A stretch of 64,000 bases of DNA, taken from NCBI GenBank assembly GCA_017993055.1, contig JAGONM010000001.1:1-64000 (forward strand), in the 5' to 3' direction. The stretch comes from Armatimonadota bacterium (lineage in GTDB: Bacteria; Armatimonadota; UBA5829; DTJY01). Positions 1-64,000 of this stretch are shown piece after piece. A program made the position numbers and the translations under genes. The number at the start of each line of letters is the position of its first letter. Position 1 is the stretch's first letter. The notes below the pieces were generated by a model. It ran no database searches and was not told the DNA's origin. It saw nothing but the letters and a program-made list of their open reading frames with translations.

Positions 1-150
1 GCTCGAAGAAACCTGCCATGCTGACCTCCATGATACGGTTTTCCTATCATTTCGAAGGCTTCAGGCGTAGGTTCCTTCAATATTGTACCTACCACTACTT
101 CGGAGATGTCAAAATGCGTTCGCCCTGAATGACGGTGAGGAGCAGAGGGA

Positions 151-1785
151 TCAGTTGGGGCCGAGGCCGGTGGTCTGTTCGACCCGTTCCTGGGCGGCCA
201 TCGCGGCCTTGGTGCCTGGAGCTGTCTCCATAGCCTTTCGCCAGTATCCGAGTGCGATCTCGGTCTGCCCAGCCTGGTACGCCTGATCGCCGAGCTTCAC
301 GTTCAGGTTCGCCGCGTTCTCGGTCGCGACGACGGCCGAGCGGCTGCCAGGATCGGCTCGAGCGGCATCCGCCCAGGCGGAGAACGCGCCGTTCATCTGC
401 CCGGCGCGTTCCAGCGCGTTCCCGAGGAGCAGGTACGCATCGGCGTACTTCTCGTCGTACTGGAGAGCCTGTTTGTAGTGTCCGATGGCATCGTACAGGC
501 GGCCGGCCTTATCCTGCTCGACCCCGATCTGCAGGTAACAGGCCGCGATGTTCCTGCGGGTGGTCTTCTCGAGCTCGGGATCGGTAGCGACCCTGAGCAC
601 GGCACTGAACTCCTCGATGGCGGCCTGATAGCTCTGGTTCTCGAAGTGCCGCCTGGCGTTCTCGAGGTGGACGCTGATCTGCTGCTGGCTGCCCTGTTGC
701 TGGTACTCGCGGTAAGCCGAACTGAACATCCAGATGAAACCGATCAGTACGCAGCCGATCAGGACCACCGCAGCCAGCACCTTGACGAAATACAGAGCCT
801 CCGATGAGAGCAGAGGTCTCCTGGGAATCTTCGGCAGCCTGAACTGGTCCGACGGCAGCCCGCCGAAGGGATCCGACAAGGGCGGAGGAGGAGGCGGCAC
901 GGGATACTGCGGCGTCGGGCCGTAGAGCGGGCCGGGGGCGCTCATCGTCGAGCCGAACGGATCGGGCTGCGGAGAGATATACGCGCCGTTGAAGCCCGTC
1001 GCATCCATGTCGGCCGACATCTCTTCAGCAGTGGAATACCGCTGGCTCGGCTCCTTCGACAGCGCTCTTCGGATCACACGCTCGAGGTGAGGCGGTACAG
1101 TCGGCGGGACCAGGATCTCCTGATTCATGATGTTGTATGTGATCGTGACGACGGTGTCGCCGGTGAACGGCTTGCGGCCGGTGAGCATCTCAAAGAACAT
1201 CACTCCGAGGGAGAAGAGATCACTGCGAGTGTCGAGGGGGCGGCCGGCGACCTGCTCGGGCGACATGTAGCTCGGCGTGCCGAAGACCTGCCCGTCGGCA
1301 GTGATGGTCGGCTCCTCCATGAGCCGGGCGATCCCGAAGTCGGTGATCTTGACCTGCCCGCCGGGGAGTATATGGACGTTATCCGGCTTGATATCGCGGT
1401 GGATGACTCCGTTGGAGTGGGCGTATCCCAGGCCGCTGCTGACCTGCTTCACGATCTCTACCGCGCGATCCACGGAGAGGTTGCCCTCGATCTCCAGCAC
1501 GTCGCGGAGGGACTGGCCCTCCAGGAACTCCATGGCGATGAAGTGGCGTCCCTGATCCTCTCCGACCTCGTAGATGGTGACGATGTTCGGGTGCGCGAGC
1601 GATCCCGCGGCCCGAGCCTCGCGGTAGAACCGCTGGACCCGCTCTTGCCGCTGCTGGCCCGAGAGGTTCGGGGGCATGAGCAACTCCTTGAGCGCGACGC
1701 GACGGTTGATACCCGGGTCCACCGCCTCGTAAACTATGTCGTTGCTCCGCCCGATCTCCCGTATGATTTGATATCTGCCGAGCAT
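151..1785 (-). CDS. Membrane Ser/Thr protein kinase with C-terminal TPR region
   Basis: Eukaryotic-type (Hanks) Ser/Thr kinase of 544 aa. Kinase domain about 5-260: lysine in ALKEL (K33), HRD in VIHRDIKPDN (D131), DFG in ITDFGIAR (D149), and activation segment ending SYMSPEQV. The glycine loop is degenerate (IGRSNDIV instead of GxGxxGxV). A proline-rich linker leads to one membrane helix at about 335-355, followed by TPR-like helices that probably lie outside the membrane. I chose the ATG at 1785 (MLGRYQ); a TTG four codons upstream is possible and neither has a clear ribosome site. It is the last gene of the cluster, next to its probable opposing PP2C phosphatase. FHA proteins encoded nearby are likely readers of its phospho-threonine products (inference). 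Confidence 0.93.
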   Translation of the reverse strand: MLGRYQIIREIGRSNDIVYEAVDPGINRRVALKELLMPPNLSGQQRQERVQRFYREARAAGSLAHPNIVTIYEVGEDQGRHFIAMEFLEGQSLRDVLEIEGNLSVDRAVEIVKQVSSGLGYAHSNGVIHRDIKPDNVHILPGGQVKITDFGIARLMEEPTITADGQVFGTPSYMSPEQVAGRPLDTRSDLFSLGVMFFEMLTGRKPFTGDTVVTITYNIMNQEILVPPTVPPHLERVIRRALSKEPSQRYSTAEEMSADMDATGFNGAYISPQPDPFGSTMSAPGPLYGPTPQYPVPPPPPPLSDPFGGLPSDQFRLPKIPRRPLLSSEALYFVKVLAAVVLIGCVLIGFIWMFSSAYREYQQQGSQQQISVHLENARRHFENQSYQAAIEEFSAVLRVATDPELEKTTRRNIAACYLQIGVEQDKAGRLYDAIGHYKQALQYDEKYADAYLLLGNALERAGQMNGAFSAWADAARADPGSRSAVVATENAANLNVKLGDQAYQAGQTEIALGYWRKAMETAPGTKAAMAAQERVEQTTGLGPN

Positions 1786-1845
1786 GTTCGTTGACAATAC
1801 GCGTCACCGTGTCCGACGAATCCGAACTGTAACCCGTCGGATTCG

Positions 1846-2733
1846 TCAACGTCCGAGGAGTGTGCTGAGACGGTTCTTGCGGCCTAGACGGACGATGTCG
1901 CGGACGGCGACGATCACCACCGTGACGTTGTCTCCCCCGCCGTTCTCACAAGCCGTCTGGACGAGCTTGAGCGCCGCAAGCGACGGGCCGCAGGAGTCCG
2001 CAATCTGGAGGATCGTCTTATCGTCCACATACCCCGTCAGTCCGTCTGAACAGAGGACGAGTACATCTCCGGCCTCGAGTCTCTCGTGATAGACATCCGG
2101 CTCGACATCCGGGGCCGCGCCGAGCGAGCGCGTGATAACGTTCCGGAACGGGGAGTTCGCCGCTTCCTCCTCAGTCAGCGCGCCTCGTTTGACCTGCTCG
2201 GCGACCCAAGAGTGGTCGTTCGTCAACTGCTCCATCTTGCCGCCGCGGATGAGATACGCCCGGCTGTCGCCGACGTGGCCGATGTAGAGGTGCCGCTCCC
2301 GGAGAACGGCGGCGGTGCATGTCGTACCCATACCGTTCCTCCCGGGAATCACCTGCGCGGTGTCATAGACATAGGAGTTCGCGGCAACCAGGGCAGCAGA
2401 CAGGCTCTTCTCGACATCCTCCTCCGGATCGGCGTAGTAATGAGTCAGGACGGTCTTGAGTCCGAGTTCACTTGCCACCTGGCCCGATTCGTGTCCGCCC
2501 ATGCCGTCTGCGACTGCAAAGAACGATCCTTTGACCGCCAGCACGGGCAGTTCGTCGGGCTGGAAGAAGTCGAACTTGTCCTCGTTGTTCTCGCGCACGC
2601 GGCCCATGTCGGTCCGGGCGGCGACGATGAGGTCGAGAACATACTTCGGCTTGCGGTCCTGCTTGTCGGCCCACGCTTTCGCAAGGTCGGCGGTGTCGAG
2701 CTTGGCGGTTATTTCGATGGATTCGGTCATCAT
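1846..2733 (-). CDS. PP2C-family Ser/Thr phosphatase
   Basis: Metal-dependent PPM/PP2C phosphatase of about 295 aa that probably reverses phosphorylation by the neighbouring kinase. The family motifs are present in order: RENNEDKF near the N-terminus, AVADGMGGHESG, GDSRAYLIR, CSDGLTGYVDD and GGGDNVTVVIV, which supply the metal-binding aspartates. No membrane segment is seen, so it is cytoplasmic. The start is taken at the tandem ATGATG after a short AGGA; the frame is open six codons further upstream. It lies 48-60 bp from the kinase gene and 50 bp from an FHA gene. Kinase, PP2C and vWA genes together resemble the TerY-P type phosphorylation triads described for bacteria. Confidence 0.94.
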   Translation of the reverse strand: MMTESIEITAKLDTADLAKAWADKQDRKPKYVLDLIVAARTDMGRVRENNEDKFDFFQPDELPVLAVKGSFFAVADGMGGHESGQVASELGLKTVLTHYYADPEEDVEKSLSAALVAANSYVYDTAQVIPGRNGMGTTCTAAVLRERHLYIGHVGDSRAYLIRGGKMEQLTNDHSWVAEQVKRGALTEEEAANSPFRNVITRSLGAAPDVEPDVYHERLEAGDVLVLCSDGLTGYVDDKTILQIADSCGPSLAALKLVQTACENGGGDNVTVVIVAVRDIVRLGRKNRLSTLLGR

Positions 2734-2782
2734 ATGTCCTATGAATCCCATGGGTCGTATGGGACCTATGCGACGGATGGGA

Positions 2783-3697
2783 CTATGCCGGCCGGAACTT
2801 CACGGCCGTCTTGCCGAAGACAATGTCATCACCGATAGAGACGGTGGTCGGCTCGTTCGGCTCGACCTTCGCGCCATTTAGCATCGTGCCGTTCGTGCTG
2901 CCGACATCGAGCAGGGTGAATACGCCGTCCTCGGCGGTGATCTGAGCGTGCGACCCCGACACATACGGGTCGCCTGCGAGCACGATGTCATTATCCCCAC
3001 GCCGACCGATCGTATTCGTGCCAGGCATGACGGCGAACTCCTCGGAGGTCTCTTCGCTGACGAGGTGTGCGACCGGCGCGACTGCCGGTTCTTCGGCGGC
3101 TGCCTCTTCGACGGCTTCCTGCTCGGGGACCTCAATTACCTCGGGAGCCTCGTCCATCTGTTCGACCGGCTCGCCGGCCTCCTGTGTCTCCGCGACAACT
3201 CTCTCAACAGGCTCTGCGACCATCTCGGGCAGGTCGAGGGTGAGGACGCTCGATCCGAACTTCAGTTCCGCGCCGGATTCCACCTCGACGCGCTCACCCT
3301 TCGCAACCTGCGAGCGGTTGACAGATGTGCCGTTCGTGCTCCCGAGATCCTCGACGAAGCACTTCCCATCCTCCAGCACGATCAGCGCGTGCCTGCGTGA
3401 GACGGTCGCATCCTCCAGGAGGACATCCGTGCCCTCACGGCCGACGGTGTTCTCGCCAAGCTTGAGCAGGTGCTCGCGGTCCGATGCGATCAGCTTCGGC
3501 TGAGGAGCGACCTCGGCCTCCTCGCCGACTTCGCCCGGCGTCGAGGAGAGAAGGAACCCACAGTCGCCGCAATACTTCTCGGTCGGGCTGTTCTCCGTGC
3601 CGCAGACCGGACACTTCACTGTCGCGCCGATGACGGTAGCATTGGCGTCGGGCATCGGGGCGGCGATCATAGTCTTGTCGTCAACGTCCTGGGTCAT
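2783..3697 (-). CDS. Zinc-ribbon protein with two FHA domains
   Basis: Soluble 304-aa protein. An N-terminal zinc ribbon uses C29, C32, C43 and C46 (CPVCG and CGDCG). FHA domain 1 is at about 76-155 (VGREGTD, VSRRHA, GSTNGT). A strongly acidic linker rich in Glu, Val and Ala follows to about 215. FHA domain 2 is at about 220-304 (GRRGDND, SGSHA, GSTNGT). Both FHA domains keep the Arg, Ser-x-x-His and Asn-Gly residues expected for phospho-threonine binding. It follows the vWA gene by only 4 bp, so the two are probably translated together. The likely role is a phospho-dependent adaptor for the linked kinase; partners cannot be read from sequence. Confidence 0.9.
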   Translation of the reverse strand: MTQDVDDKTMIAAPMPDANATVIGATVKCPVCGTENSPTEKYCGDCGFLLSSTPGEVGEEAEVAPQPKLIASDREHLLKLGENTVGREGTDVLLEDATVSRRHALIVLEDGKCFVEDLGSTNGTSVNRSQVAKGERVEVESGAELKFGSSVLTLDLPEMVAEPVERVVAETQEAGEPVEQMDEAPEVIEVPEQEAVEEAAAEEPAVAPVAHLVSEETSEEFAVMPGTNTIGRRGDNDIVLAGDPYVSGSHAQITAEDGVFTLLDVGSTNGTMLNGAKVEPNEPTTVSIGDDIVFGKTAVKFRPA

Positions 3698-3701
3698 AGC
3701 G

Positions 3702-5030
3702 TCATTCCTTCCTCTTGCCCTGGTCGAGCGAGTAGATCGTGCCGATGAGCGTCTTCTCCGCGCCCGGACCGCCCTGCTGGATGCTCTCGATCGCCTTGCG
3801 GACGTCCTCGGCCTCGTCGGTCCGTCCCTGGCTCGCGAGGAGGCTCATGGTCTTCTGAAGCTCCATGGTGGCGGTCATCGCGGAAAGCTGCTGGGTCTTC
3901 ATGCCCATGACGGTCTTCTCGAGATTTCTCGACGCCTGGGCGATCTCGATCTCCTGTGCGATGATCGGGTTGACGTTCGCCTGGACGAGCGCGCGATCCG
4001 ACGTGAAATCGAACTCGATGTCGGCGGCGATCGTCTCACTCCGGCCGCTAGACGTGTCCTCGTAGAAGAGCTCGGCCTTGGCAACCCGATAGGTGCCCGC
4101 CGGTCGCGGTGCGAACTCCATCTCGCAGAGGACGGACATCGCGCTCCCGCGCTCCATGTCCACGAGCGGCACCTCGGCAGAGCGCCCGCTGAAGGACGGC
4201 TTGCGGCCGTAGACCTGCCGAAGCTGAACCCACCTCGACAGGTTGAGACGTAACTTCATGTCGCGCGCGATGATGGTCATCAGGCTCTCCAACTCGCGTC
4301 GAAAGACCTCGGGGATCAGGTCGGGACGCGAGATGTAGTAGTAGTTGCCACCGCTCTGGCGGGCGATCCCGGCGATCAGTTCTTCGTTGTAGTCCGGGCC
4401 GAACCCGAGTGCGGTGACCGTGATGCCGCGGCTCTTCTGTTCGGCGACCTGGCCGACGATGGAGCCGAAGTCCTTGATGCCGGCGGTCGGGTCGCCGTCG
4501 GAGAAGAGAAGCACCCGGTTCACACAGCCTGCGGATACTGCGGAAGCCACTTGATTCGCGCCGACCACAATTCCGTCGTAGAGGTTCGTGGTGTTTCCCG
4601 GCTCAATGCGGTTGATATGCTCCTTTATCAGCGTCTTGTTCACGACCCGGCGTGCGGGCATGATGACATCCACCTGCTCTTCAAAGGTAACCACCGAGAG
4701 TATGTCGTTCTGATCGAGCAGGTCAACGACGTACCCGCAGGCCCGCTTGACGTAGTCGAGCGGTTCGCCCTCCATGGATCCGCTGCGGTCTATCACCAGC
4801 GCGATATTGAGCGGGAGTCGGCGTCCCATCATGCTCGCCGATGACCGCAGTTGGAGCATGACATGATCGCGCGACGGCTCGTTCGAGAGCACATACCGGT
4901 TGCCGGCGATGACGTCCATCTCGAGCGCGCGGACGGCGCCGACCATCGCGGTCTTGCCGACATCGGCCATCGCCTGCGTGCGGTCGTTCGGGTCGCCGCC
5001 ACCGGGCGGAATGATACGGGTCTGTTCCAT
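3702..5030 (-). CDS. vWA-domain protein
   Basis: 442-aa protein with a von Willebrand factor A domain at about 72-250. An intact MIDAS metal site begins DRSGS (D81, S83, S85), with a later NTTNLYDG threonine region and a SDGDPT segment. The rest is a beta-rich region and a helical C-terminal tail. There is no signal peptide or membrane helix. The ATG at 5030 has GGAGG six bases upstream. vWA proteins of this kind act as scaffolds or metal-dependent adhesion modules and are recurrent partners of PP2C and kinase genes in TerY-P type systems. The first about 40 residues are poorly conserved in appearance. Target unknown. Confidence 0.9.
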   Translation of the reverse strand: MEQTRIIPPGGGDPNDRTQAMADVGKTAMVGAVRALEMDVIAGNRYVLSNEPSRDHVMLQLRSSASMMGRRLPLNIALVIDRSGSMEGEPLDYVKRACGYVVDLLDQNDILSVVTFEEQVDVIMPARRVVNKTLIKEHINRIEPGNTTNLYDGIVVGANQVASAVSAGCVNRVLLFSDGDPTAGIKDFGSIVGQVAEQKSRGITVTALGFGPDYNEELIAGIARQSGGNYYYISRPDLIPEVFRRELESLMTIIARDMKLRLNLSRWVQLRQVYGRKPSFSGRSAEVPLVDMERGSAMSVLCEMEFAPRPAGTYRVAKAELFYEDTSSGRSETIAADIEFDFTSDRALVQANVNPIIAQEIEIAQASRNLEKTVMGMKTQQLSAMTATMELQKTMSLLASQGRTDEAEDVRKAIESIQQGGPGAEKTLIGTIYSLDQGKRKE

Positions 5031-5167
5031 CAGTTTCCTCCGAAGAACACGGAAGCACGGAAGGAGAGGAGGGCGCGGAGAAGGCTTCCCTCAGGAGGAC
5101 CAAGACGGCGTCCCATGCTCCCGTGCTTGCCGGCAATTCTGCGTGCTGAATCGTCAGATGTTTCCGA

Positions 5168-6622
5168 CTACACCTCAAACCTGAATGCCGAGCCACCGAA
5201 CTGGACCGTGTCGCCCGGGCTGAGCGGCTGGTTCGTGACTCTCGTGCCGTTCACCGTCGTGCCGTTGGAGCTTCCTTCATCATAAACGGTGAAGACACCA
5301 TCTTCGTTCCGAATGCTCGCGTGGTTGCGCGAGACCGTCGAGTCCATCGGCAACTGGATATCCCTGCCGGGCTCGCGACCGATGCTCATGGCTGGCGCGG
5401 AGAGGCTGAATACCTGCCCGGCATACGGGCCGGAAAAGCCGACGAGTCGCGGTCCCGCTCCGCGAGCGGGGGCCGGCGCCTGCTGTTGGGGAGGGAGTAC
5501 AACTCCCAACCCAACGTCTGGTTGCGATTCGGGCGATCCGGCAGCCCCGACGGAGCAGGCGCACTGGCCGCTCGCGTTCTTCTTCGTACCGCAGTAGGGG
5601 CAGATCCCCTCCATGGACGGGATGTTGACCGGCTTCGGCGCGACGTCCACCGGGGGCGGCGCGAGTTTCGACGCGGTCGCCTTCTCGTGGAACTCAAGCC
5701 GCATCGAGGCGATCTCGATGATGTCGCCGTCCTTCAACTGCGCCGTCTTTACCTTCTGCCCGTTGAGTGACGTCCCGGCGGGCGCTCCGCCGTCGTGGAT
5801 CACGTGGCGTCCGGACTGCTGTTCGATGACCGCATGGGCGGGCGCGATGTTCATATCGCCGAAGAGCCCGATGTCCGCGAGTTCGTTTCGGCCGACGATC
5901 GTTCGCGTCTTGCTGATGATGTACTCACGGCCCTCGTTCCGCCCCTGCACGACGCGAATCCACGCCTGCTTGAGGAGCGTCTCGACGAGGCCGATAAAGA
6001 ACCCTATCGCCGCGCCGGTGGCAGGGAGTCCGACTCCTCGGGCAATGACTCCAACGCTCTTCGTTCCCGGCGGGAGGATGTAGCGAGTCAGCTCGAACAT
6101 CGTGCCCCCGAGCAACCCGCCTATCAGGCCGCCGATCGCGCCGTGACGCATCGCGCGCTTCGAATTGATCGGGACGCCCTGCGCGATCCCGACGAACAGA
6201 CCGATGAGCGCCCACCCAATCGCGCGGGCGAAAACCTGGAGCACGAACGCGACGGGAGCGGTGAGCGGCCTGGCTCTCGCCATGGACTCCGCCACGGCGT
6301 AGATCGCGCCGAAGAACATCTGACCGAAGTAGAGTCCGAGCAGCCCGGCGACGGCGCCGATCGCCAGCCCCCAGCCGACGTATCTTCGCGTCATAAGCCC
6401 GCTCGAGCTGAACATGCCGTTCACCAGCCCGAGAGCCGCACCGACGAAGCAGCCGAAGAACAGCGTGACTGTCAGTTGCCGCCGGACCTGCTCGTACAGC
6501 GAGGCGGCATCGAACGACTGCGGCAGGTGATACCACGGGTTGAAGTCAATGCACACCCACGCGAGCAGCGCGGCGAACGCGCCGGCCATGAGGCTCATGA
6601 CTATCTTCGAGTTCAAGGACAT
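5168..6622 (-). CDS. Multi-pass membrane protein with two FHA domains and a zinc ribbon
   Basis: 484 aa when started at MSLNSK. The N-terminal half (about 1-215) has several hydrophobic glycine-rich segments, probably five or six membrane helices. FHA 1 lies at about 225-300 (VGRNELAD, PAHAVI); its usual GSTNGT is altered to APAGTSLNG, so ligand binding may be weakened. A short ribbon follows (CPYCGTKK...CACS), then FHA 2 at about 405-484 (IGREPGRD, VSRNHA, GSSNGT). The frame is open 17 codons further upstream, but that stretch reads into a dispersed repeat (6649-6711), so the longer start is unlikely. Probably a membrane receptor for phosphorylated partners of the same cluster. Confidence 0.88.
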   Translation of the reverse strand: MSLNSKIVMSLMAGAFAALLAWVCIDFNPWYHLPQSFDAASLYEQVRRQLTVTLFFGCFVGAALGLVNGMFSSSGLMTRRYVGWGLAIGAVAGLLGLYFGQMFFGAIYAVAESMARARPLTAPVAFVLQVFARAIGWALIGLFVGIAQGVPINSKRAMRHGAIGGLIGGLLGGTMFELTRYILPPGTKSVGVIARGVGLPATGAAIGFFIGLVETLLKQAWIRVVQGRNEGREYIISKTRTIVGRNELADIGLFGDMNIAPAHAVIEQQSGRHVIHDGGAPAGTSLNGQKVKTAQLKDGDIIEIASMRLEFHEKATASKLAPPPVDVAPKPVNIPSMEGICPYCGTKKNASGQCACSVGAAGSPESQPDVGLGVVLPPQQQAPAPARGAGPRLVGFSGPYAGQVFSLSAPAMSIGREPGRDIQLPMDSTVSRNHASIRNEDGVFTVYDEGSSNGTTVNGTRVTNQPLSPGDTVQFGGSAFRFEV

Positions 6623-6648
6623 GGCAAACCTAAGGAGCAAGACGGAAT

Positions 6649-6711
6649 CGTCATGCTGAACGTGTTTCAGCATCCATGCCGGGCCGATCCTGGATCGAGT
6701 TCAGGATGACG
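6649..6711. repeat. REP-like dispersed inverted repeat
   Basis: 63-bp element with terminal inverted repeats: CGTCATGCTGAAC at the left and GTTCAGGATGACG at the right, matching 12 of 13 positions. The inner TTCAGCATCCATGCC...GATCCTGGATCGAGTTCAGGATGACG pattern resembles a short palindromic repeat seen scattered between genes in several unrelated bacterial genomes. It lies between two FHA genes. No second copy was noticed in this window. Confidence 0.6.
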
Positions 6712-6728
6712 GTCCTGCGGGCTACTCG

Positions 6729-7976
6729 TTACCCTTCGAATCTGAGCTTCGTCGTCCCGATCTGAATTTCGTCGCCGGGGTTGAGCGCCTGCTCGGTCAC
6801 CTTGACACCGTTGACGAACGTGCCGTTCGACGATCCCTCGTCATGGATCGTGAACGCGCCGCCGTCGGAAACGAGCCGCGCGTGCCTTCGGGAAACCGTG
6901 CTGTCGTCCGGAAACGCGACGGAGTTTGATTCCTCGCGGCCGATGTTGGTTTCGCCGACCTCAATGTCGTAGACCTGACCCATGCGGGGGCCCTGGATGG
7001 CCACCAGCCTCGGGCCGGAAGCGGTGGTGACTGCCGTCGCAGCGCCAGTCACGGAGCACGCGCACCCGCCGGATGCGTCCTTCTTCCGCCCGCAGAACGG
7101 ACAGACGGTCGGGTCAACCGGCGGCGCCAGTGGCGCCGGCTCGACGAGCGGCTGATCGTCCTGTACCTCGACGCCGAGCTTCTTGAGGACTGACTTAGCG
7201 CCCGCACCTCTGTTGCCCAGCATCCTGGCAGCAACGTATACGATCGCGATGAGCAGGATCGCGCCGATCAGCCCGGTGATCGGGTCCACGCCCTTGTACG
7301 GTAGCCCTCTGTCAGACTGGTCTGACCCGCCCGACTTGTCGGACGATTCGGACTGGGCAGGCGCGATGGTCTCGATCTCTCCGGCGATCGGGATATCGAG
7401 CTTGAGTATCGGATCCTCGCGCCCGATGGCGATCTCCACGTCCTGGCTCGACTTCTTGTCGTCGCCGTAGAGGACGGTCACACTCGCGGTCCCTTCCGCA
7501 ACGTCATTGAACTCGACGGTCCCGCCCGACGACGGATCGAGCAACTTCTCCTGAGACTTCTTGCCGGAGTCAGTGAGCTTGACGATCGCTGCGGCGGCGG
7601 GGCTGCCCGACTTGGCTTCAGTGATGGAAACGCGGACCCGACGCACTCTGTTGAAATCCGAAGCCTTCAGATCAACCGCGATGGCGCCCTTGCCCTCGAT
7701 CGGCTTGACGGCTTGGTTGCCGGTCTTCGCATCGAGGACGTAGAGGAGCGTCCCTTTCGGGACGGCATCCTTTACGAGCGGCACGTCCGCGGCCGCCTTC
7801 CGATCCCGGAAGACCTTGGGTGTGGTCGTCGCGTCCGCGCCCTTGACGTCCGTGTAGGAGAACCAGTAGAAGAACTCACCTTCGGCCGGGACCGAGATCG
7901 TCGCGGTCGGCACTGCCCCGCAGCACATACCGACAGCGAGGAGCAGAAAGATTATCGCAAGTACGAATCCGCGCAT
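6729..7976 (-). CDS. Secreted or membrane-anchored FHA-domain protein
   Basis: 415 aa. An N-terminal signal sequence (FVLAIIFLLLAVG) is followed by a beta-rich extracytoplasmic region (about 25-265), one membrane helix near 290 (GLIGAILLIAIVYVAA), a zinc ribbon (CPFCGRKK...CACS) and a C-terminal FHA domain at about 335-415 (IGREESNS, VSRRHA, GSSNGT). The ATG at 7976 has GGAGG eight bases upstream; the open frame continues 100 codons further without a ribosome site. The topology suggests an outside sensor region joined to a cytoplasmic phospho-threonine reader. The ribbon-FHA part is clearly paralogous to that of the 5168-6622 protein. Confidence 0.9.
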   Translation of the reverse strand: MRGFVLAIIFLLLAVGMCCGAVPTATISVPAEGEFFYWFSYTDVKGADATTTPKVFRDRKAAADVPLVKDAVPKGTLLYVLDAKTGNQAVKPIEGKGAIAVDLKASDFNRVRRVRVSITEAKSGSPAAAAIVKLTDSGKKSQEKLLDPSSGGTVEFNDVAEGTASVTVLYGDDKKSSQDVEIAIGREDPILKLDIPIAGEIETIAPAQSESSDKSGGSDQSDRGLPYKGVDPITGLIGAILLIAIVYVAARMLGNRGAGAKSVLKKLGVEVQDDQPLVEPAPLAPPVDPTVCPFCGRKKDASGGCACSVTGAATAVTTASGPRLVAIQGPRMGQVYDIEVGETNIGREESNSVAFPDDSTVSRRHARLVSDGGAFTIHDEGSSNGTFVNGVKVTEQALNPGDEIQIGTTKLRFEG

Positions 7977-8046
7977 AGGTTGTAACCTCCTGGATGGTGC
8001 CGCATCGCTCAGGGTATGAGTAGTCGCCGAGCCGGTCAGAGCGGCG

Positions 8047-9591
8047 TCAAGCCGCCGCTCGCAGAAGCCCCTTGAGAGCATCCGGCAGTGTGCGAAGCAC
8101 GTCTCCCGCGACCATGCCGGCGGTCCCAAGACGCTCCTCTGCGATATCCCCAGCCCTGCCGTGGACGAATGCTCCGCAGATCGCGGCATCGAGCGTCGAG
8201 AGGCCCTGGGCAAGCAGTCCGCCGATAGCGCCCGCGAGGACATCGCCCGTGCCGCCGGTAGCAAGCCCCGGCCCACCCGTCGGGTTCACAAAGACTCTGC
8301 CCGATGGATCGGCTATCACGGTACGCGCACCCTTCAACACAACGACGGAACGGAAACGAGATGCGGCTTCCTTCGCGACATCCATCCGGTTAGACTGCAC
8401 CGCTTCCGTGCCGGTTCCGAGCAGTCGAGCCATCTCGCCGGGATGAGGAGTAAGCACCAGTGCGCAATGGTCGCCATCGAGTACGCCCGTACTCTGCGCC
8501 AGGGCATTCAGTCCGTCCGCATCTATGACCATCGGCTTGCTCGCCGATCTCAGAAAGCGGCGAACGAACTCGACGGTTTCGGGATGAGTGCCGAGACCGC
8601 ACCCGAGAATCACCGAATCACCCCTCTCGACCAGTTCGAGCGCCTGAGCGACGGCCTCCGATGAAATGGACAGGTTGCCCTTGTCCGGCAGGCCGCGAGT
8701 CATGACCTCGGTGAGTTTCGTCGCCATCACGTTCCACAGACCCGCAGGGCATCCGAGAGTCGCAAGCCCCGCGCCGACCCGCAGGGCGGCCTCCGATGCA
8801 AGGGCCGCCGCGCCCGTGAGTCCGAGCGACCCGGCGATGATGGTCGCGTGACCGAACGTCCCCTTGTGAGCGTCGGGAGGGCGCGTCGGGAGTTTATCGG
8901 CGACCATTCTCTCTTCAACGAGTTCGACGCCGACCTCCTCGTACAGGCACTTCGGGATGCCGATATCGGCGACGATGAGTCTGCCGACGCAGGCGGCCCC
9001 GGGATAGGTGACCAGCCCGATCTTCGGGAGAGCAAATGTCACGGTGCGGTCGGCCCTGACACAGTCGCCGAGGACGCTGCCGGAATCCGCGTCCAGGCCG
9101 GAAGGGACATCCACCGAGATGACCGGGATGCCGGACGCGTTGACAGCGCGGATGACCTCCGATGCGAGGCCGGCAACTTCGCCGCTCAATCCGGTGCCGA
9201 AGATCGCGTCAACGATCAGGTCGCAGCAACACAGGGAAGAGCTCAGCTCCTCAGCGGCAGAGACGATCGGGATCGGAACGCCCGAATCTAGGAGGATATC
9301 GAGGTTGGCCTTCGCGTCGCCGCGGACTTCATCCGGCCTGCCGAGCAGGTAGACGGAGACGAGCGCACCCGCCTCGATGAGCCGACGCGCGGCGACGAAC
9401 CCGTCGCCGCCGTTATTCCCACGACCCGCAACTACCGTGACGCGCTTCCCACGGGGGTCGCCGAGAGCTTCGCGCGCAGCCTCGAACACCTCGCGGCCGG
9501 CGTTCTCCATCAGCACTATGCCGGGGACGCCGAAGTCGTCGGACGCCCGCCTGTCAAACTCCTTCATCTGTGCGGCCGTTGCGATCTTCAT
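8047..9591 (-). CDS. nnr: Bifunctional NAD(P)HX epimerase / ADP-dependent NAD(P)HX dehydratase
   Basis: 514-aa fusion that repairs hydrated NADH and NADPH. The N-terminal YjeF_N epimerase domain (about 1-215) has LMENAGR and GRGNNGGDGFVAAR; the C-terminal ribokinase-like dehydratase (about 230-500) has the HKGTFGH segment and GGTGDVLAG anion-hole motif near the end. The ATG at 9591 is preferred: a promoter -10 box lies at 9611-9616, inside the longer open frame, and GAGG lies upstream. It is the first gene of the run ending with the kinase. Normal length for the fused family. Confidence 0.96.
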   Translation of the reverse strand: MKIATAAQMKEFDRRASDDFGVPGIVLMENAGREVFEAAREALGDPRGKRVTVVAGRGNNGGDGFVAARRLIEAGALVSVYLLGRPDEVRGDAKANLDILLDSGVPIPIVSAAEELSSSLCCCDLIVDAIFGTGLSGEVAGLASEVIRAVNASGIPVISVDVPSGLDADSGSVLGDCVRADRTVTFALPKIGLVTYPGAACVGRLIVADIGIPKCLYEEVGVELVEERMVADKLPTRPPDAHKGTFGHATIIAGSLGLTGAAALASEAALRVGAGLATLGCPAGLWNVMATKLTEVMTRGLPDKGNLSISSEAVAQALELVERGDSVILGCGLGTHPETVEFVRRFLRSASKPMVIDADGLNALAQSTGVLDGDHCALVLTPHPGEMARLLGTGTEAVQSNRMDVAKEAASRFRSVVVLKGARTVIADPSGRVFVNPTGGPGLATGGTGDVLAGAIGGLLAQGLSTLDAAICGAFVHGRAGDIAEERLGTAGMVAGDVLRTLPDALKGLLRAAA

Positions 9592-9610
9592 ATCAGCCAA
9601 CCTCGGGCGC

Positions 9611-9639
9611 ATTATACACCAGCCGCCCCGCTCGCACAA
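9611..9639 (-). promoter_or_regulatory. Sigma-70 promoter for the NAD(P)HX repair / phospho-signalling run
   Basis: On the minus strand TTGTGC (9639-9634) and TATAAT (9616-9611) are separated by 17 bp. The start codon at 9591 follows after a short leader, so this promoter could serve 9591 down to the kinase gene. It also argues against the ATG candidates upstream of 9591. Confidence 0.6.
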
Positions 9640-9717
9640 AGCGGGATGCTCTCCTCCTCACAGTTGTGCTCCCGTCGCCACCGGTTCTGATGACACTGAC
9701 GATCGCGAGAACGAGGG

Positions 9718-10074
9718 TTACTCGGAGACGGCGACCGCGTACGCCACGGCGTGGGTCCGGCAGTGGGAGATACTCACCATTACCCGACGGCCGGCCGCCG
9801 CCGACTTCGCCCCGCTCGCCAGATGCACGACCGGCGCGCCTGCGCCGTCAGAGAGTACCTCCACATCTCGCCACCTGAGGCTCCGGCCCAGCGCCTTCGC
9901 AACCGCCTCCTTGGCGGCAAACCGTCCAGCCACGCGCTCGGCCGGATCTCCCCCCGAGAAGCAGATCTCCTGCTCTCCGGCAGTCAGCACACGCGATCGA
10001 AATCCCGGATGGCGCTCGAGACTATCCCTGATCCGGGCTACTTCTATTATGTCGGCACCGACGCCGGTCACCAT
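9718..10074 (-). CDS. acpS: Holo-[acyl-carrier-protein] synthase
   Basis: 118-aa phosphopantetheinyl transferase of the AcpS family, which moves 4'-phosphopantetheine from CoA to the serine of apo-ACP. Metal and CoA-binding signatures are visible: GVGADIIEV with D8, and RFAAKEAVAKALG with the conserved Glu. Length matches the family. It lies 126 bp before the NAD(P)HX repair gene, a common pairing. Its substrate, AcpP, is encoded in this window at 34752-34988 but in a different cluster. Confidence 0.95.
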   Translation of the reverse strand: MVTGVGADIIEVARIRDSLERHPGFRSRVLTAGEQEICFSGGDPAERVAGRFAAKEAVAKALGRSLRWRDVEVLSDGAGAPVVHLASGAKSAAAGRRVMVSISHCRTHAVAYAVAVSE

Positions 10075-10180
10075 CGAATGTCACCCCAACATCAGTCCAT
10101 TACGGCTCGCAGCCTGCGATTCCTCCCGACCCAGCAAGAGCTGCCGGAAGCACAGGGTATCGTTTTGCCTGAAAACTGGG

Positions 10181-10186
10181 TATAAT
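10181..10186 (+). promoter_or_regulatory. Promoter -10 element of the STAS gene
   Basis: A perfect TATAAT lies 37 bp upstream of the STAS start codon, in the divergent gap after acpS. No good -35 match is seen at 16-18 bp. Confidence 0.45.
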
Positions 10187-10222
10187 GTATGTTGACGCGA
10201 TCCAGGCGAGGAGGCAACCGGC

Positions 10223-10606
10223 ATGGCTGATTCCTGGCATCTGACAAGGTTGAAAATAGACGTCAGGCACGAAGACGACATCGCCATCATCGAGGCGAGC
10301 GGCGAGTGCGACCTGATCACGAGCCGAATGCTGAAGGAGACCGCCGACGGCCTTTTCGAGAAAAAGAGCTGCAAGATCATATTCGATCTTCGCAACATGG
10401 ACTACATTGACAGTTCCGGCTTCAGGGTTCTTCTCGAAGCGAAAAGCATCGCCTCGAACCAAGGCGGAGATATCGCACTGGTGAGTCTCACCCCGCCGGT
10501 CGAGCGCGTCTACACTCTCCTCCGGCTCGACGAACTCGTGATGCGGACCGATTCCGTGGACGAGGCGGTCAGCAGGCTCAGACTGCTGCACTGCAACCCC
10601 GACTGA
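10223..10606 (+). CDS. STAS-domain anti-sigma factor antagonist
   Basis: 127-aa single STAS domain of the SpoIIAA/RsbV type. The segment MDYIDSSGFRVLL carries the Asp-Ser-Ser-Gly site (S64, S65) that partner-switching kinases phosphorylate to release the antagonist from its anti-sigma factor. The ATG has GAGGAGG at the right distance. It is transcribed alone; no RsbW-like kinase or sigma factor is adjacent, so its partner must be encoded elsewhere. Confidence 0.92.
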   Translation: MADSWHLTRLKIDVRHEDDIAIIEASGECDLITSRMLKETADGLFEKKSCKIIFDLRNMDYIDSSGFRVLLEAKSIASNQGGDIALVSLTPPVERVYTLLRLDELVMRTDSVDEAVSRLRLLHCNPD

Positions 10607-10619
10607 TCGCCCGGTGCGG

Positions 10620-11507
10620 TCACTCCTTCTTCCGCGTCTTGTAGATGTGCCGCGCGGCGCTCAACGCGGCAACTTGCCCCTGCCCTACCGCCTTCGCGAT
10701 CTGATACGGCGGACCCGTGCAGTCGCCGGCGGCGAACACTCCCGCGAAACTGGTCGCCATCGACGCATCCACCTCGATGAAGTTGTCCTTGATCGAGAGC
10801 CCTTCGAGCATGCTTCCGATCGGCATCGCCTCGCGGACGACAAATACGCCGTCGGCCCTCAACTCTCCGACATCGGTCTTCAGCGCTGAGACGATCTCCT
10901 CGCCCAGGATCTCCTCCGGCTTCGCGTGGATGACCTCGATGCCGGACTCCAGGGACCCGACATCCTCGTAGGTCGAGACGTACCTGACAGACCGGGCGAA
11001 ACCGGCGAGTGCGTTGGCCTCCTCCTCGCCCTCGCGTATGTATCCCGCCACTACCACATCCCTGCCGGCGTAGAGCGCGCCGTCGCACGTCACGCAGTAG
11101 TGCACACCCTTGCCAAGCAGCCGCTCCTCGCCTGGCAGGAGTTTCGCCTGCGCTACCCCGAGGGCAAGGACGATGGTACGCCCGTCGTAGATCTCCTTGT
11201 CCGTTCCGACGCAGAGGTTCTCACCCATCGGTAGAATCTTCTGCGCCCTCTCCCTGATCAGCCGGAAGCCGGTGAGCGCGAAGTGGGCGGCGAAACGATC
11301 CGCCAGCGCCGAACCCTCCAGGTTCGGCATTCCGAGATAGTTGGTGATCTCGGGATGCGCCCTCAGCTTTGAGGCCGGATCGTGGGCGTCCAAGACGATT
11401 GCGTTCAGGTTGCGCGCCTTCGCATTGACCGCCGCCGAGAGTCCGGCGGGCCCCGCGCCGATGATTATCACGTCTGCAAGTCCGATGGCAGGCGCATCGC
11501 TTTCCAT
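10620..11507 (-). CDS. Thioredoxin-reductase-like FAD-dependent oxidoreductase
   Basis: 295-aa flavoprotein of the thioredoxin reductase fold. The FAD-binding GAGPAGLSAA is at 18-27, the redox-active pair is in HYCVTCDG (C138, C141), and the C-terminal FAD motif is GVFAAGDCTG. The second nucleotide-binding site is unusual: where canonical enzymes have a GxGxxA loop this protein reads VVVAGYIREGEEEA, and there is no HRRD-type NADPH phosphate clamp. It may therefore use another electron donor (inference). A canonical TrxB is encoded divergently 145 bp away, so this is unlikely to be the housekeeping enzyme. Confidence 0.88.
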   Translation of the reverse strand: MESDAPAIGLADVIIIGAGPAGLSAAVNAKARNLNAIVLDAHDPASKLRAHPEITNYLGMPNLEGSALADRFAAHFALTGFRLIRERAQKILPMGENLCVGTDKEIYDGRTIVLALGVAQAKLLPGEERLLGKGVHYCVTCDGALYAGRDVVVAGYIREGEEEANALAGFARSVRYVSTYEDVGSLESGIEVIHAKPEEILGEEIVSALKTDVGELRADGVFVVREAMPIGSMLEGLSIKDNFIEVDASMATSFAGVFAAGDCTGPPYQIAKAVGQGQVAALSAARHIYKTRKKE

Positions 11508-11605
11508 TAGACATCTCCCGTGGGTCGTTCACTAGCGTTTGGAAACCTTATACCCGATGGCACTCTCACGGAAACCGCGGGGCGCGTCGTGCCGTGCATC
11601 GGTTG

Positions 11606-11614
11606 TGCTATAAT
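11606..11614 (+). promoter_or_regulatory. Extended -10 promoter of trxB
   Basis: TGCTATAAT, a perfect extended -10 (TGnTATAAT), lies 39 bp before the trxB start codon. No convincing -35 is seen, as expected for extended -10 promoters. Confidence 0.6.
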
Positions 11615-11652
11615 ACGATGGAACTACGCCTGTCGGCAATCAGGAGAACCAA

Positions 11653-12582
11653 GTGGACTACGACACCATCATCATCGGCGGCGGGCCGGCCGGACTGAGC
11701 GCCGGAGTATACGCGACGCGATCCCGCCTGAAGGCCATTCTGATAGAGAAGTACGCCTGCGGAGGGCAGATGATAGTCACCGACTTCGTAGAGAACTACC
11801 CCGGCTTCTGCGACGGCATCACCGGAGCCGAATTGAGCATCGCGATGGAGAAACAGGCTCGCAACCTCGGCCTGGAGATCAAGTCGGCGGAGGTGGTAAA
11901 CGTTGACTTCACCGCGCCGGAGAAGCGGGTCGTCACCTCGGAGGGGGAGTTCCGCGCGCCGACCATCATACTCGCCACGGGTGCGACTCCCCGGAGGCTG
12001 AATCTCCCGGGTGAGGATCGGCTGACCGGCAGAGGCGTGTCGTACTGCGCGACGTGCGACGGCGCGTTCTTTCGCGACAAGCCGATAGCTGTCGTCGGGG
12101 GTGGCAACACGGCTGTCCAGGACGCAGTCTTCCTCAGCAAGTTCGCGAGCAAGGTCACGATCATCCATCGGAGGGATGCTCTAAGGGCGACGAAGATTCT
12201 CCAGGAGCGCGCATTCAAGAACGAGAAGGTGGAGATCGCCTGGGACTCGTTAGTGAGCGAGATCCTGGGAGAGACGAAGGTCAGCGGACTGACGCTGAAG
12301 AACGTCCGCGACGGATCGGAGCGGACTCTATCCGTCGAAGGAGTCTTCATTCTGATCGGAACCGATCCGCACACGGAGTTCCTTCGCGGCCACGTGGCAC
12401 TCGATCCCGGCGGGTACATCCTGACAGACGAGGACATGCATACCAGCGTCCCCGGCGTATTCGCGGCAGGCGACTGCCGGCGGAAGAGCCTGCGCCAGAT
12501 GGTGACCGCAGCCGCCGACGGGGCGATCGCGGCGGTTGAAGCGGAGAAGCACCTTGAGGCGCTGCAGGATAAGACGCTCTAG
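11653..12582 (+). CDS. trxB: Thioredoxin reductase (NADPH)
   Basis: 309-aa low-molecular-weight thioredoxin reductase, which transfers electrons from NADPH through FAD to thioredoxin. FAD loop GGGPAGLSAG is at 9-18, the redox pair in SYCATCDG (C132, C135), NADPH loop GGGNTAVQDA, the HRRD phosphate clamp, and C-terminal GVFAAGDCRRK. GTG start with AGGAG six bases upstream. Downstream the WG-repeat gene starts after 25 bp and may be co-transcribed. Confidence 0.97.
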   Translation: MDYDTIIIGGGPAGLSAGVYATRSRLKAILIEKYACGGQMIVTDFVENYPGFCDGITGAELSIAMEKQARNLGLEIKSAEVVNVDFTAPEKRVVTSEGEFRAPTIILATGATPRRLNLPGEDRLTGRGVSYCATCDGAFFRDKPIAVVGGGNTAVQDAVFLSKFASKVTIIHRRDALRATKILQERAFKNEKVEIAWDSLVSEILGETKVSGLTLKNVRDGSERTLSVEGVFILIGTDPHTEFLRGHVALDPGGYILTDEDMHTSVPGVFAAGDCRRKSLRQMVTAAADGAIAAVEAEKHLEALQDKTL

Positions 12583-12607
12583 CGCTAAGCATATCGAAGG
12601 GGTGAAT

Positions 12608-13795
12608 ATGATGCGGAGAGCAATCACAGTTGCCGCAATCCTCGCAGTCATCGTAGGGGTCGGATGGATCATCATACCGTGGTTTGACTGCGGATGCCCT
12701 CCCCCCCGTGAGTACCAAGTAAAATGGGGCTTCATCGACAAGACCGGCAACCTCGTGATCAAGCCCCAGTATGGCCGCGCCCGAGGCTTCTCCGACGGCC
12801 TTGCGTGGGTCGGAGAATGGGAGAAGTACGGCTTCCCGAACCGACACCCGGGTACCAGATCAAGCGCATATATTGACAAGATGGGCAAGGTTGTCATTCG
12901 GAACGACGATGGTGATATGGGCTCCTTCTGCGACGGACTCGCCGTGATAACGCACCGCAGGGGGATTCTGGGCACCCTGACGGACAGAGACACTGGCAAA
13001 GCCGGATACATCGACCGCACCGGCGAGGTGGTCATCCCCGAACGCTTCGACGCTGCACGTGCCTTCTCCGAAGGCATGGCAGCGGTAAGGATCGGCGGCC
13101 GTGACACAGACAAGTGGGGCTACATAGACAAGACCGGCAAACTGATCATCGAACCACGATTCGACGAAGCACATCAGTTCTCCGAGGGATTTGCCGTGGT
13201 CGATCTGACACAGGACTACTGCGGCGGGCCGTACAACTTCGTCGACAAGAGCGGTAGGCTACTCAGTCCGAAGCCGCTGGATGGCGCTCATGATTTCGCC
13301 GACGGGTTTGCTCGGATCAAGATTGGCGACAGAGAAGGTCGGATAGACAGGAGCGGACGGATCACCTGGTCGTCCGTTGAGCTTAGGGAGTTCCACGACG
13401 GACTGGCCACGGTCAGCGTTGAGGACGATGCTCGCGTGTCCCTTAGGATCGGCTTTGTCGACGGGACCGGCAAGATGGTCATCCCAGCCAGATACGCCTA
13501 TGCCAATGACTTCTCAGAGGGTCTGGCTGCCGTGCAGGTCAATGTCGGCACCAAGTGGGGCTTCATCGACAAGACCGGGAAATTCGTCATCCCACCCCGC
13601 TTCGACAGGGCCGGTTCTTTCTACGAAGGGATGGCGTGCGTGAAGGTCGGCGACAAGTGGGGGTATATCGACAAGACCGGCGGGATGGTCATCAGACCTC
13701 AGTTTGACGGCGCGCGCCGATTCTCAGAAGGACTGGCACGCGTGGGGTTCGCCAGGGGGCGATACTTGGATTCATGCCGCCCGGACGAGAAGTAG
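12608..13795 (+). CDS. WG-repeat protein, membrane-anchored or exported
   Basis: 395 aa. An N-terminal hydrophobic segment (AAILAVIVGVGWIIIPWF) acts as signal or anchor. The rest is about nine WG repeats of some 35 residues, each with a core like KWGFIDKTGKxVIxPRFDxAxxFSEGLAxV; repeats 5 and 6 are the most degenerate. The start at 12608 has GAAGGGGTGA upstream; the open frame reaches back into trxB. WG repeats form beta-rich surfaces for protein binding, and the partner is unknown. Confidence 0.9.
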   Translation: MMRRAITVAAILAVIVGVGWIIIPWFDCGCPPPREYQVKWGFIDKTGNLVIKPQYGRARGFSDGLAWVGEWEKYGFPNRHPGTRSSAYIDKMGKVVIRNDDGDMGSFCDGLAVITHRRGILGTLTDRDTGKAGYIDRTGEVVIPERFDAARAFSEGMAAVRIGGRDTDKWGYIDKTGKLIIEPRFDEAHQFSEGFAVVDLTQDYCGGPYNFVDKSGRLLSPKPLDGAHDFADGFARIKIGDREGRIDRSGRITWSSVELREFHDGLATVSVEDDARVSLRIGFVDGTGKMVIPARYAYANDFSEGLAAVQVNVGTKWGFIDKTGKFVIPPRFDRAGSFYEGMACVKVGDKWGYIDKTGGMVIRPQFDGARRFSEGLARVGFARGRYLDSCRPDEK

Positions 13796-13851
13796 CCTCC
13801 AAAACCAGACTCTCCGCATAGTGGTGGCGGGACGGGGTCGAAGCAAGGGCT

Positions 13852-13904
13852 ACATGTCACAGGCGTCAGATGCCTGAGAACCAGACCTGACACCTGTGAC
13901 ATGT
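13852..13904. repeat. 18-bp inverted repeat between convergent genes
   Basis: Arms 13852-13869 and 13887-13904 (ACATGTCACAGG...) pair at 17 of 18 positions around a 17-nt loop. A smaller CAGGC/GCCTG pairing competes within the left arm and loop. There is no U-tract on either strand, so it may be a REP-like element or a Rho-linked 3' end for the two convergent genes. Confidence 0.6.
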
Positions 13905-13924
13905 GCTGATCAGAGAGGCAAGAG

Positions 13925-15139
13925 CTACTTCTCCCGGAAGATCGGGTTGTCGAACGCTGGGAAGTTGAACGGTTTGAAGTTCGAGCCGACCGTCTTCGGG
14001 AGCGCGATGATCGTGCCCCTCTCATAGTCGACGGTGTAGGCAGCGGGCTTGCCGTCCTTCTCCCCCCAGACAAAGACGTACACGTTCGCCATCGGGAACT
14101 GCATCCCCCGCATCGTGAAGTTCTCGATGCGTGCGTTGACGGTCTCGTCGCCGGTGAACCATACCGTCCCGATCTTGACAAACGGCTTGCCGTTCTCCTC
14201 GGCCTGTTCGACCAGGATCGAGTGGCTCTTACTGAGCATCAGGTCCGGCACCTTGTGGAAGAGATGGTAGGCAACCTGCTTCCACTCGGGCTTCTCGACG
14301 ACCAGTGATATCTCGAAGCAGATCGGCCTATCGTCCTTTTTTGCCAGGATCATCACGTTGGCATCCGACCAGGCGATCTGCTCGGGCTTGATCCCCTCCG
14401 GCAGGAACAGGTCCTGCTTCCCAGTTCCCGTCTTGCCGGTATTGCCGACAGCTACCTTCCATCCTGAGGCCACCCCCGACCTGATGAACGCAGCCCACTG
14501 CTTGCCATCAGCGCTGACCGCCGCGTCGCCGAAAGCAAAGGCCGACTGAAGAAGCACGGGCTTCGACTCATCGTTCGTCTTGACGTAGAACAGATCGAAG
14601 CCGGAGCGCGATGTCCGGCGGGTGAAGAGCACGGCGCCCTTGTCCTGGGGATAGTAGTCGGAGACCTCGGAGGCAACCAGGGTTCTGTTCGTTCCCGTCA
14701 CCGAGCACTGGTATAGATCGCCGTTCAGGTTCGCGTCGTTCGGCTTCAGCTTTAGATAGAGCACCGAGCAGTACCAGGATGCCTTCTGATTGCCATACTT
14801 GAAGGTCTTCTCGCTGGCCGTGTAGAGGTAATGGACGCCGCGAGCTTCCAGGATGATCCGATAGCCCGGGGTGAGAACCTGCGCGTACATCTTGCCGGGC
14901 TCGGGGATTCCGAGCGAAGCATCCGGCCAGGTGATGGGCGTCGTTTCGATGGCGTTGATGTCTTGGGCCTTCAGTTCGAGCCTCTTCGCGAGGTCGGCCT
15001 TGCACTTGCCCACGATGGGCGGTTCGGCCTCCGCAGCGAAGAGCGGCTGCGCGGCAACCGTGATGACGAAAAGAGCGCAGAGCAGCGTCAGTCCGCATCC
15101 AGAGAAGATGCCGCCGGGCATAGAGTCGAAACGTTTCAT
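13925..15139 (-). CDS. Exported protein of unknown function
   Basis: 404 aa. A signal peptide (hydrophobic core LTLLCALFVITVAAQ, likely cut after LFAA) is followed at about 45-110 by a small domain with WPDASLGIPEPG and VLTPGYRIILEARG, a motif pair I recognise from many secreted bacterial proteins but cannot name. The remainder looks like a beta-propeller-type repeat (LYQCSVTG, DLFYVK, WKVAVGN, each followed by short strands). The ATG has GGGAGG seven bases upstream. It is convergent with the WG-repeat gene. No catalytic residues can be proposed. Confidence 0.8.
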   Translation of the reverse strand: MKRFDSMPGGIFSGCGLTLLCALFVITVAAQPLFAAEAEPPIVGKCKADLAKRLELKAQDINAIETTPITWPDASLGIPEPGKMYAQVLTPGYRIILEARGVHYLYTASEKTFKYGNQKASWYCSVLYLKLKPNDANLNGDLYQCSVTGTNRTLVASEVSDYYPQDKGAVLFTRRTSRSGFDLFYVKTNDESKPVLLQSAFAFGDAAVSADGKQWAAFIRSGVASGWKVAVGNTGKTGTGKQDLFLPEGIKPEQIAWSDANVMILAKKDDRPICFEISLVVEKPEWKQVAYHLFHKVPDLMLSKSHSILVEQAEENGKPFVKIGTVWFTGDETVNARIENFTMRGMQFPMANVYVFVWGEKDGKPAAYTVDYERGTIIALPKTVGSNFKPFNFPAFDNPIFREK

Positions 15140-15260
15140 TGTCTACCTCCCGCAATCGCGCAAGCACTTGCTTCCTGAATCGTTGGACTCGAGGCCCCTC
15201 GCCAGGCTTCAATCGCCGGACGCGGATCGTTGCTCGGCGGCCCTTCGCCTTCCTCTTCAG

Positions 15261-16508
15261 CTAGACTGCCCTGGCCTCGCCCTTCGACGGATCAAACTCC
15301 ATGACCTTGTCTTGCCGGAAGGAATGAATGGCCATGTGGAGCGCTGTCATAACCCGATAGCCGAACACCTCGTTGCTTCGGGGCTTCCTGCGACTCTTCA
15401 CGCAGTCCAGGAAGTCGCGGAAGTGCTCCTCGAGAGACCAACCTCGCTCAGCGGTGATCTGCTCGGTCTCGGCCTCGTTCCCGACCGCCCTCTGAGCCTC
15501 GATCGTAGCGCTCGTCAGTTCGAGGTTGATCGTGCCTCGGTGTCCCCGGACAACCATGGGGATGCCGGAGTTGTTGGCGAGGGACGCCATCAGCAGCACG
15601 GAAGGACCGTTCGGGTATTCCATGGTGATGGTGAAGATGTCGGGAATCTCCGCGCCGTCTTTCCAGGCGTAGCGGCCGCCGGTGGCGGTCACACGCTTCG
15701 GGAGTTCGAGCCCCATCGTGCGGACGAGCGGCGTCAGGAGATGCGGCAGAAAGTCGGTTCCGCAGCCGCCGGAGTAGTCCCAGAAGGAGCGGAACGCGAA
15801 GAACCTGCCGGGATGCCAGGGGACCTTCTTCGCCGGGCCGAGCCACATATCCCAGTCGAGGTTTGTATTCGGGTCGGCCTGGCCGTCATTGCTGTTCGGA
15901 TCGTAGAGACCTATGCGGCCGTTTCGCATATCCGAAGCCTGGGCGTGGACGAGGTCGCCGATCGCACCGGCTCTGATCCTCTCGTTAGCCTGCTCCCAGA
16001 TGCTGCTGGACATGAACTGGGTGCCTACCTGCATGACGCGTTTGTTCCGCGAAACGGCGGTGACGACGTCCTGCGCTTCCTTCAGGTCGCGCCAGTGCGT
16101 CATGGGCTTCTCGCAGTAGACATCTTTGCCCGAGTCGGCGGCCTCGATGGTCATGCGCGAGTGCCAGTGGTCAGGCGTGGCGATGCTCACCGCGTCGACG
16201 TCTTTGCGGGCGATGATCTTGCGGTAGTCCTTGTACGGCTCGCCGCCCGTCCGAGACGCTGCGGCTTCCAGACGAGGTTGATACACGTCTGAAACGGCTA
16301 CGATATCCACCGGGTAGCCGCCGTTCTTGAGATTCTGCAGGGCGCCGATGTGGGCATTGCCCATTCCACCGCAGCCGATGACTGCGATGCGGACACGGCC
16401 GGCCGAGTCGGCCGCATCCGAGATCGAGCCGGTGCCGAGCAGGGCGACGCCTCCTGCGGCAGCGGCGGACGTCCTGAGGAAATCGCGCCGGGATAATCTC
16501 TCGTTCAT
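15261..16508 (-). CDS. Tat-exported Gfo/Idh/MocA family oxidoreductase
   Basis: 415 aa. A twin-arginine signal (LSRRDFLRTSAAAAGG) precedes a Rossmann NAD(P)-binding domain beginning VRIAVIGCGGMGNAHIG at about 36. Family motifs: ISIATPDHWH-like segment, CEKPMTH (the EKP catalytic-lysine motif), and DFLPHLLTP in the substrate domain. Members act on sugars and inositols with tightly bound NAD(P); Tat export fits a cofactor loaded in the cytoplasm. The gene is followed by the exported 404-aa gene. The substrate cannot be deduced. Confidence 0.92.
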   Translation of the reverse strand: MNERLSRRDFLRTSAAAAGGVALLGTGSISDAADSAGRVRIAVIGCGGMGNAHIGALQNLKNGGYPVDIVAVSDVYQPRLEAAASRTGGEPYKDYRKIIARKDVDAVSIATPDHWHSRMTIEAADSGKDVYCEKPMTHWRDLKEAQDVVTAVSRNKRVMQVGTQFMSSSIWEQANERIRAGAIGDLVHAQASDMRNGRIGLYDPNSNDGQADPNTNLDWDMWLGPAKKVPWHPGRFFAFRSFWDYSGGCGTDFLPHLLTPLVRTMGLELPKRVTATGGRYAWKDGAEIPDIFTITMEYPNGPSVLLMASLANNSGIPMVVRGHRGTINLELTSATIEAQRAVGNEAETEQITAERGWSLEEHFRDFLDCVKSRRKPRSNEVFGYRVMTALHMAIHSFRQDKVMEFDPSKGEARAV

Positions 16509-16728
16509 CTTCGTTCCTTTCTCCTAATCCAAGAGAGGCGTAGGAAATCACGCTGTCAGGAGAGGTTTCCATCAGCGGCACTGAACTTCCTCTGTGAAGG
16601 CAGGGATAACTGATGCGGACGCAGTATGAGGGTATGTGTCACAATCCGCCGGGTTGCCGCGTCTAATGCTTCGGATGACGAAGAGAGCATACGAGCGAGG
16701 CGATTCGGCAGGTACAGGAGGTACGCGA

Positions 16729-17703
16729 ATGGCAGGAACCTCAGTTGTGACCCGACAGATGTGGAGGGCGGCCAGGCAGATCAACCCCGGCAGAGTCCTT
16801 AAGGAATCCGAACAGCCCTTCAGCCTTGCCGTAGTGGCGTCCAACCTCGAAGAAGCCGACGAAATTCGCGGATTCCTGCTCGGGAAATCGTGGACTTCCG
16901 AGGACGAGAAGCGGCTAGACAGGATACTCCGGCTCTATCTCCAACCGCTCACGGAGAAGCAGACCGACGAGCTGGCGCGAGAAGCAGTGGTCATCCTCGC
17001 AGCGTGCGGCGCCCGACAAGGACTCGAGCGGGTTTCCGGGAAGGTATGCACATACCATCCCGAGGACCCGGCCGGCTGCATGGAGGCGATCCTGAACAGC
17101 GACACAGGTGCGATGCTGCGCCTATCGCTGGCCAGGCATATCCCCGTGCTGCGCCCGGAGGTCGCGACCCGGATCGTGCGCCAGGTGTCACTCGAGAACG
17201 CGACGTTCGCCGTCGGAACAGCGCTCGGGAACGTCGTGCCGAGCATATTCCAGCCTATAATGGGGGTGGCGGAGGCGGCCGGCGACATCGTGTTTCTCAC
17301 GGCAAACCAGGTCCGAATGATGTTCATGATCGCCTCGAGTTACGGCCGCGCCCCTGGGTACGCGACCCGATGGCGGGAGATGTCCACCATCTTCGGGGCG
17401 GCGTTTACTTGGCGCGCTGTAGCGAGGAATCTCGTCTCGAAGATACCGTTCGGCGCAGGGCTTGTGCCGAAGGGAGCGATCGCCTATGCAGGCACCTACT
17501 CTGTAGGAGAGGGACTGGTCTTCTACTACACCACGGGACACAAGATGTCACGCGAGGATGCGCAGAGAGCGTTCCAGTCAGCATACTCGGGCGCGGTCGA
17601 GCGAGTGCGACAGATGGTCAACCGGCTGCAGAAGGCACAGGAAGCGCCCGAGAAAGCCGAGCGCGAGGAGCCTCGAACCCCGGTAGGCGCTGGAACGCCC
17701 TAA
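16729..17703 (+). CDS. DUF697/YcjF-like protein
   Basis: 324 aa. The N-terminal half is helical and charged. The C-terminal half has amphipathic and hydrophobic segments (SIFQPIMGVAEAAGDIVF, ANQVRMMFMIASSYG, PKGAIAYAGTYSVGEG) in the arrangement seen in DUF697 proteins, often linked to Era/YihA-type GTPases. AGGAGG lies at 16716-16721, eight bases before the ATG at 16729; the frame is open 31 codons upstream without a ribosome site. No GTPase is fused or adjacent. The family assignment is by eye. Confidence 0.6.
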   Translation: MAGTSVVTRQMWRAARQINPGRVLKESEQPFSLAVVASNLEEADEIRGFLLGKSWTSEDEKRLDRILRLYLQPLTEKQTDELAREAVVILAACGARQGLERVSGKVCTYHPEDPAGCMEAILNSDTGAMLRLSLARHIPVLRPEVATRIVRQVSLENATFAVGTALGNVVPSIFQPIMGVAEAAGDIVFLTANQVRMMFMIASSYGRAPGYATRWREMSTIFGAAFTWRAVARNLVSKIPFGAGLVPKGAIAYAGTYSVGEGLVFYYTTGHKMSREDAQRAFQSAYSGAVERVRQMVNRLQKAQEAPEKAEREEPRTPVGAGTP

Positions 17704-17754
17704 CTCCACTCCCAGTGAGTATGCCCGGATACCGGACACATAGGCCGAGGCATG

Positions 17755-17763
17755 TGGTACAAT
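17755..17763 (+). promoter_or_regulatory. Extended -10 element of the family-B polymerase gene
   Basis: TGGTACAAT (TG-n-TACAAT) lies just upstream of the polymerase frame. A transcript from here would begin near 17770, after the first possible ATG at 17762, which favours the ATG at 17795. Confidence 0.4.
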
Positions 17764-17794
17764 GTCGCAGCGCTCGCAGATTTCGGTATCGGGC

Positions 17795-19963
17795 ATGTCA
17801 GACACGCAGACAATCCTGTTCGGATTCGATCCAACCGAGGGGATCACCGCCGTCGAGGCTCTTGAGTCGGAGGTCGTCCTCTACGTCCGGCGGGGGAGCG
17901 CCGTCACAGCTGTACGCGAGCCTTTTCGTCCCTGGCTGATAGTTGCCAACCCCGAGGACATCCCGTCCGACTGGAAGACCGTCGAGGTGAGCGAACTCTC
18001 GGGCGAGGGTTACCGCCATCTAGCGACATTCCCCAACTGGAAGGCCTTCCTGACTGCGCGCGAGACCCTGCGCGGGAAGGGCGCGGATCACCTCGCCTAC
18101 TTGAACCCTGAGAAGCAGTACCTGATGCAGTCGGGCAGAACGCTCTTCAAGGGCATGACCTTCGAGGAAGTCCACCGGATGCAGTTCGACATCGAGACGT
18201 CGAGCCTCGTCTCCGATGATGAAGGCGGACGGATTCTGCTGGTGGCGGTGTCCGACAACCTGGGGTTCGAGGCGATACTGGACGGCGATGAGGCGGAACT
18301 GCTGCGGAGTTTCGTTAAGACCGTGCGGGATCGCGACCCGGACGTGCTCGAAGGGCACAACGTCTTCGGGTTCGACCTCCCATACATCTCGGCGCGAGCA
18401 AAGAGACTGGGTGTCCGGCTGACCCTCGGGCGCGACGGCTCAGAGATGACCTACGGGTCGGAGCGGAACTGCCCGATCGGAGGGAACTCCCGTCCCTTCG
18501 TACCGGCCTATGTCCACGGCAGACACATCATTGACACGCTCTTCTCGACCCAGAGGTTCGACGTCGCCAAGGGTCAGCTCGATCGGTACGGCCTGAAGGA
18601 ATGCGCGCGGGTCTACGGCCTCGCCGAGCCGGAGCGTGTCTACATTCCGGGCGACCGCATCGCGGGGCTCTGGGCGACCGACCCCGAGACGATCAAGCTC
18701 TACGCGCGGCACGACGTCCGGGAGACGCGGAAGCTCGCGGCGCTCGTCTGCCCGGCGGAGTTCTACCTGACGCAGATGTCACCGGACTCGTACCAGGCGG
18801 TGGCGACCACCGGGACCGGCGAGAAGATCAACGCGATCCTGATCCGAGAGTACCTTCGCCGGGGACACGCGATCTCGTGGCCGCAGTCGGGGCGGGCGGT
18901 CGCGGGCGGATACACCGAGATTCGGATGGCGGGGCTGGTGCGCCGCGTTGTCAAGTGCGACGTCGAGAGCCTGTACCCGAGCCTTATGCTTAGTATGAGG
19001 ATCAAGCCCGAGTCGGACGTACTGGACGTCTTCCTCCCCGCGCTGGAGGAGCTTACGCGCCGCAGGTTCGAGGCGAAGTCGCGGGCGAAATCCGAATCCC
19101 TGCCCGAGGATGAGAAACACTACTGGGACGGCCTTCAGAACTCGTTCAAGATCCTGATCAACTCCTTCTACGGCTACCTCGGCTCGCCGGCGTTCAACTT
19201 CAACGACATGGACGCGGCGGAGCGGATCACCTCGTCCGGGCAGCGGCTCGTGCTGCAGATAGCGGACTCGATCGAGCGGCTCGGCGGACATGTGATTGAG
19301 ATTGACACCGACGGCGTCTACTTCCAGCCGCCCGAATCGGTGGAGAGCCTCGAGGCGGAGGAAGCGTTGATCGAGGAGATCGGGCGAGGACTGCCGGAGG
19401 GGATTCGCCTGGCTCACGACGGCCGGTACGCGGCAATGCTCTCGCTCAAGATCAAGAACTATGTGCTGATCGGATACGACGGCGCCAAGACCTTCAAGGG
19501 GGCGTCGGTCCGCTCTCGCGCGGACGAACCGTTCGGCCGGGAGTTCATCTCCTCGGCGGTGGACCTGCTCGTCAAGGGCGACATGCAAGGGATCGGCCGC
19601 ATGTACAAGGAGCTGACGGACCGCATCGTCCGCAGGGAACTGCCGGTCGAGCAGTTCGCGCGTCGGGAGCGTATCACTCAGCGGACGTTCAGCAGCGCCC
19701 AGCGGAAGAGGCTGGCGCTAGTTGCGCGGGGGCTTCGAGTCGGAGAGTACATCACCGTCTACGAGAAGGAGGACGGCACGCTCGGGCTGATCGAGGAGTA
19801 CGCGCGAGACGAGGATACCGAGAAGGTACTCGACAAGCTCTACAAGTTCGCGTGCAGGTTACGAGAGGCGTTCGGCCCGGAGTTCGACACGCTCTTCCCG
19901 AATCCGAGCCGCTCGGCGCGCCTTCGGAAGGCGGAAGCTGCGGGACAGCAGAGCCTCTTCTAG
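17795..19963 (+). CDS. Family-B DNA polymerase
   Basis: About 722 aa, with complete 3'-5' exonuclease and polymerase signatures. Exo I is FDIETSS (D132, E134), Exo II NVFGFD (N189, D194), Exo III YARHDV (Y303, D307), motif A DVESLYPS (D389), motif B FKILINSFYGYLG, motif C IEIDTDGVYF (D504, D506). It is shorter than E. coli Pol II (783 aa) and begins close to the exonuclease domain with a reduced N-terminal region. All catalytic acids are present, so it should be an active proofreading polymerase, perhaps for lesion bypass or repair. It is transcribed alone and its stop overlaps the stop of the convergent HD-GYP gene in a shared CTAG. Confidence 0.95.
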   Translation: MSDTQTILFGFDPTEGITAVEALESEVVLYVRRGSAVTAVREPFRPWLIVANPEDIPSDWKTVEVSELSGEGYRHLATFPNWKAFLTARETLRGKGADHLAYLNPEKQYLMQSGRTLFKGMTFEEVHRMQFDIETSSLVSDDEGGRILLVAVSDNLGFEAILDGDEAELLRSFVKTVRDRDPDVLEGHNVFGFDLPYISARAKRLGVRLTLGRDGSEMTYGSERNCPIGGNSRPFVPAYVHGRHIIDTLFSTQRFDVAKGQLDRYGLKECARVYGLAEPERVYIPGDRIAGLWATDPETIKLYARHDVRETRKLAALVCPAEFYLTQMSPDSYQAVATTGTGEKINAILIREYLRRGHAISWPQSGRAVAGGYTEIRMAGLVRRVVKCDVESLYPSLMLSMRIKPESDVLDVFLPALEELTRRRFEAKSRAKSESLPEDEKHYWDGLQNSFKILINSFYGYLGSPAFNFNDMDAAERITSSGQRLVLQIADSIERLGGHVIEIDTDGVYFQPPESVESLEAEEALIEEIGRGLPEGIRLAHDGRYAAMLSLKIKNYVLIGYDGAKTFKGASVRSRADEPFGREFISSAVDLLVKGDMQGIGRMYKELTDRIVRRELPVEQFARRERITQRTFSSAQRKRLALVARGLRVGEYITVYEKEDGTLGLIEEYARDEDTEKVLDKLYKFACRLREAFGPEFDTLFPNPSRSARLRKAEAAGQQSLF

Positions 19964-21321
19964 GCCGCTTCGCGGGCGGCGGGCTGCCAGGCGGAATGGG
20001 CCGCATCCACCACCTGAGGATCGAACTGCGTCCCCGCTCCCTCGTGCAGAATCGCGAGCATCTCCGGCGCAGATTTCTCAGCCTTGTATGACCTGGGAGA
20101 AGTTATCGCGTCAACCGCATCGGCGACCGCCAGTATCCTCGAAAGAAGAGGTATCTCCTCGCCGGCGAGTCCGTCCGGATACCCCTTGCCGTCCCAACGC
20201 TCGTGGTGGTGGCCCGCAATCCAGGCGAACTCGGACAGATGCACGATGTTCTTGAGGATGTCCATCGTAAGCTTTGGGTGGTCCTTCACCTTGCCGAACT
20301 CGACCGGACCGAGCGGTCCCGGCTTGTTCATGATCGCGAGCGGCACGGCGACCTTGCCGGCATCGTGCAGGAGACCCGCGAACCGCACGGTAACGACCTC
20401 ATTGTGCGCCAGCCGCATCGCCTGCGCGAGTTCGGATGCATATCGGGCGACTCGCTCCGAGTGCCCCGTGGTGAACCCGTGCTTGGCATCGATCACCCGC
20501 GCGAAGACGGTCAGCATCGTGCCGAGAACGTCCGCGTTCGGACGGAATATCGGGCCCGTGACGCTCGACTCCATGTGCTGGATGAGGGTGCGGAGGCTCG
20601 TTTCGTCAACCAGCTGGCGGAAGAAGTTCTGGTCGGAGACGACCTTTCTGAACGCTTCGATCACTTCCGGGTTGACCTCGACGCGCGCCATGAGGCCCAT
20701 CGTCTGAAGGGTCTGCTCGACGGAGGTATCGGGCTGAAACCGCCGGTTCATGTCGGCGCTGTCGGCGATCCGAATGAGCTGCGCGCCGATCGGGATGTCG
20801 TCGGAGGTCTTATGAGACGGGTAACCCGCGCCGTTCCACCACTCGTGGTGGTCGGCGACGAACTCGGCCGAAAGTTCGAGCCCGGGAATGCCTAGAATGA
20901 TCTCCTTGCCGCGCTGGGGATGCGAGACGATCTCCGGCCTGGATGTCTGGCTGTAGAGCGTCGGGTAGTGGATAATGTGGGAGAAAGAACCCATCGCGCC
21001 GACGTCGTGAAGCAGAGCGGCGTAGAAGACATCCGATGCCTGGGCGGGGACGATCTGCTCCGCCATCGAAGCCGCGACGGCTGCGACCCGCCAGGCGTGG
21101 TAGAGCCTGGGGTTCTCCTGCACGTCGAGGATGTAGGAGAGCGCGGCGATCAGATCGCCGAAGAGCCTGGAGTTGTCGCCCTCGAACGGCAACTGGGCCG
21201 CGATGGCGGCTTCTTTGCCGGGAGACGCGGGGGGATGCGACCCGGCGCTGTCTTGCATTGACACCGGCATCATGGACTTGCTCCCATCTGCGCGAACACA
21301 CGCATCTATCATTGTCGGCAC
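19960..21321 (-). CDS. Tandem HD/HD-GYP domain protein
   Basis: 453 aa with two HD-type phosphohydrolase modules. The first (about 75-215) has ALLHDVGAMGS and HHEWWNGAGYPS; the second (about 265-440) is a full HD-GYP with GLLHDAGKVAVP, HHERWDGKGYPDGL and ADAVDAITSPRSY. HD-GYP domains hydrolyse cyclic di-GMP or related cyclic dinucleotides. The metal-ligand histidines and aspartates of the second module are intact; the first is more divergent. No receiver or membrane domain is visible. Several in-frame ATGs lie in the first 30 codons, so the exact start is uncertain. Confidence 0.92.
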   Translation of the reverse strand: MPTMIDACVRADGSKSMMPVSMQDSAGSHPPASPGKEAAIAAQLPFEGDNSRLFGDLIAALSYILDVQENPRLYHAWRVAAVAASMAEQIVPAQASDVFYAALLHDVGAMGSFSHIIHYPTLYSQTSRPEIVSHPQRGKEIILGIPGLELSAEFVADHHEWWNGAGYPSHKTSDDIPIGAQLIRIADSADMNRRFQPDTSVEQTLQTMGLMARVEVNPEVIEAFRKVVSDQNFFRQLVDETSLRTLIQHMESSVTGPIFRPNADVLGTMLTVFARVIDAKHGFTTGHSERVARYASELAQAMRLAHNEVVTVRFAGLLHDAGKVAVPLAIMNKPGPLGPVEFGKVKDHPKLTMDILKNIVHLSEFAWIAGHHHERWDGKGYPDGLAGEEIPLLSRILAVADAVDAITSPRSYKAEKSAPEMLAILHEGAGTQFDPQVVDAAHSAWQPAAREAA

Positions 21322-21361
21322 GTGCGTTTACTCGCCTTAGGGAGGATTTTGCGCAGAGGGG

Positions 21362-22672
21362 CTACCGGCGGCGGATTACCTCGCGCACCAGAGGGGCGCG
21401 GTCGATCGGCGACGGCCCAAAATCGAATGCCCCGAGCAGAATACCCACCGCGCGGCCTGCCGAGGAATCATCCGTGGCATGGATGTCGGCAAGCGGCTCG
21501 CCCGAACGGACTGAGTCGCCGATCTTTGCGCGCAGAAAGATGCCTGCGGAGAGGTCGGGCTGACATCCGGCTTCCGAGCGGCCGCACCCGAGTTCCACGG
21601 CGGCCTGAGCAACGTCCATCGCGTCGAGACGGGTGACGAATCCCGATTCGGGTGCGGGCACGGCGCGCACCAGCGGAGCCTGCGGTAGCAGAGAGGGATC
21701 GTCCACAACCGACGGATCGCCCCCCTGGGCCTCGATGATCTCCCGGAGCTTCGCCGCGCCCCGGCCGTCCGACAGCATCCGGCTTATGATGCGTTCGCCC
21801 TCCTCGGGGGTCTCCGCCTTTCGGCCGAGAACGAGCCCGAGACCGCCCAGGTTCACGCACAACTCCACTAAGTCGTCCGGCCCGCCGCCGTTCAGCGCCT
21901 CAATGGCCTCCCGGACCTCGACCGCGTTGCCGACCGCGCGTCCAAGCGGCTGTTCCATATCCGTGATGACGGCGACGGTCTCCCGACCGACCTGCCTGCC
22001 GATCTCGACCATCCCGGACGCGAGTTCTCTCGCTTCCTTGAGCGTCTTCATGAACGCACCCGAGCCGACTTTCACATCGAGCAAGATTGCATCGGCGCAG
22101 GAAGCGATCTTCTTGCTCATCACGCTTGCCGCGATCAGGGGGATGCAGTCCACGGTCGCGGTCAGGTCGCGGAGGGCGTAGAGCTTCTTGTCGGCTGGCG
22201 TGAGGTCGGCGGTCTGGGTCGCCATGACGGCCCCGACGCGCGTCACCTGCGAGATGACTTCCTCGGGAGTCAAGGCCACGCGGAACCCCGGAATCGCTTC
22301 GAGCTTGTCGGCTGTCCCGCCGGTATGGCCGAGCGACCTGCCGGACATCTTGGCGACAGGAACACCCGCTCCAGCCCAGAGCGGCACGAGGACGAGAGTT
22401 GTCTTGTCCCCCACTCCACCGGTGCTGTGCTTGTCGATCTTGGTGCCAGGGATGTAACTGAGGTCGAGCACCTCGCCGGAGTGGACCATAGTCATCGTGA
22501 GGTCGGCGGTCTCGCGCGGAGTCATGCCTCGGAAGCAGACGGCCATCAGCCACGCCGCCGCCTGCGCGTCAGACACTTCGCCCCGGGCGTATCCGCCGAC
22601 GATGGCCTCGATCTCCTCGGCGGTCAACTCCCCGCCGTCGCGCTTCTTGAGGATGATGTCGTAGATTCGCAT
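21362..22672 (-). CDS. Pyrimidine-nucleoside phosphorylase (thymidine phosphorylase family)
   Basis: 436-aa enzyme that splits thymidine or uridine with phosphate to base and (deoxy)ribose-1-phosphate. Diagnostic stretch KHSTGGVGDKTT (phosphate site) and the family signature SGRSLGHTGGTADKLE are present; the C-terminal domain is complete. The start MRIYDIILKK at 22672 is the family N-terminus; the open frame continues 94 codons upstream with no homology. Sequence alone does not separate the Pdp and DeoA specificities. Monocistronic as far as seen. Confidence 0.94.
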   Translation of the reverse strand: MRIYDIILKKRDGGELTAEEIEAIVGGYARGEVSDAQAAAWLMAVCFRGMTPRETADLTMTMVHSGEVLDLSYIPGTKIDKHSTGGVGDKTTLVLVPLWAGAGVPVAKMSGRSLGHTGGTADKLEAIPGFRVALTPEEVISQVTRVGAVMATQTADLTPADKKLYALRDLTATVDCIPLIAASVMSKKIASCADAILLDVKVGSGAFMKTLKEARELASGMVEIGRQVGRETVAVITDMEQPLGRAVGNAVEVREAIEALNGGGPDDLVELCVNLGGLGLVLGRKAETPEEGERIISRMLSDGRGAAKLREIIEAQGGDPSVVDDPSLLPQAPLVRAVPAPESGFVTRLDAMDVAQAAVELGCGRSEAGCQPDLSAGIFLRAKIGDSVRSGEPLADIHATDDSSAGRAVGILLGAFDFGPSPIDRAPLVREVIRRR

Positions 22673-22923
22673 GGCCGCCACTGACCCCAAGTTTCGCCAC
22701 GGCATCAACCCAATCCCTTCATTGCTCGTGTGGACCCGCACTGACAACCGGAAACATGGACGAGTATCAACCGAAACCGGCAAGGAGAATGCACGCCCAG
22801 CGCGGAATACTATCCAGACTTTCCGCATATGAATGGGCGGACGACGTTTGTGGGTATGAACGATAGGATATGTGTCGCCGTGGTGCTGAATGCACGTGCG
22901 GCTGTTCGATAGAGGGGTAACCA

Positions 22924-23964
22924 ATGAAAGCGGTTCGGTTTGCGCAGAACCCATTGATCACGCCGGCGGACGTGCCGCCGACCAGACCTGAGTTCGAGGT
23001 CGTCTGCGTCTTCAACGCCGGCGTGGCGAAATACGGGGACGAGATCATCCTGCTGCTCAGGGTCGCGGAGTGGGCGCGCGGTGACGAGAAAGTCGTCCGC
23101 GTACCCGTGCTGGAGGCCGGCGGAATATGCATCCGCGAGTTCTCGAAGGAAGACGGGAGCATGGACTTCCGCGATCCGAGGGCGATCATAACCCCCAAAG
23201 GCACGCTGCTGACCTCGATCTCTCACCTGAGAGTCGCGCGGAGCAGGGACGGTGTCAACTTCACCGTTGACCCGAATCCCGCGCTCTGGCCCGACCGCGC
23301 GTCCGAGGCCTACGGGCTCGAGGATCCGCGGGTGACGGAGATCGCGGGGACATACTACATCGCATACAAGAGCGTCGCGCCGAACGGGATATGCGTCAGC
23401 CTGGCGACGACGACGGACTGGCAGCATTTCGAAAAGAAGGGTATCATCTTTGCGCCTGAGAACCTCGACGTCGCCATATTCCCAGAGAAGGTGAACGGCC
23501 GTTTCGTCGCGCTGCATCGGCCGGTGCCGCGGATGTTCGGCGCGCCGAATATGTGGGTCGCTTACTCGCCCGACCTGATGGCCTGGGGCGAGCATCACTT
23601 CCTGATGGGCATACGCGAGGACGCATGGGACAGCGGGCGCATCGGGGCAGGCGCTGTGCCGATCAAGACGGAGCGAGGCTGGCTGGAGATATACCACGGC
23701 TCCACGCCGGAAAACCACTACTGCCTGGGTGCGCTGCTGCTCGCGCCGGACGAACCCCACGAGATAATCGCGCGCGGTACGGAGCCGATACTGAGCCCCG
23801 AGCAACCCTACGAGATAGACGGTTTCGTGCCGAATGTCTGCTTCTCTTGCGGCGCGATCGCGGAGGATGATCGTCTCGTGATCTACTACGGCGGCGCGGA
23901 CACCGTTATGGCCGGATGCGAGATCAGCATAAGCGAGTTGCTGGAAAGCCTCGTAATCGGTTAG
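22924..23964 (+). CDS. GH130 family glycoside phosphorylase
   Basis: 346-aa five-bladed beta-propeller enzyme of family GH130, which phosphorolyses beta-mannosides. Recognised by NPLITPADVPP at the N-terminus, VFNAGVAKYGDEI, the catalytic-Asp motif YGLEDPRVTE, WVAYSPDL and GAGAVPIKTERGWLEIYHG. There is no signal peptide, so it is cytoplasmic and would act on imported mannosides. GAGGGG lies seven bases before the ATG. It heads a plus-strand run of carbohydrate or amino-sugar genes. Exact substrate not determinable. Confidence 0.93.
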   Translation: MKAVRFAQNPLITPADVPPTRPEFEVVCVFNAGVAKYGDEIILLLRVAEWARGDEKVVRVPVLEAGGICIREFSKEDGSMDFRDPRAIITPKGTLLTSISHLRVARSRDGVNFTVDPNPALWPDRASEAYGLEDPRVTEIAGTYYIAYKSVAPNGICVSLATTTDWQHFEKKGIIFAPENLDVAIFPEKVNGRFVALHRPVPRMFGAPNMWVAYSPDLMAWGEHHFLMGIREDAWDSGRIGAGAVPIKTERGWLEIYHGSTPENHYCLGALLLAPDEPHEIIARGTEPILSPEQPYEIDGFVPNVCFSCGAIAEDDRLVIYYGGADTVMAGCEISISELLESLVIG

Positions 23965-23994
23965 TATGGAGCAAGACGGTAGACATTGGACTGC

Positions 23995-24031
23995 AGACCG
24001 TAGACCGGCATCCGTCGGCCTGCGGTCTTTT
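23995..24031 (+). terminator. Hairpin with short U-tract between GH130 and oxidoreductase genes
   Basis: AGACCGTAG (23995-24003) pairs with CTGCGGTCT (24020-24028, one G-U pair), followed by TTTT. It lies 20 bp before the next start codon. It could act as a weak intergenic terminator that lowers downstream expression. Confidence 0.45.
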
Positions 24032-24048
24032 GCCGTAGGAGGAAACAT

Positions 24049-25119
24049 ATGCCGGTCAGGATAGCAATAGTCGGCGCCGGGAAGTTCGGCGAGGTTCACC
24101 TGAAGACGTTCAAGCAGCTCGAGATGCTGGGGGTCGCCGAACTTAAGGGGTTCAGCACCATCAAGCAGGACGAGATTGACCTCTACGAGCCGCAATATGG
24201 CGTCAAGGGATACCTCGACTACAGGGAGATGCTCGAGAAGGAGGACATTGACGGCGTCACGGTCGTCACCCCGGACTTCCTTCACCGCGAGATAGTCGTC
24301 TACGCCGCGAATCAGGGCAAGCACATCCTGTGCGAGAAGCCTCTCGATGTGACCGTCGAGGGCTGTACCGAGATGATCGAGGCTGCGAAGAAAAGCAACG
24401 TCCTGCTGCAGGTTGACTTCCACAAACGGTATGATCCCGACCACATGGCGGTCGAAGCCGGAGTCGGCGCCGGGAAGATCGGCACCCCGCTCTACGGCCA
24501 CTGCTACATGGAGGACCGGATCGAGGTGCCAGTGGACTGGTTCGCGCACTGGGCGCCGCACGGTTCGCCGGTATGGTTCCTCGGCAGCCACTTCGTAGAC
24601 CTCGTCCGCTGGATCATCAAGTCGGACGGCGACTCGGTCTACGCCACCGGGAGCAAGAAGAAGCTGCTCGGTGAGTTCGGGATAGACATGTACGACTCGG
24701 CAAGCGCGAAAGTGGTCTTCAAGAACGGCGCGTCGTTCTCGTTCGACGTCTCCTGGATCATCCCCCGCAAGTTCGAAGCGATAGTGAACCAGGGAATGCG
24801 GATCGTCGGCACGGACGGCCTCTGGGAGGTTGACAGCCAGGACCGTGGCGACCGGTCGTGTTTCCAGGACGAGGGAATGCGCACCTGGAACAACAACTTC
24901 ATGCGCGAGGAGAAAGACAAGCACGGGCGAACCGTCTACAGAGGCTACGGCGTTGAGAGCATCGCCGACTTCGCGTATAACGTCGAGTTTCTGAAAAGCG
25001 GAGGGAGCCTCGATTCTCTGGCGGGCAAGTATCCGTCGGGCGAGGACGGCCGCGAGGTAACACGCATCTGCGCGGCGATTCACCAGAGCATGGAGACAGG
25101 GGAGATAGTGAAGCTATGA
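24049..25119 (+). CDS. Gfo/Idh/MocA family oxidoreductase (cytoplasmic)
   Basis: 356-aa NAD(P)-dependent dehydrogenase similar to inositol 2-dehydrogenases. Rossmann motif VRIAIVGAGKFGEVH starts at residue 3; VVTPDFLH and CEKPLDVT (EKP motif) follow, then the substrate domain with LGSHFVDLVRWI containing the probable catalytic His-Asp region. Strong ribosome site TAGGAGG upstream. The stop overlaps the next start in ATGA, so it is translationally coupled to the aminotransferase gene. Oxidation of a sugar or cyclitol followed by transamination is a plausible pair of steps (inference). Confidence 0.92.
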   Translation: MPVRIAIVGAGKFGEVHLKTFKQLEMLGVAELKGFSTIKQDEIDLYEPQYGVKGYLDYREMLEKEDIDGVTVVTPDFLHREIVVYAANQGKHILCEKPLDVTVEGCTEMIEAAKKSNVLLQVDFHKRYDPDHMAVEAGVGAGKIGTPLYGHCYMEDRIEVPVDWFAHWAPHGSPVWFLGSHFVDLVRWIIKSDGDSVYATGSKKKLLGEFGIDMYDSASAKVVFKNGASFSFDVSWIIPRKFEAIVNQGMRIVGTDGLWEVDSQDRGDRSCFQDEGMRTWNNNFMREEKDKHGRTVYRGYGVESIADFAYNVEFLKSGGSLDSLAGKYPSGEDGREVTRICAAIHQSMETGEIVKL

Positions 25120-26432
25120 TACCGAACATCAAGACCGATCTGCCCGGGCCGAACGCCCGGAAGTACATAGAGATGTCCCGGCAGTACGAGCCCAACTCGA
25201 TGTCCGACCAGGTGCCTGCTGTCTGGCAGAGAGCCGAGGGAGCGGTCGTCGAGGATGTAGACGGAAACACGTTCATTGACTTCACGTCCGGCGTATTGGT
25301 GACGAACATCGGCCACTGCCATCCGAAGCAGGTGGCGGCTATCCGGGAGCAGGCCGGGGACGTCATGAACTCCTACGATTTCGTCAACCCCTGGAGGGCG
25401 CGGCTCGCGAAGAAGCTCGTGGACATCACGTGTGACAACCTCGACAAGGCGTTCATCCTCTCGACCGGCGCGGAAGCAACCGAGTCGGCGATGAAGGTCG
25501 CGCGACGATACACCGGCAAGTACGAGATCATTGCCTTCCACGGCGCTTTCCACGGCCGGACCTACATGGCGATGAGCGTCGGCGGCAAGCAGGGCGTCAA
25601 GCGGGGCTTCGGGCCGATGGTGCCCGGCGTACTGCACGCGCCGAACGCCTACTGCTACCGGTGCGCGTTCGAGCAGACCTATCCTGACTGCAACTTCACC
25701 TGCCTTCGCTACCTCGACCGCCTGATTGACACAGAGAGCACCGGCAACGTCGGAGCGCTGATTACCGAATCGTATCAGGGCGGCGCCGGCTCGATCATCC
25801 CTCCCGGCGACTACATGCAGCGACTGAAGAAGTGGTGCGAGGAGCGCGACATCGTATTCATCCTCGACGAGGTGCAGTCGTCGTTCGGTCGCACGGGCAA
25901 GATGTTCGCCTACGAGCACTGGGGGATCAAGCCGAATCTGCTCTGCCTGGGGAAAGGCATCGGGAGCGGCGTGCCGATCTCCGCGCTCGTCGGCGAGTCG
26001 AGAATCTTCGACGTCCTCGAACCGGGCAGTATGTCCAGCACGAGCGGCGGCAATCCGCTCTGCTCGCGAGCCGCGCTGACCTCGATCGAAGTCATCGAGG
26101 AGGAGAACCTCGTCGAGAAGTCGGCGGCGCTCGGGCAGGTGATGCTCGACCGCCTCAACGACATGATGCGGAAGTACGAGATGGTCGGTGACGTCCGCAG
26201 CATGGGTCTGGTCGCCGGAGTGGAGATCGTGAGGGACAAGGCTGCCAGGACGCCGGACGCCGAGGCGACGCGAAAGATCATCGAGGCTGCTTACCAGGGA
26301 GGCCTGATGATGATCGCGCCTATCGGCTTCCATGGCAACGTGATCCGGATCGCGCCGCCGCTAGTGATCACCGAGGAGCTTCTCAATAAGGGTCTTGATA
26401 TCATGGAAGACGCAATCAAGAGAATGAGCTGA
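25116..26432 (+). CDS. Class III PLP-dependent aminotransferase
   Basis: 438 aa, fold type I, ornithine/GABA aminotransferase family. Substrate-side motifs LSTGAEATESAMKVAR and FHGAFHGRTY, PLP-binding Asp in FILDEVQSSFGRTG, and Schiff-base lysine in CLGKGIGSGVPISA. Length is typical. A cysteine-rich insertion (CYRCAFEQTYPDC...C at about 170-195) is a variant found in some members. Start overlaps the preceding stop by 4 bp and the stop overlaps the next start by 1 bp. The amino acceptor is unknown; the neighbours suggest a sugar-derived keto compound. Confidence 0.93.
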   Translation: MIPNIKTDLPGPNARKYIEMSRQYEPNSMSDQVPAVWQRAEGAVVEDVDGNTFIDFTSGVLVTNIGHCHPKQVAAIREQAGDVMNSYDFVNPWRARLAKKLVDITCDNLDKAFILSTGAEATESAMKVARRYTGKYEIIAFHGAFHGRTYMAMSVGGKQGVKRGFGPMVPGVLHAPNAYCYRCAFEQTYPDCNFTCLRYLDRLIDTESTGNVGALITESYQGGAGSIIPPGDYMQRLKKWCEERDIVFILDEVQSSFGRTGKMFAYEHWGIKPNLLCLGKGIGSGVPISALVGESRIFDVLEPGSMSSTSGGNPLCSRAALTSIEVIEEENLVEKSAALGQVMLDRLNDMMRKYEMVGDVRSMGLVAGVEIVRDKAARTPDAEATRKIIEAAYQGGLMMIAPIGFHGNVIRIAPPLVITEELLNKGLDIMEDAIKRMS

Positions 26433-27493
26433 TGCCGGTACCTGATCTTCACGAACGACTCGCAGAACTCGATGCCCTCGTGGATCCCGCGCACGCCGCC
26501 GAGTCCGAACGGATACTGGAGGATGCGCTCCTCTATCGCGAGGTCCCGCGTCTGCCGCTGATCGAGGCCGTCGGAGTCGAGGGCTGGCCGACGTACCCCT
26601 ACTCGGAAGCGTTTCACGACATCGAAAAGATGCTAGTGAACGAACTGGCGGGCGTCTATGCCGGCGCGAAACTGCGGGACGACCGGATGTACACCATCCG
26701 AGCGAACTACGGCGTCGGTACGATGGCTTCACTCTTCGGCTGCGAGATATCGCTCACGATGAACAATATGCCCTGGTGCGAGGCGCTCTCCGAGCGGGAG
26801 CTGCTCGATGCGCTCGACCGGGGCATCCCCGACGTGAGTGCTGCCGGGCTCGGCCCGCGCGTGCTCGAGACCGAGCGGTTCTATCTCGACGCGCTGTCGA
26901 AGCACCCGAACCTCAGCAAGGCGGTACGCGTCTTCATCTGCGATACCCAGGGTCCGTTCGACACCGCGCACCTGGTCATGGGCCACCGGATTTACACGGA
27001 GATTTACGACGATCCGGACCTCGTCCACCGTCTGCTCGATCTCGTCACCCGGACCTACTGCCGATTCACGCAGGTGCAGAAAGAACTGATCGGTGAAGGG
27101 AACGACTGGAGCTTTCATTCGCAGACCAAGGTTCGGGGCGGGGTGCGCATCTGCGAGGACGCACCGACGAACATCTCAGGGTCCTCCTACCTGGAGTTCT
27201 GCCGGCCATACAACCAGCGCGCTCTCGCGGAGTTCGGCGGCGGATGGATCCACTACTGCGGGCAGGGACACCAGATCCTGCCGCACATCCTTGACACTCC
27301 AGGCGTCCTCGGCGTCAACTTCGGCAATCCGGAGATGCAGGACCTCGACGCCGTGTACGACGCGTCCGCCTCGCGGAACATCGGCATCATAAGCTGGAAC
27401 CGGCCGCTCACCGATGAGCAGAGAGAGCGCATCCGGACCGGGATAAGCCTCATCGGGAAGGGCGTCCGGTCGCCGGATCAGGCGCTGTGGTGA
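26432..27493 (+). CDS. Uroporphyrinogen decarboxylase-like (URO-D superfamily) protein
   Basis: 353 aa predicted to form the TIM barrel of URO-D and corrinoid methyltransferases. Visible features are an N-terminal RxPLIEAVG segment, a central DTQGPFDTAHLVMG strand-turn and a C-terminal GGWIHYCGQGHQILPHIL that matches the H-x-CG region of MtaA/URO-D relatives. Haem-synthesis arginines were not recognised, so a true HemE role is unlikely. Coupled to the aminotransferase by an overlapping TGATG. Many such paralogues occur in carbohydrate clusters of related bacteria with unknown chemistry. Confidence 0.75.
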   Translation: MPVPDLHERLAELDALVDPAHAAESERILEDALLYREVPRLPLIEAVGVEGWPTYPYSEAFHDIEKMLVNELAGVYAGAKLRDDRMYTIRANYGVGTMASLFGCEISLTMNNMPWCEALSERELLDALDRGIPDVSAAGLGPRVLETERFYLDALSKHPNLSKAVRVFICDTQGPFDTAHLVMGHRIYTEIYDDPDLVHRLLDLVTRTYCRFTQVQKELIGEGNDWSFHSQTKVRGGVRICEDAPTNISGSSYLEFCRPYNQRALAEFGGGWIHYCGQGHQILPHILDTPGVLGVNFGNPEMQDLDAVYDASASRNIGIISWNRPLTDEQRERIRTGISLIGKGVRSPDQALW

Positions 27494-27572
27494 CTGCCGG
27501 AACCCGCAGGGCGCGCCGGAAAGCATGGCGAGCCGCGCCGCGTTTGTGGTATCATCCCCATGAGGACTCCGG

Positions 27573-28376
27573 GTGGGTTGTCGAGCTGTGGACGAGATCG
27601 TCTCCGTTCTGGATCGCTACTTTTCCATCTTCCTGGGCACGGACCGCCGCACGGTGGAGCCCGGGACCGTTCGACTCGTCTCCTCGCCGATGCGTGAGAT
27701 CGAGGACACCTTCTGGGAGTACGTCCGGCTTGTACTGTGCGGAACCGCATTTCGCCGGGGAGTAATCTCGGTACACAACGCGCTCTACGAGGACGCCAAG
27801 GAACTCGTGCCACCGGGCGCCGATCCTTCCATCATCTTCGATCCGATCTTCCAGCAGGAGATGATCACTCTCACCCGCAGGAAGCTCTCTCACCTCGGAG
27901 ACATCCAGCCTTTCAAAGGGTTCGTCTTCTACTGCACGCCGCAGACCCTCAGGTTTCATCCTAACTACGAGGTCCGGCAGGTGATGCCCGACGACAGGCA
28001 CAAGTTCATGCTGCTGGCGGGCGATGAGCGGATGCTCAAGTACATGTGGGACAACATTTACTGGTCGGTATGCCAGGGCACGGCTTACGGGATACTCAGG
28101 CACGGCTACTACGTATCATTCGCGGCGGAGTACAAGATTCCGTACATGCAGGACGAGGTCGGCGAGGTGCTGATCCTGACGGGAGAGGAGTACCGGGGCC
28201 GCGGGTACGGCAAGTCGTGCGTATCGGCGGTCACTAAGGCCGTGCAGGACTCCGGGCGCGTGCCGCTCTACCGCGTAGACGAGAACAACACTGCGTCGGT
28301 GCGGACCGCGAAGTCGCTGGGATACCGGATCTACTCCGAGTGGTTCTCCTGCAGGCTGGTGTCGAAGAATTGTTGA
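27573..28376 (+). CDS. GNAT family N-acetyltransferase
   Basis: 267 aa. The C-terminal GNAT domain (about 165-265) has EVLILTGEEYRGRGYGKSCV, where YRGRGYG is the acetyl-CoA pyrophosphate loop, then NNTASVRTAKSLGY. The N-terminal about 150 residues are unfamiliar and may define the substrate. GTG at 27573 with TGAGG seven bases upstream is preferred; GTG at 27588 is the alternative. A TGGTATCAT extended -10-like sequence at 27547-27555 could give it its own promoter. Last gene of the plus-strand run, stopping 15 bp before a sigma-54 promoter. Confidence 0.85.
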   Translation: MGCRAVDEIVSVLDRYFSIFLGTDRRTVEPGTVRLVSSPMREIEDTFWEYVRLVLCGTAFRRGVISVHNALYEDAKELVPPGADPSIIFDPIFQQEMITLTRRKLSHLGDIQPFKGFVFYCTPQTLRFHPNYEVRQVMPDDRHKFMLLAGDERMLKYMWDNIYWSVCQGTAYGILRHGYYVSFAAEYKIPYMQDEVGEVLILTGEEYRGRGYGKSCVSAVTKAVQDSGRVPLYRVDENNTASVRTAKSLGYRIYSEWFSCRLVSKNC

Positions 28377-28391
28377 GCTTGTCGGGCCGAA

Positions 28392-28407
28392 TGGCACGGT
28401 TCTTGCA
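28392..28407 (+). promoter_or_regulatory. rpoN-type site: Sigma-54 (-24/-12) promoter
   Basis: TGGCACGGTTCTTGCA matches the sigma-54 consensus TGGCACGrNNNTTGCW throughout, with GG at 28393-28394 and GC at 28405-28406 separated by the required 10 bp. Transcription would begin about 28418. No protein gene follows on this strand; the transcript would end at the terminator at 28506-28550. The only sequence upstream is the acetyltransferase gene, where an enhancer-binding protein would have to bind. Confidence 0.8.
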
Positions 28408-28417
28408 ATATGCCCCT

Positions 28418-28550
28418 GTGTACTCTACTCCTTCCAACCTTGCGTAAGGAGCATGCCGGAGTGATCGCTTCATGATCGCCGACGCTCCTGCCGAGGCATC
28501 TTCTGGATGCCCGCGCACCGTTTTTCATGGCGCGCGGGCGTCTTTTTTTT
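28418..28550 (+). ncRNA. Predicted sigma-54-dependent small RNA
   Basis: About 133 nt between a sigma-54 promoter and an intrinsic terminator, with no open frame of note. Predicted hairpins: CTCCTT (28428-28433) with AAGGAG (28446-28451); GGCATC (28495-28500) with GATGCC (28506-28511); and the terminator stem. The GATGCC arm is shared with the terminator, so the last two are mutually exclusive. CU-rich unpaired stretches could pair with ribosome-binding sites. No known RNA family recognised. The start is extrapolated from the promoter. Confidence 0.6.
28506..28550 (+). terminator. Strong intrinsic terminator (first)
   Basis: An 11-bp stem, 28506-28516 with 28532-28542 (GATGCCCGCGC against GCGCGGGCGTC, one G-U), followed by eight T (28543-28550). 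Confidence 0.9.
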
Positions 28551-28553
28551 GCC

Positions 28554-28735
28554 AACCCTGGAACTTTTGCGGGGTTAGCACCGTCTGTATAGATGGTGCT
28601 TGGTTCTGCAAGGGCAGGCCGGGTGCCGATTGCAGATATACGCTTCTTCATCCAACGTGGTCCGGCCGTCACCGATGGCCGGTGATTGCCATCCCCCATG
28701 AGGCAGCCCGCTCATCCGAGCGGGCTTCTTTTTTT
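28554..28735 (+). ncRNA. Second structured intergenic RNA, tandem to the first
   Basis: About 180 nt that ends in its own terminator and has no protein frame. Stems: AACCC/GGGTT (28554-28558 with 28572-28576), a 9-bp stem GCACCGTCT/AGATGGTGC with GTAT loop (28578-28599), and CCGGCC/GGCCGG (28662-28667 with 28677-28682), with a competing TCACC/GGTGA pairing. No clear promoter: it may be a read-through extension of the first RNA or use a weak TATAGA near 28588. It was compared by eye with SRP RNA, 6S and common riboswitches without a match. Confidence 0.45.
28705..28735 (+). terminator. Strong intrinsic terminator (second)
   Basis: GCCCGCTC (28706-28713) and GAGCGGGC (28718-28725) form a perfect 8-bp stem with an ATCC loop, followed by TTCTTTTTTT. 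It faces the end of mtnA and points away from it, so it serves the plus strand only. Confidence 0.9.
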
Positions 28736-28748
28736 GTGTAGAGCACTA

Positions 28749-29786
28749 TCACAGACCGCCGGATACCGCAAGCTTCGCGGGCCGAAGGACGCCCTTCTCT
28801 GTTATGAAGGCTGTAACGTATCCCGCCGGAGTCACGTCGAACGCCGGGTTCCAGGCGCGGACTCCCTCTGGGGCGAGGCGCACTCCGCCGATATGGGTTA
28901 CCTCTCGCTCGTCGCGCTCCTCGATGGGGATGCGCGAGCCGTCCGGGATACTGAAGTCCACAGTGGAGATCGGGGCCGCGACGTAGAAGGGTATCTCGTG
29001 CGCCTTCGCCAGTACCGCCAGCCCGTATGTGCCGATCTTGTTCGCCGTGTCTCCGTTCGCCGCTATCCGGTCGGCCCCGACGATCACGCAGTCCACCGCG
29101 CCGCTGGACATCGCCCACCCCGCCATGCCGTCGGTAATGATCGTTACGGGCACGCCGATGCGCGAAAGCTCCCAGGCAGTGAGTTTCATGCCCTGGAGGC
29201 GCGGGCGCGTCTCGTCGGCGAGAACCCTGATCCGCTTGCCCGACTCGAACGCCGCGCGGATGACGCCGAGGGCGGTGCCGTATCCTGCAGTGGCGAGAGC
29301 GCCGGCGTTGCAGTGGGTCAGGACGGTGCAGTCGTCGTCGAGCAACTCGGCGCCGTTCCGTCCGATGGCACGGTTTACGTCTATGTCGTCCGAGAGGATG
29401 GCGGTCGCCGCGGCTGTGAGGACGACCTTCATCTCGTCGAGAGGCTTGTCGAGGTGCTCCCGTGCGGTGTCGAGCATGCGGTCTATCGCCCAGAAGAGGT
29501 TGACGGCGGTCGGGCGGGTGGAACGAAACTCGCCGGCGATCTGCTCGAGACGGCGAATGAACTCCGCGGGATCATCAGCCTCGATGCCGCGCGCTCCCAG
29601 TGCGATCCCGAGCGCCGCCGCAACGCCGATGGCGGGAGCGCCTCGCACGACCATCGCGCGGATGGCGTCGGCCACCTCTCGGTAGTCGGCGCACTCGACG
29701 AACCTGAGCTGATCGGGGATGAGGGTCTGGTCAATCAGCCTGACCTTGCCGTCAACAAGATCGACCGGCCGGATGTCGTCCTGCAT
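28749..29786 (-). CDS. mtnA: S-methyl-5-thioribose-1-phosphate isomerase
   Basis: 345 aa. Converts 5-methylthioribose-1-phosphate to 5-methylthioribulose-1-phosphate in methionine salvage. Family features: [13 protein letters not shown] near 50, [27 protein letters not shown] (catalytic Cys in the eIF2B-like fold) and [20 protein letters not shown] (catalytic Asp). Directly follows mtnP with a 4-bp gap, the two consecutive enzymes of the pathway. No later salvage genes (mtnB, mtnC, mtnD) are in the window. Last gene of the minus-strand supercluster. Confidence 0.96.
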
Positions 29787-29790
29787 GATG

Positions 29791-30597
29791 CTACTCCAGT
29801 CGGGCGTGCTCCATCGCAGCGAGGCACTCCGGGCAGGAGCCGGCCTCCATCCGTTCGATCATGTCGAGGATGACGCTGCGCACCCGCTCGTTGTTCTGCT
29901 TGAGCACCCTGACGACTTCTCCCGCATTGACCGGCTCGACGCCTGCCTGGCCGACGCAGCCCGCATCGTAGTCCGTGATGAGGGAGATGTTGACGTAGCA
30001 CATCCCGAGTTCGCGGGCCAGAATCACCTCGGGGTGCTGGGTCATGTTCACCACGTCCCAGCCCATCTTCGTGAACCAGGAGCTTTCCGCGCGGGTGGAG
30101 AATCTCGGCCCCTGGATGACGACGACCGTGCCGTGTTCGTGGACGGGAATGCCGTGCGACTTGATGGACTCGACCGCCAGCGCGCGCATCCGACCGCAGT
30201 ACGGCTCCGCGCCCATGACATGGACAACATCGGGACCATCGTAGAAGGTGTCCGCCCGGCCGCTCGTTCGGTCAACGAACTGGTCGCAGACCACGAAGTC
30301 ACCCGGCTTGATGTGAGGCTGCAGGCTTCCGACCGCCGCCGGGCCGATGATGCGCGTCACGCCGAGTTCCTTCATTGCCCAGGCGTTTGCGCGGTACGGG
30401 ATCATGTGTGGAGGAAGGGCATGCCGCCGTCCGTGGCGCGGGAGAAATGCCACCCGCCTCCCGGCGACAGTCGCAATTGCCACGAGATCGCTCGGTGGCC
30501 CATAGGGAGTCTCAACCTCGATCTCCTCGACATCGGAGAGGAACTCGTAGAAACCGGAACCGCCGTACACGCCGATCTCGGCGCGATTGTCGCTCAT
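29791..30597 (-). CDS. mtnP: S-methyl-5'-thioadenosine phosphorylase
   Basis: 268-aa purine-nucleoside phosphorylase family enzyme that cleaves methylthioadenosine to adenine and methylthioribose-1-phosphate. Motifs: GGSGFYEF (phosphate loop), [30 protein letters not shown] and TDYDAG with the purine-site aspartate. Overlaps the rnc stop by 4 bp, so translation is coupled. The product feeds mtnA next door. The NMTQHPE segment differs a little from the usual MTAP substrate loop, so inosine activity cannot be excluded. Confidence 0.94.
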
Positions 30598-31310
30598 TTC
30601 GATGACTCCTTACAGGATGCCGCAAACTTCGGATGCTCGAGTGCATTGAGCGCGGCCGCCTGCTCGGCCTGCTTCTTGCTCTTGCCGGATCCGGTCCCGA
30701 GAGCCTCTCCGCTGAGGCGGGCCTCGACCAGAAACGTCTTGTCGTGATCGGCCCCGGACGAGGAAACGACGAAATACTCGGGGGCCTTCTTGTAGCGGCT
30801 CTGGCTGATCTCCTGAAGAAGCGATTTGTAGTTGCGGTGGTGCTCCTCGCGCTCGATGTCATTGAGGAGCGGACCGAGGGATCGAAGTATCAGCCGGCGG
30901 GCGTCCTCCATCCCGCCGATGAGATAGACGGCGGCGATCAATGCCTCAAAGGCGTCGGCGAGTATCGAGGGTCTGTCGCGCCCCCCGGACGACTCCTCGC
31001 CCATGCTGAGAAGGAGCCCCGGGGCGAGCCCGATCTTCCTCGCGGCGACGGCAAGGATCGGTTCGCTGACCGCGACTGCCTTGGCCTTGGCGAGATCGCC
31101 CTCAGGCTTGTCGGCGAACCGGGAGTAAAGATGCTCGGCAACCACCAGGCCGAGCACCGAATCGCCGAGAAACTCCATCCTCTCGTTGCACTCGGCGCCG
31201 CACGTTTCGCCCAGGTAGGACTTATGCGTGAGAGCCTGCCGAAGCAGAGGCTGATCGGCCTTCTTGATCTTCAGCCTTCGCGCGAGTTTCTGGAAATCGC
31301 TGAGTGGCAT
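30594..31310 (-). CDS. rnc: Ribonuclease III
   Basis: 238 aa. Cuts double-stranded RNA in rRNA and mRNA processing. The nuclease signature is ERMEFLGDSVLGLVV near 43, with the second acidic cluster in ILADAFEALIAAVYL; the C-terminal double-stranded RNA-binding domain (about 165-232) ends with GSGKSKKQAEQAAALNAL. Usual length. Encoded 8 bp after the aminotransferase stop and coupled to mtnP. Confidence 0.97.
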   Translation of the reverse strand: MPLSDFQKLARRLKIKKADQPLLRQALTHKSYLGETCGAECNERMEFLGDSVLGLVVAEHLYSRFADKPEGDLAKAKAVAVSEPILAVAARKIGLAPGLLLSMGEESSGGRDRPSILADAFEALIAAVYLIGGMEDARRLILRSLGPLLNDIEREEHHRNYKSLLQEISQSRYKKAPEYFVVSSSGADHDKTFLVEARLSGEALGTGSGKSKKQAEQAAALNALEHPKFAASCKESSK

Positions 31311-31318
31311 CGCAGGAC

Positions 31319-32524
31319 CTATCCGCTCAGTTTCACGACTGCCTCGCCGATTCGCGCAACACCCTTCTTGATGTTCTCCATCGAAGTGGCGTACGACAGG
31401 CGGACGTTCTGGTCAGCGCCGAAGCCGGATCCCGGGATAACCGCCACCTTCGCCTCGTTCAGCAGGAACTCTCCGAACGAGTCAGAACCGCTCACCGTCT
31501 TGCCGTCAAACGACTTGCCGTAGTACGCCGAGACGTTCGGGAAGACGTAGAACGCGCCGCCGGGATTCGGGCAGACGACTCCGGGGATTGCATTCAGGCC
31601 GTCAACGATGACCTTCCGCCGCTCGTCAAACGCCTGACGCATCTCCTCGACCGCGTCCTGCGGGCCGATCAACGCCTCGATAGCACCGGCCTGTACGAAC
31701 GACACGGGGTTCGAGGTGCTGTGGTCCTGGATGCGGGACATGCCGCTGATGATATCCTGCTCGCCCGCCGTATATCCGACACGCCAACCGGTCATCGAGT
31801 GGCTCTTCGAGAGGCCGTTGACGGTCAGCGTAAGCTTCTTGATCTCCTCGCCGAACGAGGCGATGCTGACTTGCCTGTTGTCGCCATAGACCAGCTTCTC
31901 GTAGATCTCGTCGGAGATCACGTAGACACCATTCTCGACCGCGATCTTCGCGATATGCTCGATCGCCGACGGATCGTAGATCGCGCCGGTCGGATTGCTT
32001 GGGCTATTGAGCACGAGCGCCTTCGTTTTGGGCGTAATCGCCGCTCGGAGCATCTCGGGGGTCATGCGGAAGCCTGTGCTCTCGTCGGTCTGCACGTAGA
32101 CAGGAACACCATCCGCGAGCTTGACCATCTCCGGATAGCTCACCCAGTACGGCGCGGGAATGATCACTTCGTCGCCGGGGTCGCACAGGGCGAGCATGAC
32201 GTTGTAGAGAGAGTGCTTCGCACCGATCGAGGCAATGATCTGCGAGGGCTTGTACTCGAGTCCGTTGTCTCTCTTGAGCTTTTCGCAGATGGCCTGCTTC
32301 AGCTCGGGCGTTCCCGAGGTCGGGGTATACTTCGTCATACCCCCTTGAAGCGCCTTGATGCATGCATCCTTTACGTTCTGCGGAGTGTCGAAATCCGGCT
32401 CGCCGGCTCCGAAGCTGACAACGTCAATGCCGTCGGCTTTCATTTGCTTCGCTTTGGCAGTGATGGCAAGGGTCGGCGACGGGCTGGCCTTGCGGGCTCT
32501 CTCTGAAATAGACAATGAACTCAC
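31319..32524 (-). CDS. Aspartate-type aminotransferase (class I/II, subgroup 1b/Igamma)
   Basis: 401-aa PLP enzyme. Recognised by FGAGEPDFDTP, the LNSPSNPTGA stretch with the PLP-binding Asn, DEIYEKLVYG, and the Schiff-base lysine in GLSKSHSMTGWRVGY; the C-terminal arginine is in the NVRLSYATS region. Such enzymes move amino groups among aspartate, glutamate or prephenate. GTG start at 32524 with GAGGAG seven bases upstream; the open frame goes 27 codons further without support. Placed between fatty-acid and rnc genes. Confidence 0.93.
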   Translation of the reverse strand: MSSLSISERARKASPSPTLAITAKAKQMKADGIDVVSFGAGEPDFDTPQNVKDACIKALQGGMTKYTPTSGTPELKQAICEKLKRDNGLEYKPSQIIASIGAKHSLYNVMLALCDPGDEVIIPAPYWVSYPEMVKLADGVPVYVQTDESTGFRMTPEMLRAAITPKTKALVLNSPSNPTGAIYDPSAIEHIAKIAVENGVYVISDEIYEKLVYGDNRQVSIASFGEEIKKLTLTVNGLSKSHSMTGWRVGYTAGEQDIISGMSRIQDHSTSNPVSFVQAGAIEALIGPQDAVEEMRQAFDERRKVIVDGLNAIPGVVCPNPGGAFYVFPNVSAYYGKSFDGKTVSGSDSFGEFLLNEAKVAVIPGSGFGADQNVRLSYATSMENIKKGVARIGEAVVKLSG

Positions 32525-32622
32525 CTTCGCTCTCCTCAAAATGACCTGAGTGCAACCGAGGCCGTGAACGCCTGCGCGCCCACGGCCCCGAATGCTGATA
32601 GACATTCAGTGCAGCCGCCTGA

Positions 32623-33291
32623 TCAGGCGTTGGCAGGCGGCGGATCCTCGTCGGACTCCTCTGCTTCCTCGAACGAGACGGTCTCTCGGGCGTCGTCTAC
32701 GGATGTGTACTCCAGACCTTGGTCGAGATCGAGCACGGTAGATTCCTTGTCGGTCTCGGGCGCCTGCTCGTCCTGAGTCATCCACCACGGAAGCTCGTCT
32801 TCCGCAGCCGGCTCGACCGCAGGCGCTTCAGCGTCCAGTTCCCTGGATGCGACGACAGGCGACTCGGGCGCGTCGAGGTCAACAACTCCGTGGGACAGAG
32901 GCTCTTCGTCCTCGGACTCGACCTCAAACTCTACCGCAGGCTCAAAGGTCGGCGCCGCGATGGCAAAGTCGCTCGCGGGCGTGTCCCCGGCGTCGGGTTG
33001 ATCGGCGATCACCGGCACGAGTTCCTCAGCGACCTGCGACGGTTCTTCAGGCGCGGCAATCGGCACCTCCGGCACGGGTTCGGCGAGCTCCGGGATCTGA
33101 ATCGGCTCGGCGACAGGCGCTTCCTCGATTTCGGGCGCCGCAGGAATCACGGCGGACGGCGGCGCGTCCCGATCCGTCAGCAGGATGGACTGCGCCTTCC
33201 TGCCGGCAACCTGCTGCAACTGGCCGAAGCACTTCCAGCAAGCCGCGCGATCATCCTGATTGGCGCTTCCACACCTCGGGCAGTACTGCAT
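32623..33291 (-). CDS. Acidic zinc-ribbon protein of unknown function
   Basis: 222 aa. The N-terminus is a small zinc ribbon (MQYCPRCG...CWKCFGQL; four cysteines at 4, 7, 18, 21). The remainder is low-complexity, rich in Glu, Pro, Ala and Asp, and ends with acidic residues; probably disordered. Composition resembles the linker of the 2783-3697 FHA protein but there is no FHA domain. No enzymatic motif. It sits between fabF and the aminotransferase gene in the supercluster. Function unknown. Confidence 0.75.
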   Translation of the reverse strand: MQYCPRCGSANQDDRAACWKCFGQLQQVAGRKAQSILLTDRDAPPSAVIPAAPEIEEAPVAEPIQIPELAEPVPEVPIAAPEEPSQVAEELVPVIADQPDAGDTPASDFAIAAPTFEPAVEFEVESEDEEPLSHGVVDLDAPESPVVASRELDAEAPAVEPAAEDELPWWMTQDEQAPETDKESTVLDLDQGLEYTSVDDARETVSFEEAEESDEDPPPANA

Positions 33292-33370
33292 TCAATCGCC
33301 CCCATTCGTTTCGAAAGAGACCGCAGACAGCGGCACTTGACAACAGTCTACCACTTGCGGCGACGCGTGT

Positions 33371-34612
33371 CTAATCACAGCGCGCGAAGACCAGCGTTGC
33401 ATTGTGCCCGCCGAATCCGAACGAGTTTGACATCGCGACACGGACATCCAGCTTGCGTGCCGTGTTCGGAACGTAGTCGAGATCGCATTCGGGGTCGGGC
33501 GTTTCGTAGTTGATCGTCGGATGCACGATGCCGTCTCTGATCGCGCAGAGGCACGCGATTGACTCGACCGCGCCGCCCGCGCCGAGCAGGTGCCCGGTCA
33601 TGGACTTAGTCGCGCTTATCGGAACCTTCGGGGCGTGCGCGCCGAAGACGGTCTTGATCGCAGCGGTCTCGAGCTTGTCGTTTGCGTCGGTGGACGTGCC
33701 GTGCGCGTTGATATAGTCAATGTCCGCAGGCTTCAGACCGGCGTTGGAGATCGCAGCAGCCATTGACCTGGCCGCTCCCTCGCCTTCCGGAGCTGGAGCC
33801 GTTATGTGAAAGGCATCGCCGCTCATTCCGTAGCCGATGAGTTCGCCGTAGATACTCGCCCCCCGGGCACGCGCGTGATCCAGCGCTTCCAGGATCAGAG
33901 TCCCGGCGCCCTCGCCCATCACAAAGCCGTCGCGGTTCAGGTCGAACGGACGGCTGGCGCGCGCCGGATCATCGTTTCGGGTGCTGAGGGCCTTCATCGA
34001 GCAGAACCCCGCAACGGACAGCGGGGCGATCGCGGCCTCCGAACCGCCGGCTATCATCACATCGGCCGCGCCGCGCCGGATGATCTCCGCGGCCTCTCCA
34101 ATCGCGTGCGTGGCCGTCGCGCAGGCGGTGACGACGGCGAAATTCGGGCCCTTTGCACCGTAGATGATTGAGATCTGGCCGGAAGCCATGTCGGATATGA
34201 GCATCGGGACGAAGAACGGACTTACGCGGCCGGGACCTCGCTCGAGCAGCGTCCGATGCTGTTCCTCCCAAGTGTTGGTACCGCCGATGCCGGAGCCGAT
34301 AAGGACACCGACCCGGTCCAGATCCGTGGACTCAAGATCGAGCCGCGAGTCCTCAATGGCGAGTCTTGTGGCGGCGACGGAGAACTGGACGAAACGGTCC
34401 ATCCGTCGAGCTTCTTTTCGCTCCATGTACTGCTCAGGATCGAAGTCATTGACTTCGGCGGCGATGCGAGTGGTATATTCGGACGCGTCGAAGTGGGTAA
34501 TGGGCCCGGCCCCGGAGACGCCGCCCAGCAGCGCCTTCCAGAAGGCTTCGTGCCCGTGGCCGATCGGGGTGATCGCCCCCATTCCCGTAACTGCGACCCT
34601 TCTTCTATCCAT
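33371..34612 (-). CDS. fabF: 3-oxoacyl-[ACP] synthase II
   Basis: 413-aa condensing enzyme that elongates acyl-ACP with malonyl-ACP. Catalytic triad C164 ([10 protein letters not shown]), H304 ([12 protein letters not shown]) and H341 ([12 protein letters not shown]) is intact, with the terminal [10 protein letters not shown] loop. ATG at 34612 with GAGGAG upstream; the extra 27 codons in the open frame lack homology. It follows acpP after a 139-bp spacer that can fold into a long hairpin. Confidence 0.97.
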
Positions 34613-34635
34613 GAATCTCCTCAGACAGTTGTGGC

Positions 34636-34730
34636 GCGGACACAGCGGAGAACAAAGACAAGCGGTACGAAGTAGAGACAGAACTCCCGGCACTTCGAAC
34701 TCGCCGCTTCGCGTTTCCGGCTGTGTCCGC
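34636..34730 (-). promoter_or_regulatory. Long structured spacer between acpP and fabF
   Basis: GCGGACACAGC (34636-34646) and GCTGTGTCCGC (34720-34730) are exact complements, and inner segments GCGG/CCGC and GAAGT/ACTTC also pair, giving one long stem in the mRNA. It could block ribonucleases or damp fabF translation relative to acpP. No U-tract, so not a simple terminator. Confidence 0.5.
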
Positions 34731-34751
34731 CTGGTGAAAGGTCAGTCTGCG

Positions 34752-34988
34752 CTAGACCTTGGCTTTCTCCTCGATGTAGCCTACGGCATCGGCAACGGTC
34801 GTGATCTTCTCAGCGTCCTCGTCAGGGATCTCGATATCGAACTCCTCCTCGAGACCCATGACCAGTTCGACAACGTCGAGGGAATCGGCTCCCAGATCAT
34901 CCACGAATGAAGCGTCTGAGGTAACCTCTTCCTCGTTGACGTCAAGCTGCTCCACGACAACCTTCTTTACGCGATCGAATGTTGGCAC
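34752..34988 (-). CDS. acpP: Acyl carrier protein
   Basis: 78-aa acidic four-helix carrier. The phosphopantetheine serine is S36 in [15 protein letters not shown]. AcpS (9718-10074) would load it. It lies between fabG (12-bp gap) and fabF, the classic order. ACP is normally needed in large excess over the enzymes around it, which makes the structured downstream spacer noteworthy. Confidence 0.98.
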
Positions 34989-35000
34989 TTGTTCACCTCC

Positions 35001-35750
35001 TTACATTACCATCCCACCGTCAACGTTCACGACTTGACCAGTGATATAGCTCGAATCTTCGGTGCAGAGAAACACTATCAGCCTTGCAACGTCCTCGGAA
35101 GTTCCGAGTCTGTTCAGAGGAATCTGACCCGATATACTCTCCCTTATGCTCTCAGGAAGATCGTCGGTCATCGCCGTCTGGATAAAGCCCGGCGCCACGG
35201 CGTTGACGTTGATCCCTCGGCTCCCGAGCTCGCGAGCCGCCGTCTTCGTCAGCGCAATCACTCCGCCCTTCGAAGCCGAGTAGTTCGCCTGACCGGGGTT
35301 GCCGATGATACCCATGACGGACGCGACATTCACGATCTTTCCGCTGCGCTGTTTGAGCATGGTGCGCGTGACCGCCTTCGTGCAGTTGAACGTGCCTTTC
35401 AGATTGGTGGCGATCACCGAATCCCATTCCTGCTCGGACATCCGCGGGATGAGCGCATCGCGCGTGATCCCCGCGTTGTTCACGAGAACGTCCACACCGC
35501 CGAGCTCGTCGAGCGCGCGCTGGACGATCGCATCACAGTCGGCGGGAAGCGCGACATCGGCCCGGACCGCGATCGCTCTTCTGCCGGCCTTCCGCACCTC
35601 GTCGGCGACGGCTTCTGCGGCCTCGACGACATAGTCGGCGATGACGATGTCGGCCCCCTCGGAGGCAAGCGCGAGGGCCACGTATCGGCCGATGCCCTTG
35701 CCCTCCCGGCCCGCTCCGGTCACTATAGCAACTTTGCCCTGCAGTTTCAA
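35001..35750 (-). CDS. fabG: 3-oxoacyl-[ACP] reductase
   Basis: 249-aa short-chain dehydrogenase that reduces 3-ketoacyl-ACP with NADPH. Cofactor loop TGAGREGKGIG, NNAG at 91-94, and catalytic N116, S144, Y157 and K161 (the NYSASK motif) are all present, ending in VDGGMVM as usual. Overlaps fabD by 4 bp. Genes coupled in order fabH-fabD-fabG-acpP-fabF. Confidence 0.97.
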   Translation of the reverse strand: MKLQGKVAIVTGAGREGKGIGRYVALALASEGADIVIADYVVEAAEAVADEVRKAGRRAIAVRADVALPADCDAIVQRALDELGGVDVLVNNAGITRDALIPRMSEQEWDSVIATNLKGTFNCTKAVTRTMLKQRSGKIVNVASVMGIIGNPGQANYSASKGGVIALTKTAARELGSRGINVNAVAPGFIQTAMTDDLPESIRESISGQIPLNRLGTSEDVARLIVFLCTEDSSYITGQVVNVDGGMVM

Positions 35751-36694
35751 GACTGCTTAGCTCCTCTCCAATGACCGACGAATGCTTCGAGCGATTCGAC
35801 GTCGCCAACGTTTGCGACATCGGCCGAGTCGGTCGTGCGCTTGATCAGACCGCCGAGCACCTTGCCCGGACCGACCTCCACAAACCCGCCGATGCCATCC
35901 GAGACCATCTTGAGGATTGACTCCTCCCATCGGACGCTTCCCGCGATCTGTTTCGAGAGCGCGGAGCGGATTTCATCAGCCGACCGCACATAATCCGCCG
36001 TGGCGTTTGCGACTACCGGAATATCGGCGTCTACGATCGCGGTCGCAGCCAGTTCCGCAGCAAGCTCGTCGGCCGCCGGCTGCATCAACCTGGAGTGAAA
36101 CGCACCGCTGACGTTGAGCGGCATCACCCGCTTCGCGCCGGCCTCGGACGCATAGCCGGACGCCGCCTCGACGGCCCTTGCCTCGCCGGATATGACCACC
36201 TGACCTGGTGAGTTGTAGTTCGCCACATCTACGATGCCGACCTCCTGCGCTCTACTGCATATCTCGCGAACCTGATCCGCGCTCAGGCCTATCACGGCGG
36301 CCATCGTTCCGGGATACTTCACTCCAGCGGCCTGCATGAGTTCGCCCCTCCTGCGCACGAGCCGGAGGGCGTTCTCAAAAGCGGCCGCACGAGCCGCAAC
36401 CAGCGCCGCATACTCTCCGATGCTGTGTCCCGCGACGACATCCGGCCGGATACCCTCGGATTCCAGCAGACGCAGAACCGCCACACTGACCGTGAAGAGC
36501 GCCGGCTGAGTGTTCGACGTGAGGCGCAAGTCCTCCTCCGGTCCATCGAAACAGAGCCCGCTGAGCGGGAAACCCAGAGTGCAGTCCGCGGCGTCGAAGA
36601 CATCGCGCACCACCGGGAAACGATCATGCAAATCCTTGCCCATGCCGACGGACTGCGATCCCTGTCCCGGGAATACGAACGCGAGTCTCGTCAT
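35747..36694 (-). CDS. fabD: Malonyl-CoA:ACP transacylase
   Basis: 315 aa. Loads malonyl groups on ACP. FVFPGQGSQ at 6-14, nucleophile S91 in GHSIGEY, and catalytic H200 in SGAFHSRLM. The ATG at 36694 overlaps the fabH stop (ATGA). Ten extra codons in the open frame are inside fabH and lack support. Confidence 0.97.
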   Translation of the reverse strand: MTRLAFVFPGQGSQSVGMGKDLHDRFPVVRDVFDAADCTLGFPLSGLCFDGPEEDLRLTSNTQPALFTVSVAVLRLLESEGIRPDVVAGHSIGEYAALVAARAAAFENALRLVRRRGELMQAAGVKYPGTMAAVIGLSADQVREICSRAQEVGIVDVANYNSPGQVVISGEARAVEAASGYASEAGAKRVMPLNVSGAFHSRLMQPAADELAAELAATAIVDADIPVVANATADYVRSADEIRSALSKQIAGSVRWEESILKMVSDGIGGFVEVGPGKVLGGLIKRTTDSADVANVGDVESLEAFVGHWRGAKQS

Positions 36695-37689
36695 AGCGTC
36701 CACTTCACAACCGCAGCCGCCCACGTGAGACCGGCGCCGAAGCCGACCGTCACAACGAGATCACCCTTCTTGACCCTGCCGGTCGTATAGGCCTCATCGA
36801 GAGCAAGCGGGATCGAGGCAGCCGAGGTGTTGCCGTATCTGTCAACATTGATGAAGACCTTCTCAGGCGCAAGACCGAGCCTCTGCGCTGCGGACTCCAT
36901 GATGCGGATATTCGCCTGATGAGGCACGAACAGATCCACATCGTCAGTTGTGAGACCGCATGCTTCCAGCGCCTTGAGGGAAGCTTCTCCCTGAATCTTG
37001 ACGGCGAACTTGAAGACCTCTCGCCCCTCCATCTTGATCAAGTGAAGGCGGTTGCGGACGGTTTCCTCAGACGTGCGCAGTTTTGAGCCGCCGGCTTCTA
37101 TCTTGAGCAGATCGGCGCCCGAGCCATCCGCGCCGAGGTGGGTCGCCAGCACGCCGGCGCCGTCATCCACAGGAGCGACTATCGCAGCGCCGGCGCCGTC
37201 GCCAAACAGCACGCAGGTGCCTCGGTCGGTCCAGTCGGTGACGCTGGTAAGGATGTCAACTCCGATCACGAGAACTCTGTCGTAGGCGCCCGTGCGAACG
37301 AATTGAGTTGCTGTGGTGACTGCGTAGACCCAGCCGGAGCATCCCGCCTGGAGGTCGAATGCCGGGGTATTGGTAATGCCGAGCTTCTGCTGAATGACGC
37401 AGGAGGTAGCAGGGAACGGCATGTCTCCCGTGACGGTGGCGCAGATGATGAGATCGAGATCCTCGGGAGCAAGCCCCGCCGAGTCGAGAGCCTTCCTGGA
37501 TGCTTCCAAGGCAAGGTCCGAAGCCGGAGTACCCTCGTTAACGATCCGACGTTCTCTTATCCCGCTTCGCGTGACGATCCATTCGTCGGTCGTGTCGACG
37601 ATCTTCTCCAGATCGGCGTTCGTCAGCACCTTGGGCGGCGCGTATGATCCTATGCCTACGATGCCGGCACTGCGTAGTTCGGCTGCCAT
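36691..37689 (-). CDS. fabH: 3-oxoacyl-[ACP] synthase III
   Basis: 332 aa. Starts fatty-acid synthesis by joining acetyl- or branched acyl-CoA to malonyl-ACP. The triad is C117 (LQAGCSGWVYA), H257 (VPHQANIRI) and N287 (YGNTSAAS). ATG at 37689 with GGAG five bases upstream; the open frame runs further into plsX in another reading and is discarded. Follows plsX after 65 bp. Confidence 0.97.
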   Translation of the reverse strand: MAAELRSAGIVGIGSYAPPKVLTNADLEKIVDTTDEWIVTRSGIRERRIVNEGTPASDLALEASRKALDSAGLAPEDLDLIICATVTGDMPFPATSCVIQQKLGITNTPAFDLQAGCSGWVYAVTTATQFVRTGAYDRVLVIGVDILTSVTDWTDRGTCVLFGDGAGAAIVAPVDDGAGVLATHLGADGSGADLLKIEAGGSKLRTSEETVRNRLHLIKMEGREVFKFAVKIQGEASLKALEACGLTTDDVDLFVPHQANIRIMESAAQRLGLAPEKVFINVDRYGNTSAASIPLALDEAYTTGRVKKGDLVVTVGFGAGLTWAAAVVKWTL

Positions 37690-37754
37690 GAGGTCTCCGT
37701 TTCGTGGGTTGATTTGGGTCTCGGGTCGCGGCCCGATTCCATATGAGGATTCAC

Positions 37755-38756
37755 CTAACCGGCGACAAGTTCCTTCTGTCGAACCGCCGCGGTTATGCAT
37801 CCGACCACGTCGCTCTCTACGGCGGACGCGGCGGCCCGGATCGCGTTCCGGATCGCGCGGGCGCTTGAACGTCCGTGGCTGATTGTGCAGATGCCGTTGG
37901 TCCCGAGCAGAGGCGCTCCGCCGTACTCTGCATAGTCGAGGTAGACGCGGGCGCGTCTGAGGGCCGAACCCATCAGCAGAACACCGAGTCTGGCGAGGAT
38001 GCTGCGTTCGACTTCTTCCTTGAGGACGGCGACCAGAAACTCGGCCACGCCTTCGGTGACCTTCAGGGTGATATTCCCGGCGAATCCGTCGCAGACCACA
38101 ACGTCGGCGGCGCCGCGGAAGATCTCCTTGCCCTCGACGTTGCCGATGAAGTTCAGGTCCGATTCGGAGAGCCGCAGATTGGCGCCCTTTGTGAGCTTGT
38201 CGCCCTTGGATGGCTCCTCGCCGATGCTCAGGAGCCCGACTCGAGGCTCTGACACGCCGAAGACTCGCTCGGCGTACGTCGCCCCCATCATGGCAAACTG
38301 AAGGAGATTGTGGACGTCGCAGTCCACGTTTGCGCCCGCATCCAGGAGGACGACCCGGCACTTGGCGGATGGGATCATGGACGCGATGGCCGGGCGCTCG
38401 ATGCCCGGTATGCGCCCGAGCTTGAGAGTAGCGACGGCCATGGCTGCCCCGGTGTTTCCGGCGCTGACCATGGCCTGAGCTTCTCCCGAATTGACCAGGT
38501 TCGCTGCAACCACGAGCGACGAATCCTTGCGTCGGACGGCGTTGGTCGGGCTGTCGTCCATCGCAATCGCCTCGGAGGCGTGAACGACCTCAACCTTCGC
38601 TCCGGCCGAGGGATACTTGGCCAACTCGGCCTCGATCCGGCTGCGATGCCCCACCAGTGTCACGGAAATGCCGTGCTGATGAGCTGCTTCGACGGCTCCC
38701 TTGACGATCTCGAGCGGGGCGTAGTCGCCGCCCATTGCGTCAACCGCGATTCTCAT
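37755..38756 (-). CDS. plsX: Phosphate acyltransferase
   Basis: 333 aa. Makes acyl-phosphate from acyl-ACP for phospholipid synthesis with PlsY. Starts MRIAVDAMGGDYAPLEIVKG, the family N-terminus, with ALVSAGNTGA-like MVSAGNTGAAMA and the internal DAGANVDC segment. Conserved gene order DUF177-rpmF-plsX-fab. No plsY in this window. Confidence 0.97.
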   Translation of the reverse strand: MRIAVDAMGGDYAPLEIVKGAVEAAHQHGISVTLVGHRSRIEAELAKYPSAGAKVEVVHASEAIAMDDSPTNAVRRKDSSLVVAANLVNSGEAQAMVSAGNTGAAMAVATLKLGRIPGIERPAIASMIPSAKCRVVLLDAGANVDCDVHNLLQFAMMGATYAERVFGVSEPRVGLLSIGEEPSKGDKLTKGANLRLSESDLNFIGNVEGKEIFRGAADVVVCDGFAGNITLKVTEGVAEFLVAVLKEEVERSILARLGVLLMGSALRRARVYLDYAEYGGAPLLGTNGICTISHGRSSARAIRNAIRAAASAVESDVVGCITAAVRQKELVAG

Positions 38757-38774
38757 GAAGGGCGATCCTCTCCC

Positions 38775-38966
38775 CTAGTCTTCTTCCTTCTCCTTGACTT
38801 CCAGGACCAAACGTCCGTTGTAGAAGCCGCAGCTCGGGCAGACGTGATGCGGCAGGCGGGGCGCATGGCACCGCGGGCAGTCCACCACATTCGGGGCGAC
38901 CAGCTTGTAGTGAGTCCGGCGCTTGGCACCGCGAGTTCGGGAATGTCTTCTCTTAGGTAACGGCAA
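38775..38966 (-). CDS. rpmF: 50S ribosomal protein L32
   Basis: 63 aa. Basic N-terminus (PLPKRRHSRTRGAKRRTHYK), then a zinc ribbon with C30, C33, C43, C46 (CPRC...CPSC), so it is the zinc-binding form. An acidic tail (EVKEKEED) ends it. Placed between DUF177 and plsX as in many bacteria. Confidence 0.97.
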   Translation of the reverse strand: MPLPKRRHSRTRGAKRRTHYKLVAPNVVDCPRCHAPRLPHHVCPSCGFYNGRLVLEVKEKEED

Positions 38967-39018
38967 TTCGATTCACCTCTTTCTTGCTGTTCGGAAGGCC
39001 GGCACAAACGCGCGGCCG

Positions 39019-39546
39019 CTAAGAATCCTCCGGCGATTCCTCTTCGAGGAGTCCGGCTAGTGCCTGGAACGGGGACTCGACGGGCTCCTGCGGGCAACCG
39101 CATTCGCCCTGGTTCAGATTGCTCCCGCACGTGGGACAGAGGCCCCTGCACTCCGGCGAGCAGACCGGGCTTATCGGAATCCCGACCAGCATATTCTGCC
39201 TGATCAGTTCCTCCAGGTCCAGTATGTTGTTCGCGACGAGTTCCGACTCTTCGTCGTCGGCGACGGCCACAACAGAATCCCCGATATGCACCAGACGGAA
39301 CTGCTCGTCTATGTCCGCTTCGACTGGCAACGTCAAGTCGCTCAGGCAGCGGCCGCACTGCTGGCGGACTTCGGCGCCCACCTTGCCCCTGACGAGAAGC
39401 AGAGTGCCAGTGTTCGTCAAATCCACTCGCCCTCTGAGCGGTGAGACGCAGGTCAGCTCGGCATCCTCCGGAAAACAGGGTTCGTCAATCTCCTGCACCG
39501 AGCGCATGCCAATGTGCTGAGTGATCTCCGAGAGATCGAGTTTCAT
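39019..39546 (-). CDS. DUF177 (YceD-like) protein
   Basis: 175 aa. YceD proteins are linked to 23S rRNA and L32 levels and nearly always precede rpmF. The central CGRCLSDL segment and the C-terminal cysteine-rich CSPECRGLCPTCG...CGCP metal-site region are typical. Start MKLDLSEI at 39546 lies 3 bp from the ackA stop; the longer frame inside ackA is rejected. Confidence 0.93.
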   Translation of the reverse strand: MKLDLSEITQHIGMRSVQEIDEPCFPEDAELTCVSPLRGRVDLTNTGTLLLVRGKVGAEVRQQCGRCLSDLTLPVEADIDEQFRLVHIGDSVVAVADDEESELVANNILDLEELIRQNMLVGIPISPVCSPECRGLCPTCGSNLNQGECGCPQEPVESPFQALAGLLEEESPEDS

Positions 39547-39548
39547 GC

Positions 39549-40763
39549 CTACCGGCCGTTCTCGCCCGTAACGACGCGGGCGGTCTCCCTTGCGATCGCC
39601 AGTTCCTCGTTGGTCGGTATGACCAGAATCCGGGCGTTCAGTTTGCCTGTGCTGATGTCGCACTCACCCCGGCACTCCTCGTTCTTGACTGGATCGAGTT
39701 CTATCCCGAGGAACTCCATATCCCTGCACATCATGGCCCTGATCGGCGGGGAGTGTTCTCCGATGCCCGCCGTAAAGACAACCGAGTCGAGGCCGCCCAT
39801 AGCGGCTGCGTATGCGCCGATGTACTTTCGGCCTCGGTAACAGAATATCTCTAACGCGAGCTTCGCCCTCTCATGCCCGGCAGCGGCATTTGCCTCGATG
39901 TCGCGCATATCGTTGCCGATGCCGGTGATACCCAGCAACCCGCTCTTCTTGTTGATCAGGTCGTCCACATCGCCGGCGGAATAGCCGAACGTGTTCTGCA
40001 GGAAAGGCAGGATCGCCGGATCAATGTCTCCGCACCGGGTACCCATCACCAGCCCCTCGACCGGTGTAAGACCCATGCTCGTGTCCACCGACTTGCCGCC
40101 CTTGACGGCCGTAAAGCTGACACCGTTGCCGATGTGACACGTGACGATCTTCTGCTGCTCGACCGGAATGCCGAGATCAGTGAGAATCTTCGTCGCGCGG
40201 GAGGTCACGTACTTGTGCGAGGTGCCGTGGAACCCGTAGCGCCTGATGCCGTGTTCCTCGTACAGATCGTAGGGAAGGGCATAGATGTACGCGTGCTTCG
40301 GGATGCTCTGATGGAAGGCGGTGTCGAACACCGCGATCTGCGGGGCGTCCGGCATAACCTTCATCGCTCCCTCGATGCCCATCAGATTCGGCGGGTTGTG
40401 CAGGGGCGCCAGCTCGCTGAGGCGGGACACCGCGTCTATGACCTCCCGGTCTATCCGGACCGAACCTGAGAATGATTCGCCGCCGTGAACGACCCTATGT
40501 CCGATCGCCGCGATCTCGGAGACATCCGTAATCGCGCCGGACCCAGGATTCGTGAGGGCGTCGAAGACGAGGCGCATGGCGACGGTGTGATCGGGGATGT
40601 CCACCTCGTTCTCGACCGTCGGCTTGCCGGTCGTCTCGTGCCTGAGCATCCCCCCGGCGCCGATTCGCTCCGCGATACCCTTCGCCAGCACCTGTTCGTT
40701 CGACATATCAATGAGCTGGTACTTCAGCGACGAACTGCCGGCATTTACCACCAAGACTAACAT
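39549..40763 (-). CDS. ackA: Acetate kinase
   Basis: 404 aa, ASKHA fold. Interconverts acetate plus ATP and acetyl-phosphate. MLVLVVNAGSSSLKYQL at the N-terminus, HRVVHGGESF, catalytic-Asp region DTAFHQSIP, and FTAGIGEHSPPIR near the C-terminus. Pairs with pta 106 bp upstream to form the substrate-level phosphorylation route. Full length. Confidence 0.98.
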   Translation of the reverse strand: MLVLVVNAGSSSLKYQLIDMSNEQVLAKGIAERIGAGGMLRHETTGKPTVENEVDIPDHTVAMRLVFDALTNPGSGAITDVSEIAAIGHRVVHGGESFSGSVRIDREVIDAVSRLSELAPLHNPPNLMGIEGAMKVMPDAPQIAVFDTAFHQSIPKHAYIYALPYDLYEEHGIRRYGFHGTSHKYVTSRATKILTDLGIPVEQQKIVTCHIGNGVSFTAVKGGKSVDTSMGLTPVEGLVMGTRCGDIDPAILPFLQNTFGYSAGDVDDLINKKSGLLGITGIGNDMRDIEANAAAGHERAKLALEIFCYRGRKYIGAYAAAMGGLDSVVFTAGIGEHSPPIRAMMCRDMEFLGIELDPVKNEECRGECDISTGKLNARILVIPTNEELAIARETARVVTGENGR

Positions 40764-40869
40764 TATCTACTCGCTCTTCCAGCCAAGCGGCAGGGGCGAA
40801 GCATTGACTGCCGACATCGGACACCTCTGCGCACCGATCGCCCAATGCGTCGCCCCTGCCGCCAACCGC

Positions 40870-41871
40870 CTATTGTGTCGCTTGAACGGCGGTGATCGCC
40901 GTGACGTTTACTATGTCTTCCCAGTCGCACCCTCTAGACAGGTCGTTGACCGGGTTTGCCACGCCCTGAAGGATAGGCCCGTATGCCTCCGCCTTCGCAA
41001 GGCGCTCCGTCAGCTTGTAGCAGATATTGCCCGCCTGTAGATCGGGGAATATCAGCACGTTTGCCTTCCCGGCGACCGGGCTGCCGGGAGACTTCTTCTG
41101 GCCGACCCACGGCACGAGCGCCGCATCCGCCTGAAGCTCGCCGTCTATGCACATTTCGGGCGCCTTCTCCTTCGCGATGCGCGTCGCTTCGACGACCTTC
41201 TCGACGAGGGGATCGGACGCGCTGCCCTTCGTAGAGAACGACAAAAGCGCTACCGTCGGCTCGAAGCCGAACAGGGCCTTCATCGTGTTGCCGGTGCAGA
41301 CCGCGATCTCGGCAAGCTCCTGCGCGCTGGGATTCATGACAAGCCCGCAGTCTGCGTAGAGCAAAAGCCCCTGCTCCCCGAACTCGCAGTCCGGAACGAT
41401 CATAACGAAGAAGCTCGACACGATCGAGATACCAGGCGCGGTCTTCAGTACCTGCAGGGCCGGACGCACCGTGTCCGCCGTAGAGTGAGTCGCGCCGGAA
41501 ACCTCGCCGTCGGCATCACCCGCCTTGATCATGAGCACGCCGTGGTAGAGTGTATTGCCCGCAAGCTCGTATGCCTGCTCCGGAGTCATGCCCTTGTGCT
41601 TCCGCAGATCGAAGAGCAGATCGGCGTAGGCCTGCCTCCTCGGCGAGACAGCCGGGTCAACCGTCTCGATGCCGGCGAGAGCAAGACCCTGATCGTCCGC
41701 GGCCTTGCGAACGGCCCCGGCCTCCCCGAGGAGTATCGGCGAGGCGATATCGCGCTTGCGTATCTCCACAGCGGCCTTCACCACTCGAGGATCGTGACCT
41801 TCGGGAAGAACTATCCGCTTCCGAGCTTCGCGAGCGCGAGCATAGATGCCCTCCATGGGCTTACCCATCAT
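40870..41871 (-). CDS. pta: Phosphate acetyltransferase
   Basis: 333-aa short-form Pta, which converts acetyl-CoA and phosphate to acetyl-phosphate. RIVLPEGHDPRV near the start, SGATHSTADTVRPALQ and the FPDLQAGNICYKL segment near the end. ATGATG start preceded by GGAGG; overlaps the coiled-coil gene stop by 4 bp. Regulatory N-terminal domains of long Pta are absent. Confidence 0.97.
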   Translation of the reverse strand: MMGKPMEGIYARAREARKRIVLPEGHDPRVVKAAVEIRKRDIASPILLGEAGAVRKAADDQGLALAGIETVDPAVSPRRQAYADLLFDLRKHKGMTPEQAYELAGNTLYHGVLMIKAGDADGEVSGATHSTADTVRPALQVLKTAPGISIVSSFFVMIVPDCEFGEQGLLLYADCGLVMNPSAQELAEIAVCTGNTMKALFGFEPTVALLSFSTKGSASDPLVEKVVEATRIAKEKAPEMCIDGELQADAALVPWVGQKKSPGSPVAGKANVLIFPDLQAGNICYKLTERLAKAEAYGPILQGVANPVNDLSRGCDWEDIVNVTAITAVQATQ

Positions 41872-42302
41872 TCATCCTCCGAGGGTCCGGCCCCCCTGAA
41901 TCCCAGCTTGTCACGTCCGCGCTGAATCTGGCTCAACACCTTGCTGACAAAACCTTCGAGATCAACCAGGATCTCCTTGGCGTACTCGTCCGCGCCGGCC
42001 TTGGTGGTCCGCGCTTCGTCCTCGGACGCGGCGATGATCTCCTTCGCCTGAGCGGTAGCCAGCGTCTTGATTTCGCTGCTGTCCACCAGGCGCATGGCTT
42101 CCGCCCTGGCTTCCTCGACGATTCTGCCGGCGTCCGCCCGCGCCTGATCGGCAATCTGCGCAGCCTGCTCCTTAGCGTCGCTCAGGATGTGGTCGGCGTC
42201 TCGGGTTATTCGCCCGGCCGCCTTGACGTCCTCAGGCAACGACGCGCGCAGCTTGTGGATCAGACTGAAAACCTCATCCTCGTTGACGAAGACGGTGTTC
42301 AT
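41868..42302 (-). CDS. Coiled-coil protein (DivIVA / ATP-synthase-b-like)
   Basis: 144 aa, almost wholly helical. Residues about 25-125 form a heptad-rich Ala/Glu/Arg coiled coil (DAKEQAAQIADQARADAGR). The N-terminal EDEVFSLIHKLRASLP segment resembles short proteins annotated as ATPase between coaD and pta in other genomes. No ATP-binding motif is visible, so that name should not be taken as function. Coupled to pta. Role unknown; possible cell-envelope scaffold. Confidence 0.8.
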   Translation of the reverse strand: MNTVFVNEDEVFSLIHKLRASLPEDVKAAGRITRDADHILSDAKEQAAQIADQARADAGRIVEEARAEAMRLVDSSEIKTLATAQAKEIIAASEDEARTTKAGADEYAKEILVDLEGFVSKVLSQIQRGRDKLGFRGAGPSEDE

Positions 42303-42358
42303 GAGCCGCCTGCTGTTGTCCAGCAGTTCCTCAAGCTTTTCCAGTAGTGCTAGAGTAT

Positions 42359-42898
42359 CTATTCTGATCGCCTCCTTAAGCCGGATCGGCTCTGGCCGCC
42401 GGCCTTCAGACCGTGAGATGAGGAGCCGAGCTTGGCGCTCAGGCGTTCCTCGACTATCTTCGGGACGAGACCCTCGACCGAACCGCCAAGGAGGGCAACC
42501 TCCTTGACGATGCTGGAGCTGAGATACGAGTACTCGGCGTTCGTCATCATGAACACCGTCTCGATATCCCGATCCAGCCTTCGGTTCATCAGGGCCATCT
42601 CGAACTCGAACTCGAAATCCGACAGGGCGCGAAGACCCTTGACTATCACGTTCGCCTGATGCTCCTGAGCATATTGAACCAGAAGCCCGGTAAACGAGTC
42701 AATCCTCACGCCCGGGATGTCAGCGCACGCGCGGCCCAGCATCTCCATGCGCTCCTCGATGCTGAACATCGCGTCCTTGTCCAGGTTGAGGGCAACCGCC
42801 ACGATCACCTCGTCGAACACGCTCGCGGCCCTCTGGACGATGTCCAGATGGCCGTTCGTGACAGGATCAAAACTTCCTGGATAGATTGCTCGTTTCAC
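42359..42898 (-). CDS. coaD: Phosphopantetheine adenylyltransferase
   Basis: 179 aa. Penultimate step of CoA synthesis. YPGSFDPVTNGHLDI at the N-terminus contains the TNGH nucleotidyltransferase motif; YLSSSIVKEVALLGG is the second signature. GTG at 42898 gives the family N-terminus (VKRAIYPG); a TTG at 42928 overlapping the recG stop is possible. Length slightly longer than usual because of a basic C-terminal tail of about 15 residues. Confidence 0.95.
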   Translation of the reverse strand: MKRAIYPGSFDPVTNGHLDIVQRAASVFDEVIVAVALNLDKDAMFSIEERMEMLGRACADIPGVRIDSFTGLLVQYAQEHQANVIVKGLRALSDFEFEFEMALMNRRLDRDIETVFMMTNAEYSYLSSSIVKEVALLGGSVEGLVPKIVEERLSAKLGSSSHGLKAGGQSRSGLRRRSE

Positions 42899-42924
42899 AG
42901 ACTCTCGTCCCAAGAGCGCGCCTC

Positions 42925-45054
42925 TCAACTCACCGCTACGAGATCACTGCCTTCGAAGCGCTTCATGATAACATCGGTCAGCCCCTGATTCGCCGGTAAC
43001 GACAAATCCGGGTCCGCCTTGATCATCTCGAAGGCGTCCTCCCTGCTCTTCTCCAGTATATCCACGTCACGCAGGACGTTCGCAATCCGGAGGGAAGGCA
43101 CCCCGCTCTGGCGGGTCCCGTAGAACTCGCCGGGGCCGCGTATCCTGAGATCTTCCTCCGCGATCTCGAACCCGTCGTTCGTCCGGACCATCACGACCAT
43201 TCGCTCGCGCGCATCGTCGGTCGTCGGGTCGGATATCAGCACACAGAAAGACTGGTGCGCTCCCCGCCCGACTCTTCCTCTCAGCTGATGGAGCTGTGCC
43301 AGTCCGAACCTCTCCGCATCCTCTACCAACATCACGCAGGCATTCGGCACGTCCACGCCGACTTCGATGACCGTCGTGGAAACGAGGACGCTTACCTCCC
43401 CGTCTCGGAACCTGCGCATGATATCGTCCTTTTCAGCCGGCTTCATCTGGCCGTGCAGCAGGGCAAGCTCGATATCCGGAAAGACATCGTTCCGCAGATG
43501 ATCGGCAAGCTCGGTGGCCGCCTTCGCCTGCAGCCTCTCGGACTCCTCGATCAGCGGACATACGATATAGACCTGCCTGCCCTCGGAGATCAGCTTCCGC
43601 GCGGCCTGATAGATCTTCGGCCGCTCCTCCGTCGCCTTGAGGTGCGTGCGGATCGGCTTGCGTCCCGGCGGCATCTCGTCTATCACCGACAGATCGAGAT
43701 CGCCGTAGACCGTGAGCGCGAGCGTCCTCGGGATCGGCGTCGCGGTCATCACCAGAATGTCCGGGTTGTAGCCCTTCTCCTTGAGCGCCGCTCTCTGAAG
43801 CACCCCGAAACGGTGCTGCTCGTCCACTATGACAAGACCGAGCCGCGCGAAGTCCACGCCTTCCTGGATCAGCGCGTGAGTGCCGATCACTATCTGCGCC
43901 TCGCCCGATGCTATCCGCTCGCGTGACGCCCGCTTCTCCTTCGCCGTGAGGCTCCCGGTGAGGAGCGCCGTCTGAAGCCCGAGCTGCTCGGCCCATCGAG
44001 TGAGCACAAGGTAATGCTGTTCCGCGAGTATCTCGGTCGGCGCCATAAGCGCCGCTTGATAGCCGTTGTGAATGGCGACCATCATCGCCGCCAGGGCGAC
44101 GACCGTCTTCCCCGAACCGACGTCGCCCTGCATCAGGCGGTTCATCATCGTCGGCTGTGCCATGTCCCGCTCGATCTCGGCGATTACTCGCTTCTGAGCG
44201 CCGGTCAGATCGAACGGCAATATCTCGTATAGCGGCTTCGCGCACACCGGCGTCACGTGGAACGCGATTCCCGGCCCGGCCGCAACTGCGCTCTGCCTTC
44301 GCAGCGCAAGCGCGAGTTGGAGCAGGAAGAACTCCTCGTACACCAGCCTGAAGCGCGCCGTCTCCCGCTCTTCCTCGCTGTCCGGAAAGTGAATCTGACG
44401 GAGCGCCATCCTCAAGTCAACCAGCCCGCGCCGGGTCCGGATCCCCTCCGGAAGCGTCTCCTCCACCACCGGGAGGAACGCATCAAGCGCGTTGTATATG
44501 ATCCGCCGGACCCGCCCCTGGAAGAGACCCTCCGTGAGCGGATAGACCGGAACTATTCGTCCGGACGAGAGGGTGTCGCCGCTTTCGCCGACCTCCTCCC
44601 ACTCGGGGTTCGCTATCTCTATGCCGCGCGTGCCGAACTGGGCAGTCCCATAGACCACTATTTCCTTGCCCAGCAGTCTGACGAACTTATTCTTAAGGTA
44701 CCACTGGTTGAACCAGACCAGGTATGCTACCCCGGACTCATCCTCGACCGCCACCCTGGTCAGGAGAGTCCCGCTTCGGGGAGTCCGCATGTTGTCCGCG
44801 ACGCGCACCCTGCCCCGAAAGCTCGCCGTCTCGCCCGCATGGAGCTGCGCTATCCGACGCATGCTGCGGCGGTCTTCATAGCGCCTCGGGAAATGCCAGA
44901 GGAGGTCCTGGGCGGTGAAGATGCCGAGCTTCCCCAGGAGCTTCGCCATCCGCTCGCCGACTCCTTTGACGAACTGGACGTTCATGTCGAGATCGGGAGG
45001 TCGCGCGGACTTCCGCATTTCCGAGCCGGCAGTGCGTATCCGTGACTGCTGCAT
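42925..45054 (-). CDS. recG: ATP-dependent DNA helicase RecG
   Basis: 709-aa branch-migrating helicase for stalled forks. N-terminal wedge/OB region (about 30-250) with KGVGERMAKLLGKLGI; Walker A GDVGSGKTVVA, motif II VDEQHRFG, motif III TATPIPRT, motif V STTVIEVGVDVPNA and motif VI QLRGRVGRG. The ATG at 45054 has GAGGAG four bases upstream and lies just after a consensus promoter; the frame upstream overlaps the promoter and is rejected. First gene of the supercluster. Confidence 0.97.
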   Translation of the reverse strand: MQQSRIRTAGSEMRKSARPPDLDMNVQFVKGVGERMAKLLGKLGIFTAQDLLWHFPRRYEDRRSMRRIAQLHAGETASFRGRVRVADNMRTPRSGTLLTRVAVEDESGVAYLVWFNQWYLKNKFVRLLGKEIVVYGTAQFGTRGIEIANPEWEEVGESGDTLSSGRIVPVYPLTEGLFQGRVRRIIYNALDAFLPVVEETLPEGIRTRRGLVDLRMALRQIHFPDSEEERETARFRLVYEEFFLLQLALALRRQSAVAAGPGIAFHVTPVCAKPLYEILPFDLTGAQKRVIAEIERDMAQPTMMNRLMQGDVGSGKTVVALAAMMVAIHNGYQAALMAPTEILAEQHYLVLTRWAEQLGLQTALLTGSLTAKEKRASRERIASGEAQIVIGTHALIQEGVDFARLGLVIVDEQHRFGVLQRAALKEKGYNPDILVMTATPIPRTLALTVYGDLDLSVIDEMPPGRKPIRTHLKATEERPKIYQAARKLISEGRQVYIVCPLIEESERLQAKAATELADHLRNDVFPDIELALLHGQMKPAEKDDIMRRFRDGEVSVLVSTTVIEVGVDVPNACVMLVEDAERFGLAQLHQLRGRVGRGAHQSFCVLISDPTTDDARERMVVMVRTNDGFEIAEEDLRIRGPGEFYGTRQSGVPSLRIANVLRDVDILEKSREDAFEMIKADPDLSLPANQGLTDVIMKRFEGSDLVAVS

Positions 45055-45081
45055 CTGACTCCTCGCGGAAAATACCGACGT

Positions 45082-45111
45082 ATTATAGCTGGGTACACGG
45101 GGTCTTGTCAA
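45082..45111 (-). promoter_or_regulatory. Consensus sigma-70 promoter of the recG-to-mtnA cluster
   Basis: Minus strand TTGACA (45111-45106), 18-bp spacer, TATAAT (45087-45082): both hexamers perfect. The expected start is near 45075, about 20 nt before the recG ATG. Confidence 0.85.
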
Positions 45112-45209
45112 GGATTCGGGGAGGGTGAGAGGCGTGGACCGAGGGATGCCGGGAGAAGCGATGGATAGGAGCGGACCGGTGCGGTCGCCTCGTCTCCTTG
45201 ACTCGTCCT

Positions 45210-45947
45210 CTACAACTTGAATACCGAGTCCGGGAGGCCGGAGTTCACCTTGACGTCCATATATTCTGTGACACCCGCAAGCTTGCCGTCGCCGTTGTAG
45301 ACGTCGAGTTGGCCCGGCACCCAGATCGCGCCGTAGTCCTTGTGCTTTGAGTAGATGAAGCGCGCGCTGAGACCGCCCTCTGAAGTGTACCTCTCGATCT
45401 TGAGCAGCTTGCAGGTCTTGGGCTCCACCCAGCAGGCGTTCCTCCTGGTCGAACCCGGACGAACGAAGGTGATTCGATATGCGGAGCCGGCCTGGGTCTT
45501 CTCGATAACCGCCTCCTGGACGATGTAGTCGTTCCAGAGTTCGTCGGTGACCAGGCCGACGTCGAGGTCGTTCTGCAGCTTGTGCGGATCGTTCCGGCAG
45601 TCCTCGGTCTTGCGTATTCCTAGCGACGGAACCCAGTAGGACTTCTTGTAGCCGTTCTGCACGACGCGAAGCGCCACCATTCCGAGCTTGCCGTCAACGG
45701 TCATCTTGTCGGGCGCCTTGTACTTGACGACGGTAGTCTTCGCCTCGTAGCTCCGCGCAAGGTCGTCGGATATCTTCGCCAGCGCTTTCTGATCGGCCTT
45801 GACTATCCGCGCTTTGACGGTGATGTCTTTGAATCCCTTCGTCGCGGCGCGTATCTCGCTGCGGACGTCCGCTGCGAGGCAAGTCGCAAGGACCGCGACT
45901 ATCATCAGGACGGCGGCAAGCCCGAGGCGGATCTGTCGCAGGTTCAT
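45210..45947 (-). CDS. LolA-like outer-membrane lipoprotein carrier/sorting family protein
   Basis: 245 aa with signal peptide (LGLAAVLMIVAVLATCLAA). The mature part reads as the curved beta-sheet of the LolA/LolB-like fold: VKARIVKADQ, YKAPDKMTVDG, WVEPKTCKLLKIERYTSEGG, YMDVKVNSGLPDSVFKL. The CxxxA end of the signal could allow lipidation but no good lipobox is seen. Start MNLRQIR at 45947. Divergent from the prepilin gene. It resembles the DUF4292/outer-membrane lipoprotein-sorting group rather than true LolA. Confidence 0.75.
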   Translation of the reverse strand: MNLRQIRLGLAAVLMIVAVLATCLAADVRSEIRAATKGFKDITVKARIVKADQKALAKISDDLARSYEAKTTVVKYKAPDKMTVDGKLGMVALRVVQNGYKKSYWVPSLGIRKTEDCRNDPHKLQNDLDVGLVTDELWNDYIVQEAVIEKTQAGSAYRITFVRPGSTRRNACWVEPKTCKLLKIERYTSEGGLSARFIYSKHKDYGAIWVPGQLDVYNGDGKLAGVTEYMDVKVNSGLPDSVFKL

Positions 45948-46048
45948 TTGAGGGTGTCTCTCCAACAATGATCGCGCCCGCGGTCAGGGCGCGAACTCCT
46001 GTTTCCTTCTATCATACAATACGATGGGCCGGTGCTCGATGTTTCCCC

Positions 46049-46077
46049 TTGCATGCGGTGAGCGGGTTCGCTATAAT
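46049..46077 (+). promoter_or_regulatory. Sigma-70 promoter of the prepilin gene
   Basis: TTGCAT (46049-46054), 17-bp spacer, TATAAT (46072-46077), about 50 bp before the start codon. Confidence 0.7.
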
Positions 46078-46126
46078 CGGGCGGATTCGCGGGCAACACC
46101 GATCATCCGCCGCCGGAGCGTGCCAA

Positions 46127-46879
46127 ATGGCTGGAAACGGACTCAAGCGTACTGCCGGTCTCACTCTCGTCGAACTGCTCGTCGTCATCGCGATCATCGG
46201 CCTGCTCGCGGCGATTCTTCTCCCCGTGTTGATCTCCACGAGGGAATCGGCCCGCGCCGCCAAATGCACGTCCAACCTCAAGCAGTTGTACGTCGCCTTC
46301 GAACTCTATACCGCCGACTGGAACGGCGTGCTCCCCTGCCCCGGCGGACTGGACGGCGACCGAAGCTACTGGGCGCAGGAGTGCGGCGGCGGGGTTGACG
46401 CCTACCTGAAGAACCAGGACGAGGGTGGAAGGAGCATCTTCTGCTGCCCGTCCTACACCGGAGTCTACGCGTCGCCCTGGTCGCCCCGAACCTACGGCAT
46501 GAACTCGTTCCTCCGTTCGCCCCCGGATGACCGTTTCCCGAACTGCCTCAAACGGCTGTGCGGGATCAGGAAGTCGAACATCCTCGAGCCGTCGCGGACG
46601 ATACTCCTCTACGAAGGGATGCCGGAGAGCCGAACCAACACCCACGGCGAGGGCTACGTCTTTCGATGCGGCGACTGGACGCTTGTGCGCGGCTACGCTG
46701 ATCTGAAACACTACCAGAGGTCGGACAAGCCCTGGCACCGCGGTCGCAACAACTACCTGTTCTGCGACGGGCACGTGGAGAGCCTCGTTCCGGAGAAGTA
46801 CCCGGAGTTCAAAGGCGGTCCCAAGTCACCCGAGACCGACCTCTGGCACGTGGACAAGGAAAGATATCACGGGAAATGA
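46127..46879 (+). CDS. Type IV prepilin-like protein with H-X9-DG motif
   Basis: 250 aa, DUF1559-type. After a short basic leader, RTAGLTLVELLVVIAIIGLL gives the prepilin peptidase site (G before L-T-L-V-E) and the hydrophobic N-methylated helix. The C-terminal part has WHRGRNNYLFCDGHV, which is the H-X9-DG signature. These pseudopilins are highly multiplied in Planctomycetota, Verrucomicrobiota and Armatimonadota and may be exported by a type II/IV pilus-like apparatus. ATG at 46127 with CCGGAG upstream. Stops 5 bp before the convergent selenoprotein candidate. Confidence 0.93.
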   Translation: MAGNGLKRTAGLTLVELLVVIAIIGLLAAILLPVLISTRESARAAKCTSNLKQLYVAFELYTADWNGVLPCPGGLDGDRSYWAQECGGGVDAYLKNQDEGGRSIFCCPSYTGVYASPWSPRTYGMNSFLRSPPDDRFPNCLKRLCGIRKSNILEPSRTILLYEGMPESRTNTHGEGYVFRCGDWTLVRGYADLKHYQRSDKPWHRGRNNYLFCDGHVESLVPEKYPEFKGGPKSPETDLWHVDKERYHGK

Positions 46880-46884
46880 TCGGT

Positions 46885-47049
46885 TCAACCGGCCCGATCC
46901 AGGGCCAGCAACAGCCCGAACGCCGCGCCGAGCACGACAGCGACGTACGGGTTGCAGAACATCTTTCACCCGCCGCCCATCTGGCGGCTGAGGACGCTCA
47001 GCCCGTAGCCTACCGCCCCGCCGATGACGATTCCGAGAGCCATCTTCAT
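46885..47049 (-). CDS. Candidate selenocysteine-containing small membrane protein (DUF6132-like), in-frame TGA
   Basis: 54 codons if the TGA at 46968-46966 is read through as selenocysteine (residue 28); otherwise two pieces of 27 and about 25 residues. Reading: hydrophobic glycine-rich helix (ALGIVIGGAVGYGLSVL), then GGG-U-KMFCNPY, then a second helix (VAVVLGAAFGLLLAL). This two-helix hairpin with a central cysteine motif before NPY fits the DUF6132-like family, in which the position of the TGA is normally Cys (C-x3-C-NPY or CPITSNPY). Here it reads U28-x3-C32. GGGAG lies seven bases before the ATG. It follows an FmdB zinc-ribbon gene. Alternatives are a pseudogene or a sequencing error. Confidence 0.55.
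46932..46948 (-). promoter_or_regulatory. Possible bacterial SECIS hairpin
   Basis: Downstream of the in-frame TGA, GTACG (46948-46944) can pair with CGTGC (46936-46932, one G-U) around a 7-nt loop. The loop starts about 22 nt after the TGA, within the range for bacterial SECIS elements, but the stem is short and the loop lacks a clear leading G. Weak support only. Confidence 0.25.
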
Positions 47050-47100
47050 TGCGTTACTCCCATGTGAGAGCCGGTGACCACCGGCTCAGGACCTGGGCTT

Positions 47101-47289
47101 TCACCCGCCGGGTTTGCAGTCGCCGCCGCCACCCAGGAAACGGCTGAGCGACGAGAAGACGGAGAGCGTCCGGCTTGTCTCAGTAGCGCCGCACTTCGGG
47201 CATTCCTTGCCCTCTCTTGAGGCGTCAACCGTTTCCAACAGCGAGAACCTCTCGCCGCACTTCGAGCACTTGTATTCGTAGACAGGCAT
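47101..47289 (-). CDS. FmdB-family zinc-ribbon protein
   Basis: 62 aa. MPVYEYKCSKCGERFSLLE followed by ECPKCGA gives the four-cysteine ribbon of the FmdB regulatory family; the tail is Ser/Gly-rich and ends DCKPGG. Function of the family is not established. AGGTGA six bases upstream of the ATG. A TATAAT lies at 47335-47340. Probably co-transcribed with the selenoprotein candidate 51 bp downstream. Confidence 0.92.
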   Translation of the reverse strand: MPVYEYKCSKCGERFSLLETVDASREGKECPKCGATETSRTLSVFSSLSRFLGGGGDCKPGG

Positions 47290-47334
47290 GCGCTTCACCT
47301 TTGGTCCGCGTCTGTCGCGCGAGTAGACACTCAT

Positions 47335-47343
47335 ATTATACCA
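47335..47343 (-). promoter_or_regulatory. Extended -10 promoter of the FmdB gene
   Basis: Minus strand TGGTATAAT (TG-n-TATAAT, hexamer at 47340-47335), about 46 bp before the start codon. A partial -35 (GTGACG) lies 17 bp upstream. Confidence 0.55.
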
Positions 47344-47487
47344 CTTGCCAGACACATCGTCACAGTTTTCGGCATCCGATTGGCGAGGCAGGAATCCGGG
47401 CACAGATCGTGTGATAGGTACAATGTCCCTGCGCCGTCCGATTATTGTTGTCCCGGGACTGTTCATCCGTAGAGGGGAGGTACCCAC

Positions 47488-47898
47488 GTGAGATTGATGG
47501 GAAAGCTACTCGTCTTGGTGGCTCTTGGGGTTGCGTATACGGCAGGCGGCTGTGCGCCTCCCCTCACGAGCGGCGCGTTAGTCGGTACATACCGGCTGGA
47601 ACATCGGGTGGGCACCAAGAGCCACGGAGTGGAGACCCTGGTCCTGCATGCAAACGGAACGTATTCGCAGACATTCGTGCCGAGCAGAGGAGGTACCACC
47701 ATGACAAATACGAACAAATGGAAGTACACCGATGGTACGCTCTGGCTGGTAGATGCACTAAGCGTGCCAGAGCCTATCCTAGACATCAAGCAGTACCCCG
47801 TAGAGAGGATCACCACAGGCTTTGGGGTCAGTGCTTACGGGGGCATATCGTTCTGCAAGGACCCCGACCTGGATCTCTACTACAGGAAGGTTCCGTGA
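47488..47898 (+). CDS. Small putative lipoprotein, unknown function
   Basis: 136 aa, GTG start with AGGGGAGG seven bases upstream. The signal peptide LLVLVALGVAYTAGGC has a cysteine at about 22 that could be lipidated, although the lipobox (AGGC) is imperfect. The mature region looks like a small beta-barrel (GTYRLEHRVG, ETLVLHANGTYSQTF, WKYTDGTLWLVD). Similar short lipoproteins often bind lipids or hydrophobic ligands, but no family is recognised. A TACAAT at 47419-47424 may be its -10. Confidence 0.75.
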   Translation: MRLMGKLLVLVALGVAYTAGGCAPPLTSGALVGTYRLEHRVGTKSHGVETLVLHANGTYSQTFVPSRGGTTMTNTNKWKYTDGTLWLVDALSVPEPILDIKQYPVERITTGFGVSAYGGISFCKDPDLDLYYRKVP

Positions 47899-47919
47899 TC
47901 GGGAAGACAATGCCTGATA

Positions 47920-48018
47920 CTACTTCCCGGAGAGACGGGCGCGGAGGTCCTCCTCCGAGAGGCCAGTGATCTCGAAGGTCTTTTCGCGGGAGGCGTGGCC
48001 GGAGGCGAGGGCGACCTG
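47920..48018 (-). pseudogene. Truncated duplicate of the DUF167 gene 3' end
   Basis: Codons for about 32 residues ending in a stop (AQVALASGHASREKTFEITG... through LSGK). They align codon for codon, with no gap, to the last 33 codons of the intact DUF167 gene (48787-48885), at roughly 80% nucleotide identity. No start codon or upstream part exists; the fragment begins just after the MNT gene stop. It forms a direct repeat around the HEPN/MNT pair. Confidence 0.85.
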
Positions 48019-48037
48019 CGCGATCCTGTCCCCAAGG

Positions 48038-48370
48038 TCAGGCGGCGGATTCCGGGTCTTCCTCGGCGTCGTAGATTCGTTCACCGGTGCGAAGCACTTC
48101 CTTCACGAACCCGCTTCGGTCTCGCGTTTCATCGAGGAGGATCGGCTCGATGTGGATATCTACCTCGCTCCGCAGCCTGTACAGCTCGGCCGCCAGATCG
48201 AGAAAGTCACCGCCAAGTCCACAAGTGATTACCGCAATATCAATGTCGCTGTCCTCGCGCGCAGTGCCGCTAAGCTGCGATCCGTACAAAACGACCTTGC
48301 GCACCGGCATGCGCTTGCGCACCCTGTCGGAATATCGCCTGGCTACTCTGATAGCTTCTGCTTTATCCAT
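48038..48370 (-). CDS. MNT-type nucleotidyltransferase (MntA-like antitoxin)
   Basis: 110-aa minimal nucleotidyltransferase. The fold signature GS-x10-DxD is exact: G30-S31 then D42-I-D44 (YGSQLSGTARED SDIDIAV), with a third acidic strand SEVDIHIEP. In characterised pairs MntA AMPylates the HEPN toxin to silence it. The start MDKAEAIR at 48370 lies inside the end of the HEPN gene (28-bp overlap), so the two are coupled. Followed by the DUF167 fragment. Confidence 0.92.
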   Translation of the reverse strand: MDKAEAIRVARRYSDRVRKRMPVRKVVLYGSQLSGTAREDSDIDIAVITCGLGGDFLDLAAELYRLRSEVDIHIEPILLDETRDRSGFVKEVLRTGERIYDAEEDPESAA

Positions 48371-48735
48371 AGATAGAATTCCGTAGTCTGATCGAGAATC
48401 AGGCGGCACTTCTCCGGCGAAAGCGCTTTCGCCAGCATGTCGCGGTCTGCGGGATATCGGCTCTCTACATTCAGCGGTTCAAGGCGTCGGGTAAGATCGA
48501 GTTGTTCCGGGGTGAGGCTTTCCGCAAGAGAGGACTGCACCGCCATCATCTCCAGGTTGTGAGTGTAAGGCGGCATCTCGCTCCTGACTCTCGCGAAGTA
48601 CGCTTTCATCATCTTCTCGATGACCTGATGGCACATGAAGCCCACGTACAGATATCGGCCCGTGTCCAACATCGCGTTAGCTGTCTCCAGGTCGTATTCA
48701 GCCAGTTCAACCCAATACTCGGATCTCTCGCTCAT
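48343..48735 (-). CDS. HEPN-domain protein (HepT-like toxin partner)
   Basis: 130-aa helical HEPN protein. Contains WVELAEYDLETANAML, CHQVIEKMMKAYFARV and PPYTHNLEMM, the usual order in HEPN proteins paired with MNT. The catalytic R-x4-6-H motif is not exact: the nearest arginine R51 is seven residues before H59. It may be a non-nuclease HEPN or use different spacing. Start MSERSEYW at 48735; TGGTATAAT upstream gives it its own promoter, just past the DUF167 stop. Confidence 0.9.
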   Translation of the reverse strand: MSERSEYWVELAEYDLETANAMLDTGRYLYVGFMCHQVIEKMMKAYFARVRSEMPPYTHNLEMMAVQSSLAESLTPEQLDLTRRLEPLNVESRYPADRDMLAKALSPEKCRLILDQTTEFYLWIKQKLSE

Positions 48736-48760
48736 ATCGCGCCTAGTCTCCACCTGAATC

Positions 48761-48769
48761 ATTATACCA
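48761..48769 (-). promoter_or_regulatory. Extended -10 promoter of the HEPN/MNT pair
   Basis: Minus strand TGGTATAAT (hexamer 48766-48761), 25 bp upstream of the HEPN start and immediately after the DUF167 stop. No good -35. Confidence 0.55.
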
Positions 48770-48786
48770 TACGCATGTGCGAACAA

Positions 48787-49056
48787 CTAGAACTCGGAGA
48801 GCCGCGTGCAGACGTCATCCTCGGATAGGCCGGTGATCTCCAAGGTCTTGTCGCGCGAGGTGTGGCCGGAGACGAGGGCTACCTGCGACTTCCGGACACC
48901 CAGCAGTTCCGCGACGAACTCGACGGCGGCCTTGTTCGCGGCGCCTTCGACCGGCGGCGCGGTAAGCTTGATGTGCAGCACCTCACCCTCCCAGGCAGTA
49001 ACCTGGTTGCGCGATCCACGCGGGTTGACTCTCACCCTGAGCCGGGTCTTTTCCAT
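48787..49056 (-). CDS. DUF167 (YggU-like) protein
   Basis: 89 aa, complete. LRVRVNPRGSRNQV, KLTAPPVEGAANKA and VALVSGHTSRDKTLEI are the family landmarks. YggU-type genes normally follow yggS-proC-yggT, as the wider order here suggests. Its last 33 codons are duplicated at 47920-48018 on the far side of the HEPN/MNT pair. Function of the family unknown. Confidence 0.93.
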   Translation of the reverse strand: MEKTRLRVRVNPRGSRNQVTAWEGEVLHIKLTAPPVEGAANKAAVEFVAELLGVRKSQVALVSGHTSRDKTLEITGLSEDDVCTRLSEF

Positions 49057-49075
49057 GACGGTGTCCGATCATAGG

Positions 49076-49435
49076 TCACTTCTTCACCATCCGGTCGTAG
49101 ATGTCGGTCCAGCCTTCACCCTCGGGGCGCGGCTCGTAGTCCTCGAACTTCTCGCCGCGAAGAGTCAGAATCCCGAGCTGCCCTACACGCGCGGAGGCGT
49201 AGATCGCCTCGAGGACCTCGAAGTCGCCCTGACGCCCGCCGTACTCGATCGTCAGGTAGAAGCGGCCTGATGCCTGATCCGAGCGGCGGTCGAGAACCTT
49301 CGCCGGAACCTCGCGCAGGCGCTCGGTTCGGTTCGACTTCCATTCCCGGTAGCCCCGCTGCCAGATCATCATGACCATCAGCCAGACGATGACCGCGTAG
49401 ACCGTGAGGAGGATTCCGAGCGTCAGTGGGTTCAT
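49076..49435 (-). CDS. DUF2500-like membrane protein
   Basis: 119 aa. One N-terminal membrane helix (LTLGILLTVYAVIVWLMVMMIW) then a soluble beta domain: EVPAKVLDRR, FYLTIEYGGRQGDFEV, GQLGILTLRGEKFEDYEP, which matches the pattern of E. coli YhhM (DUF2500). Start MNPLTLG at 49435 with AAGGAG close by. Role unknown. Confidence 0.8.
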   Translation of the reverse strand: MNPLTLGILLTVYAVIVWLMVMMIWQRGYREWKSNRTERLREVPAKVLDRRSDQASGRFYLTIEYGGRQGDFEVLEAIYASARVGQLGILTLRGEKFEDYEPRPEGEGWTDIYDRMVKK

Positions 49436-49474
49436 AGTCTCCTTCGGAGCCGACAAGGAGGCAAGACCGCTTCC

Positions 49475-50914
49475 TCAACCGGCGAGGATAGACAGCAGTG
49501 CAAACGCGACCGCGTTGTTACAGGCGTGCGCGACGATGCACGTCAGCAGCGAGCCCCTCTGGTTGAATGCTACCGCAAACACTATGCCTAGCACAAGTAT
49601 CGGTAGCAGGCCCAGCGGAAGCGGGTGGACCAGCCCGAACGCGACGGCGCTGACGATCACTCCCGCGCCGACTCCCCACCTGGCCCGGAGGCTGCTGAAC
49701 AGCACACCCCGGAAGAAGAGTTCTTCGAAGAACGGGGCCGCCGCGACCACGAGCAGGAAGATCGCGACCCTGGCGGCGAGCGATTCCGACTCGACGAACA
49801 GCGGAACGATCGCGTTCTCGGAGGTGGGCAGGTATCGGCTGAGCCACTTCGCGGCGAAGGCGGTCACCAGTACCAGCGGAAGCGCGGCGGCGTATGCGCC
49901 GACACCCCAGAGCGCGTCCTTCAGCGGCTCCTTCGACCGAAGCCCGACGGCCACCCAGTTCCATCCGACGGAATGAAGGCGGGCGGAGAGGTAGATGAGG
50001 GCGAGCATCCCGGAGAACAGGTAGGCCGTGGCCGTGAACATGACCTCGACGGTCGCCTCCGCCGATATGCGCGCCGCATCGAGCGCGGCGGAGCCGATCA
50101 ACTGGACGGCTGTGAGCAGGAGAACGTACACGACGAAGGCTTCCAGCAGGTATCCCGCGGCGTCGGCGCGAACGACGGGATCGGCGCTTGAGGCCGGGAG
50201 GTCGGCGCTTCGATCGCATCCGCGCTTCCTCCTCGAATACCATATCAGGAGGCCGATGCCGACGAGCCCCGTCACGAACAGCACCAGCGCGAGAGATATC
50301 AGGAGCACGAGCGTCCGAAGGGCCTCACTCTCGGCGGCCGCCCGCTCCGCCTCTGCCCTCTCCGGCATCCCGGCCCGGGCGTAGAGTCGGCTCATGGCGA
50401 CGCGCTCGTACCAGCCGAGATCGAGGGCCCGGATCCGCTTCTCGTAGTCCTTCGCGGCGGCGGACGTCGGCCTCTCAAGGCGGTACACATCCAGCCAGAG
50501 TTCGGCTTCGGGCCAAACGGGGCGGAGTCCCTCGATCGCCGCGTGGAACCGACGGTCGTCTCGCGGTTCGATCTCCTGACTGAGGATAATCATCCTGCGG
50601 TAGATATCGGGGTTGCTCGGATCGCTGTCGGCAGCTTCCTGGTATCCCTTCAGGGCGGTCTCCGCAGCCTCCCGGATCTGGGCTCTCATCGTGGGGAAGT
50701 AGCGCGAGTAGGCCAGCGCGGTCTTCGCGGAGATGTCGCCCCGGAGCACGGACTCGGAGATCGCGGGAGCCTCATCCTCGCGAGGAACCACTATCTCGGC
50801 GACGGCCAACCCCACCATGATCACGACTAGGAAGGTGAACAGCAGAATGAAGCGCTCGAAAGGGTATCCACTTCGCTCGTTGAGACCGTCCGGAGGCGGG
50901 TGTCCGAACTCCAT
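49475..50914 (-). CDS. CPBP-family membrane protease with N-terminal helical domain
   Basis: 479 aa. One membrane helix near 25-45, then a TPR-like helical region (about 60-190; YQEAADSDPSNPDIYRRM), a second helix near 205-225, then the CPBP/Abi domain (about 260-479) with FFEELFFRGVLF (motif 1, EExxxR) and GLVHPLPLG plus CIVAHACNNAVAF supplying the histidines of motifs 2 and 3. CPBP proteins cleave or modify prenylated or bacteriocin-related peptides; bacterial substrates vary. The TPR-like front part is unusual for the family. It lies inside the yggT region of the cell-division cluster. Confidence 0.9.
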   Translation of the reverse strand: MEFGHPPPDGLNERSGYPFERFILLFTFLVVIMVGLAVAEIVVPREDEAPAISESVLRGDISAKTALAYSRYFPTMRAQIREAAETALKGYQEAADSDPSNPDIYRRMIILSQEIEPRDDRRFHAAIEGLRPVWPEAELWLDVYRLERPTSAAAKDYEKRIRALDLGWYERVAMSRLYARAGMPERAEAERAAAESEALRTLVLLISLALVLFVTGLVGIGLLIWYSRRKRGCDRSADLPASSADPVVRADAAGYLLEAFVVYVLLLTAVQLIGSAALDAARISAEATVEVMFTATAYLFSGMLALIYLSARLHSVGWNWVAVGLRSKEPLKDALWGVGAYAAALPLVLVTAFAAKWLSRYLPTSENAIVPLFVESESLAARVAIFLLVVAAAPFFEELFFRGVLFSSLRARWGVGAGVIVSAVAFGLVHPLPLGLLPILVLGIVFAVAFNQRGSLLTCIVAHACNNAVAFALLSILAG

Positions 50915-50928
50915 CAGAAGCGCCCCTC

Positions 50929-51216
50929 TCAGCCCAGCCCGATCAGTATGCGGGCCAGAACTCCCTCGATGATCCGCAGCGCGATGATCGCCAGGATCGG
51001 GGAAAGGTCGAGTCCGCCCGTCCTGTACGGGGAGAGCACTCTCTGGAACGGCCTGAGGGCGGGGTCGGTGGCTCTGAGCAGGAAGCGGACCGCATCAGGA
51101 TATCTTCTGCCAAGGTCGGGCACCCATGAGAGAATCACCCTGGCCAATATGAGCAACGTGTAGACGAAGATGGCCTCTCTGACGACCAGATAGAGGATTG
51201 CTGCGGTCGGGCCCAT
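50929..51216 (-). CDS. YggT-family membrane protein
   Basis: 95 aa with two membrane helices (IFVYTLLILARVILSW and SPILAIIALRIIEGVL) and the DPALRPFQRVLSP segment typical of YggT. Involved in cell-envelope or osmotic functions in other bacteria; usually next to sepF or proC, as here (34 bp after proC). Confidence 0.92.
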   Translation of the reverse strand: MGPTAAILYLVVREAIFVYTLLILARVILSWVPDLGRRYPDAVRFLLRATDPALRPFQRVLSPYRTGGLDLSPILAIIALRIIEGVLARILIGLG

Positions 51217-51250
51217 GGGCTGCCTCCAAAAGAGTCTGCGATCAGGAAGA

Positions 51251-52069
51251 TCACCTCATGGATGACTTGCCGATCTCCCGCGACCTCTGGGCGGCGGCCG
51301 AGACCGCACCCATGACGGCAGACCGAAACTCATCATCCTCGAGGCTGGCAATCCCCTCGATGGTAGTGCCGGCCGGGGTGGTAACCCTGTCGCGCAGGAC
51401 CGCGGGATGCTCGCCGGTCTCGATCACCATCTTGGCAGCCCCGAGTACGGTCTGGGCTGCCAGCGAGAGGGCGGCATCGCGGGACAGGCCTTCGCGAACC
51501 CCGCCCACCGTAAGGGCCTCGATGAACATGTAGACATATGCGGGGCCGCTCCCACTCAGCCCGGTGACGGCGTCCATTCTGTCCTCGGTGACCCGCACGA
51601 CCTTGCCGGATGCGCCGAGAATCCCGGCGGCGAGATCCATGTGGGAATGGGAGGCGCGGCGGCCCGGCGCGATTGCGATCGCTCCCTCGCCGACAAGGCA
51701 GGGAGTGTTCGGCATCGCGCGGACGACGGGCGCATCCGAGCGGAGCGCCTGTTCAATGGCAGACGTGGTGATCCCGGCGGCGATGGAGATGATCGTCTGA
51801 TCCGGCCTGACGGAATCCGCTAAGTCAGAGATGACGTCGGCCATGAGGAACGGCTTGACGGCGAGGATGATCACATCGCACCCACCGACGATCAAACGGT
51901 TGTCGGCCTCGCAGCGGATGCCCATCTCGCGGAACACCGCTCGCCGAAGCTCGTCCGGATCGGAGGCGCAGAGGGCGTCGGGGTTAGCCCTCGCGCTCAG
52001 CAACCCGCGCGCGATCGCTTCGGCCATCATCCCCGCTCCGACGAAACCGATCCTGGTGACGTCCGACAT
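51251..52069 (-). CDS. proC: Pyrroline-5-carboxylate reductase
   Basis: 272 aa. Last step of proline synthesis. NADPH loop GFVGAGMMAEAIARGLL, central VRAMPNTPCLVGEGA, and the C-terminal dimer signature DAVTGLSGSGPAYVYMFIEAL with GVREGLSRDAAL. Lies 13 bp after sepF in the common yggS-sepF-proC-yggT order. Confidence 0.96.
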   Translation of the reverse strand: MSDVTRIGFVGAGMMAEAIARGLLSARANPDALCASDPDELRRAVFREMGIRCEADNRLIVGGCDVIILAVKPFLMADVISDLADSVRPDQTIISIAAGITTSAIEQALRSDAPVVRAMPNTPCLVGEGAIAIAPGRRASHSHMDLAAGILGASGKVVRVTEDRMDAVTGLSGSGPAYVYMFIEALTVGGVREGLSRDAALSLAAQTVLGAAKMVIETGEHPAVLRDRVTTPAGTTIEGIASLEDDEFRSAVMGAVSAAAQRSREIGKSSMR

Positions 52070-52082
52070 GCGTCTGATCCTT

Positions 52083-52535
52083 CTATTGCGAACCGGCCTC
52101 GAACACGCTCACGCTGGACCGGCGCATGTCCTCAGGCACTTCGATGACGACGTTACTGGGCGCGAACAGGAAGACCCTGTCGCCGACCCTCTCTACGAAC
52201 CCGTTGAGCGCGTAGGTAACACCGTTCAGGAAGTCCACGATTCGCTCGGACATCTCCTGGGGAGTCTTGTCGAGGTTGACGATCTGCTGGCGGCCTTCCT
52301 TGAGGCCGTCGGCGGCGAGGCGGGCATCTTCAAATGTTACCGGCAGCCTTATAGACACGTGGCTCACCTTGGCGGGATGAAATCTGGACGACACCGGGCG
52401 CACACGGGTTTCCTCGGTTGGATGGTACTCGTCGTCGTAGTCCTCTTCTTCGGCCTCGCCCATGCCGAAGAGTCCCTTCATCTTGGTCAGGAAACCTCTC
52501 TGCTCGGGATCTTCCGTGGACAAATGGTTGTTCAT
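52083..52535 (-). CDS. sepF: Cell division protein SepF
   Basis: 150 aa. Links FtsZ polymers to the membrane. A short N-terminal segment ([11 protein letters not shown]) that can act as the membrane-binding helix, an acidic linker, then the DUF552 core (about 65-145) with [23 protein letters not shown] and [15 protein letters not shown] at 52535 with AGGAGG seven bases upstream. Gram-positive-type divisome feature. Confidence 0.95.
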
Positions 52536-52604
52536 CGCGGGCCCTCCTTCTTCCTCTGCGACCGACTCGTCAGAGTCAAGAGTCGTAAGTTCAAAGCTCA
52601 ATTC

Positions 52605-53288
52605 TCAAGGCTTTCGAGGGGCGCGCGGGCCGAAGATCGCGGTGCCGATGCGCACCATGTTCGAGCCTTCCTCGATCGCCACCTCAAAATCCGACGTCAT
52701 ACCCATCGAGAGCCACAGTCGGTTACCCTCGGGCAACTGCCCCCAAAGCTCCCTCAGCAGCACAAAGGATCTTCGCACAGCAGTCTCATCGTCGGTCAGC
52801 GGGCCGATGCCCATCAGTCCGCACACCCGGACTCCGTGTACCGAGGAGACCTCGCCCACCAGGTCGAGCGCAGCTTCCGGCGCGATCCCCGACTTCGATT
52901 CCTCTCCCGATACGTTCACCTCGATCAGCACGTCCTGCGACTTGCCTATCGAGGAACTCCGCTCCGCTATCTCCCGAGCGAGGGCCAAGTTGTCCACGCT
53001 CTGGATCAGATCAAACACATGGACCGCACGGGCAACCTTGTTTCGCTGGAGATGACCGATCATGTGCCAGCGGACCCGGCCGCCGATCACGTCGTACTTT
53101 GCCAGCGAATCCTGAACGTAGTTCTCTCCTATGTTCGCCACCCCTGCGTCTATCGCCTTCTCGATTGCGGCGGCGTCAACAGTTTTTGTGACGGCGACCA
53201 GTGTGACATCGGACGGGTCTCGGCCGGCGCGCGCGGCGGCGCCCGAGATGCTTTCCTCGACGCGCATGAGATTGTCTGCGATCGTCAT
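52605..53288 (-). CDS. YggS-family PLP homeostasis protein
   Basis: 227 aa, alanine-racemase-like barrel. Lysine in [11 protein letters not shown] (PLP site), [20 protein letters not shown] and [24 protein letters not shown] are all family hallmarks. Maintains cellular PLP. First gene of the operon after a strong promoter. Confidence 0.96.
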
Positions 53289-53326
53289 GTCCGGACACCC
53301 GCGGCAAGTCGTACTGAATCGGGCGC

Positions 53327-53355
53327 ATTATAGCACAAGAGTCTCGACCGGACAA
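53327..53355 (-). promoter_or_regulatory. Sigma-70 promoter of the yggS-sepF-proC operon
   Basis: Minus strand TTGTCC (53355-53350), 17 bp, TATAAT (53332-53327), with TGC before the -10 (extended). About 40 bp before the yggS start. Confidence 0.75.
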
Positions 53356-53543
53356 CGGCAGATCAGACCTTGGGTACATCTCCCAAGAGTGGGTGCGCCT
53401 CTCGATATGCCGCCGGAGCGGCTACTCGAGGAGATCGGTGTTCGGGTCCGCAGGCGCGACCAACCGCCTGGTGTCGAGTAGGTTTCTCTGGAGACCATAT
53501 CGAGACACGGTCATGACGCCACCCACTCAACTCGAATGCACCC

Positions 53544-54377
53544 TCAGACCTTTCCCGCCACGAAGAAGACCCGGTCGCTAGTAGAGGTTGCCGGACGGAA
53601 AGAGTAACCGGCATAGACCGCGTGAACCTCAAACCCCGCGGACCTGAGCATCCCGGAGACCTCCCCGATGTCATAGGCACGCTGAAAGTGAGTCAGATCT
53701 ATGAGACTCACTTCGCCGCCTCGCCTGTAGCGGAAACTCATGGATACCCGGCAGATTCGGGTAGCGGGGTCGTAGACGCTCTTCCAGTCGTAGGTGACGG
53801 GCCTGTTCGAGACGAGGCTTCGTTGATCGAAGAAACCGGCGGCGAGGGCGAACTCCGTGTTCATGTCGAAGATGAACAGCCCGCCGGGTTCGAGATGCTC
53901 GGAGACACGGTAGAACGCCTGCTGGAGCTGGTCGGCTTCTGTAATGTAGTTCAGGCTGTCGAAAAACGAGACCGCCAGATCGAACTTCCCGGGCACGGTG
54001 AACGAGGACGCGTCGCCGACGCGGTATTCGATGTTCCGGCCCTTATCTCGGGCCTTGCGACGGGCGATCTCGATCATCTCGGATGAGATGTCAACCCCGA
54101 CCACGTCGCATCCGAGGTCGGCGAGCAGAGCGCTGACGGTGCCCGTACCGCAGCAGAGATCGAGCACGCGGTGGATCGTGTGGACATGTAGCTCAGCGCC
54201 GGCCTGAACCCTCAGTTGTCGTCCCATGCGCAGCAGAATCCGCTCGACGTAGCTGATCCACTCGGAGTAAGGTACTCCGGCCATCAGTTCATCGTACAAG
54301 CAGGCTATCGCGTCGAATTGCCCGGCGATCGGCGGGGTAGTGTCCTCCGACGACCTCCAGTCTCGGCTCCGTGTCAT
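53544..54377 (-). CDS. SAM-dependent class I methyltransferase
   Basis: 277 aa. QFDAIACLYDELM at the N-terminus, the SAM site VLDLCCGTGTVSALLADLG, acidic VVGVDISSEMIEIA and FDLAVSFFDSLNYI. Such proteins (the UbiE-like group with an FDSLN motif) are frequent and methylate various small molecules. The C-terminal domain is beta-rich. Separate from neighbours by 166 and 145 bp. Substrate unknown. Confidence 0.88.
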   Translation of the reverse strand: MTRSRDWRSSEDTTPPIAGQFDAIACLYDELMAGVPYSEWISYVERILLRMGRQLRVQAGAELHVHTIHRVLDLCCGTGTVSALLADLGCDVVGVDISSEMIEIARRKARDKGRNIEYRVGDASSFTVPGKFDLAVSFFDSLNYITEADQLQQAFYRVSEHLEPGGLFIFDMNTEFALAAGFFDQRSLVSNRPVTYDWKSVYDPATRICRVSMSFRYRRGGEVSLIDLTHFQRAYDIGEVSGMLRSAGFEVHAVYAGYSFRPATSTSDRVFFVAGKV

Positions 54378-54523
54378 GGCGACAGTGTAGCATAGCGGAC
54401 AGAGTGGTGACCAGTTGGAGGAGTCGGGAAACTCGAGACGTGGGACCGCAACGGCAGAGGTGCAGGCAGACGATCATGCGAGCCCGGCCCTGCGGTCCAG
54501 AGCCCTTTGACTGCCATCTTATA

Positions 54524-56203
54524 TCACGCAGAGCGGAGAACTTGCCGCTCCGCTGAGGCGTCGGCGGTCATCCGTTCGACGATCAGCGGAGTCGGAATGG
54601 ACCCGAAGTTCAGGATCGCGTCGTGGAAACCCTTCAGATCGAACCGGGACCCGAGTTTGCGCTTCATCCGTTCGCGAAGGTCGAGGAGCAGCAGTTTGCC
54701 GATGACATAGGTCATCGGCTGCGTCGGGCTCATGGCGTACCGCCTGACCTCGGCCGCAGCGGCGGCCTCCTCGATGCATGCCTTGTCCGCCAGCATATCC
54801 ACTGCATCGCCCAGCGACATCTGGCCGGTGTGCAGGCCGACGTCTATCATCACCCTACAGGCGCGCCAGATCATATCCTTCAGTTGGAAGATGCGTACCC
54901 TGGGATCGGTGTAGAATCCCTGCTCCTGCATCAACTCCTCGCAGTAGAGCGCCCAGCCTTCCATCAGCAGGCTGCTCAGCATCTGCCTGCGCACGGGATG
55001 CGGCGACTCCATCGCCCTTGTGAGCTGGAGATGATGGCCGGGGATACCCTCGTGAAGGGCGATGATCGGTATGGCGTATATGCAGTGCTCCAGAAGTTGC
55101 GCATACTGCTGATCCTGCGGCAGCCGTTCGTCAACGGGAGTCACCCAGAGACATCCCGTCTTGCGGTCGCCGAAAGGAGCAGGCGGGAAATATGCGGCAA
55201 AGGGCATGACGTAGCGCTCGACCTCTGGCGTGGCAGCGACGCACAGGTCGGCGTCTTCCGGGATCGTCGCAAGCCCGTGTTCAATGACGAAGTCGCGTGC
55301 CGACTCGTAGGCCTGCCGATACGCGTCCACCAGGGCCTCGCGCGGCGGGTGCTCGCGCTTCAGTTGAGCCACGAGCTCGGACCAGGGAACGGACGGGGCA
55401 ATGCCCTGCGCGACATCCGCGATCTCCCGCTCGGCGTCATGAAGCGCGCGCTCGCCCAGGTCCACCAGTTCGGCCGGGGTCAGTCCCAGACAGTGCTCCT
55501 GTTCGAGCATCCTGGCGTACACACCCGCGCCGACCGCGAAATCCCCGTCCGCCCCGGGGAGCACATCATCTCGCAACCAGCGACCGTAGTCCTCGAAGGC
55601 GAGAACGGCCCTCTCGGCCTCAGCGGATATCTCGCGCTCGAAGGTGGAGCCGGCGACGATTCCGGGGAGATCATCGCGGAAGAAAGAGAGCGACCCCTGG
55701 TTCACCCCGAGCGCGATCTGAACGAACACGGATGCCGGATGGCGCAGGTTCTTCTTCGACTCGGCGAGCATATCCGGTATCTCGCGCATTCTGTCGAGGA
55801 CCGGGCTGAGCCTCTCCTCCTCGGACCCGGAGCGCCTCATCAGCACACCCATGCATCCCCAGACGGCTTGCGATCCATAGACGCTCGGATTGTTCTCCCA
55901 GGAGCGTTGGTCTTCGAAAAGTATCAGTTGGCTGCGCGCCAGGCTCAGCGCGAGTTGGCGGTTCAACTCCTGCTCGTGGTCGAGGTTGCCGGGTTCGATC
56001 TCGGATTCAAGAACCGATATGGAATCCCTCAGCGAGGAACAGACGGCCCTGAAGCCGCCCGCGGATACGTCACCCAGCGTGTGGTCGTACTTGTGTATGC
56101 CGAGGATTGTGGCGCCGACCGGATTGGACCTCCAGATGGTGTCCAGCACCTCGTCGCACAGGGTTGACAGGCGCGCGCCGTCGTTCCGGGTCCGTATGAA
56201 CAC
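54524..56203 (-). CDS. DUF885-family protein (putative metallopeptidase-like)
   Basis: 559 aa, mostly helical. The distinctive ALHEGIPGHHLQLTRA segment near 360-385 (HExxPGHH) is the DUF885 signature and may bind zinc; later EGWALYCEELM also matches. No signal peptide. GTG start at 56203 with AAGGAG upstream. Family members have been suggested to be peptidases related to M3/M32, but activity is not settled. Confidence 0.88.
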   Translation of the reverse strand: MFIRTRNDGARLSTLCDEVLDTIWRSNPVGATILGIHKYDHTLGDVSAGGFRAVCSSLRDSISVLESEIEPGNLDHEQELNRQLALSLARSQLILFEDQRSWENNPSVYGSQAVWGCMGVLMRRSGSEEERLSPVLDRMREIPDMLAESKKNLRHPASVFVQIALGVNQGSLSFFRDDLPGIVAGSTFEREISAEAERAVLAFEDYGRWLRDDVLPGADGDFAVGAGVYARMLEQEHCLGLTPAELVDLGERALHDAEREIADVAQGIAPSVPWSELVAQLKREHPPREALVDAYRQAYESARDFVIEHGLATIPEDADLCVAATPEVERYVMPFAAYFPPAPFGDRKTGCLWVTPVDERLPQDQQYAQLLEHCIYAIPIIALHEGIPGHHLQLTRAMESPHPVRRQMLSSLLMEGWALYCEELMQEQGFYTDPRVRIFQLKDMIWRACRVMIDVGLHTGQMSLGDAVDMLADKACIEEAAAAAEVRRYAMSPTQPMTYVIGKLLLLDLRERMKRKLGSRFDLKGFHDAILNFGSIPTPLIVERMTADASAERQVLRSA

Positions 56204-56417
56204 TCGCAGGGCTCCTTGTCTACAGACGGATGCCGATGCGACGCGACAGAGTATTCCCTCTCGTTACCGGGCTGAGCGCGTCTTGTTCATTATCGGAAAA
56301 CATGCTGGGGTATTTTACCCGGGACCTGCGGTATTCTGAGCGTGGGACAAGGAAATACGGCAAGCAGCGCTGCCGGCGGTTCGATGGTCTATACCCGTCG
56401 GCCGTGCCGAGGCGGAA

Positions 56418-57899
56418 CTATCTCACGAGCACTGCGAACCGAGCGAAGGCATCGTCAATCCGGCCATCCCGATGAGGTTCATATGTCACCAGCTCGAACG
56501 AGTTGTGTACGATGGCCCTGCCCTCTTCGAGCGAGCCGACGTGCCCGAGACCGAGCGCCTGCACGATAATGTTGCCTATCGCGGTCGCCTCGATCGGGCC
56601 TGCGATGACGGGGCGGCTCGTTGCATCTGCGGCGAGCTGACACAGAAGCTTGTTCTGCGTGCCTCCTCCGACCATATGGATTCGGTCGAGACGATTGCCC
56701 GTCAGCATTTCCAGCCGTTCGAGCACCCATCGGTACTTCAAGGCGAGGCTGTCGAGAGCGGTCCGCACGACCGAGCCGACGTCATCGGGGACGGGTTGGT
56801 TCGTGCGCTTGCAGAACTCGCGAATGCGGGAGGGCATGTCGCCGGGCGCAAGGAACGACTGGTCGTCGGGATCGACGAGCGACCGGAATGGCTCGGCGGC
56901 GGCGGCCAAATCCGTCAGTTCCGTGTAGGAATACTCCCTGCCCTCTCGCCCCCAGGTGCGGCGGCACTCCTGAACGAGCCATAGGCCCATGATGTTCCTC
57001 AGCACTCGGAACATGCCTCCCACGCCGCCTTCGTTGGTGAAGTTCAGCTCGCGGGTCTTGTCGTTGATGATCGGCTGCTTTGACTCGATGCCCATGAGCG
57101 ACCAGGTGCCGCTGCTGATGTAGGCGTAGGATTCGTCCGTGCACGGAACGGCGGCGACCGCCGAGCCCGTGTCGTGGGTTGCCGGCGCGATGAACGGTAT
57201 CGCGCCCGAGCCGATCTCGCGCGCTACCGACTGCCGGACGCCGCCGAGAACAGTGCCGGGCGGGACTATGTCGGCGCTGAGGAAGTGGGTGGGGATGCCA
57301 AGATCCTGCAGCATCGTGTTCGCCCACGTACCGGTCCGAGGATTGTAGAACTGGGTGGTCGTCGAATCGGTGAACTCGTTCGCCTTGACTCCGGTGAACC
57401 AGAAGTTGAGCAGGTCGGGCATCATCAGGAAGGCCCGCGCCGAGTCGAGCATCCAAGGGTGCTCTCGCGCGACCACGAACAGTTGGAACACCGAGTTGAA
57501 CTGCATGAACTGAATGCCGGTCTGGTCGTAGATCTCGCTCAGCGGTAGGATCCTGGCGGCCTCTTCGATCGCTCCGTCTGTGCGAGGATCACGGTAGCAG
57601 TGGGGGTTCTCGATCAGGATGTCATCCAGCCCGAGCAGCCCGAAGTCGACGCCCCAGGTGTCGATGCCTGCGCCGGCGATCTCGGCGCCGTGCTCCTGCA
57701 CGGTCACTCTCAGGCCCTGCTTCATCTCGTTGAAGAGCCGCAGCACGTCCCAGTAGAGGCTCTCACCTATAGAAACCGGCGTGCTCAACCAGCGATGCGT
57801 CTCGGTGAGACTCAGCTTCGCGCCGTCGAACGAGCCGAGGACCGATCGGCCGCTCTCCGCGCCGAGATCGAATGCGACGAACTTGAGTCCGCTTGCCAC
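56418..57899 (-). CDS. rhaB: Rhamnulokinase (FGGY carbohydrate kinase)
   Basis: 493 aa. Phosphorylates L-rhamnulose at O-1 in rhamnose breakdown. ATP-site start FVAFDLGAESGRSVLG, IDTWGVDFGLL, VIAPATHDTGSAVAAVP-like IPFIAPATHDTGSAV, and MVGGGTQNKLLCQLAADA with the second ATP loop. ASKHA order is complete. Divergent from the FucI-like gene across a 41-bp palindrome. rhaA and rhaD are not in the window. The close relative fuculokinase cannot be fully excluded. Confidence 0.9.
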   Translation of the reverse strand: MASGLKFVAFDLGAESGRSVLGSFDGAKLSLTETHRWLSTPVSIGESLYWDVLRLFNEMKQGLRVTVQEHGAEIAGAGIDTWGVDFGLLGLDDILIENPHCYRDPRTDGAIEEAARILPLSEIYDQTGIQFMQFNSVFQLFVVAREHPWMLDSARAFLMMPDLLNFWFTGVKANEFTDSTTTQFYNPRTGTWANTMLQDLGIPTHFLSADIVPPGTVLGGVRQSVAREIGSGAIPFIAPATHDTGSAVAAVPCTDESYAYISSGTWSLMGIESKQPIINDKTRELNFTNEGGVGGMFRVLRNIMGLWLVQECRRTWGREGREYSYTELTDLAAAAEPFRSLVDPDDQSFLAPGDMPSRIREFCKRTNQPVPDDVGSVVRTALDSLALKYRWVLERLEMLTGNRLDRIHMVGGGTQNKLLCQLAADATSRPVIAGPIEATAIGNIIVQALGLGHVGSLEEGRAIVHNSFELVTYEPHRDGRIDDAFARFAVLVR

Positions 57900-57972
57900 G
57901 TGAACCTCCCGAAGCTATCGATAGTTGGATGATCCGCGGCAATTCTACCAAATCCCCGCGCGGTCGTAAAGG

Positions 57973-58013
57973 TTTGGAGGGCGGAAGCGGAGTCTCCGCT
58001 TCCGCCCTCCAAA
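57973..58013. repeat. 41-bp near-perfect palindrome between divergent sugar genes
   Basis: Arms 57973-57992 and 57994-58013 (TTTGGAGGGCGG...) are exact 20-bp complements around one central T. No U-tract follows. In the RNA it would form a very stable hairpin just upstream of the FucI-like leader; as DNA it could be an operator for a dimeric regulator. Confidence 0.8.
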
Positions 58014-58077
58014 GGAGTTGAGTCCGCTCACGTCGAACGGAGAACCAGATGAGCGCCGCTGAAGGAGGTCGTGATCC

Positions 58078-59511
58078 ATGGATAAGCCTTGTCGCTGCAT
58101 GATGAACCGCCGGAGTTTCCTCCAGGCGGCAGGGGGAACACTCGCATGCCTGTCGCTTCTCCCGCTGACCGAGCCGAAGCTGTACGCAGGCCCTATCAGC
58201 AGGACCCCGATATTCCCAAAGGCTAAAGCGAAGGTCGGCATGGTGTTCTGTCACGTCCCATCGGGAAACGCCACGTGGCCGACTAAGGACTACGACTACG
58301 ACAGCCGTGCGAGGGAGTTGACCGCCGAACTCGCGCCCAAGTGCCCTCAAGTGGACTTTGTCGTCCGAACTGCACACAACGCCGGCGAGGCCGATGCAAT
58401 CCTCAAGGAACTGACCGACGTCGACGGCTTCCTGGTCTATGTCATCGGTATCTGGACGCACGTACCGAACACGATCATGCGCTGCGGTAAGCCGGTGTTG
58501 CTGGTGGACGACCTGTATGCCGGCTCCGGCGAAGTGCTGATCCAAAGCGGGGTCGCCCGCAGGGAGAAGCTGCCCGTCGCGGTCGTCAGTTCGTCCGATA
58601 CGCGCGATGTGGCGGATGCGGCCAATCTCTTCGTGGTCATCCACTCCATGAAGGAATCGCGAATCCTGGATGTCGTGGATTACGACATCACCGCGCCCGC
58701 GGGCAAGATCAGAGAAGTGATGGGCTCGACGGTGATCAAGATGGGCTCAGAGGAGATGGCCTCCTATTACGCCAGGACCGACGAGAAGGAAGCGGCTCAG
58801 TGGGCGGACCTCTGGATCGGCGAGGCGAAGAAGGTCGTCGAGCCGTCGCGGGACGAGTTGATCAAGTCCGGCAGGATGTACCTTGCACTGAGCAGAGCCT
58901 GCGCCGAGAAGAAAGCCGATGCCGTAAGCATGGACTGCCTCGGAATGTTCTACACCGGTCGGGTGACTGCTTACCCGTGCCTCAGCTTCTTCCAGCTCAA
59001 CAACGACGGCGGCACGGGAGTCTGCGAGGGCGACCTTGCATCCACGTGCACGCAGCTCATGATGCGCTACATGACGGGACGCCCGGGATTCGTCTCGGAC
59101 CCGGTAATCGATACCTCGAAGGACGAGATCATCTACGCCCACTGCGTCTGCACTAACAAGGTCTTCGGACCGAAGGGAAAGGCGAACCCTTACATCATCC
59201 GCTCGCATGCCGAGGACCGGAAGGGCGCGTCGATCCAGTCGCTCCCGCCGTCGGGCGAGCCGGTTACGACTCTCGAAGTTGACGTGTGGGGCAAGCACAT
59301 GGTCATCCACAGCGCGAAAACGACTCGCAACATAGACGAGCCGAAAGCCTGCCGAACCAAGCTGGCGGCGAAGACAAATGCCGAAGCTATCCTGGACAAC
59401 TGGAGCATGGGATGGCACCGCGTGACCGTCTACGGCGACTACCGCAAGCAGGCGCTGAACCTCGCGAGACTCTATGGAATGACCGTGTTCGAGGAAGACA
59501 AGCCCGCCTAG
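58078..59511 (+). CDS. Tat-exported L-fucose/D-arabinose isomerase-like protein
   Basis: 477 aa. Twin-arginine signal MNRRSFLQAAGGTLACLSLL precedes a FucI/AraA-like fold. VDGFLVYVIGIWTHVPN and NTIMRCGKPVLLVDDLYAGSG match the N-terminal domain; AVSMDCLGMFY...PCLSFFQLNNDG and CEGDLAST carry probable metal ligands. ATG at 58078 preceded by AAGGAGGT, the strongest ribosome site in this region. True FucI is cytoplasmic, so a Tat signal on this fold is odd. Substrate unknown. Confidence 0.82.
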   Translation: MDKPCRCMMNRRSFLQAAGGTLACLSLLPLTEPKLYAGPISRTPIFPKAKAKVGMVFCHVPSGNATWPTKDYDYDSRARELTAELAPKCPQVDFVVRTAHNAGEADAILKELTDVDGFLVYVIGIWTHVPNTIMRCGKPVLLVDDLYAGSGEVLIQSGVARREKLPVAVVSSSDTRDVADAANLFVVIHSMKESRILDVVDYDITAPAGKIREVMGSTVIKMGSEEMASYYARTDEKEAAQWADLWIGEAKKVVEPSRDELIKSGRMYLALSRACAEKKADAVSMDCLGMFYTGRVTAYPCLSFFQLNNDGGTGVCEGDLASTCTQLMMRYMTGRPGFVSDPVIDTSKDEIIYAHCVCTNKVFGPKGKANPYIIRSHAEDRKGASIQSLPPSGEPVTTLEVDVWGKHMVIHSAKTTRNIDEPKACRTKLAAKTNAEAILDNWSMGWHRVTVYGDYRKQALNLARLYGMTVFEEDKPA

Positions 59512-59517
59512 CCGCGT

Positions 59518-61470
59518 CTATCTTACCTCGATCAGGCGGTACGCCATGCCGTCGAAACCGATAGACAGAACGCCTCCTGTCACGTTCAGTGCCTCTCCGC
59601 TGAGGGCATCTACTGCGGTGAGGCCCGACTGCTTCAGGCCGAGCTTACGGCAGTCCATATGGAGCGCCGTCGTCAAGGGTTCGCGTTCAAGGTGGCTGAC
59701 GAGAACGAGGGCCTTGCCGTCCTTTGCCCACGCGCTTGCCTTCACGGAACTGTCGTCCGCCGTCACCCCTGAACCCTTCCAGTAAGGCATCCACTTAGCC
59801 GAAGGAACGCCGAACTTGTCCATCGCGCGCCAGATCGGGCTGATCACGGCCAGTTGCTCCGGATTCCCTGGACGGACCTCCACCCCGTGCAGCCACGATA
59901 CCGCGATCGCTTCCTCGGTGGTGAACGGCCGGTTGATGTAGCATAGGAACTCGGCATCGAGTCCGTGCGCGTAGCCCATAAACTCGGCGCGGAAGGCATC
60001 CAGGGGAATCTCGACTCTGTCCGCACTGGTATAGCTCTCATACTGCTCGCCGTCCCAGTAGCTGTCACAGAAGGAGAGCGTAGGCACCGTGAGACTCGCC
60101 GACATGTGGACGTCCAGGATGGCTTCCGGACGGCGCTTGCGGACGATCTCGGCGATGCGGCGCATCATGTTCCGAACGTCTAGCACGCAGTAAGTGGAAT
60201 GGAGATTGCCGCCATTGTCCCGGTATCCGCAGCCGTGGGACTCGTTCTGGCAGCGGAATGCTTCCGATGTCCCGTCGAAGTAGAGGCCGTCGAGGTCGTA
60301 GTCGTTGAACAGCTTCTCGATGCTCTGCACGAGCCACTTCCCCCACCCGCTCCGGGCGCAGTCAGCGTCGAACGTGCGGGTCTCGGGCTTGTAGCCCGGC
60401 ACCCAAGGGATGAGCGGCATGACAGACCATTCGTCGTGATGCCCCTGGATCTCGGGGGCGCTTCTCGCGACGCCGTAGCCGACGTAGACCAGGAAGTTCA
60501 GCCCGCGCTTGTGGCACTCCTCGATCAGTTTCCGGAACTCCTCTTTGTTCGCCGGTGTGATCTGCCCGTAGTACTCCGGCCACATGTCGTGGAAGATGAC
60601 GGTTTTGACGCCCGCGTCCTTCAGCGTATCCAGGAGGACCTTGCCGTTCGCATCGGGCTCGTCGCTCTGGTAGGTCACGCCGTGGTAGATGCGAGCCTTC
60701 GCCCGCCACGCGAACGAGACCGGCTTCACCGGAGTCGCCTGCAAGCCGAACCTCAGCGTGATCGGGGAGTCGATGGTCTCCTCATGATCGAGCAGGTTCG
60801 CGCTGAGGATCACCTCCTCGCCCTGAGTCTTGATCTGAAGGGCGTTCGTAGGTTCACTGAGCCGCCATCCCTGATCGGACTCGGCACACCACGCCAGGCC
60901 CCTGTCCTCGTCGCCGAGCCATACGTACGGCATGAATATCTGCTTCCAGTTGCCGCCGTACTCCCGAAGGCCGGTCGTTATCTGGGCGCCCCACTGGAAT
61001 GCCGCCGAATGGAGGTAGCGCGCCGTCGGCTCCTTGCGCGGGATCTCCAGGCGGATGGAGGACAGCTTGACCGGCTGCCTCGGCACGAGTCGGACCTCAT
61101 ACCAGCAGAGTCCGTCGCACTCGGCGGTCATCTTTGCAGTGATATCGAACGACTTCGACCACCCCTTCCATTCCCACGTCGCCGAGTCGCCGTCATTACG
61201 AGTCAGCTTGCCCGAACCGGCAAGCCCCTCCATCGCAGGGTCGGTGACGACGCGTACTGGCGACGAGAGCAGTTGCCTCCGCGCCGAGGTCATCTGCGTC
61301 GGGAGGAGCATCGGCCCGAGCTTCGTCACTCTGCCGAGACAGCGGAACTCGGTCGCGGTCGCCTGCACCGGAGTATACGGGGCGGGGATCGACGCCTGAC
61401 TCTGAGATGCCAGCGTTGCCATTAGAGTGCACCATCCTAAGAGTGATTGGAGGCTCGATGTTCTGTTCAT
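59518..61470 (-). CDS. Secreted glycoside-hydrolase-like protein (DUF6067-like)
   Basis: 650 aa with signal peptide (ends about ASQSQAS). The N-terminal half is a beta-sandwich (about 40-265); the central part is a barrel with RIYHGVTYQSDEP, VKTVIFHDMWPEYYGQITP, LNFLVYVGYGVA, YDLDGLYFDGTSEAF (probable catalytic Asp) and ILDVHMSASL; a beta domain closes it. ATG at 61470 after GAAGG. Convergent with the FucI-like gene by 6 bp. Most similar in pattern to GH123/DUF6067 proteins; identification is by eye. Confidence 0.7.
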   Translation of the reverse strand: MNRTSSLQSLLGWCTLMATLASQSQASIPAPYTPVQATATEFRCLGRVTKLGPMLLPTQMTSARRQLLSSPVRVVTDPAMEGLAGSGKLTRNDGDSATWEWKGWSKSFDITAKMTAECDGLCWYEVRLVPRQPVKLSSIRLEIPRKEPTARYLHSAAFQWGAQITTGLREYGGNWKQIFMPYVWLGDEDRGLAWCAESDQGWRLSEPTNALQIKTQGEEVILSANLLDHEETIDSPITLRFGLQATPVKPVSFAWRAKARIYHGVTYQSDEPDANGKVLLDTLKDAGVKTVIFHDMWPEYYGQITPANKEEFRKLIEECHKRGLNFLVYVGYGVARSAPEIQGHHDEWSVMPLIPWVPGYKPETRTFDADCARSGWGKWLVQSIEKLFNDYDLDGLYFDGTSEAFRCQNESHGCGYRDNGGNLHSTYCVLDVRNMMRRIAEIVRKRRPEAILDVHMSASLTVPTLSFCDSYWDGEQYESYTSADRVEIPLDAFRAEFMGYAHGLDAEFLCYINRPFTTEEAIAVSWLHGVEVRPGNPEQLAVISPIWRAMDKFGVPSAKWMPYWKGSGVTADDSSVKASAWAKDGKALVLVSHLEREPLTTALHMDCRKLGLKQSGLTAVDALSGEALNVTGGVLSIGFDGMAYRLIEVR

Positions 61471-61577
61471 ACGAGTTACCTTCTCTGGTGGCAGGCAGCA
61501 GTCCTGCCGCGGAACGAGCAGGACTGTCGTCGTGCTCGGGAGAATGCTTCGGTAGACAGGAATCAAGGAGCACGAGT

Positions 61578-64000
61578 TTGGGCAAGAGCAGTATCGCAGT
61601 GCTGGCGGCGCTGATTCTCATCACGGCAGTGCCCGCCTGGGCGAAGGAGGCCGGTGTGTTTTTCCCAGCAAGCCTGGCGGAGAAGGCCAGGGCGAATATC
61701 TCCAGGGACCAGTGGGCGGCCAATCAACGGAAGCAGATCGTCCGGGGCGCAGAGCCGTGGGTGAAAATGTCCGACGACGAGTTGTGGAGTCTGATGTTCG
61801 GCCCGACGATCCACCGCTCGTGGCACGTGCTGTCCGACGGCATCTGCCCGTCGTGCAAGCAGAACGTCGTCATGTACGACTGGATCGTGGACGGCCTCAA
61901 CTCTCCCTGGAAGATGCGCTGCCCGCGGTGCCGGGAGCTTTTTCCCAAGAACGACTTCGGCGCGTTCTACCGCTCGGGCATCGATGAGCACGGCATCTTC
62001 GATCCCCGGCGCGCGGACCGGTCGCTCCTCTTCAACACCGAGCATCCGGATCCGAAGGACCCGCTGCACATATTCGGCGTGGATGACGGCACGGGCTACA
62101 TCCAGGATGGCAGGAAGTGGCAGTTCGTCAGCACCTACCTGATCTACGGCCAGTGGAAGCAAGCTGTTCTCGGCGGGATTCGGAATCTCGGCTCGGCCTA
62201 CGTTGTCACCGGCGACCGAGAGTACGCTCACAAGGCGGCAGTCCTCCTCGACCGAGTGGCCGACCTCTATCCGACTTTCGACTACTTGACTCAAGCCGAT
62301 CTCTACGACGGGCGCAACCACAGCAACGGATACATCTCCGTGTGGCACGACGCCTGCGAGGAGACCCGCGAACTGGCGCTCGGCTACGACATGATCTTCG
62401 ACGGCATACGAGACGACGAGGCGCTGGTCGCGTTCCTCTCCGGCAAGTCGAAGGCATACGGGCTGGAGAACCCGAAAGCGTCGATCGAGGACATCACTCG
62501 CAACATAGAAGACCGAATCCTCCGGGATGCTCTCAAGAACCGGCCGAAGGTCGAGTCGAACTACCCGCGGACCGACGTGACGTATGCCGTCATCGAGGCG
62601 GTGCTCGGCTGGCCGGAGCACAAGGAGAAGGTCTACGCGGTTCTCGATCCGATGCTCGAGCGGGCGACGGCGGTTGACGGCGTGACAGGAGAGAAGGGGC
62701 TGCCGGGGTACACCTGTTACACGATCCGGGGTGTCGCGAACATGCTGGCGCAGTTCTCGCGACTCGACCCCGGTTTCGTGCGCGACATCCTCAAGCGCCA
62801 TCCGCGCGTCCACGACATGTACCGCTTCCACATAGACACATGGTCCTACTGCAGGAACTACCCGCTGATCGGCGACGCGGGCTGGTTCGGCGAAAACATC
62901 GAGACCTATGTCGGCATGGACGCCTGGAAGGGCTTCCAGGGCGACCCGAATATGTACTACTTTGTTTTATCGCCCTCGACGTTCAAGCTCCTGTGGGACC
63001 TCTACGAGGTCACCGGCGACACGGGCTTCGTCCAGATGATCTACCTCATGAACGAGAAGAAGCTCGACGGCCTGCCCTACGACCTCTTCTCGGAGGACTC
63101 GGACGCCTTCCGTAAGAAGGTCGGTGACGTGATCTCCAAGGTTGGGCCGTATCCCGAGCAGAAGAGCGTGAACAAGCAGCAGTGGCACCTCGGCATCCTG
63201 CGATCGGGCGGCATTGACACCGGGCGGGCGCTCTGGCTGCTGTACGATGCGTGGGGCGGACACGGTCATGCTAACCACATGACCCTCGGACTCTACGCCA
63301 AGGGACTAGATCTGATGCCCGACTTCGGCTACAAGCCGGTCAACTACGGCGGCTGGGACGCTCCGAAGGCCGTCTGGTACGGCAAATCGGCATCTCATAA
63401 CACCGTGGTCGTGGACGGAGCTGACCACGGCAATGGTTTCGGCGCGACGACGCTGTGGGCGGACGGCAAGCAGTTTCGCGCGATTCGGGCGTCCGGCCCT
63501 CAGCCGACGGGCGGACAGCAGTTCGAGCGTACCGCTGCCTTGATCGATATCTCGGATCGGGATGCCTATATCCTCGACGTATTTCGAGTGGTCGGCGGGA
63601 AGGACCACGCCAAGTTCATGGGCAGCCACTTCGGAAAGATCGCGACGCAGGGTCTGAAGCTCCAGCCGGCTCCCGACTACGGCTACGGAACGCTGATGCG
63701 CAACTTCCATATGGACGGAGCGCCTCAGCCGGGATGGAGCGTGGACTGGAATATCGAGGACCGCTATCACTACATCCCCGAGGGATCGGATGTGCATCTC
63801 AGATACACCGACCTGACCGAGGGTGCTCAGGCATTCACGGCCGAGGCGTGGATCCAGGCGGGCAACTTCAATTCGAACCTCGAGGAGTGGATTCCCCGCG
63901 TCATGACCCGCAGGCAGTCGATGGAGTTGCCACTCGCCTCCACGTTCGTGTCGGTCATCGAGCCGTACGAGAAGAAGTCAAACATCAGGGCGATCCGCAG
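61578..64000 (+). CDS. Heparinase II/III-like polysaccharide lyase, 3' end outside the window
   Basis: At least 807 codons, still open at the edge. TTG start at 61578 with AAGGAG seven bases upstream; signal peptide VLAALILITAVPAWA. A zinc-ribbon-like insert (CPSCKQ...CPRCRELFP) lies at about 95-135, unusual for this family. The alpha toroid covers about 190-480 (SNGYISVWHDACEETREL, NYPRTDVTYAV). The C-terminal sandwich begins GGHGHANHMTLGLYAKGLDLMPDFGY and SASHNTVVVDG, the Hep II/III signature with the zinc and catalytic histidines. Divergent from the DUF6067-like gene. Probably acts on uronate-containing polymers outside the cytoplasm. Confidence 0.88.
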   Translation, partial: MGKSSIAVLAALILITAVPAWAKEAGVFFPASLAEKARANISRDQWAANQRKQIVRGAEPWVKMSDDELWSLMFGPTIHRSWHVLSDGICPSCKQNVVMYDWIVDGLNSPWKMRCPRCRELFPKNDFGAFYRSGIDEHGIFDPRRADRSLLFNTEHPDPKDPLHIFGVDDGTGYIQDGRKWQFVSTYLIYGQWKQAVLGGIRNLGSAYVVTGDREYAHKAAVLLDRVADLYPTFDYLTQADLYDGRNHSNGYISVWHDACEETRELALGYDMIFDGIRDDEALVAFLSGKSKAYGLENPKASIEDITRNIEDRILRDALKNRPKVESNYPRTDVTYAVIEAVLGWPEHKEKVYAVLDPMLERATAVDGVTGEKGLPGYTCYTIRGVANMLAQFSRLDPGFVRDILKRHPRVHDMYRFHIDTWSYCRNYPLIGDAGWFGENIETYVGMDAWKGFQGDPNMYYFVLSPSTFKLLWDLYEVTGDTGFVQMIYLMNEKKLDGLPYDLFSEDSDAFRKKVGDVISKVGPYPEQKSVNKQQWHLGILRSGGIDTGRALWLLYDAWGGHGHANHMTLGLYAKGLDLMPDFGYKPVNYGGWDAPKAVWYGKSASHNTVVVDGADHGNGFGATTLWADGKQFRAIRASGPQPTGGQQFERTAALIDISDRDAYILDVFRVVGGKDHAKFMGSHFGKIATQGLKLQPAPDYGYGTLMRNFHMDGAPQPGWSVDWNIEDRYHYIPEGSDVHLRYTDLTEGAQAFTAEAWIQAGNFNSNLEEWIPRVMTRRQSMELPLASTFVSVIEPYEKKSNIRAIR

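Follow-up and report, generated by a model that had tools for sequence, protein, structure and literature searches.

The 2026 review catalogue of prokaryotic selenoproteins lists 119 families and subfamilies (PMC13188914). The bacterial UxxC and CxxU selenoproteins resemble the 54-residue protein considered here in having a UGA codon, a downstream hairpin, a Sec-Cys pair and homologues with Cys in place of Sec (PMC13188914); they differ from it in that the 54-residue protein has neither a thioredoxin fold nor any of the listed domains, its Sec lying in the loop of a predicted two-helix membrane hairpin. YeeE/YedE (GUxSG), also a listed selenoprotein family and a transporter by name, shares with it a Sec that adjoins glycine (PMC13188914). 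DUF6132 (PF19628) is like it in length, in its two predicted helices, in the GxxxG of helix 1, in the Cys or Sec followed by an NP that starts helix 2, and in having thioredoxin and FmdB genes as neighbours, but carries the Cys of CPITSNP where the 54-residue protein has Sec, with the partner Cys at about -5 rather than at +4.

DUF6132 has no entry in the 119-family table, and the text of the review mentions neither DUF6132 nor Armatimonadota (PMC13188914). No selenoprotein model was found among the NCBIfam 20.0 matches for 52 family members, and a full-text search for DUF6132 returned no relevant paper, though other literature or preprints could contain the Sec form. Because the site is conserved in 52 genomes and the adjacency to thioredoxin is seen in a different phylum as well, this DUF6132-related Sec family looks like an undescribed selenoprotein family, which would be an addition from across a phylum in which selenium has received little study.

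The gene and its in-frame TGA

The putative selenoprotein gene lies at positions 46,885-47,049 on the minus strand of the window (the whole 64,000-nucleotide stretch of DNA that was analysed). It encodes 54 amino acids, with two predicted helices flanking a GGGUKMFCN loop; annotation readily misses or shortens the genes for such very small two-helix membrane proteins. A ribosome-binding site, GGGAG, is found at 47,057-47,061 (minus strand), 7 bases upstream of the ATG at 47,049, and the codon for residue 28 is a TGA at 46,966-46,968 (minus strand). The gene coordinates, the GGGAG-7-ATG arrangement and the in-frame TGA had all been given in the original prediction and hold on re-reading. The read-through translation is MKMALGIVIGGAVGYGLSVLSRQMGGGUKMFCNPYVAVVLGAAFGLLLALDRAG; past codon 28 the frame runs on as KMFCNPYVAVVLGAAFGLLLALDRAG up to the true stop, the final TGA at 46,887-46,885. 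The end position is the same in close homologues, where the stop is TAA or TAG. An AlphaFold2 model of moderate confidence (mean pLDDT 68) places helices at residues 2-23 and 34-53 and the Sec in the loop that joins them. The membrane location is inferred; as judged from charges, the KSB1 forms suggest that both termini are inside, while the Armatimonadota forms are ambiguous. Searches of plasmid DNA with the gene region gave no match, and a search of solved structures gave nothing useful.

Using a family profile run over 291 Armatimonadota genomes, 66 matches were obtained at E<=0.01, of which 65 were kept; L112, lacking Sec as well as Cys at this position, was left out of the homologue set. 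The aligned codon is TGA in 52 of the 65 homologues and Cys in the other 13, with nothing else seen, and Cys is also present at the site in 42 sequences from KSB1, the only other phylum sampled for the family. (One KSB1 match with TGA, L146, was dropped as being out of the family on reading.) The expectation that relatives would have Cys or Sec at residue 28 is thus met, as is the earlier claim that a single protein family continues past the TGA: 52 Armatimonadota genomes carry the same read-through gene, and as the aligned codon is TGA in all of them, the pattern is not due to chance. Most of the homologue sequences come from metagenome-assembled genomes. The family tree, with only 53 columns, is poorly resolved, so the 9 Sec/Cys changes and 9 changes in the side of the partner Cys that it implies are only indicative.

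The codons downstream of the TGA evolve as protein, judging by the way they differ among close relatives: in family f8 there are 283 synonymous against 83 non-synonymous differences after the TGA, while the two shifted frames give 41/304 and 20/325 synonymous/non-synonymous. One alternative is that the TGA is a real stop, leaving a 27-residue peptide or a gene that is decaying or was mis-sequenced, and TGA is indeed an ordinary stop in this genome, being the final codon of this same gene. That reading is barely tenable when 52 genomes share a TGA at this codon and selection acts in frame past it, and in view of the hairpin and the Sec machinery described below.

Selenocysteine machinery and the downstream hairpin

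The genome carrying the gene (3.7 Mb, 99.6% complete) was searched for the Sec machinery, as had been proposed, and selA, selB, tRNA-Sec(TCA) and selD are all present. The selA match scores 550 bits, with tRNA-Sec(TCA) about 0.9 kb away, both on contig C21; selB is full length, at 374 bits against a cut-off of 242, and selD scores 398 bits. The catalytic residue of SelD is itself encoded by an in-frame TGA, in YSHGGGUACKVGP (L019:1501-2427, contig C70), making SelD a selenoprotein too. Across the family, selA is found in 48 of the 52 TGA genomes as against 2 of the 13 Cys genomes (Fisher p=1e-7); the genomes being related, these counts are not independent, and the p-values are uncorrected for kinship. 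Full-length selB is present in all four TGA genomes that lack selA, so that no TGA genome is without both genes, and for that reason the missing selA is read as probably an assembly gap. Over the 291 Armatimonadota genomes as a whole, 149 have a selA match, 138 of them above the cut-off; with about half of the phylum carrying the gene, the use of Sec is widespread in it.

The original prediction also pointed to a short hairpin downstream of the TGA as a possible SECIS. Such a hairpin does exist, at 46,911-46,955 (minus strand), and is SECIS-like, with support both from covariation and from an excess of stability. Its base is about 14 nt past the TGA; the apical 4-nt loop, UGCU, at 46,934-46,931, is 31 nt from the UGA and has G in position 2. 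With this loop and an MFE of -24.3, it agrees with the bSECIS model given in PMC13188914, which was used for the comparison. The segment is more stable than its synonymous recodings with local codon usage (z=-4.1), none of 200 being as stable. The 52 Sec forms have a mean stability z of -1.34, an effect not seen in the Cys forms, whose means in the two phyla are -0.26 and -0.19 (p=1.7e-7). A gathering scan of the 64,000-nt window with Rfam found nothing.

In 22 relatives with the same hairpin type, a 14-pair helix is paired in 87% of cells; pairs at third codon positions flip within it, for example from G-C to C-G, and cells with a double change number 21 as against 10.1 expected, a level reached in 0 of 500 shuffles. 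A second clade of 21 sequences has a different, compact hairpin, CCGGC-GGU-GCCGG, which is almost frozen at synonymous sites: the third bases of two Pro codons, and that of the codon separating them, are identical in 21/21, and two sequences have U-A in place of C-G as the closing pair. Among the Cys-form relatives in the family of this clade, f16, the hairpin motif has been lost in four of five (L096, L107, L110, L111) and is kept in L095.

A hairpin that is nearly frozen or covarying after the TGA, the tight association with the Sec machinery, and Cys as the only alternative residue all stand against a real stop. A still more remote reading has the TGA reassigned, or read through as some other residue such as Trp, without Sec; this would equally leave the frame open across the TGA, but the homologues have Cys and never Trp at the site, and the TGA genomes carry the Sec apparatus. 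A pseudogene, a sequencing error and code reassignment were all considered and rejected. The recoding site, the machinery and the hairpin are computational observations. That codon 28 specifies Sec is very probable, yet neither protein data nor selenium labelling is available, and Sec insertion itself is inferred; SelB and tRNA-Sec would decode the UGA as selenocysteine, directed by the hairpin just downstream.

Kinship with DUF6132 and the partner cysteine

The likeness to DUF6132 that had been noted in the original prediction stands at the level of profiles and is weak for the 54-residue protein taken alone, which scores 18.3 bits against DUF6132, under the Pfam gathering cut-off of 23.2, and is without the N-side Cys. 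The family profile matches a KSB1 DUF6132 profile over its full length (hhalign probability 99.1, E=5e-19, 52 columns), with the Sec falling on the Cys of CPITSNP, the second DUF6132 Cys. Two Sec-form relatives from family f13 (C-x4-U-PMTSNP) exceed the Pfam cut-off on their own, L071 with 31.3 bits and L074 with 29.7. Since the profile match is strong and its own score lies below the cut-off, the 54-residue protein is called a homologue of DUF6132 and not a Pfam member; on these alignments the selenoprotein family is homologous to DUF6132, while the present copy does not meet Pfam's definition of it. No NCBIfam 20.0 family reached its cut-off with the 54-residue protein. Weak matches to XapX, MyrrCad, MscL and glycine-zipper families were discounted, the similarity being merely hydrophobic or glycine-rich.

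The U-x3-C motif had been taken for a classic selenoprotein pattern; this needs a small correction, the classic motif being UxxC. Nor does the protein qualify as a thioredoxin-like fold with UxxC or CxxU, since it consists of two helices with U-x3-C, and there is no thioredoxin match to it in Pfam or NCBIfam. The partner Cys, residue 32 in the 54-residue protein, is at +3 or +4 in 47 of the 65 Armatimonadota members and at -3, -4, -5 or -7 in 17; none has it on both sides and one on neither, so that 64 of 65 have exactly one. All 42 KSB1 Cys forms have it on the N side. Among the Sec forms, L099 (G142), which reads KRLGSTUGSQRYPA, alone lacks a partner Cys altogether. A single partner Cys, on whichever side, points to a Sec-Cys (or Cys-Cys) redox pair, as far as can be told from sequence, with a two-ligand metal site as a possible alternative.

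Gene neighbours and a possible redox role

The upstream neighbour of the 54-residue gene is an FmdB-type zinc-ribbon gene at 47,101-47,289 on the minus strand (Zn_ribbon_8, E=5.9e-14), not a thioredoxin; the two genes are probably co-transcribed. A thioredoxin gene with WCGPC or WCAPC precedes the family gene by 13-31 bp on the same strand in f8 and f4, and the f4 thioredoxin begins with an apparent signal anchor or lipoprotein signal. In the Cys forms of f12 and f19 the thioredoxin is on the downstream side, and in f12 a thioredoxin reductase comes after it. A recurrent arrangement in KSB1 places thioredoxin reductase, thioredoxin and DUF6132 in that order, often along with FmdB (L124, L136, L145, L148, L153 and others); of 43 KSB1 loci, 23 have FmdB on the same strand and no more than 600 nt away. 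Over both phyla, thioredoxin motifs are on the same strand within 600 nt in 28 cases, on the opposite strand in none and farther off in 2, the corresponding figures for FmdB being 26, 0 and 2. The thioredoxin neighbour is absent for most members outside f8, f4, f12, f19 and the KSB1 groups, for example from most of f16.

A thioredoxin-linked redox role for the family is likely on this evidence, its function not having been shown, and the fuller reading of a 54-residue selenoprotein that is also a membrane selenol/thiol partner of the thioredoxin system seems a good bet. The protein would form a two-helix membrane hairpin with its Sec or Cys in the glycine-rich loop where helix 2 starts, pairing with the one nearby Cys as a redox pair; bound to the membrane, it would serve the thioredoxin system by cycling between a reduced form and a selenenylsulfide (or disulfide). 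This cycle, like the direction and substrate of the electron flow, is inferred; what has been observed, by computation, is the homology, the rule of a single partner Cys and the linkage to neighbouring genes.

The alternative that most needs weighing keeps the selenoprotein and has the Sec/Cys pair bind or move a soft metal or a chalcogen (mercury, for instance, or sulfur/selenium as in YeeE/YedE) with no thioredoxin exchange. Ion or sulfur handling would suit small membrane proteins of two helices that are rich in glycine and have paired Cys, and a partner Cys on either side would suit a metal site too. YeeE/YedE is a much larger transporter. Both YeeE/YedE (GUxSG) and a MerT-type protein with Sec are among the catalogued selenoprotein families (PMC13188914). 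Against such a function are the thioredoxin and thioredoxin reductase neighbours in two phyla and the lack of any metal-resistance gene among the conserved neighbour clusters found, and it is rated unlikely, though not negligible.

Taken together, the exchange of Sec for Cys, the rule of a single partner Cys and the linkage to thioredoxin give a testable redox hypothesis for DUF6132, whose function is unknown, in organisms with the Cys form. One speculative extension is that the thioredoxin system has in DUF6132 and its Sec form a minimal redox module in the membrane. Two-helix hairpins would assemble into an oligomer, and their Sec/Cys-NP would relay reducing power between thioredoxin and a target that is membrane-bound or extracytoplasmic, which would make the module a far smaller counterpart of CcdA/DsbD.

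Two other neighbours recur downstream. An OsmC-like gene, a redox-type neighbour, is found just downstream of the selenoprotein gene in f1 and f4 (L024, L025, L064, L066), and a HemW/HemN-like radical SAM gene directly follows it in several f16 genomes (L085, L090, L097, L105, L113).
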